Virus record (IMG/VR): IMGVR_UViG_3300032050_000717
Location: 1-25,929 of that record
DNA from: a virus
Strand: one strand, 5' to 3'
Length of the DNA: 25,929 nucleotides
Part shown: positions 1-25,929 of the stretch, one piece after another
How positions within the stretch are numbered: the stretch's first letter is position 1
Layout: each line of letters opens with the position of its first letter
The notes under the pieces: model-generated
Database searches by the model: none
The model's input: the letters and a program-made list of their open reading frames with translations, nothing else
Told to the model about the DNA's origin: nothing
Translations under genes and position numbers: made by a program

Positions 1-750
1 GCATCGTTTGATGCAGACGGTTTTTCGCTTGGCAGCGCAACTGGAGCTGTTACAAACACCAACGGATCATCCTATGTCGCCTGGCAGTGGAAAGAAGGCG
101 CGACCCAGGGCTTCGATATCGTGACGTTTGCCTTCCCGGCGTCTGGTCCTTGGACGCTGGCTCACTCACTTGGCGTTGCGCCAAAGATGGTAATCGTGAA
201 GTCAAGAAGCAATGGGGCGCAGCCATGGGTTGTTTACCATGCGGCGGTTGGGAACACCGGATATTTGCTGCTCAACACAACGGACGCGTTTGCGGCGAAC
301 GCAACGGTCTGGAACAACACCTCGCCGTCGTCTACGGTTGTCACAATGGGATCGGGCTTTACGTCGACCAACTATGGTGCCAACGGCGTCGCCTACCTCT
401 TCTCCGAGGTCGCAGGCTTCAGCCGCTTCGGCAGCTACACCGGCAACGGCAGCGCGGATGGGCCGTTTGTGTTCACAGGGTTTAGGCCGAGGTGGGTGAT
501 GACGAAGCGCACCGATTCCTCCACAAGCGGCAACTGGATGATCACTGATGCTGCACGCAATACCTACAACCTTGCTGGCGAAATCTTGATTCCTAACCTT
601 CCGGATCAGGAATACACGCAGGATGGCATCGATATGCTTTCCAACGGTTTCAAAATTCGCGCATCAACTGGCAATAGAAACACTAACGGCGGCACATTCA
701 TCTACGCCGCATTCGCCGAGCACCCCTTCAAACTTTCCCTTTCGAGGTAA
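1..750 (+). CDS. Tail fibre protein, C-terminal part (5' end outside window)
   Basis: The reading frame is open from base 1 and ends at TAA 748-750, so at least 249 residues are present and the N-terminus is missing. The protein is rich in Gly, Ser, Thr, Asn and aromatic residues, with blocks such as GSSYVAWQWKEGA near the left edge, GANGVAYLFSEVAGFSRFG and FVFTGFRPRWVMTKR. This pattern matches the DUF7483-type module at the receptor-binding end of phage tail fibres, recognised from memory only. The gene directly downstream looks like a tail fibre chaperone, which supports the call. Base composition is about 63% G+C, well above the roughly 40% of most of the window, so this segment was probably acquired separately. 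Several long overlapping frames here are by-products of the high GC. The fibre role is likely; the receptor cannot be inferred. Confidence 0.75.
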   Translation, partial: ASFDADGFSLGSATGAVTNTNGSSYVAWQWKEGATQGFDIVTFAFPASGPWTLAHSLGVAPKMVIVKSRSNGAQPWVVYHAAVGNTGYLLLNTTDAFAANATVWNNTSPSSTVVTMGSGFTSTNYGANGVAYLFSEVAGFSRFGSYTGNGSADGPFVFTGFRPRWVMTKRTDSSTSGNWMITDAARNTYNLAGEILIPNLPDQEYTQDGIDMLSNGFKIRASTGNRNTNGGTFIYAAFAEHPFKLSLSR

Positions 751-900
751 CCCATGTTCCTGCTAAACGGCTCTCCTCTCTCGCCCGATACGGCGTTCAC
801 CGCTGGCGATATCCAGTATCCCGCCAATTGGCTGCGCCTTGCAACCCCTGAAGAACGCGCTGCTATTGGCATTACCGAAGTAGCTGATGCTGCTCCGCAT
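1..900. other. GC-rich compositional island covering fibre and chaperone start
   Basis: Counts of 60-base lines give about 63% G+C at 121-180 and 781-840, falling to 55% (841-900), 48% (901-960), 45% (961-1020) and about 40% at 1681-1740. The change falls inside the chaperone-like gene and marks a probable recombination boundary. Confidence 0.75.
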
Positions 901-1278
901 GATGATCGTTTTTATTGGGCACCGGGCATCCCCAAGGCTTTAGACGATGTACTTGCTACAAAAGAAGACGGATCACCTTTAATGGTGCAGGTTTATGATG
1001 CTGCTACGAACAGCATGGTGGACACTGATAAACAAGTAGTTCAAATTGGTCTAAAGTCACAAACTATTGCCCAAGTTAAACAAACTGCTGGTAGTTTACT
1101 TGCTTCTACCGATTGGAAAATTACTCGTGCTGCGGAAGGTGTAAAGGCTTGCGATTCCGCTACACTAGCTGCTCGTGCTGCAATTCGTGCTGCATCTGAT
1201 GCAAATGAAGCAGCAATTAAAGCTTGTACGACTGTAGATGAGTTAGCTGCTCTTCAGATGAACTGGCCTAAAGAGTAA
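754..1278 (+). CDS. Tail fibre assembly chaperone-like protein
   Basis: A 174-residue protein that starts three bases after the fibre stop, with GAGG about seven bases before the ATG. The N-terminal half has PEERAAIGITEV followed by FYWAPGIPK. The C-terminal half has a helical tail with KQTAGSLLASTDWKITRAAE and closes with a TVDEL...MNWPKE motif. This layout is common in tail fibre assembly chaperones and related small fibre-cap proteins encoded right after fibres, which help the fibre trimerise or fold. The gene is compositionally split: the first 40-50 codons are GC-rich like the fibre, and the rest uses A/T-rich codons like the genes that follow. This suggests that the chaperone N-terminus moved together with the fibre. 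The family assignment is from pattern recognition; a structural fibre-tip role is possible. Confidence 0.65.
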   Translation: MFLLNGSPLSPDTAFTAGDIQYPANWLRLATPEERAAIGITEVADAAPHDDRFYWAPGIPKALDDVLATKEDGSPLMVQVYDAATNSMVDTDKQVVQIGLKSQTIAQVKQTAGSLLASTDWKITRAAEGVKACDSATLAARAAIRAASDANEAAIKACTTVDELAALQMNWPKE

Positions 1279-1280
1279 GT

Positions 1281-1505
1281 ATGCAAGAAGACGTATCTCA
1301 TGCAGAAATCTACGCACGACTCATTGCAGTTGAGCATAAAGTAGATGCCATTAATCAGCGTACACAAGATGTTGTGGATGCATTTAATGCTGCACGAGGT
1401 GCGTTTGCTGCACTAGAATTTTTAGCTAAAGTTGCCAAACCTATATTGTGGATTGCTGCACTAGTTGCAGCTTTCAGTGCTTTTTGGTCTAACTACAAGC
1501 CGTAA
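1281..1505 (+). CDS. Small membrane protein of lysis cassette (holin-like or XhlA-like)
   Basis: A 74-residue protein with a helical, coiled-coil-like N-terminal part (about residues 5-45, heptad-like spacing of hydrophobics with EHKVDAINQRTQD) and one membrane span near residues 52-69 (VAKPILWIAALVAAFSAFW). A soluble helix followed by one C-terminal span resembles haemolysin XhlA-type proteins and some one-span phage lysis proteins. The stop overlaps the next start as TAATG, so translation is probably coupled. Its position before a holin-like protein and an endolysin makes an accessory lysis role reasonable. The ribosome binding site is weak (AAAGAG). No specific family can be proven by eye. 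Confidence 0.55.
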   Translation: MQEDVSHAEIYARLIAVEHKVDAINQRTQDVVDAFNAARGAFAALEFLAKVAKPILWIAALVAAFSAFWSNYKP

Positions 1506-1990
1506 TGGATCCAATTACAGCCGCAGCTACCGCATTTGCAGCAGCACAAACGGCTGTAGCAACTATTAAAAAAGCACAAACTTTAGGCAAAGACATTTCC
1601 AACATTATTGGAGAGTTTGGTAAGTTTTTTGACGCTAAAGATGTAGTACAAAAAGCAGCTAATGATTTAGGTAAAAAAGGTCAATCTGATACTAGTAAGG
1701 CTTTAGAGATTGTAATGCATGCAGAAACGTTGCGACAGTCTGAAGAAGAATTAAAGCATTTATTAATTTACGGTTATGGACAGGCTGGCCTTTGGGAACA
1801 ACTTCTTCTTGAACGTAGTAAGATTCGTCAAGCTAAAGAACGTGAAGCTCGTAACTTGGAGCGTAAACGTAAACAAATAGCCAAAAAACGTATGGATTGG
1901 GCTATTGGTATTACAGTGTTTGTAACTATAGGCACAGTGGCAGTTTCGTTACTAGTATTCATTGTTTCAATTATTAATTCACGGGGATAA
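1505..1990 (+). CDS. Membrane-anchored protein of lysis cassette, unknown function
   Basis: A 161-residue protein. Residues 1-30 are Ala/Thr-rich and may form an amphipathic helix. Residues 45-130 look helical and end in a very basic stretch (REARNLERKRKQIAKKR). One clear membrane span lies near residues 132-157 (IGITVFVTIGTVAVSLLVF). By the positive-inside rule the long N-terminal part should face the cytoplasm. Related-looking proteins occur beside holins in podoviruses of aquatic bacteria, but I know no named function. It starts inside the preceding stop (TAATG) and ends three bases before the holin-like gene, so it belongs to the lysis operon. An antiholin or spanin-like role is possible, but no lipobox or signal peptide is visible. 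Confidence 0.55.
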   Translation: MDPITAAATAFAAAQTAVATIKKAQTLGKDISNIIGEFGKFFDAKDVVQKAANDLGKKGQSDTSKALEIVMHAETLRQSEEELKHLLIYGYGQAGLWEQLLLERSKIRQAKEREARNLERKRKQIAKKRMDWAIGITVFVTIGTVAVSLLVFIVSIINSRG

Positions 1991-1993
1991 CGC

Positions 1994-2485
1994 ATGGATT
2001 GGTTAAAACAAATTGCACCGACAATTGCAACTGCGTTAGGTGGCCCCCTTGCAGGATTGGCTGTTTCTGCCATTGCTAAAGCTGTGGGTGTTGAAGAAGA
2101 TAAAGTAAACGATTTAATTTCTAGCAACAAAATGACACCTGAGCAAATTGCACAGGTTAAGATTGCTGAGATTGAATTAAAAAGACAAGAAAATGAATTG
2201 GGCCTCAACTTTGAGGCTCTTGCTGTTGATGATAGAAAGTCTGCTCGTGAAATGCAAGCAGCTACCCGTTCTATTGTGCCACCTGCATTAGCTGGTGCAA
2301 TTACTATAGGTTTCTTTGGTATTCTTAGTATGTTGTTGTTTGGTCAAGTAGACGGCAACAACCCTACTATTCTTATGATGCTTGGTTCTTTATCTACAGC
2401 GTGGACAGGCATCATCGCGTATTATTTTGGTTCCTCTGCTGGTTCACAAGCCAAAACAGAAATGCTTTCTAAATCTCCAAAATGA
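1994..2485 (+). CDS. Holin, 3-TM superfamily-like
   Basis: A 163-residue protein. Residues 8-32 form a hydrophobic N-terminal segment (ALGGPLAGLAVSAIAKAVGV), followed by a charged helical middle with an Asp-Asp-Arg-Lys-Ser-Ala-Arg block at 79-85. Two strong membrane spans follow near 95-117 and 124-146. The end YYFGSSAGSQAKTEMLSK is characteristic of the Holin_3TMs family (PF11351), which opens the inner membrane to release or activate endolysin. The next gene, a peptidoglycan peptidase, overlaps its stop by ATGA, which fits a holin-endolysin pair. A GGGGAT sequence ahead of the ATG may serve as a Shine-Dalgarno site. Family recognition is by motif, without a search. Confidence 0.75.
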   Translation: MDWLKQIAPTIATALGGPLAGLAVSAIAKAVGVEEDKVNDLISSNKMTPEQIAQVKIAEIELKRQENELGLNFEALAVDDRKSAREMQAATRSIVPPALAGAITIGFFGILSMLLFGQVDGNNPTILMMLGSLSTAWTGIIAYYFGSSAGSQAKTEMLSKSPK

Positions 2486-2940
2486 CACAACTATCCCGAA
2501 ACTTTACTCTAGCAGAACTATGCAAATCAGAAGTTGCCATTCGTCGCAACATTGACAATACGCCTTCTGAAAAAGTACAAAATAATTTACAAATTCTTGT
2601 TGCTAATGTGTTACAACCATTGCGTGATAAGTTTGGGCCTGTGACCATTACAAGTGGATATAGGAGTCCCGCAGTAAACACTGCTGTGGGAGGTAGCCCG
2701 GTTAGTGATCATTGCCTAGGCATGGCAGCAGATATTGAAATCTCAGGCATTGACAATAAAGTGTTAGCTGAGTACATCCGCGACAACTTTAAGTTTACAC
2801 AACTTATTCTAGAGTTTTACACAGACGATGTGCCCGACAGTGGTTGGGTGCACGTTTCGTATGATGAAAAAGATTTAAAGTGCAACGTTCTTCGTGCCGT
2901 TAAAGAAAACGGTAAAACTGTTTATCACAAAGGAATTTAA
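2482..2940 (+). CDS. Endolysin, peptidase M15A family (D-Ala-D-Ala / L-Ala-D-Glu endopeptidase type)
   Basis: A 152-residue zinc peptidase that cleaves peptide cross-bridges in peptidoglycan during lysis. Visible M15A signatures are [13 protein letters not shown] (residues 54-66), [12 protein letters not shown] (75-86) with zinc ligands His77 and Asp84, Glu111 in LILEF as a catalytic-base candidate, and WVHVSYD (122-128) with the third ligand His124. All expected metal-binding residues are present and the length is normal for a single-domain phage enzyme of this type (PF08291-like). There is no signal peptide, which fits release through the adjacent holin. Translation is coupled to the holin gene by an ATGA overlap. 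Bond specificity cannot be told from sequence. Confidence 0.85.
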
Positions 2941-2941
2941 T

Positions 2942-3121
2942 ATGCCAATGGCTCAAGGTAAATCTCAAAAAGCAATTAGCAAGAACATTAAAGCAGAAAT
3001 GAAGAAAGGCAAGCCTCAAAAGCAAGCCATTGCCATTGCACTTAGCAAGGCTGGTAAGTCTTTACCTGAGCGGGGTGAACGCACTGCTAAAAATAAAGCT
3101 AGCCGAGCAATGAAAAAATGA
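2942..3121 (+). CDS. Small basic phage protein (DUF6496-like)
   Basis: A 59-residue, strongly basic protein: 17 Lys/Arg against 3 Glu. I chose ATG 2942, one base after the endolysin stop, because AAGGA lies about seven bases upstream; a longer frame from 2894 would run into the endolysin gene without a better site. The sequence holds [20 protein letters not shown] followed by [10 protein letters not shown], a pattern shared by many short phage proteins of the DUF6496 type and loosely like a plasmid-type KGKPxKQAVAIA motif. The C-terminal third is very lysine-rich, so nucleic acid binding is plausible but unproven. It ends with ATGA overlapping the next gene. Confidence 0.65.
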
Positions 3122-3384
3122 AGCTAGTTTATGTAGTGTGGGAAGACGCTACAGAGCTAGATGTGACAGCGTGGTCAGAGCATGAAGAAGATTTTATTTA
3201 CACCCCGGTGCATTGCAAACAAGTGGGGTTTCTTCTGTATGATGGGCCAGAAGGAATTGTTGTTACAAATGGTGTGATTGAAGACGGCACTGTAGCTCGT
3301 CGTAACCAAATACCTCGCGGTATGATTAGGAGAATTGAATGGTTGACCGAACCAAATTCCTCGACGGAAGTGGCAAGCGAGTAA
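3118..3384 (+). CDS. Hypothetical phage protein, 88 residues
   Basis: An 88-residue acidic protein with no motif I recognise. The first half is compact and rich in beta-type residues ([35 protein letters not shown]). The middle has a turn-rich [13 protein letters not shown], and the end is basic ([15 protein letters not shown]) with a Ser/Glu tail. The mix suggests a small beta-rich fold. It begins inside the previous stop (ATGA) and its last 46 bases overlap the start of the terminase small subunit candidate in another frame. It sits between basic small proteins and packaging genes; its role is unknown. Confidence 0.6.
3328..3332 (+). promoter_or_regulatory. Ribosome binding site for terminase small subunit candidate
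   Basis: AGGAG lies six bases before ATG 3339, inside the coding sequence of the 88-residue gene. It is a near-perfect Shine-Dalgarno match and decides the start, giving a 46-base overlap between the two genes. Confidence 0.7.
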
Positions 3385-3818
3385 TTTTACAACTCTTTAA
3401 AGAGTTTGCCCGTGTAGACGTTAAATTTAAACCAGTTTATACGTTACAACATTGGAAAGAAGTGTTTCTAGAGTGCCGGGATCCTTCCGAATACAGTGCT
3501 GCTATGGCACTGCTAGGCGATTGGGATCACTGGCTAGAAGTACGCAACCATCCCGTCATTAAGCCGCACATTGACAAGTGGCACTCTGAACTAGAAGTTA
3601 AACTACGTTCAGAAGCTATTCAGCAAATTAAGTCACACGCTAAACAACCCGGAGGTACTGCAGCAGCTAAATGGTTGGCAGACAAAGGGTATGCTCAGGA
3701 AGGGGCTAAAAAGCCCGTAGGACGGCCTAAAAAGGACGAGGAGGTACTACCCCCTTCTGCAGGTCGAATTGCAGGGGATATGGCTCGTTTAGGTATTGTT
3801 GTAGGGGGTAAAAAATAA
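3339..3818 (+). CDS. Terminase small subunit candidate
   Basis: A 159-residue protein two to four genes before the large terminase, the usual place for the DNA-recognition subunit of the packaging motor. The N-terminal part is alpha-helical with many aromatics (HWKEVFLECRDPSEY, LLGDWDHWLEVRNHPV). A SEAIQQIKSHAKQPGGTAAAKWLADKGYAQ-type segment follows (about residues 90-119), then an AT-hook-like KKPVGRPKKDEE and a PPSAGRIAGDMARLGIV tail. The GTAAAKWLADKGY...RPKK arrangement recurs in terminase small subunits of podoviruses. Start 3339 is supported by AGGAG at 3328-3332, six bases upstream, although it lies within the previous gene. No better start exists until well inside the conserved region. 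Confidence 0.65.
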   Translation: MVDRTKFLDGSGKRVILQLFKEFARVDVKFKPVYTLQHWKEVFLECRDPSEYSAAMALLGDWDHWLEVRNHPVIKPHIDKWHSELEVKLRSEAIQQIKSHAKQPGGTAAAKWLADKGYAQEGAKKPVGRPKKDEEVLPPSAGRIAGDMARLGIVVGGKK

Positions 3819-4087
3819 TGCCGTACATGACTAACGGAAAACGTGATTACAAGAAACAATACGAAAAGTATGACGGCAAAGACGACGTAAAGAAAGACCG
3901 TGCTAAACGTAACGGTGCTCGTCGTATGCTGGAACGTGAAGGCCGAGTAACTAAAGGAGATGGTAATGATGTTGATCATAAAACACCACTTAGCAAAGGC
4001 GGCAGCAATGCTAAGAAAAATCTGCGTGTACGTCCGTCAACTGCTAACAAAAGTTTTTCGCGCACTAAAACGGGGAAAATGAAATGA
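3818..4087 (+). CDS. HNH-like endonuclease, small
   Basis: An 89-residue, lysine/arginine-rich protein. Residues 50-70 carry NDVDHKTPLSKGGSNAKKNL, an HNH pattern: Asp53-His54 would be the D-H pair, GGSN with Asn64 the middle part, and NLR...STANKS (Asn68, Asn77) the C-terminal arm that normally ends in Asn or His. No CxxC zinc knuckles are present, so this is a minimal form. HNH proteins beside terminase genes take part in packaging in some phages (HK97 gp74 type), and others are selfish homing enzymes. The overlapping start (TAATG) and neutral context favour a resident packaging-module gene over an inserted homing enzyme. Catalytic activity is inferred only. Confidence 0.65.
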   Translation: MPYMTNGKRDYKKQYEKYDGKDDVKKDRAKRNGARRMLEREGRVTKGDGNDVDHKTPLSKGGSNAKKNLRVRPSTANKSFSRTKTGKMK

Positions 4088-4233
4088 AGGCGGGTCTATA
4101 TGCTAACATACATGCCAAGCGTAAACGCATTGCAGAGGGTAGTAATGAAAAAATGCGTAAGCCCGGTAGTAAAGGTGCCCCCACTGCAAAACAATTTAAA
4201 CAAGCAGCAAAGACTGCCAAAAAAGGTAAGTAA
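4084..4233 (+). CDS. Small basic phage protein, 49 residues (DUF6321-like)
   Basis: A 49-residue frame with 15 Lys/Arg and two Glu. It starts in the previous stop (ATGA at 4084-4087) and ends in a TAATG overlap with the next gene, so it fills the gap exactly. The sequence YANIHAKRKRIAEGSNEKMR followed by KPGSKGAPTA is a pattern I recognise from many phage-encoded short proteins, associated in my memory with DUF6321. It may bind nucleic acid or act during head filling, but no function is known to me. Despite its size, the coupled start and stop and the familiar motif make it a credible gene. Confidence 0.65.
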   Translation: MKAGLYANIHAKRKRIAEGSNEKMRKPGSKGAPTAKQFKQAAKTAKKGK

Positions 4234-4514
4234 TGGCTAAAGATCCTCGACTAGAACGTGCTGGAGTAGCTGGTTTTAATAAACCTAAACGCACCCCTAG
4301 CCACCCTACCAAATCACACGTAGTAGTTGCTAAACAAGGCGAACAAGTAAAGACCATTCGTTTTGGTCAGCAAGGTGTGTCTGGTAGCCCTAAAAAAGAA
4401 GGCGAGTCAGAGAGCTATCGCAAACGTCGTGAGTCTTTTAAGGCACGACATGCTGGTAACATCTCTAAAGGTAAAATGTCAGCAGCATATTGGGCTGACA
4501 AAGTTAAGTGGTAA
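4233..4514 (+). CDS. Conserved basic phage protein, 93 residues (DUF5872-like)
   Basis: A 93-residue basic protein with the recognisable blocks DPRLERAGVAGFNKPKRTPS (residues 4-23), SHVVVAKQGEQVKTIRFGQQ, GVSGSPKKEGESESYRKRR, and an end of ARHAGNISKGKMSAAYWADK VKW. These occur together in a family of short phage and bacterial proteins that I associate with DUF5872. The biochemical role is unknown. Their repeated presence beside terminase and portal genes suggests a packaging or head function, but this is inference. Both ends overlap neighbours as TAATG, so the gene is tightly coupled to the large terminase. Confidence 0.7.
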   Translation: MAKDPRLERAGVAGFNKPKRTPSHPTKSHVVVAKQGEQVKTIRFGQQGVSGSPKKEGESESYRKRRESFKARHAGNISKGKMSAAYWADKVKW

Positions 4515-6037
4515 TGACAGAAAAAGAACTAGTAAAGCAAGCTGCAGAAGCAGACTTGTTGACATTCATTAAACTTGTTGCACCGCATCGTGTACTTGGT
4601 GCCGTGCACGAAGAACTTTGTGCTTGGTGGCAGCGGCAAGATGCCAAAGATAACCAATTAGTGCTACTTCCACGGGATCACCAGAAGTCAGCTATGATTG
4701 CCTATCGTGTGGCACACCACATTACCAAGTATCCAGAAGCTACCGTACTTTATGTCTCAGCTACAGCTAACTTAGCAGAAAAACAACTTAAAGCTGTTAA
4801 AGACATTCTACTATCAGACATTTATCGGTTTTATTGGCCTGAAATGGTTAATGAACTTGAAGGCAAGCGTGAACGTTGGTCAGTGGATGAAATTAGTGTT
4901 GACCATCCAAAACGTAAAGCAGAAGGCATCCGTGATGCTACCATCAAGGCAGCAGGTATCACTGCTAACGTAACCGGGCTACACTGCTCGGTTGCTGTGC
5001 TTGATGACGTAGTGGTGCCAGATAATGCTTACACGCAACTAGGCCGAGAACAAGTGAGAGCATTCTACTCACAACTTTCTTCTATCGAATCTACAGGTGC
5101 TAAAGAGTGGGCTGTAGGTACTCGTTACCATCCCGGCGACTTGTACAAAGATATGATGGAAATGAAAGAAAGTTACTTTGACGAAGTTACTGATGACGAA
5201 GTAGAACTTGACGTTTACGAGGTGTTTGAGCGTACAGTAGAAACAAACGGTGAATTCCTTTGGCCTAAACAACGGCGCACTGATGGTAAGACATTCGGTT
5301 TTGATGCTAAGGAACTAGCTCGTAAAAAAGCTAAGTACTTAGACATTACACAATTTTACGCTCAATATTACAATAACCCTAATGCTGTGGAAACACAGCT
5401 TATTGACCGTAGTAGGTTTAATTATTATGACCGTGATAAAATCGAAAACTTTAGCGGTGCTTGGTATTTTGGTGACAAACTTTTGCATGTGTATGCAGCA
5501 ATGGATTTTGCGTACACAGTCAATCACACTTCCGATTATACCGTTATTGCCGTAGTTGGAGTTGACGAAGATAATAACTACTACGTACTAGACATTGACA
5601 GGTTTAAAACTAACAAGATTTCTGTGATGTACGACAAAGCTGAAACAGTGTTTAGGAAGTGGCGGTTTAAAAAGTTACGGTGTGAAGTGGTTGCTGCACA
5701 GCGACTCATTGTGTCACAGTTCAAAGACTACATGCGTAGCCAGAACATTGTGTTTACGGTGGAAGAATACAATCCTCCGCGCAATATGAGCAAAACAGAA
5801 CGCATTGCAGCCATTTTAGAACCACGGTATAACAACAATCAAATTTGGCACTACAAAGGTGGTAACTGCCAGATTCTGGAAGAAGAACTAATTATGAATA
5901 ATCCAGAGCATGACGACGTAAAAGATGCTCTGGCTTCATGCGTAGAAATTTGTAAGTCACCTCTTTCCAGTAGGACTTGGGGTAAGAAAACAAACGTAGT
6001 TGCATTTAATAGTAAATTTGGTGGCGTAGCCTACTAA
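4514..6037 (+). CDS. terL: Terminase large subunit
   Basis: A 507-residue packaging ATPase and nuclease that drives DNA into the prohead and cuts it. The ATPase domain shows LVLLPRDHQKSA (residues 49-60) as the variant Walker A loop used by many podoviral terminases, VAVLDDVV (160-167) as Walker B with its acidic pair, and WAVGTRYHPGDLY (199-211) as the coupling segment. The C-terminal RNase H-like nuclease domain has AAMDFAYT with Asp331, VLDID near 358-362, and EHDDVKDALAS with Asp467, Asp468 and Asp471 as metal ligands. Start ATG 4514 overlaps the preceding stop; an upstream in-frame GTG at 4508 adds only two residues and is less likely. Length and motif order are normal. The packaging type (cos, pac or direct repeats) is not evident. 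Confidence 0.93.
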   Translation: MTEKELVKQAAEADLLTFIKLVAPHRVLGAVHEELCAWWQRQDAKDNQLVLLPRDHQKSAMIAYRVAHHITKYPEATVLYVSATANLAEKQLKAVKDILLSDIYRFYWPEMVNELEGKRERWSVDEISVDHPKRKAEGIRDATIKAAGITANVTGLHCSVAVLDDVVVPDNAYTQLGREQVRAFYSQLSSIESTGAKEWAVGTRYHPGDLYKDMMEMKESYFDEVTDDEVELDVYEVFERTVETNGEFLWPKQRRTDGKTFGFDAKELARKKAKYLDITQFYAQYYNNPNAVETQLIDRSRFNYYDRDKIENFSGAWYFGDKLLHVYAAMDFAYTVNHTSDYTVIAVVGVDEDNNYYVLDIDRFKTNKISVMYDKAETVFRKWRFKKLRCEVVAAQRLIVSQFKDYMRSQNIVFTVEEYNPPRNMSKTERIAAILEPRYNNNQIWHYKGGNCQILEEELIMNNPEHDDVKDALASCVEICKSPLSSRTWGKKTNVVAFNSKFGGVAY

Positions 6038-6046
6038 GAGGAACTT

Positions 6047-7840
6047 ATGAACGAAAACATTCAAGTGTCATTTAAAGACGACAGCCTAGCAAATAAAATT
6101 GCCGACATGTGGGTACGCTGGGACAACGCTCGTAATGTATGGAAAAGTGACCAGCAAGAACTACGTAATTATTTGTTTGCTACTGACACACGTAAAACTA
6201 GTAATAGCAAACTACCGTGGAAAAACTCCACAGTAACACCTAAACTAACTCAGATTCGGGACAACCTGCATGCTAACTATATGGCTGCATTGTTTCCTTC
6301 TGAGAATTGGTTTTTTTGGGAAGCTACTGATAAAAGCCCCGAGTTAACCAAAAAACGTTATGCCATTACTAACTATCTAAAACAGAAGCTAAAAGCATCT
6401 AACTTCCAACTTCTCGTATCCCAATTGGTATATGACTACATTGACTTTGGTAACGTTGTTGTTACTTATGACTACGTGCGCGACGTTATTAGTGACAACA
6501 CTGGTAACGTAGTTAGTCGTTATGTTGGCCCTAAAGCCTATCGTATTAACCCTACTGACATTGTGTTTAACCCTTTGTCAGAAACGTTTGACAAGACCCC
6601 TGTAGTGCGTCGTATGCTCAAAAGCGTAGGCGACTTAATGAATGATGTAGAAACCAAACCTGCACTAAACTACGACAAAGCTACGCTTGCTAAAGCAATG
6701 GCATTCCGTCAAAACTATCGTGATGATCCTGAGTTTAAGAAAGAACTCAACATGGCTATTGATGGGTTTGGCAGTGCTGACGAGTACCTAGATAGCGACA
6801 TGGTAGAACTGCTAGAGTTTTGGGGCGACATTTATGATCCAGACACTAAACAACTGCTACGTAACCAGCTAGTAACCGTCATTGATCGTAAGTGGATTCT
6901 ACGCAAACAACCCAACCCAATGTGGACAGGTAGCAAGCCTATGTTCCATTGTGGCTGGCGGCTACGTACAGACAACCTGTGGGCACAAGGGCCGCTAGAT
7001 CAGCTAGTTGGTATGCAATACCGCATTGATCACCTAGAAAACCTTAAGGCAGATGTATTCGACCTGATTGCCTATCCAGTAATGGTTGTAAAAGGCTCCA
7101 CAGTAGAGGAGTTTGAGTACGAACCCGGTGCCACTGTGTTTGTGGGTGATGAGGGCGGTTTGGAGTTTTTACGTCCAGATGCCACTGCTTTGCAAGCAGA
7201 TATGCAAATTAACGAGCTAATGAACCGTATGGAAGAACTGGCTGGTGCACCTAAGCAAGCTATGGGCATCCGTACTCCCGGTGAAAAAACTAAGTATGAG
7301 GTGCAAAGCCTAGAGAATGCTGCTGGTCGTATCTTCCAGAGCAAGGTTAGCTGGTTTGAGCGTAACATTCTAGAACCCTTGCTAAACGGTATGCTAGCTG
7401 AAGCTATTCGCAATTTTGAGGGCGTAGAGCGCATTCGGACTGTGGATGAGGACTATGGTACAGAAGCCTTCGTTGAGGTCACCAAAGACGATCTGATGGC
7501 TGCTGGCAAGATCTATCCTATTGGTGCTCGTCACTTTGGTGAACAGGCACGGTTTATTCAGGAACTAAACCAGACTATGGTGGCTGTACAAGCTATTCCT
7601 ACGGTGGCTGCACACATTAGTGGCAAAGCTATTGCCAAGGCTTTAGAAGAGAACCTAGGCTGGCAAAACTACAAGATTGTACAAGACAATGCCATGATCT
7701 TTGAACAGGCTGAAACACAGCGTTTAATGAATCAAGTGTCTGAAGACATTCAAACTGAGGCAACCATTAACCCGGAAGGTGACATGTCTGAAGAAGGTAT
7801 GCCTCCACAGGGGGTTGACATGCAGCAACAAATGATGTAA
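6047..7840 (+). CDS. Portal protein (head-tail connector)
   Basis: A 597-residue protein that forms the dodecameric ring at the unique capsid vertex, through which DNA enters and leaves. AGAGGAAC precedes ATG 6047, nine bases after the terminase stop. Segments typical of podoviral portals are visible: the N-terminal helix-rich part with WKNSTVTPKLTQIRDNLHA and AALFPSENWFFWEA; the YDYIDFGNVVVTYDYV strand region; YRINPTDIVFNP; PMFHCGWRLRTDNLWAQGPL; YRIDHLENLKADVFDLIAYP; and GIRTPGEKTKYEVQSLENAA in the barrel/clip region. The C-terminus is Met/Gln-rich (PPQGVDMQQQMM). Order after terminase and before scaffold and capsid is canonical. Confidence 0.9.
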   Translation: MNENIQVSFKDDSLANKIADMWVRWDNARNVWKSDQQELRNYLFATDTRKTSNSKLPWKNSTVTPKLTQIRDNLHANYMAALFPSENWFFWEATDKSPELTKKRYAITNYLKQKLKASNFQLLVSQLVYDYIDFGNVVVTYDYVRDVISDNTGNVVSRYVGPKAYRINPTDIVFNPLSETFDKTPVVRRMLKSVGDLMNDVETKPALNYDKATLAKAMAFRQNYRDDPEFKKELNMAIDGFGSADEYLDSDMVELLEFWGDIYDPDTKQLLRNQLVTVIDRKWILRKQPNPMWTGSKPMFHCGWRLRTDNLWAQGPLDQLVGMQYRIDHLENLKADVFDLIAYPVMVVKGSTVEEFEYEPGATVFVGDEGGLEFLRPDATALQADMQINELMNRMEELAGAPKQAMGIRTPGEKTKYEVQSLENAAGRIFQSKVSWFERNILEPLLNGMLAEAIRNFEGVERIRTVDEDYGTEAFVEVTKDDLMAAGKIYPIGARHFGEQARFIQELNQTMVAVQAIPTVAAHISGKAIAKALEENLGWQNYKIVQDNAMIFEQAETQRLMNQVSEDIQTEATINPEGDMSEEGMPPQGVDMQQQMM

Positions 7841-7846
7841 TATACT
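7815..7846 (+). promoter_or_regulatory. Candidate sigma70-type promoter before the AT-rich gene
   Basis: TTGACA (7815-7820), a perfect -35 hexamer, is followed after 17 bases by TAATAT (7838-7843, 4 of 6 matches to TATAAT). A second possible -10, TATACT (7841-7846, 5 of 6), has a longer 20-base spacing. It lies at the end of the portal gene; the -10 overlaps the portal stop codon. A transcript would start just before the 83-residue gene. This is motif-based only. Confidence 0.4.
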
Positions 7847-7869
7847 AGTATTATTACTAATATATATTA
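7838..7869. repeat. Imperfect AT-only inverted repeat
   Basis: TAATATACTAGTA (7838-7850) pairs imperfectly with TACTAATATATATTA (7855-7869), separated by four bases and needing two unpaired bases. The arms contain almost no G/C, so an RNA hairpin would be weak. It could be an operator-like site over the candidate promoter, or simply AT-rich sequence. Confidence 0.3.
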
Positions 7870-7870
7870 T

Positions 7871-8122
7871 ATGAATAAATTACTATTAAATAATAAACCT
7901 AAAGATAGTACTAATGAAGAGTTTACTAAAGCTTGGAATAATAGTAGTTATGTATTAGAAGCTTTATATAATACATTAACTACTTTAAAAGAAGAAATTA
8001 CTAGTATTAAAAAGGATGATTTTGACTGTCCTAACCATTATGCTAAACTTGCATACAATTTAGGACAGATTAAAGCCTATGAGTTCGTTATGTCACTTTT
8101 ACCAGACACAGCAAAAAAGTGA
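7871..8122 (+). CDS. AT-rich small gene between portal and scaffold (moron-like), unknown function
   Basis: An 83-residue protein with no family I recognise. It is rich in Lys, Asn, Leu and Thr, predominantly helical, with DDFDCPNHYAKLAYNLGQIK in the C-terminal half and a single Cys. Its first 180 bases are only about 23-25% G+C, far below neighbouring genes, and use codons such as ATA, TTA and AAT heavily. There is no clear Shine-Dalgarno sequence before ATG 7871. A promoter-like element lies upstream and a weak terminator-like hairpin downstream, the classical layout of a moron, an added gene with its own transcription. A structural or regulatory role cannot be excluded. Confidence 0.6.
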   Translation: MNKLLLNNKPKDSTNEEFTKAWNNSSYVLEALYNTLTTLKEEITSIKKDDFDCPNHYAKLAYNLGQIKAYEFVMSLLPDTAKK

Positions 8123-8134
8123 CGTTTTTTAAAA

Positions 8135-8160
8135 AGCCTACTCTAAGGCTGTCAATTTTT
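8135..8160 (+). terminator. Weak terminator-like hairpin after the AT-rich gene
   Basis: AGCCT (8135-8139) pairs with AGGCT (8146-8150) around a six-base loop, followed by GTCAATTTTT. The stem is only five base pairs and three bases separate it from the T-rich stretch, so termination would be partial at best. The ribosome binding site of the scaffold gene (AGGAG) follows directly. Confidence 0.35.
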
Positions 8161-8174
8161 AGGAGTTAAAACGC

Positions 8175-8909
8175 ATGACCAATGCAACAATTTTCGGTGG
8201 CGAAGGCGACAATCAACCCACCAACACAGCACCAGCGACAACTGATGCACAGCTATTTACCGCACTTGTCGGTGAAGGGCAAAAATACAAAACCCCAGAA
8301 GAGTTAGCTAAAGCATATACTAACGCTGATCAGTTTATCGAAACCCTTAAAGAAGAGAATCGTAAACTACGTGAGCAAGCTGCTTCAGCTAAAACCATTG
8401 ATGAGGTTTTGGAACGTATGTCAAAACAAAATGTAGCACCAGAGGACGACACTCCTCCTGTCGCAGGTATTACACCTGACGTTGTGCAACAGCTTGTAGA
8501 GAAGACGTTAGAGGGTCGTGAGGCTGCAAAGTCTAAGATGGATAACCTGCTGAAAGCAGACTCTCTTATGAAAGAGAAGTTTGGCGAGAAAGCTGCCGAT
8601 GTTTTTAAACAACGTGCAAGCACTCCTGAGAAAGCAAAAATCCTGATGGAACTAGCTGCAACTGATCCTGTTGATTTTGTAAATATGTTTGGTGGTCAGG
8701 TAACTTTACCTGCTAACAACATGGATACAGGCTCAATGAATACAACTTCCGTAGCTTCTAACGGCGGTGATCGTAGTAAAGTTGTAGGCACTAAAGAGTG
8801 GGCTACAAAGGTTCGTAAAGAAGATCCTAAAACCTACTGGTCACAAGATTTCCAATATAAGCTACAGCAAACTGTTTCTCAAAACCCCGCCCTATATTTT
8901 GGGCAATAA
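8175..8909 (+). CDS. Capsid scaffolding / assembly protein
   Basis: A 244-residue acidic protein directly before the major capsid gene, where podoviruses encode scaffold. Scaffold guides coat subunits into a prohead and then leaves or is degraded. The segment YKTPEELAKAYTNADQFIET followed by LKEENRKLREQ (about residues 38-69) is typical: a short folded start and then a coiled coil. The middle is Asp/Glu/Pro-rich (NVAPEDDTPPV), then helical, and the end VRKEDPKTYWSQDFQYKLQQ is basic and aromatic, as expected of the coat-binding tail. AGGAG lies nine bases before ATG 8175. Confidence 0.85.
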   Translation: MTNATIFGGEGDNQPTNTAPATTDAQLFTALVGEGQKYKTPEELAKAYTNADQFIETLKEENRKLREQAASAKTIDEVLERMSKQNVAPEDDTPPVAGITPDVVQQLVEKTLEGREAAKSKMDNLLKADSLMKEKFGEKAADVFKQRASTPEKAKILMELAATDPVDFVNMFGGQVTLPANNMDTGSMNTTSVASNGGDRSKVVGTKEWATKVRKEDPKTYWSQDFQYKLQQTVSQNPALYFGQ

Positions 8910-8919
8910 GGAGAATTAA

Positions 8920-9882
8920 ATGGCTGGTGTAGATTTTGCAAAGGTTGATGCAAACCTAGTTCGTGCTGAACTGTGGTCTGCTGAACTAAAAGACGTTCTT
9001 CAAGAACAACTAATGGGCACACGTTATGTACGTATGCTCAATGGCTTCCCCGATGGTAACCAGTTTACCATTCCTTCCGTTGGTGAACTACCAATGCGTG
9101 AAACTGCTGAACTAACCCCTGTTGTCTATGATTCAATGGACACTGGTGAGTTCAACTTCACCATTGACCGTTATGTTGAGTCAGCTACCTACATTACCGA
9201 TAAGGCTAAGCAGGACAGCTACTACGCTCAGCAGCTAATCGGTATGTTTCCCACCAAGATGCGTCGTGCCCTAGACGAGAACCTAGAATCTTCTGTTTTC
9301 TCTCTAGCTAACCAACAAACCTCTGGTAACGTTAACTCTATCAACGGTGCTGACCATCGTTTCGTAGCTTCTGGTACTGGTGGTATCTTTACTCTTGCGG
9401 ACTTTGCTAAGGCTAAATACGCCCTAGACAAGGCTCAAGCTGGTGGTACCCGTGTTGCTATCATTGATCCTTCACAAGAGTATGTTTTCAACACTCTAGT
9501 GGGTGCTCAGGCTTTCACTAACAACCCCGCTTTCGAAGGTATCGTTCAGGGTGGTTTTGTTAACGAAGTCACTGGTATGCGTTTCATCCGTAACATCTTT
9601 GGTTTCGATGTGTACGTATCTAACTTCCTACCTGCTGCTACTGAAGCTGCTGCTTCTAGCCTAGGTGGTGCTACTGTTCCTGCTACCCCAACCGTGAACC
9701 TGTTCATGTCTGTTGGTGGCGATCTAACCCCCTTCGTTGGTGCCTATCGTCAACTACCCCGTGTAGAGTACGAGCGCAACAAAGACCTACGTCGTGACGA
9801 GTATGTGATGAACGCCCGTTTTGGTCTAAAACTATATCGTCCTGAGTGTCTGGTGTCTGTTATCACCAAGAACACCATCTAA
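8920..9882 (+). CDS. Major capsid protein (HK97 fold expected)
   Basis: A 320-residue shell protein. It starts after a strong AAGGAG site. N-terminal VRAELWSAELKDVLQEQL is the usual helical arm. DGNQFTIPSVGELPMRETAE and FNFTIDRYVESATYITDKAK fit the E-loop/P-domain strands. IDPSQEYVFNTLV and GFVNEVTGMRFIRNIFGFDV YVSNFLP match the A-domain pattern shared by podoviral HK97-type coats. The gene differs from its neighbours in codon use: Asn, Phe and Thr codons mostly end in C, and 18 of 24 leucines are CTA, consistent with selection for high expression. No protease gene is seen nearby, so maturation by cleavage is not indicated. Confidence 0.9.
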   Translation: MAGVDFAKVDANLVRAELWSAELKDVLQEQLMGTRYVRMLNGFPDGNQFTIPSVGELPMRETAELTPVVYDSMDTGEFNFTIDRYVESATYITDKAKQDSYYAQQLIGMFPTKMRRALDENLESSVFSLANQQTSGNVNSINGADHRFVASGTGGIFTLADFAKAKYALDKAQAGGTRVAIIDPSQEYVFNTLVGAQAFTNNPAFEGIVQGGFVNEVTGMRFIRNIFGFDVYVSNFLPAATEAAASSLGGATVPATPTVNLFMSVGGDLTPFVGAYRQLPRVEYERNKDLRRDEYVMNARFGLKLYRPECLVSVITKNTI

Positions 9883-9899
9883 TTGAAAGGAAATAGAAA

Positions 9900-10358
9900 A
9901 TGACCCGTGCTTCTACATGGACTAACGCTGACGGCCTAATCGTAGGCTTTGGCGCTAACATCCCCGAGCGTAACGTTGCTGGTGTATATGACCATGATGG
10001 TTCTGTTAAAGAAGCCCATCTAGCCATTACCTATCAAAGTTCTGGTGCTAATATCGAACTACCCGCTGGCGCTGTTGTGCTAGATGTGGTGCTCAAAGTT
10101 GGTACTGCTTGGGCTGGTGGTACTGACGTACAACTAGGTGACGGTACTGATCCTGACGGCTGGATTTCAGCTACTCAGGGTGCTGTTGCCAACCTAACCG
10201 CAGGTGCAACCGTTCGTGCTGGTGGTGCTTACGCCATTGGCGACGCTGCTACCAACCGTGGTCTAGGCAAGGTGTACGCTGCTGCTGACACCCTAGACGT
10301 AGCTTTTACTGGCACTTTCACTGCCGGTACCGCTACCATCGTAGTTCGCTACCTGTAA
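9900..10358 (+). CDS. Putative capsid decoration protein
   Basis: A 152-residue protein, 17 bases after the coat gene, with AAAGGAAA before its ATG. It is rich in Gly, Ala, Thr and Val, almost free of Lys, and predicted by eye to be beta-strand throughout (AHLAITYQSSGANIELPAGA, VVLDVVLKVGTAW, DTLDVAFTGTFTAGTATIVV). That composition and the position after the coat gene suit a jelly-roll or beta-sandwich head decoration (cement) protein. Codon use is as optimised as in the coat gene, implying a high copy number. It ends just before a strong terminator, which would keep coat and decoration protein in one abundant transcript. The exact family is not recognised. Confidence 0.6.
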   Translation: MTRASTWTNADGLIVGFGANIPERNVAGVYDHDGSVKEAHLAITYQSSGANIELPAGAVVLDVVLKVGTAWAGGTDVQLGDGTDPDGWISATQGAVANLTAGATVRAGGAYAIGDAATNRGLGKVYAAADTLDVAFTGTFTAGTATIVVRYL

Positions 10359-10367
10359 TGTAGACTA

Positions 10368-10406
10368 ACGGGGAGGCTCCCACAAGGGGCTTCTCCGTTT
10401 CCTTTT
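10368..10406 (+). terminator. Strong rho-independent terminator after capsid genes
   Basis: A 13-base-pair stem, ACGGGGAGGCTCC (10368-10380) with GGGGCTTCTCCGT (10386-10398), includes three G-U wobble pairs and a five-base CACAA loop. It is followed by TTTCCTTTT. It lies ten bases after the decoration gene and would reduce read-through into the tail genes. It could also act as an mRNA-stabilising 3' hairpin. Confidence 0.8.
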
Positions 10407-10416
10407 GGAGTAATAG

Positions 10417-10998
10417 ATGGCAACCGTACAACACAGTGCATTAACTGATCCTAATATCCATGAACCAAAAGGAGTTTCTTCTGCTGCTGCTGGTAAAGTG
10501 TATGTAGCTAACGGTGCAGGAAGTGGTAGTTGGCTCTATCCTTCTGGTCACGCATATGCTGATATGTACATCACTGGTAGTTCTACTGCACAGACCCTAT
10601 CTGCTGCAAGTGCTAAAGCTAAACTAAATCCCACTGGTGCATGGACTGCAAACGGTTTTCAAGCAGCAACTATTGACGCTACAAACGGTCAAATTACTGT
10701 GGCGACAGGCGGTGTATACCAACTTGATTTTTGGATGGTATTTGAAACTGCTGCAGTTGCTAGTGGTGCAGCTTATAATTTTCACTACGCAATTAACGGT
10801 ACTCCTGGTACACGCAAGGTGTACGTTAAGAAAACAAGTAACGGTGTAGACACACTTAACGTAAGTGCTATTGGTTACGCTACGTTAGCTGCTAACGATA
10901 TTTTCTCCATGCAAGTGTCTGGAGATGGTACTTCTTCAGGTACTAATATTATTCCTAAAGAAGCTGGTTTAAGTCTTCTTTTAGTTGATCCCACTTAA
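10417..10998 (+). CDS. Head fibre / decoration-like protein with C1q/TNF-like jelly roll
   Basis: A 193-residue protein with GGAG seven bases before ATG 10417. The N-terminal block HSALTDPNIHEPKGVSSAAA followed by GKVYVANGAGSGSW is recurrent in phage virion proteins, where it probably anchors to the particle. The remainder is beta-rich, with the pattern ITVATGGVYQLDFWMVFETA, YNFHYAINGTPGT and DIFSMQVSGDGTSSGTNI resembling C1q/TNF-like jelly-roll domains used in head fibres and spikes. It lies immediately after the capsid terminator and before tail genes. Head fibre is favoured over tail fibre because of this position, but either is possible. Confidence 0.6.
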   Translation: MATVQHSALTDPNIHEPKGVSSAAAGKVYVANGAGSGSWLYPSGHAYADMYITGSSTAQTLSAASAKAKLNPTGAWTANGFQAATIDATNGQITVATGGVYQLDFWMVFETAAVASGAAYNFHYAINGTPGTRKVYVKKTSNGVDTLNVSAIGYATLAANDIFSMQVSGDGTSSGTNIIPKEAGLSLLLVDPT

Positions 10999-11000
10999 TT

Positions 11001-11708
11001 ATGGCTAAACTAACTTTACTAGCAATGACGCAGAATATTCTTTCTGCGTTGGACAGTGACGCAGTGGATTCAATTGATGAAACTGTAGAAGCCGTACAAG
11101 TTGCAGAACTTGTTAAAGAGGCATACTTTGATCTTGTAAGCCAGCGTGACTGGCCTTTTCTATTTGTACTAGGTAACTTAGATGGTCTTGGGGATACTAA
11201 TAATCCTACCAAGATGAAAATTCCTGACACATACAACAAAATCAAATGGATTAAATACAACAAAAACGAAGTACAGTATGTTGATCCAGAAACATTTCAC
11301 ACAATCATTAATCAGCGCGTAGCGCAATCTGGTGTTATTAATAGCGCAGGATACGTGCTAAATCAAGACCCTCAATATTGGACTAGCTATGATGACACTT
11401 ACATTGTTTTTGATGGCTACAAGCAAAGTACTGAGTCTACTCTACAGTCATCAAAAGCAGTTGTGTATGGTACACAGCAAGCTTCTTGGTCGCATGTAGA
11501 CAACTACATCCCCAACATTCCCGAGAAGTTTTTTCCCACACTGTTAGCTGAAGCTAAGAGTCAAGCATTCGTAAACCTTAAACAACAAAGTAATGCTCGT
11601 GAAGAGCGCAAAGCAACACGAGGCCGCATGACCATGCGTAACGAAAGTTGGCGCAATGAGAACGGCGAAGCTAAATATAATACAAAGGTGTCCTATGGAA
11701 GAAAATAA
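11001..11708 (+). CDS. Tail tubular protein A-like adaptor (T7 gp11 type)
   Basis: A 235-residue protein in the gp11 position. Tail adaptors form the ring beneath the portal. The N-terminal helical segment (TLLAMTQNILSALDSDAVDS, VQVAELVKEAYFDLVSQRDW) ends in a conserved-looking RDWPF motif seen in podoviral adaptors, where an early helix bundle is followed by beta strands. TKMKIPDTYNKIKWIKYN and DTYIVFDGYKQST represent the latter. The C-terminus is basic (REERKATRGRMTMRNESW). The start is two bases after the previous stop and lacks a strong ribosome binding site, so coupling is likely. The last 14 bases overlap the next gene. Confidence 0.75.
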   Translation: MAKLTLLAMTQNILSALDSDAVDSIDETVEAVQVAELVKEAYFDLVSQRDWPFLFVLGNLDGLGDTNNPTKMKIPDTYNKIKWIKYNKNEVQYVDPETFHTIINQRVAQSGVINSAGYVLNQDPQYWTSYDDTYIVFDGYKQSTESTLQSSKAVVYGTQQASWSHVDNYIPNIPEKFFPTLLAEAKSQAFVNLKQQSNAREERKATRGRMTMRNESWRNENGEAKYNTKVSYGRK

Positions 11709-11955
11709 AACGTCGTTTGAAAAGGTAATGGAGAAAGCTGCTGAAAAGAAACAAGCAGCTAAAGAGCGTAAAGAAGAGCGTGTTGAACAGAACATTGTCA
11801 ATAAACTTGTTATTGAAATGACTCCTGTTGGCCTATATCAAGCCCGGTACTCTATGCGTGGTCAAGTACCCGACGAACTTAAAGGACTATTCACTCGTAA
11901 AGATCGTATCCTAGATATTGCTCGTCAAAGGGGTATTGAAGTTGAAAGCGCCTAA
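11695..11955 (+). CDS. Small charged protein between tail tubular genes, 86 residues
   Basis: An 86-residue protein of unknown function. I start it at ATG 11695, with AAAGGTG nine bases upstream, rather than at the upstream in-frame codon 11656 inside the adaptor gene. Residues 1-40 are a highly charged helix (SFEKVMEKAAEKKQAAKERK) that could form a coiled coil. The rest, TPVGLYQARYSMRGQVPDEL followed by KGLFTRKDRILDIARQRG, looks like a small folded domain. It overlaps the adaptor gene by 14 bases and the following gene by 14 bases. Small genes at this place are common in podoviruses of aquatic bacteria, but I know no role. Confidence 0.6.
   Translation: MEENKTSFEKVMEKAAEKKQAAKERKEERVEQNIVNKLVIEMTPVGLYQARYSMRGQVPDELKGLFTRKDRILDIARQRGIEVESA
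11927..11933 (+). promoter_or_regulatory. Ribosome binding site supporting a TTG start
   Basis: AAAGGGG lies eight bases before TTG 11942. No Shine-Dalgarno-like sequence precedes the alternative ATG at 11966, so this site favours the TTG start for the 55-residue gene. Confidence 0.5.
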
Positions 11956-12109
11956 ACAAAAACCCATGCTAAAAGAAGACGCTATGCAGCGTCAACAACG
12001 GCTCGTTAAACTTGCTCAGGCAGGTGAACGTGCTGAACGTCAACTAGGCTTAGAAGAAAAAGAAAAGAAAGATGACGTTAACAAGCACAAGTGGAAAGGT
12101 ACAATGTAA
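11942..12109 (+). CDS. Small charged protein, 55 residues, probable TTG start
   Basis: A lysine-, glutamine- and glutamate-rich helical protein (KAPKQKPMLKEDAMQRQQRL, AGERAERQLGLEEKEKKDD) with no recognised family. TTG 11942 is preferred because of AAAGGGG eight bases upstream. ATG 11966 would give 47 residues without a site, and TTG 11918 would run further into the preceding gene. The chosen start overlaps the previous gene by 14 bases and the stop overlaps the tail gene as TAATG. The coupled position at both ends makes it a credible gene; a role as a small tail assembly factor is only a guess. Confidence 0.5.
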   Translation: MKAPKQKPMLKEDAMQRQQRLVKLAQAGERAERQLGLEEKEKKDDVNKHKWKGTM

Positions 12110-14313
12110 TGGCAGTACAAGCCGCAGTCAAAGATGCGTTTACTTTTGTAGGTGGCCTCAATACTGAAGGCGGCTTTTTTGTCACGCCTGAAAACTCTTG
12201 GAAAGATGGCGTTAACGTAGTGCCTTTAATTGATGGCAGCATTGAGCGTAGAAGTGGTCTTGATTACGAGACTAACTATACTCTTGCTGCTTTAAACATT
12301 ACAGCAGAACAAAAAAATACGTGGGCATTTACTACAGGTACATGGTCTAGTGTTGGAGGCAACTCTAACCTAGACTTCATGGTTGTGCAAGCTGGCACTA
12401 CACTTCACTTCTACCGTGCAGCATCGGGTACTGTAAGCAACACTAAAAAATCGTTCACAGTTAATTTAGCATCTTACACTGCTCCCGGTAACCCAGACAC
12501 TGCTGGTACTTCTATTTGTAGCTTTGCATCTACGTACGGTAAACTCATTGTTACTAGTAAAAGCACGGAACCAATACTCATTACGTATGACAGTTCTACA
12601 GACACCATCACTGTAGCTACCATTACTATTCAAATCCGTGACTTCATTGGATTCCAAAGTCCTTACGCTATTAACGTTGAAAAAACTGCAGCAGAGTGGA
12701 CTAGTGCTGGTTTGTTAACACAAGCACGTTACAACCTATACAATCAAGGTTGGACGGACACACTCATTAATAGTTACGAATCTTCAACAGGTTCTTTACC
12801 TGCCAACAGTAAAAGTTGGATTTTTGGTAAAGACACTAACGATAACTTTAGTGCATCTGTTTTAAATAAACAAGATTTTGGTACGTCCCCTGCTCCTAAA
12901 GGCAGGTTTATTCTTAATGCTTTTAATCAAGTACGTAGTGGCATTACAACTACCATTGAGTATCGTCCTCGTGTGTGTGCATTCTTTGCAGGGCGTGTGT
13001 GGTATGCTGGTGTACCAACCACTGCACAACTAGGCACGGTATATTTTAGTCAGGTGCTAGATGATATTAATAAAGTAGGTTACTGTTACCAATCTAACGA
13101 TCCTACTTCAGAAGTTGTTAGCGATTTAGAAGATGATGATGGTGGTACAATTGAAATTCCAGATAGCGGTGAAATTTTAGATTTAAAACCATTAGGTCGA
13201 GGCATCATGGTTATTGCCACCAATGGTGTATGGTTTATCAGCGGCATTGATCGTGGCTTTACTGCAGCTAGTTATTCTGTAGAGCGTGTATCGTCTGTAG
13301 GTTGTGTATCTACTAAGAGTGTCGTGGTAGTTGAAGACGCACTAATTTACTGGTCTAACGGCGGTATTTACGCAGTGTCTCCCGGTAATACAGGTGCAGA
13401 GTTTTCTAGTCGTAACATTAGCGATCAGAACATTAAGACGTTTTATCAAAACATTCCTGTACTAAGCAAACTGTATGCTGAAGGCAGTTACAATGCTACT
13501 GATAAAGTAATGTACTGGCTATATTCATCTACAGAAACAACAAATACTAGTGAAGGGCGTTTTAATAAGAACACTATTCTTGCGTTAGATTTGCGCCTTA
13601 ATGCTTGGTATTGGTTTAGTATTGACACCACGTTAGGTGTTATTCCTGTATCGTTAGAAGTTACTAAAGAAACAAACGAAGCTGTACTTGTGTACGATGT
13701 GTACGCAGGTAATGATGACGTTAATCGTAGTACTGACGATGTTGTTGCAAATATTCCTGTGCTTAATGGCACAAAGAAAACATTTAAAATTGTAGCGTTA
13801 CATCCTGTATCTGCTAATAACTATTCACTTACATTTAGTGATTTCTTAAACACTAGAGATAGTGCAACTAAGTTTAAAGATTGGTACACGTTTAACACTG
13901 CTGGTGTAGAACAAAGTGCTTATTTTATTACAGGTTATAATATGGGAGGCAATGGCCCTGCTCGTATTAAAACAGGTATGTATTTAACAGTGTTTATGAA
14001 ACGTACAGAAACATCGTTTGATGCAAATGCTAATCCACTTAATGAAAGTGGTTGTCTAATGCAAAGCCGTTGGGACTTTACAGATAATAGTAATGCAGGT
14101 AAGTGGGCAGATGAAGTGCAAGTTTATCGTCAACCTCGTCCATTCCTAGCGGAGCCTTTCCAAGCGTTTGATGACGGTTATCCCCTTGTTATTAGTAAGA
14201 ATAAGTTGCGTGGTCGTGGTAAAGCTGTACAGTTTAAGTATGCTTCTCAGTCTGGTAAAGACATGAAGATTGTAGGCTGGACAGGAACATTTGTGGGTGC
14301 AACAAATGTTTGA
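12109..14313 (+). CDS. Tail tubular protein B-like nozzle protein (T7 gp12 type)
   Basis: A 734-residue protein forming the distal part of the short tail. I start it at ATG 12109 (TAATG overlap, AAAGG upstream); an in-frame GTG at 12091 would add only six residues. The N-terminus has TFVGGLNTEGGFFVTPENSW and DGVNVVPLIDGSIERRSGLD, the hallmark of gp12-type nozzle proteins, which open with a GGxxxxxP start and a beta-propeller platform. Later segments such as RVWYAGVPTTAQLGTVYFSQ, IMVIATNGVWFISG, and VVEDALIYWSNGGIYAVSPG are propeller blade repeats. The C-terminal third is beta-rich. Length is close to T7 gp12 (794). It is followed by a four-gene ejection module. Confidence 0.85.
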   Translation: MAVQAAVKDAFTFVGGLNTEGGFFVTPENSWKDGVNVVPLIDGSIERRSGLDYETNYTLAALNITAEQKNTWAFTTGTWSSVGGNSNLDFMVVQAGTTLHFYRAASGTVSNTKKSFTVNLASYTAPGNPDTAGTSICSFASTYGKLIVTSKSTEPILITYDSSTDTITVATITIQIRDFIGFQSPYAINVEKTAAEWTSAGLLTQARYNLYNQGWTDTLINSYESSTGSLPANSKSWIFGKDTNDNFSASVLNKQDFGTSPAPKGRFILNAFNQVRSGITTTIEYRPRVCAFFAGRVWYAGVPTTAQLGTVYFSQVLDDINKVGYCYQSNDPTSEVVSDLEDDDGGTIEIPDSGEILDLKPLGRGIMVIATNGVWFISGIDRGFTAASYSVERVSSVGCVSTKSVVVVEDALIYWSNGGIYAVSPGNTGAEFSSRNISDQNIKTFYQNIPVLSKLYAEGSYNATDKVMYWLYSSTETTNTSEGRFNKNTILALDLRLNAWYWFSIDTTLGVIPVSLEVTKETNEAVLVYDVYAGNDDVNRSTDDVVANIPVLNGTKKTFKIVALHPVSANNYSLTFSDFLNTRDSATKFKDWYTFNTAGVEQSAYFITGYNMGGNGPARIKTGMYLTVFMKRTETSFDANANPLNESGCLMQSRWDFTDNSNAGKWADEVQVYRQPRPFLAEPFQAFDDGYPLVISKNKLRGRGKAVQFKYASQSGKDMKIVGWTGTFVGATNV

Positions 14314-14596
14314 TGTATTTTGGGAAGACGAAGACGGCACATTAAAGTTTCAGCATCACATGGGCCGTGTTTATGCACATGCCGTTACTAATAATTGGAA
14401 CAAACGTGTATACATGAAATGCCTAGACGTATGGCACGTTGCAAAAGAAGAATTAAGAGAAGCAGGGCACAATGAAGTGTTTGTAATTATTCCTGCTGAT
14501 AACAAAAAGTTACGTAAGTTTGAAACAATCTTTGGCTTTAAACCTGTTAAACAGATTAACAATGCTCTGTTAATGGTTTGTTCAACGGAGAAATAA
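14306..14596 (+). CDS. Small GNAT-like protein in the T7 gp13 (internal virion protein A) position
   Basis: A 96-residue protein. ATG 14306 overlaps the nozzle gene by eight bases; an upstream in-frame TTG (14291) adds five residues only. The end, NEVFVIIPADNKKLRKFETI followed by FGFKPVKQINNALLM, resembles the C-terminal strands of GNAT acetyltransferases, where a residue pair is followed by a bulky GFK turn. The N-terminal acetyl-CoA loop (Q/RxxGxG/A) is absent, so catalysis is unlikely. T7 gp13, encoded after gp12, is known to be distantly related to acetyltransferases and assists assembly of the internal core. The homology is inferred from position and C-terminal pattern. Confidence 0.55.
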   Translation: MFDVFWEDEDGTLKFQHHMGRVYAHAVTNNWNKRVYMKCLDVWHVAKEELREAGHNEVFVIIPADNKKLRKFETIFGFKPVKQINNALLMVCSTEK

Positions 14597-14597
14597 A

Positions 14598-15071
14598 ATG
14601 GGAATGGATCCAATTACTCTAGCATACATTGCTATCGGTACTCAAGCTGTAGGCACTATTGCTAGTGCAAATGAACAGCGCAAAGCGGGAAAAGCAGCAC
14701 AGCGTCAGTACGCAGCCGAAGAACGAAAATCAGAAGTGCAAAACGTTCGCTCAGTACGTCAACAAATTCGGGAAGCTCGTCTAGCACAAGCATCTATGAC
14801 TAACGTAGCTGCACAAACTGGGGCTATGGGTAGTAGTGCACTTGCTGGTGGTGTTAGTAGTGTAGGTTCTCAATTGTCTGGCAACTTAAACTACATGCAA
14901 CAAATTGCTAAAGAAAACACTGCTATTGGTGCAGCCGCTGCTGCAGGTGCACAAGCTAGTAGTAACGCTGCAATTTATGGTTCTATTGGTCAACTAGGTG
15001 GAACTATCTTTAGTACTATGGGGCCTAAAGCATTACGTGCCCCTGCCCCTACTATTGATACTAGCCGGTAA
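14598..15071 (+). CDS. Internal virion (ejection) protein, T7 gp14-like
   Basis: A 157-residue protein starting one base after the previous stop, with GGAG before ATG 14598; ATG 14604 is an alternative. It opens with a hydrophobic helix (ITLAYIAIGTQAVGTIASAN), continues as a long charged helix (NEQRKAGKAAQRQYAAEERK, VRSVRQQIREARLAQASM), and then becomes Gly/Ala/Ser-rich with small-residue runs (GAAAAAGAQASSNAA), and ends Pro-rich. T7 gp14, which forms a pore in the outer membrane after ejection, has this kind of composition and lies in the same place. Size is somewhat smaller than T7 gp14 (196). Confidence 0.7.
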   Translation: MGMDPITLAYIAIGTQAVGTIASANEQRKAGKAAQRQYAAEERKSEVQNVRSVRQQIREARLAQASMTNVAAQTGAMGSSALAGGVSSVGSQLSGNLNYMQQIAKENTAIGAAAAAGAQASSNAAIYGSIGQLGGTIFSTMGPKALRAPAPTIDTSR

Positions 15072-15088
15072 TAAATAGAGAATACATA

Positions 15089-18000
15089 ATGGAACTATAC
15101 CAAGACGACGCAGCACCGGAAGAGCAACAACCTCTGTACACAGAGGCAGATACTAAATCCGAAGTAGATCCTACACGGGGGGATTATTCTATTGTAAAAG
15201 CCATTGCTGCCACTGCAACAGGACAGCCTTTAGATGCTGGTTCTGTTGAGTTTAATTCTTTTGTAGATAAAACATGGCGCACCACTGTACCTCAAAATAA
15301 TGCCGTTGATTATGAAGCGTTACAAGCTGCTGCTGCACGTAACGATCCTTACAGCATTGAAGCACTAATTAGTAGGCTAAATGACCGTATTCGCATGCAC
15401 GGTGAAATTTCATCTCAAAATGCAGCAGATGTAACTAAAAAACTTAAAGAGCTTACAGATTTAGCTGTAGAAAATGCTGCTGTTAAAAACCAAGCCGTAC
15501 TACTTAATAACACACCAGTAAAAATTGCAGAGTCTACTGATCGTATTTCTAAACGCTTAGCAGCCTCTGCTGAACTTGAAAAAGCTTTAAAAGACGGACA
15601 AAGTATTTGGTCTATTGGTAAAGGTTTATTATACGAGCTTACCCCGTTTGCTGCATCACAAGGCCCAGCTATTGATGATGTTGCAGTTAAAATGGGTGTT
15701 CCTAAAGACTACATTAGCCGTACAGATGGGCGTTCGGTTACTCGTAGTTATTTGCAATCATTATTCCAAGCACAACCAGAAGAAGAAAAAGCAGCTTTCC
15801 TAACAAAGATGTACACGCTCCTTAAAGATGCGTGGAACATTAGTGAGTGGCAAGCAGCACTAACTGTACAAGAAGTTGCTACTAATGAAGAACAAGTGTG
15901 GGGTGGTTGGTCTGATTGGCTAGATCGTATTGGTGTCGTAGGTACAGCATTAACAGGCACTGCGGCTGTTTTAAAAGCAGGTAGCTTGCTTAAGAGTGCT
16001 AAGGCTATTAATAACGTAGAACGAACCCTTGCAGCAGGTGGTGGTAAAAGCGCCATTGTATCTGCTGAAAGTACGAAGATTGCGGCTGAAGTAGCTAACA
16101 GAATGCGTGTACAGGCACTTGGAGTTGTTGCAGGTGAAGTAACTGGTGTATCTGCTGTACTTGACCTAGCCAAACTAGTTAGTGTCAACGCGGCTAAAGT
16201 GTTGCCTGATGTAATTACAACTGCTGCTGATGACTTGCAAAAAACTATTCGCCAGCCTGTAGACCGTTTAATTAGTGATCTACAGAATGTAATTGCAACT
16301 AAAGGTGTTCGTGCCGAAGAAGCGGCAATTGAACTTGCAGCAATTGAGCGTACCTACTCAAAAGCTAACAACCCTAACATTCACTCAGTAGATCCATTTA
16401 CAATGTCTGCTGATGGATTAACTATTTCTGGTAAAGTATTTTATAAACCAGATAATGCTTCTGCATTCCTTACTAAAGAAGCAGCAGAGGCATACATTAA
16501 AGTTGCTGATCCAACAGGTAAGATGGGAATGAAAGTTGTGCCTGACACAACTAACACCTCATTTTTAGTAGAAGAGTCTGTTAAAAAAGATTTACAGTTA
16601 CGTAAAACTGCGTTAGAAGCACAGATTTTAGAAGCTATCAATGCTTTAAAAACTACCACACCTACAATACCTACACCAGTTGCTGTGGCTGATGTTCCTA
16701 TTCCGCGTGAGCTAGAGCTAGGTAAACCACGTTGGAAAACCGCTGGTCTTGTGTTTGAATCCGATATTGATAAAGCAGCTTATCAAGTTGGTAGTAAAAC
16801 TAAAATGAGTAAAAGTGACGCAGTTGTTAAAGAATGGCTACAAAAAGTTACGGGCTGGTCTGATGCGGCTATTAAAACACACGCTGCTAAAGTACGAAAC
16901 TTCATTAAAGAAAACGAAGACTTTTCGTTAGATGATGCAGGTAATATTTTAGTTGCAGATAATGTAAACGTAGCTAAAGCAGCTTACACTTTACTACCTT
17001 ACGAAAACGCATTTGATGCTATTAATAACACAAGTAACTTTATCCGCATCGGTAATGTTACAATGTCTAGTGGTGTGGCACAAAACGATGTGTTTAGTTT
17101 TATTAGTAAACTAGGTAAAGCACTAGGCATGGAGAACCGTCAAATTATGGTTCTTCAGTATAACGACATTAGAAATACAACAGATGTTAATCTTTTAGAA
17201 TTAAAAAAGAAATTTGATAAACATCAATTTGCTGGTGCACTACATATTCCACAAGGCCGTAATCGCAGCGTAATTATTATGCGCGACCAAATGCGCGTTG
17301 GTGAAGAGGGTGTAGGAGTGTCTCGTCGGCGTTACATGGAGACATTTGCACACGAGTACGCACACGCATTTGAAGAAGCGTTTAGTGTTGATCACGGTGT
17401 AACCATGATGAACAACTTTGAATCTTGGTTAAAAACTAAAGGTATTAAATACACAGGCGCGGGATCTAATATTAAACTATCAGATAAAGTTCCAGCAGAA
17501 GCAATGTTGGAATATAGGTCTATTACCAATGCTGCTGATTTAGTACATTTTATTGAAAAGTGGCATGCTGGTGACGTTGCTGATTTTAAAGTTTACCAAG
17601 AAAACTTTGCAAATTGGGCACGTAATTACAGCGAGTTTTTTGCAGAAAACTTTGCTAAATGGGCTTTTAGCGATGAGATTCCTACTACCATTTTAGGTCA
17701 AACATTTAAAAAACTAGTAGACGGTTTTAAACTAATTGTAGGTGCAGTTAACGGCTTACTAGAAGAAATGGGCATTGTTGCCGGTGTAGGTGCTGTAGAT
17801 AAAAATACTGCGCGTATGTTAAACGCGCACATTAAACTAGTAGAACAACAACGTGTTATTGCCGCAGCTAATTCTACCAACATAGAAAAAGCTAGCATGT
17901 CTATGCGTACACCTTTAGATTCTCTAGAAAGAGAACTAGAGGATGTAGCTAATCAGCTTAATGCCATTGAAGATGCAGAGCGAGGTCTTGCTACTGGTTA

Positions 18001-20992
18001 CGTAGTTGAGCAACCTATTAACCGCACATTAGATTACTCACTAATTGGTAAGTATTCTGACGAAGATATTAATAGCGCCACTCGTTTTGCAATGGGAGAT
18101 TGGGCACTATCTACCTCTAAAGAGTTGTACGGTCAACGTGTAGTAGGCATTGCACAACAAAGCCGTTACCAAAAACTGTTAACTAATTTTGTGCGTCCTT
18201 CTCTTGAGAGGCTTAGTAAAGCTGAGATGGTAGCACTCAACGATGCGCTAGTTCTTGGCGATAAAGAAGGTAAGGTATTCCAGCAAAACGAACTAGCTGG
18301 TATGGGCCTGTCTCCTAAAGCTCGTGAGGGCTATTACAAGGTACGTGCTCTGCGTGATGTAATGTGGCAGATTCGTAACGACGTAGCTGCTAAAGATATG
18401 ACACGCCGTGGTTATGTGCAACTTACTAGCCGTATTCCTCTAACAGAGGATGGTCGTTTGTTTGTTAAGCCTCGTGAAGTTGTAGAAGGTGACACTGTGT
18501 TTCTAGCAGACACAATGTCTCCTACTCGCATTACTGAAGAGTTCCTAGCAGAAAACCAACTGCGTGGTTACACGTTCTACGAAGTTGCTGAGCCTATTGA
18601 GATTGAAGGTAAGTTACGTCGCATTATTGCTTTCCCAGAAAACAGTTATGACACTGCTAAAATTACCAATGTGATTCCTTACCGTGCTGGTGAATATCGC
18701 CGTATCTATAGCGATGAATACTTTGTTAAGATTAAGTCTGTGTACGAAGTAGACGGCAAGATGGAAAAGGTTGTGCAGACACACCGCACTGCGGCTAGTG
18801 TTGCTGAGGCCAACGCTTATGTTAAAGCATTTAATGAAGCCAAAGCATTACACACTGCTGGTAGACTCACTGTTGCTGAAGCTAGTCGTCTAATGGAGCC
18901 GTATGGCTGGCGACCAGAAGACATTATGGCTGCTTTTGATAGCAATCGCTTTGGACAGTCTTTTGAGACAGAAGTTTTGTATACCCGCACCGATGACGAT
19001 TACATTAAAGAAACCATTGGTCTTTCTTCTAATTACTCTTCAAAGCGCGGTGACAAGGTGCTATCTGTGTTTGGTAAAGACACTGTAAACACTCTTAGCC
19101 CACTAGACAGTGTAGCTGCTGAAATTGGCAACACTGCTTATGTGGCTTCTACTACTGAATGGAGAGCAAGCCACGTAATTCGTTGGTTCAATACGTTCGT
19201 AGATATTTTACCTGAAAATGTGCGTACTATGACTCCTGACGCAGCATTTTTGTATATGGAAAACAACAAACAATTCTATGCAGGGCAAAGTAAACAACTA
19301 GCTACAGCTAGAAAAGTTCAGGAATATATTATTTCACAAATGAATATTCCTACTAAAGAAGAAAAAGACTACCTTGGTTTCATGCGTATAATTAGTGAGT
19401 CGTTAGAAGGCACTACTAGTAATAAAGCTGTTGCTAAATTAGGTGCTACTTTACGTGCAACTAAAGATTACCCTACATGGGCACGAACCATTGCATTCCA
19501 CAGCTTCTTTGCATTCAACGTTAACCAGTTTTTTATGCAGGGTATGAACGCGTTTAACGCAATTGCAATTAGCCCTTTACATGGTTTAAAAAGTGCTAAG
19601 TCTTCTGGGCTATATGCAATGGCTTTATTTAGCGATCAAGAGGATATTTGGCGCAATGTGGCTAAAGTAAACAACCTCACTAACCTTGGCTTAGGCATGA
19701 AGGAAGATGAGTTTGTGGAAGTTGTACGAGCAATTCGCCGTACTGGTCTAATGGATGGCATTAACACTACGAGCTTGTATGGTGCTGAAGTTGGCAAGTA
19801 CGGCATTTTTAATAAACTAACTCGACGTACTGCTGATTTTGCAGCAACACCATTTAATGCTGGTGAAGGTTATAGCCGATTAGTTAGCTTTGATATTGCA
19901 CGTAGAGAGTTTATCTCTGCTAATCCTGGAACTGCTTGGTGGACTGATGACAACCTAGCTAAAATTATGGAGCGTCAAGATAGTCTGACTCAGAACATGA
20001 CTCGTGCTAACACTGCTACATGGCAGCAAGGCTGGAAGTCTATTCCTACTCAGTTCGTTCAATATCAGGTAAAGCTGATGATGAACATTGTTCAGAGTTT
20101 GCTAGGCAACCCACGAGCATTTACACAAAAAGAAGCTGTACAATTACTAATAACACACACGTTAGTGATGGGTACTGCGGGTTCATTCTTGTGGCCTTTC
20201 CGCGATTTAGTGACTGACATGCTTCCTGAAAATATGTCTGAAAATGGACGTATTACTGTACAGCAAGGCGTGGTTGCTGGTGCAATTGCTGCACTAACTG
20301 ATGGTGAAGCTAAGCTGGCACTAGGTAGCCGCTTTAACACATTCAAATATTACGAAGACATTATTAAAGGACTCTTAGATCCTGAAAAAAGTTTTATGGA
20401 AGTAGCTGCTGGCCCGTCTGGTTTTGCTGCTTTACGTATATTAGGTGGTGTAGGTGAAGCCATTCAAATTGTTACTAAAGCACCTATGACTATGGACACA
20501 CTACAAATTGCTTTGACTGAGTTGGGTAAGAATAGCTTTTCGTTTATTAATAACATTCAAAAAGCCCGCATTGCAATGGCTAACTACAACCAAGTTCAAA
20601 GCAGTGGTGGTGATGCAATGTTCCGTGTTACAGACACTGAAGCATGGATGATTGGATTTGGCATTCCTCCTGTTGCACAAGAAAACTTGTCAATTATGTA
20701 CAGCAGCAAGAAGGCGCATGACGACGATATTAAATCGGCTGGTAAGGCAATTGGTAAACACGCAATGCTTGCACTCACTGCTTTACGTAATGGAGATGAT
20801 GAAGGGCACAGGACACACTCAGCAGTTGTACATGCCATTCTAAATACCTACACAGGATCAGACCTACAGCAACTATATCGAGAAGCTTACAAAACAGAAG
20901 CATTTACTCAGTATGAAAAAATGGTAACTGATCAAGCTGTAAAAGAGTGGAAGATTAAAGACATTACGACGGATATAGGAGTACAGAAATAA
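15089..20992 (+). CDS. Giant internal virion (ejection) protein with HEXXH metallopeptidase motif, T7 gp16-like position
   Basis: A 1967-residue protein, the largest gene here. It sits where T7 encodes gp15/gp16, the internal core proteins ejected to conduct DNA. Mostly helical and soluble, with hydrophobic stretches near residues 284-300 (VVGTALTGTAAVLKAGSLL), 1468-1500 (FFAFNVNQFFMQGMNAFNAI) and 1687-1706 (HTLVMGTAGSFLWPF). Residues 750-765 read METFAHEYAHAFEEAF-like, with zinc-binding HEYAH at 755-759. About 90 residues later, NYSEFFAENFAKWAF offers Glu849 or Glu853 as the third ligand, a gluzincin arrangement. No transglycosylase domain is seen in it; that activity is encoded separately downstream. 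The N-terminus is acidic and Gln/Glu-rich. Ejection role is likely, peptidase activity inferred. Confidence 0.75.
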   Translation: MELYQDDAAPEEQQPLYTEADTKSEVDPTRGDYSIVKAIAATATGQPLDAGSVEFNSFVDKTWRTTVPQNNAVDYEALQAAAARNDPYSIEALISRLNDRIRMHGEISSQNAADVTKKLKELTDLAVENAAVKNQAVLLNNTPVKIAESTDRISKRLAASAELEKALKDGQSIWSIGKGLLYELTPFAASQGPAIDDVAVKMGVPKDYISRTDGRSVTRSYLQSLFQAQPEEEKAAFLTKMYTLLKDAWNISEWQAALTVQEVATNEEQVWGGWSDWLDRIGVVGTALTGTAAVLKAGSLLKSAKAINNVERTLAAGGGKSAIVSAESTKIAAEVANRMRVQALGVVAGEVTGVSAVLDLAKLVSVNAAKVLPDVITTAADDLQKTIRQPVDRLISDLQNVIATKGVRAEEAAIELAAIERTYSKANNPNIHSVDPFTMSADGLTISGKVFYKPDNASAFLTKEAAEAYIKVADPTGKMGMKVVPDTTNTSFLVEESVKKDLQLRKTALEAQILEAINALKTTTPTIPTPVAVADVPIPRELELGKPRWKTAGLVFESDIDKAAYQVGSKTKMSKSDAVVKEWLQKVTGWSDAAIKTHAAKVRNFIKENEDFSLDDAGNILVADNVNVAKAAYTLLPYENAFDAINNTSNFIRIGNVTMSSGVAQNDVFSFISKLGKALGMENRQIMVLQYNDIRNTTDVNLLELKKKFDKHQFAGALHIPQGRNRSVIIMRDQMRVGEEGVGVSRRRYMETFAHEYAHAFEEAFSVDHGVTMMNNFESWLKTKGIKYTGAGSNIKLSDKVPAEAMLEYRSITNAADLVHFIEKWHAGDVADFKVYQENFANWARNYSEFFAENFAKWAFSDEIPTTILGQTFKKLVDGFKLIVGAVNGLLEEMGIVAGVGAVDKNTARMLNAHIKLVEQQRVIAAANSTNIEKASMSMRTPLDSLERELEDVANQLNAIEDAERGLATGYVVEQPINRTLDYSLIGKYSDEDINSATRFAMGDWALSTSKELYGQRVVGIAQQSRYQKLLTNFVRPSLERLSKAEMVALNDALVLGDKEGKVFQQNELAGMGLSPKAREGYYKVRALRDVMWQIRNDVAAKDMTRRGYVQLTSRIPLTEDGRLFVKPREVVEGDTVFLADTMSPTRITEEFLAENQLRGYTFYEVAEPIEIEGKLRRIIAFPENSYDTAKITNVIPYRAGEYRRIYSDEYFVKIKSVYEVDGKMEKVVQTHRTAASVAEANAYVKAFNEAKALHTAGRLTVAEASRLMEPYGWRPEDIMAAFDSNRFGQSFETEVLYTRTDDDYIKETIGLSSNYSSKRGDKVLSVFGKDTVNTLSPLDSVAAEIGNTAYVASTTEWRASHVIRWFNTFVDILPENVRTMTPDAAFLYMENNKQFYAGQSKQLATARKVQEYIISQMNIPTKEEKDYLGFMRIISESLEGTTSNKAVAKLGATLRATKDYPTWARTIAFHSFFAFNVNQFFMQGMNAFNAIAISPLHGLKSAKSSGLYAMALFSDQEDIWRNVAKVNNLTNLGLGMKEDEFVEVVRAIRRTGLMDGINTTSLYGAEVGKYGIFNKLTRRTADFAATPFNAGEGYSRLVSFDIARREFISANPGTAWWTDDNLAKIMERQDSLTQNMTRANTATWQQGWKSIPTQFVQYQVKLMMNIVQSLLGNPRAFTQKEAVQLLITHTLVMGTAGSFLWPFRDLVTDMLPENMSENGRITVQQGVVAGAIAALTDGEAKLALGSRFNTFKYYEDIIKGLLDPEKSFMEVAAGPSGFAALRILGGVGEAIQIVTKAPMTMDTLQIALTELGKNSFSFINNIQKARIAMANYNQVQSSGGDAMFRVTDTEAWMIGFGIPPVAQENLSIMYSSKKAHDDDIKSAGKAIGKHAMLALTALRNGDDEGHRTHSAVVHAILNTYTGSDLQQLYREAYKTEAFTQYEKMVTDQAVKEWKIKDITTDIGVQK

Positions 20993-23259
20993 TGGCAACT
21001 TTTCGCGCAGACATTACTAGGAGCGTAGAACCAGCAGCGGCTAATCCTGCACTACTAGGTAGGGCAGCGGAAGCTAACGCTCGTGCAGTGGGCACATTAA
21101 CAAACCTTGCTGGAGAAATGTACAAGGGTTATGTTGCTGGTCAAATGGTTGACATTGAAAATGAAGCTGCTACAGCAGCAGGTGAGTTTTTTATTAAAGG
21201 TCAAGCTGCTGAACAAGCAGCAGCAAAGAGCGCAACAATCCAAGCAGCACGGGGTACTGTATTTGGACAATTTGATGAATCCGCTCCCCTTGAACAACAA
21301 GAAGCTGTAGGTAGGCAGCTAGGGGCTTTTGATAATGAATTAAACCGCCTTAAAGCTGCTGTTGAAGGAGGCATGTCCAATGTGCAGTATATTTCGCGTA
21401 TTGACTCTATTGTTAAAAAAGCAATTGGTAAGTTTCCCGGTTTAGCTGATCAAATTCGTGAGCGTGTTGCTTCTGTTACTGGTATGCCCGGTGCAGATCG
21501 TTGGGCACAGATGAGTTATGTTCGTGACCGTTTTACACCTCCTAAAGAAGGTAAGGCTGCTAAAACTGAAGAAGACATGGCTCTTCAAGACATTGATGAA
21601 ATTGCTAAGACAGGCCTAAAATCTCGTGAAGAACTACTAAAACTCTATCGTGAAAATCGTGGCGAGTACAATGTACAACGAGATGCTTGGAAACAAATTC
21701 TTACTCAACAGACAGAAACTGCACGAATTAAAGCCTATTACGAAGGTTTAAGTAGGCAAAATGATGCAAAGGCTGATCAAATGAAATCAGGATTTGCTGC
21801 TATTTTTAATGGTAGTTTAGCTGCGTCTACACTTGTATATGGTGTACAAGACAAAGAAAGTACGTATGGAAACACGCTTGCTTTAATGGCACAAGGTGAT
21901 CCTAGAGCAGTTGATCCTGTAAAATTTGACACACTAGTTCAATTGCATAATATTCAGATGCGTACTAATATTATGAGTGCCCATCGACAAGCTGCCCAAG
22001 TTATTGAAACGTACACAGGTAAAAACCCTGATATTTCCCCTGCTAAAGTAAGAGAACTGTACGAGAACATTGATAGGCAACGGGATCTTGCATTAAGTCA
22101 GTACTCAGACAAGGACGGTGTAGGCCTAAAAGCTATGGCTACTGTTATGAGGACTTATCGGGATAAGACTGTACAAGAGAAACAACAGCTTGTTGATTTA
22201 TCAATTAAACAAATGGCTTTCTATCAGAACAGCCCTCTTGTACAGCAGTACCTGCGAGGTGGTGCAGATCGTGAAAATCTAAAGCGTACTAATAAAGATT
22301 TTTACGAAATCATGGTGAACCAAGAGAAACAGGTTTTAGGAGGAATGGCTAGTTTAAGTAGTTCTATTCAAATTTCTACTGACCTGTCTAATATTCAGCG
22401 TCAGCTTTTACAAGGTCAACAAACTGGTCAAGCCGTACCTGCTGACCCTGCTGTTCCTGCACAAACTACTCGTGCTGCACACCAAGTACAAATGTCTAAT
22501 GCACAAGAGGCATTAAAAAAGACTACACTAGAACCTTTTGAGGTCAACAATATTAGCTCAGCGTTTAGTACGTCTGCTGTGTACGGGGCTAATAGTCTAG
22601 TAATTTCTCGTGACTATCGCACGTATGGAGACAAGATTCGTAAACTATCTGAGCCAGATCAGGCAATTATTAAGTCTAACGTTAGTAAAGGTGTTGCACA
22701 ATCTGTAAACAACGTAATTGAAACAAAACGATTCATTGAGCAACGATATGGAGTACAACTACAGTTAGGTATTAATGACGCTGGTGAGATTGGTGTAGTT
22801 GCCCCTGCACCTGTAGTGCGTCCCGGAGTACCTGCACCCCGAGTACCTCAGCAATACTTACAAGCTTCAGAAGAGTTTACACGTCAACTTAAGCCTGTAC
22901 TTAGCAACATGGTTTCTCTACGTGCTATGCTTACACAAGAACAACCTAAGGCTGTTGGTCAAGACTTTGCTACGCTTATTAATAACAACCAACCTTACGG
23001 TGGTTTCTTTAGCATGGAAGCTAAACCTGTAGAAGCTGCGCCAGCGGTAGCTGCGCCAGCAGCAAGTACTCCAGCAGCACCTGCAACACCTGCGTTTACA
23101 TCAACTCCTGCTGCACCCGGTACCCGTACTAGTAACATTGTCTCAGGTCGTGTTGTAGATCTTACTACACCAGCAACTCCTGCACAAGAAGCACCTGCTG
23201 CTAGTGCAGCTAGGTCAGCAGCACCTGCCTCTGGTGGTAAAGAGTGGTGGGAGCAGTAA
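20992..23259 (+). CDS. Internal virion (ejection) protein, T7 gp15-like
   Basis: A 755-residue, largely alpha-helical protein, close in size to T7 gp15 (747), the core protein that with gp16 spans the periplasm during DNA entry. ATG 20992 overlaps the giant gene's stop (TAATG). The N-terminal half is Ala/Glu/Gln-rich (ENEAATAAGEFFIKGQAAEQ). It then continues through helical repeats (RIKAYYEGLSRQNDAKADQM, DISPAKVRELYENIDRQRD). The last 80 residues are a disordered Ala/Pro/Thr-rich linker (AAPAVAAPAASTPAAPATPA) that includes the repeated 11-base sequence GCTGCGCCAGC at 23035 and 23050, ending in GGKEWWEQ. The function is inferred from order, size and helical content, since these core proteins diverge strongly. 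Confidence 0.65.
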   Translation: MATFRADITRSVEPAAANPALLGRAAEANARAVGTLTNLAGEMYKGYVAGQMVDIENEAATAAGEFFIKGQAAEQAAAKSATIQAARGTVFGQFDESAPLEQQEAVGRQLGAFDNELNRLKAAVEGGMSNVQYISRIDSIVKKAIGKFPGLADQIRERVASVTGMPGADRWAQMSYVRDRFTPPKEGKAAKTEEDMALQDIDEIAKTGLKSREELLKLYRENRGEYNVQRDAWKQILTQQTETARIKAYYEGLSRQNDAKADQMKSGFAAIFNGSLAASTLVYGVQDKESTYGNTLALMAQGDPRAVDPVKFDTLVQLHNIQMRTNIMSAHRQAAQVIETYTGKNPDISPAKVRELYENIDRQRDLALSQYSDKDGVGLKAMATVMRTYRDKTVQEKQQLVDLSIKQMAFYQNSPLVQQYLRGGADRENLKRTNKDFYEIMVNQEKQVLGGMASLSSSIQISTDLSNIQRQLLQGQQTGQAVPADPAVPAQTTRAAHQVQMSNAQEALKKTTLEPFEVNNISSAFSTSAVYGANSLVISRDYRTYGDKIRKLSEPDQAIIKSNVSKGVAQSVNNVIETKRFIEQRYGVQLQLGINDAGEIGVVAPAPVVRPGVPAPRVPQQYLQASEEFTRQLKPVLSNMVSLRAMLTQEQPKAVGQDFATLINNNQPYGGFFSMEAKPVEAAPAVAAPAASTPAAPATPAFTSTPAAPGTRTSNIVSGRVVDLTTPATPAQEAPAASAARSAAPASGGKEWWEQ

Positions 23260-23726
23260 TGGCTGATTGGAAAGAGCTTGTTAAAAATAAGAAAGAGTGG
23301 AAGACCCTAAAGTATAATGATCCACGACTAGATGACTTTGCGCTAGAAGTGGAGAACAGGTATGGTCTTCCTAAAGGCATGGTGCTAGCCATTAAGAATG
23401 CCGGGGAGCGCACTAACCCCGGTCAGGTTAGCCCTAAAGGTGCACAGGGCATTATGCAGTTTATGCCAGCTACTCAGAAGCTGCAGAACGGAATGTTCAA
23501 GCACGATGTAAACAATCCATTTGCATCTATTGATGCTGCTGGTAAATATCTGAAGTTTACTTTAGAGAATCAGTATAAAGGAAATGCGCTAGCTGCTGTT
23601 GCAGATTACAACGGTGGGCCTTCTGCTGGTAAGGCAATGCTAGCTGGTGAGATGCCTCCTGCTAAGGAAACGCAGGAGTATATAGAGAGAGTTAAGACTT
23701 ACTTAACCGAAAAGTATAAGAAATAA
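23259..23726 (+). CDS. Lytic transglycosylase, SLT-type, separate gene
   Basis: A 155-residue peptidoglycan-cleaving enzyme that cuts the glycan between MurNAc and GlcNAc. ATG 23259 overlaps the previous stop (TAATG); an upstream in-frame codon adds only five residues. The SLT domain covers about residues 34-150: YGLPKGMVLAIKNAGERTNP gives catalytic Glu50, SPKGAQGIMQFMPAT (58-72) is the signature, and ADYNGGPSA (115-123) is the conserved YNxG block. No signal peptide is present. In T7 this domain is the N-terminus of gp16; here it is a free-standing protein at the end of the ejection module. It probably travels in the virion to open the wall on entry, although a lysis role alongside the M15 enzyme is possible. 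Confidence 0.85.
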   Translation: MADWKELVKNKKEWKTLKYNDPRLDDFALEVENRYGLPKGMVLAIKNAGERTNPGQVSPKGAQGIMQFMPATQKLQNGMFKHDVNNPFASIDAAGKYLKFTLENQYKGNALAAVADYNGGPSAGKAMLAGEMPPAKETQEYIERVKTYLTEKYKK

Positions 23727-23727
23727 A

Positions 23728-23752
23728 AAAGGGGCGCTAGGCCCCTTTCTTT
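23728..23752. terminator. Bidirectional rho-independent terminator between convergent blocks
   Basis: AAAGGGGC (23728-23735) pairs perfectly with GCCCCTTT (23741-23748) around GCTAG, followed by CTTT. On the minus strand the same stem is followed by six T (from AAAAAA at 23725-23730), so it should stop transcripts from both sides. It lies directly after the transglycosylase stop and at the end of the minus-strand operon. Confidence 0.9.
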
Positions 23753-23936
23753 ATGCTACTCGTACAATGTCGTAGCCAAAACTACGAATGATGTACATCG
23801 GTAGATGCTCCCCCGACTTCAGGGACGCTTGCTTCCTCATGAATTTCCGAAGTGCTGAACGTGCGCTGTTGTAGTTGCTGAAGGACACCTTCAAAGATTT
23901 TGGCAGACTGCCCTTCACGTTTTTGAGCTTGTACAT
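23751..23936 (-). CDS. Small basic protein, 61 residues, overlapping the DUF3310 gene
   Basis: A 61-residue basic protein with no family I can name (MYKLKNVKGSLPKSLKVSFS, NYNSARSALRKFMRKQASLK, and ending RSFGYDIVRVA). It resembles short phage proteins built on a beta strand, an ARSAxRKxxR helix and a final strand. I chose ATG 23936 because AAAGGAAA lies just upstream (23941-23948); an upstream in-frame TTG at 23960 is less likely. All but its last 31 bases (23782-23936) are also coding, in another frame, for the end of the DUF3310 protein. It is the last gene of the minus-strand operon and ends at the terminator. Confidence 0.6.
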   Translation of the reverse strand: MYKLKNVKGSLPKSLKVSFSNYNSARSALRKFMRKQASLKSGEHLPMYIIRSFGYDIVRVA

Positions 23937-24159
23937 GTTGTTTCCTTTCTTCTCTTGCAATTAAATACTGAACATTGTGTAGTGCCTTATACAGGTCTTC
24001 TAGTGGCTTACCTTTGTCTTTCCAACGCATTAAATACTTCACTGCGCTAGCCTCCCAACCATTCATGTCATATGCTTCCCAGACTTCCCACGGCTGGATC
24101 TTACGATCCTTGTAGTGGTTACCTCCGTATTGCACAGACATAACTTCTTCATACTTCAT
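23782..24159 (-). CDS. DUF3310-family protein
   Basis: A 125-residue protein. Residues 7-75 match the DUF3310 (PF11753) pattern: YGGNHYKDRKIQPWEVWEAY, then NGWEASAVKYLMRWKDKGKP and LEDLYKALHNVQYLI, with the usual HYK, IQPxEV and KYxxRxKxKG blocks. Members are widespread in phages and are often annotated as nucleotide kinases, though I know of no solid proof. AAGGA precedes ATG 24159 by eight bases. Its start overlaps the preceding gene by 11 bases. Residues from about 78 on (REGQSAKIFEGVLQQLQQRT) lie outside the family domain and coincide with the overlapping 61-residue gene, so this tail may be tolerated rather than functional. Confidence 0.8.
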   Translation of the reverse strand: MKYEEVMSVQYGGNHYKDRKIQPWEVWEAYDMNGWEASAVKYLMRWKDKGKPLEDLYKALHNVQYLIAREERKQHVQAQKREGQSAKIFEGVLQQLQQRTFSTSEIHEEASVPEVGGASTDVHHS

Positions 24160-24340
24160 TAGTGGGTTCCTTCTTTAGCAGTGCAGGAATCTTCTTTTCT
24201 TTCTCTAGCCTAGCAATTTCTTTGGTGAGTAGAGAGCATAGACCCTCTTGAATTAGAAGTTGCATCATGCGTTCGTCAATGTCTCGTAAGATTACATCTG
24301 CTGAACCATCTTCATTCTCTTTGACACATTCTACAATCAT
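24149..24340 (-). CDS. Small phage protein, 63 residues, unknown function
   Basis: A 63-residue protein. Start ATG 24340 is chosen over the in-frame GTG at 24367 because GGAG lies eight bases upstream and the start overlaps the previous stop as ATGA. The sequence begins with a short strand pair (MIVECVKENEDGSADVILRD) and continues as a helix (DERMMQLLIQEGLCSLLTKE) with a Lys/Glu-rich end. This layout, a strand-turn-strand followed by RLLIQEGVxxLL, recurs in short phage proteins near DUF3310 genes, but I know no function. It overlaps the next gene by 11 bases. Confidence 0.65.
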   Translation of the reverse strand: MIVECVKENEDGSADVILRDIDERMMQLLIQEGLCSLLTKEIARLEKEKKIPALLKKEPTNEV

Positions 24341-24498
24341 TGCTGCTTCTCCATAAAGCTGTGACACACTTGATGCACCTTACCGTCGCCCGTCTTAAAT
24401 TTTAAAACAACTTCAAGCTTGTTATCAAAGTCATAGACGCTAATAAACAAATGCTTGCGTAGGGCTTCCATCATTCGGTACGTTTCAGAATTGGTCAT
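24337..24498 (-). CDS. Small protein, 53 residues, unknown function
   Basis: A short frame that fills the gap between the sigma factor and the 63-residue gene: start ATG 24498, stop TGA 24337-24339. It encodes MTNSETYRMMEALRKHLFIS, then a strand-rich middle (VYDFDNKLEVVLKFKTGDGK) and a C-terminal VHQVCHSFMEKQQ. GGAG lies about six bases upstream. It overlaps the end of the sigma gene by 14 bases and the next start by ATGA. Correct frame, ribosome binding site and coupling at both ends support a real gene. No family is recognised. Confidence 0.65.
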   Translation of the reverse strand: MTNSETYRMMEALRKHLFISVYDFDNKLEVVLKFKTGDGKVHQVCHSFMEKQQ

Positions 24499-25006
24499 AA
24501 TAACTCCGTATAGTTTTCTTTGCTTTCCAAACCAAGTTTTTAGCGTGGTTCGGGCTACACCTCAACACCACAGCAATGTCATTATAGCACATATTGTCCT
24601 CCAGCTTCAGCATCAGGGCTTTCTTCTGCTTGGCAGGAAGTGTGTCAATAAGTTGCGTCACTTTACCCACTGTCTGCTTAATCTCGTATATTGATTCTGG
24701 TGTATCCACGGTTACATTCTCAAAGTCGGTTTTAAGGCTGTTTAAAGGCCGTCTAGACGCTTTATTGATGGCTATGGTACACAACCATGTATAGAACTGA
24801 CTATCGCCCCTAAACGTCTTCAAATACTTGAATGCAGCTACAAATGTATCTTGTGTTAGCTCCTCTGCCAAAGCATTGTCGTTAACACGTTTCCTAAGAA
24901 ATCTGTAGATGCGATCCCAATACTTGGATGTTAGCAGAGAGTAAGCTTCCTCACTCCCTGCTAGCGCCTCTGATATTAGTAACGTGTCATCAGATTTCAC
25001 AGACAC
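24485..25006 (-). CDS. ECF-type sigma-70 family RNA polymerase sigma factor
   Basis: A 173-residue sigma factor with only regions 2 and 4, the group 4 (ECF) layout. Region 2 covers about residues 15-87: EEAYSLLTSKYWDRIYRFLR, then DNALAEELTQDTFVAAFKYL (core RNA polymerase clamp contact) and FRGDSQFYTWLCTIAINKA (-10 recognition). Region 4 covers about 115-170, with LPAKQKKALMLKLEDNMCYN and the helix-turn-helix DIAVVLRCSPNHAKNLVWKA for -35 binding. It would direct host core RNA polymerase to phage promoters. The start is GTG 25006 (overlap of 17 bases with the reductase gene); GTG 25000 is an alternative and neither has a strong ribosome binding site. No anti-sigma gene is seen. phiEco32 is a known podovirus with an ECF-like sigma (gp36) for late genes. 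Confidence 0.85.
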   Translation of the reverse strand: MSVKSDDTLLISEALAGSEEAYSLLTSKYWDRIYRFLRKRVNDNALAEELTQDTFVAAFKYLKTFRGDSQFYTWLCTIAINKASRRPLNSLKTDFENVTVDTPESIYEIKQTVGKVTQLIDTLPAKQKKALMLKLEDNMCYNDIAVVLRCSPNHAKNLVWKAKKTIRSYYDQF

Positions 25007-25929
25007 CGGCTACACACGCCAACTGTTGAGCACCCTCAACGTTGTCATCGTACTCTACGAAAGATTCCCAGTCAATTGTTTTAGGCATACCAGTCATTAG
25101 TAGGCCGTACATATCTTCGGTAATCTCCTCGTAAGGGGCTTGCTTGTAGCTACCACCATCCCACGGCAGGAAACTAATGCCGCTAATCTCGTCAAAGTTC
25201 TTCCAGACCCAAGCACCTACTTCAGGCCAGTCAGCTTCCTTTACATACACAGTAACTGACGGCTTGTGTTCACACCAGTGACGCTGGTAGGTTAGCCATA
25301 GTTTCAGGTGAGTAAAACTATCTAGCTCATCACGAGTGATACAACCTTCTGGAGCCTTCATGGGGAAGCTGAACACCGTAGTGTCGTGTGGCTTCATCAC
25401 ATCCGCTTCATTGGGAATGCCTTGGTCTTTGAGGAACTGCGTGATAGGGTCTTTGTTATCATTGCGTACCCGTCGAATATAAAACTCACTATGACGAGCA
25501 TGGATGCCAGAGGCACTATCAACAAGCTGGCTAACAGTCCCGCTAGGCTTAACGCAAGTAATCGCAGCAGACTGAGGGATACCAAGCTCATCAGCAAACT
25601 CCTTATTAGTAACGACAGAGGCTTCACGTAGGGCATCTAGCCGTGATGACAGACCTTCGTCATTAATGTCGTTCAGCAGAGGGCAGTCTAGGATACCAGT
25701 GATGGACACACCTAGCAGACGCTCTTCTTCCGTGTTCTTCTGCCACACCTTACGTAGATACGGGAAGTCCGTCAGTGTGGACTGAAAGGTACCCAGAATA
25801 GAGGCGAGTCTGACCTTTCGCTGCAGAGCATTATCATCATCATGTTTCCGTGCAACCACCTCTGTAAGATTACAGAATTGATACGGGCGCAGGATAATTT
25901 CGGAACATGGGTTAGTACCGAACTCATAA
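24990..25929 (-). CDS. nrdJ: Adenosylcobalamin-dependent (class II) ribonucleoside-triphosphate reductase, C-terminal part
   Basis: The frame runs from the right edge to TGA at 24990; about 312 residues are visible and the N-terminus is outside. The enzyme reduces ribonucleotides to deoxyribonucleotides with coenzyme B12. Near the edge, GTNPCSEIILRPYQFCNLTE carries the active-site Asn-Pro-Cys-Ser-Glu set, matching Asn406, Cys408 and Glu410 of the monomeric Lactobacillus leichmannii reductase. KPSGTVSQLVDSASGIHARH is the substrate phosphate loop region. KPSVTVYVKEADWPEVGAWV is the typical late barrel strand. The end LACVAGVCEI has the CxxxxC redox pair that recharges the active site. No class I small subunit or class III glycyl radical motif is seen. 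It starts the visible minus-strand operon, with the sigma gene overlapping by 17 bases. Confidence 0.9.
   Translation of the reverse strand, partial: YEFGTNPCSEIILRPYQFCNLTEVVARKHDDDNALQRKVRLASILGTFQSTLTDFPYLRKVWQKNTEEERLLGVSITGILDCPLLNDINDEGLSSRLDALREASVVTNKEFADELGIPQSAAITCVKPSGTVSQLVDSASGIHARHSEFYIRRVRNDNKDPITQFLKDQGIPNEADVMKPHDTTVFSFPMKAPEGCITRDELDSFTHLKLWLTYQRHWCEHKPSVTVYVKEADWPEVGAWVWKNFDEISGISFLPWDGGSYKQAPYEEITEDMYGLLMTGMPKTIDWESFVEYDDNVEGAQQLACVAGVCEI

What the first reader, a model, noticed from the sequence alone, without database searches (positions are those of the whole stretch)
17341..17676. Zinc metallopeptidase signature inside a 1967-residue ejection protein
HEYAH at residues 755-759 is followed about 90 residues later by NYSEFFAENFAKW, a fitting third-ligand helix for a gluzincin. 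The protein is one of the internal virion proteins expected to enter the cell first. A peptidase delivered with the DNA could process partner ejection proteins, the wall-spanning tube or a host target such as a defence protein. T7 gp15/gp16 contain no such domain.
Basis: partly seen in the sequence, partly recalled or inferred. Interest (0 to 1): 0.72.

Follow-up and report, generated by a model that had tools for sequence, protein, structure and literature searches.

The report
Protease cassette in a phage ejection protein
A short-tailed phage carries, inside the giant protein it is expected to inject with its DNA, a complete zinc-protease module that a sister phage lacks and that relatives appear to swap, so it looks like delivered cargo of a kind already known from phage N4 but not, as far as found here, in this phage group.

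Summary
HEYAH is at residues 755-759 and NYSEFFAENFAKW at 846-858 of a 1967-residue protein in the T7 gp16 position of a Zobellviridae-like late module. Metagenomic homologues keep His755, Glu756, His759, Glu849 and Glu853 while the surrounding region falls to 35-50% identity. An AlphaFold2 model (pLDDT 85, pTM 0.86) has the zincin layout, and its best annotated structural match is a phage large polyvalent protein (E 4.8e-7). Profile comparison aligns it in register with the HEXXH domain of the N4 virion RNA polymerase.

New here: the domain is a discrete cassette of about 325 residues (608-931). A sister phage is collinear on both sides and lacks exactly this block; cultured Zobellviridae checked have no HEXXH. 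The tree needs one gain. The window's cassette is far more diverged from its nearest relatives than its flanks, at synonymous sites too, which points to allele replacement by recombination.

So the peptidase reading is well supported; its target is not known. I favour an injected effector acting on a host or rival protein (0.45) over self-processing (0.3). Ejection-protein zincins are known (N4, P1 DdrB; Iyer 2017), so this is a new variant, not a new kind.

The parts
15089..20992 (+). Giant internal virion (ejection) protein, 1967 aa, Zobellviridae IVP-D / T7 gp16 position
   Evidence: phrog_12003 'internal virion protein' E 4.5e-43 over residues 1050-1776; synteny with 12 reference phages
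16910..17881 (+). Cassette (residues about 608-931) absent from the sister phage L117
   Evidence: tblastn of the whole protein against the L117 contig matches residues 21-607 and 932-1932 only; alignment
17006..17893 (+). Predicted zincin fold (residues 640-935), pLDDT 85.2, pTM 0.86
17243..17245 (+). His719, nearly invariant, in core strand 2 (model residues 78-82)
   Evidence: corresponds to the His that Iyer 2017 describes at the end of strand 2 of a phage-type clade
17351..17365 (+). HEYAH: His755 and His759 (predicted zinc ligands), Glu756 (predicted general base)
17624..17662 (+). NYSEFFAENFAKW helix with invariant Glu849 (17633-17635, likely third ligand) and Glu853 (17645-17647)
18236..20416 (+). 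Conserved C-terminal half shared with Zobellviridae internal virion proteins (residues 1050-1776 of the phrog match)
14598..15071 (+). gp14-like small ejection protein
   Evidence: phrog_8168 E 2.5e-18; Pfam T7_gp14 only E 0.018, below its cut-off; position
20992..23259 (+). gp15-like partner ejection protein (by position)
   Evidence: no family match
23244..23726 (+). Separate SLT transglycosylase, probably the wall-opening enzyme of the ejection set
   Evidence: Pfam SLT E 4.1e-16; phrog_342 'internal virion protein with endolysin domain' 1.3e-21

Best explanation
Residues about 608-931 are a zincin-type zinc metallopeptidase domain of the polyvalent-protein kind, set as a cargo cassette between the N-terminal and C-terminal modules of the giant ejection protein. 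It is expected to be packaged in the head and to enter the cell envelope or cytoplasm with the ejection proteins, ahead of or together with the DNA, and there to cut a protein. Steps shown by sequence: motif conservation, predicted fold, cassette boundaries, distribution that needs one gain, high-divergence allele in the window. Steps inferred: packaging and ejection (from homology and gene order), zinc binding and proteolysis (from family knowledge), and the target. My preferred target is a host or competing-phage protein (about 0.45 for this full reading). That the domain is a zincin fold at all I put at about 0.9, and catalytically active at about 0.8.
For: Invariant H755/E756/H759/E849/E853 in a fast-diverging stretch. 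Model pLDDT 85 with helix, three strands, HEXXH helix, second Glu helix. BFVD structural matches: a large polyvalent protein at E 4.8e-7, 17% identity, then SprT-like, MuF, putative peptidase, matrixin and lethal-factor-named phage proteins at weaker E. Profile match to the N4 vRNAP domain, HEXXH in register, E 6e-4, none of 150 column permutations reached the score. Pfam sub-threshold hits dominated by metallopeptidases. dN/dS about 0.05-0.15 in the domain for most pairs. Cassette missing cleanly in L117, with no HEXXH in any ORF of 60 aa or more on that contig. One change on the C-terminal tree. Window versus nearest relatives: cassette mostly 20-56% identical between flanks of about 75-100% (block 851-875 is higher); fourfold sites near saturation in the cassette and below the flanks in 4 of 4 pairs (p 0.0001-0.034), while L037/L041 shows the reverse, p 2e-6. 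Exchange without co-change of the flanks, and persistence of a lineage without it, fit accessory cargo better than a maturation step.
Against: No experiment. No PDB fold match at E<=0.001. A tree test does not reject the window's cassette grouping with its nearest relatives (p-AU 0.54), so replacement rests on branch length and synonymous divergence. Only one contig lacking the cassette covers the whole region. In N4 the region holding the domain is required for packaging (PMC5512222), which would also suit a structural role.
Confidence: 0.45

Rival explanations
1. Self- or partner-processing protease: the zincin cuts the giant protein, or its gp14/gp15-like partners, in the head or after ejection, to release modules or to allow passage through the portal.
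For: Iyer 2017 favours processing for many polyvalent zincins; P1 DdrB is cut before packaging (PMC5512222). The cassette is flanked by weakly conserved, linker-like stretches (residues 520-560, 601-650, 920-950).
Against: The sister phage keeps both flanks and the same gene order without the cassette. No conserved candidate cut motif was seen at the borders. Cassette alleles seem to exchange without matching change of the flanks. N4 vRNAP is packaged uncut (PMC5512222).
Confidence: 0.3
2. A zincin fold kept mainly for structure or packaging, with weak or no protease activity.
For: The N4 region that holds its domain is needed for encapsidation (PMC5512222).
Against: Both His, the catalytic Glu and the third-helix Glu are invariant while the rest diverges; L117 does without the domain.
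Confidence: 0.15
3. Not a zincin: an HEXXH in an unrelated helical domain, or a non-peptidase HExxH enzyme such as the alphaKG-HExxH type cited in the N4 paper.
For: No Pfam, NCBIfam, PHROG or PDB family reaches its threshold; the N4 authors leave the chemistry open (PMC12633501).
Against: Conserved second Glu helix, zincin layout of the model, polyvalent-protein structural match, in-register N4 profile match.
Confidence: 0.1

Closest known systems
N4 (Schitoviridae) virion RNA polymerase C1 domain, residues about 2124-2375 / MPTase of Iyer et al. 2017
   Same: HEXXH plus Glu helix inside a giant ejected protein; shared ETxxHExxHA core; in-register profile match E 6e-4
   Different: Carrier protein is an RNA polymerase, not a T7 gp16-type ejection protein; third motif NEFMAW instead of YSEFFAENFAKW; Foldseek did not list an N4 structure among the top 50 PDB matches (whether it is in that library was not checked)
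Phage-type MPTase of large polyvalent proteins (Iyer et al. 2017, PMC5512222), e.g. P1 DdrB
   Same: Zincin core layout; His in strand 2; acidic residue three positions after HEXXH; one structural match at E 4.8e-7
   Different: Only 17% identity; no Pfam model of the class matches; the acidic residue is Glu or Asp, and Ala in L114
Zobellviridae internal virion protein (ICP2 gp6, VpV262 ORFU, ICBM2 IVP-D, phrog_12003)
   Same: Homologous C-terminal ~900 residues, same gene order
   Different: 1413-1674 aa, no HEXXH in any of 12 examined
SprT-like and ATLF (lethal-factor-like) zincins
   Same: Sub-threshold SprT-like matches in 7 of 29 members; zincin-named phage proteins among weak fold matches; Iyer 2017 links the N4 domain to the lethal-factor fold
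   Different: No significant membership by sequence or fold

Membership tests
Gluzincin / zincin metallopeptidase | HEXXH on one helix | tested here: met
   HEXXH invariant in 29 sequences, inside helix 107-144 of the model
Gluzincin / zincin metallopeptidase | Third-ligand Glu on a downstream helix | tested here: met
   Glu849 and Glu853 both invariant, helix 208-220 of the model
Gluzincin / zincin metallopeptidase | Core of N-terminal helix, three-stranded sheet, two C-terminal helices | tested here: met
   Elements H26-39, E46-51, E78-82, E87-92, H107-144, H208-220 in that order; sheet pairing not inspected
Gluzincin / zincin metallopeptidase | Ligands within zinc-binding distance; zinc bound; proteolysis | not testable with these tools
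Phage-type polyvalent MPTase (Iyer 2017) | Conserved His at the end of core strand 2 | tested here: met
   His719, at least 90% conserved, in strand 78-82
Phage-type polyvalent MPTase (Iyer 2017) | Asp three residues after HEXXH | tested here: inconclusive
   Glu in most, Asp in L009/L037/L039/L041/L046, Ala in L114
Phage-type polyvalent MPTase (Iyer 2017) | Sequence or fold similarity to the class | tested here: met
   BFVD polyvalent protein E 4.8e-7, prob 1.00; N4 profile E 6e-4; no Pfam match
Pfam SprT-like | Score above the curated cut-off | tested here: not met
   Best E 0.0017 among 29 members, none for the window; L114 scored 15.1 bits against a cut-off of 25.6
Zobellviridae internal virion protein | Family profile match and gene order gp14-like / giant / gp15-like | tested here: met
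   phrog_12003 E 4.5e-43
Zobellviridae internal virion protein | Present in virion and ejected | not testable with these tools
   Inferred from homology and annotation only

The most novel reading that the evidence does not exclude
In one lineage of Zobellviridae-like podophages the ejection protein acts as a delivery chassis: it gained a zincin protease cassette once, phages now exchange divergent cassette alleles by recombination, one relative (L114) stacked a second, different HEXXH domain next to it, and the delivered protease attacks host or competitor proteins in the first moments of infection.
Probability: 0.35. Interest if true: 0.75.

Novelty: new variant of a known kind. Interest (0 to 1): 0.5.

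Why it matters
What the zincins of injected phage proteins do has been open at least since they were catalogued in 2017. This lineage offers a natural comparison: the same ejection protein with, without and apparently with exchanged cassettes. That makes it testable whether the protease is needed for assembly, for processing, or only in particular hosts, and suggests ejection proteins can be loaded with protein cargo at a defined site.

Tried and rejected
First AlphaFold2 job with 3 sequences was poor (pLDDT 59.5) and its fold search meaningless. PDB fold search of the good model gave nothing significant. Pfam, PHROG, NCBIfam and PDB sequence searches found no family for the domain. No domain relatives in 50,697 phage records or in GTDB genomes. 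Conservation of HEXXH in the later homologues is partly circular because search patterns contained it. Formal tree conflict for the cassette was tested and not shown. Idea that the sister phage keeps a stand-alone protease: no HEXXH in any ORF of 60 aa or more on its 17-kb contig, though that contig is partial. Literature searches for a metallopeptidase in internal virion proteins returned nothing relevant beyond the N4 and polyvalent-protein papers.

Full report
Observation. The 1967-residue ORF at 15089-20992 is intact. HEYAH lies at residues 755-759 and NYSEFFAENFAKW at 846-858, as reported. It is the only HEXXH in the protein, against about 0.016 expected from composition. The window is a 25,929-base virus record.

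Context. The late genes run terminase, portal, scaffold, capsid, tail tube proteins, a small ORF, a gp14-like protein, the giant protein, a gp15-like protein and a separate SLT transglycosylase (the head genes are named from gene order and general knowledge). The giant protein matches phrog_12003, internal virion protein (E 4.5e-43), and shares its C-terminal half at 22-31% identity with Zobellviridae proteins such as ICP2 gp6, VpV262 ORFU and ICBM2 IVP-D in the same gene order. Packaging and ejection are inferred from this, not shown.

Conservation. Searches with patterns lacking HEXXH found nine relatives; the eight that cover the region keep it (the ninth, L010, ends before it). Larger scans gave over thirty. 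In the 29-sequence alignment H755, E756, H759, E849 and E853 are invariant and His719 nearly so, in a part of the protein where conservation is mostly 0.34-0.48. A scan keyed on the C-terminal half, blind to the domain, found the motifs in every relative above 55% identity whose frame covers the region. Most pairs show dN/dS of 0.05-0.15 in the domain.

Fold. With 29 sequences AlphaFold2 gives pLDDT 85.2 and pTM 0.86, with helix, three strands, the HEXXH helix and a later helix holding E849/E853. Against predicted viral structures the best match is a 48% homologue, then a large polyvalent protein (E 4.8e-7, prob 1.00, 17% identity) and, more weakly, other zincin-named phage proteins. No solved structure matches at E<=0.001. 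I could not measure ligand distances. A profile of the N4 vRNAP HEXXH domain from 75 sequences aligns in register (score 32.7, E 6e-4, HHalign probability only 28%; 150 column permutations, mean 14.8, maximum 29.3; without the motif columns 24.0). The alignment covers strands and HEXXH, not the third helix, where I match E849 to the N4 Glu2310 by eye.

Cassette. The whole protein matches the L117 contig at residues 21-607 and 932-1932 only, with 69 bases between: both flanks and the gene order are kept and the domain is absent, with no HEXXH in any ORF of 60 aa or more on that 17-kb contig. Twelve reference Zobellviridae have none. On a C-terminal tree the zincin carriers form one side of one branch, support 100/96, sister to L117/L116. 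A single gain is simplest; a loss in the L117 line is possible. L116 does not cover the region.

Exchange. Between the window and its nearest relatives (L046, L041, L039, L037) identity is about 75-100% on most of both flanks and mostly 20-56% from about residue 626 to 950, close to the L117 gap. At fourfold sites the cassette is near saturation and below the flanks in all four pairs (p 0.0001-0.034; not corrected, and the pairs are not independent), while L037/L041 is closer in the cassette than outside (p 2e-6). Elevated synonymous divergence points to replacement rather than fast protein evolution. A tree test did not reject common grouping, so I call exchange likely, not shown.

Mechanism. 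Iyer et al. 2017 (PMC5512222) described zincins as the commonest domain of polyvalent proteins and proposed processing, post-entry release or attack on host proteins. P1 DdrB is cut before packaging; N4 vRNAP is packaged whole. The N4 structure paper (PMC12633501) reports the conserved HExxH motif in the C1 domain, without assigning a function in the passages I read. For the present lineage, absence in a sister and likely allele exchange favour accessory cargo. I give 0.45 to an injected effector, 0.3 to processing, 0.15 to a structural role and 0.1 to not a zincin.

Novelty. Zincins in ejected phage proteins are known; a discrete, apparently exchangeable zincin cassette in a T7 gp16-type ejection protein is, in the sources I could search, undescribed. 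It is a new variant of a known kind.

Noticed in passing
L114 residues about 530-680 (L114:4300-5000): A relative carries a second, different HEXXH segment (AHEFAHAFW ... TVEELMADGLAFWLKYPE) just upstream of the conserved zincin, at the same site of the protein; no match in phage records.
   Followed up: partly
window about 18325-18335; L024, L025, L027, L091, L096, L097, L049: Six contigs end or begin within about 10 bases of one site in the giant gene (codon ~1080), with a 15-base overlap between two contigs of one metagenome, and a seventh has a ~30-base deletion and frameshift there; other contigs span it. Assembly artefact, insertion site or physical end not resolved.
   Followed up: partly
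24485-25006 (-): ECF-type sigma factor (RpoE-like, TIGR02939 E 7.7e-26; phrog_1740 1.3e-22) beside a ribonucleotide reductase gene; seems unusual for a phage of this group.
   Followed up: partly
14291-14596 (+): Small ORF at the position where many Zobellviridae encode a GNAT acetyltransferase; no PHROG match, possibly a degenerate relative.
   Followed up: partly
L117 951-3281: Tail tube B gene is split into two ORFs in the cassette-less sister phage.
   Followed up: no
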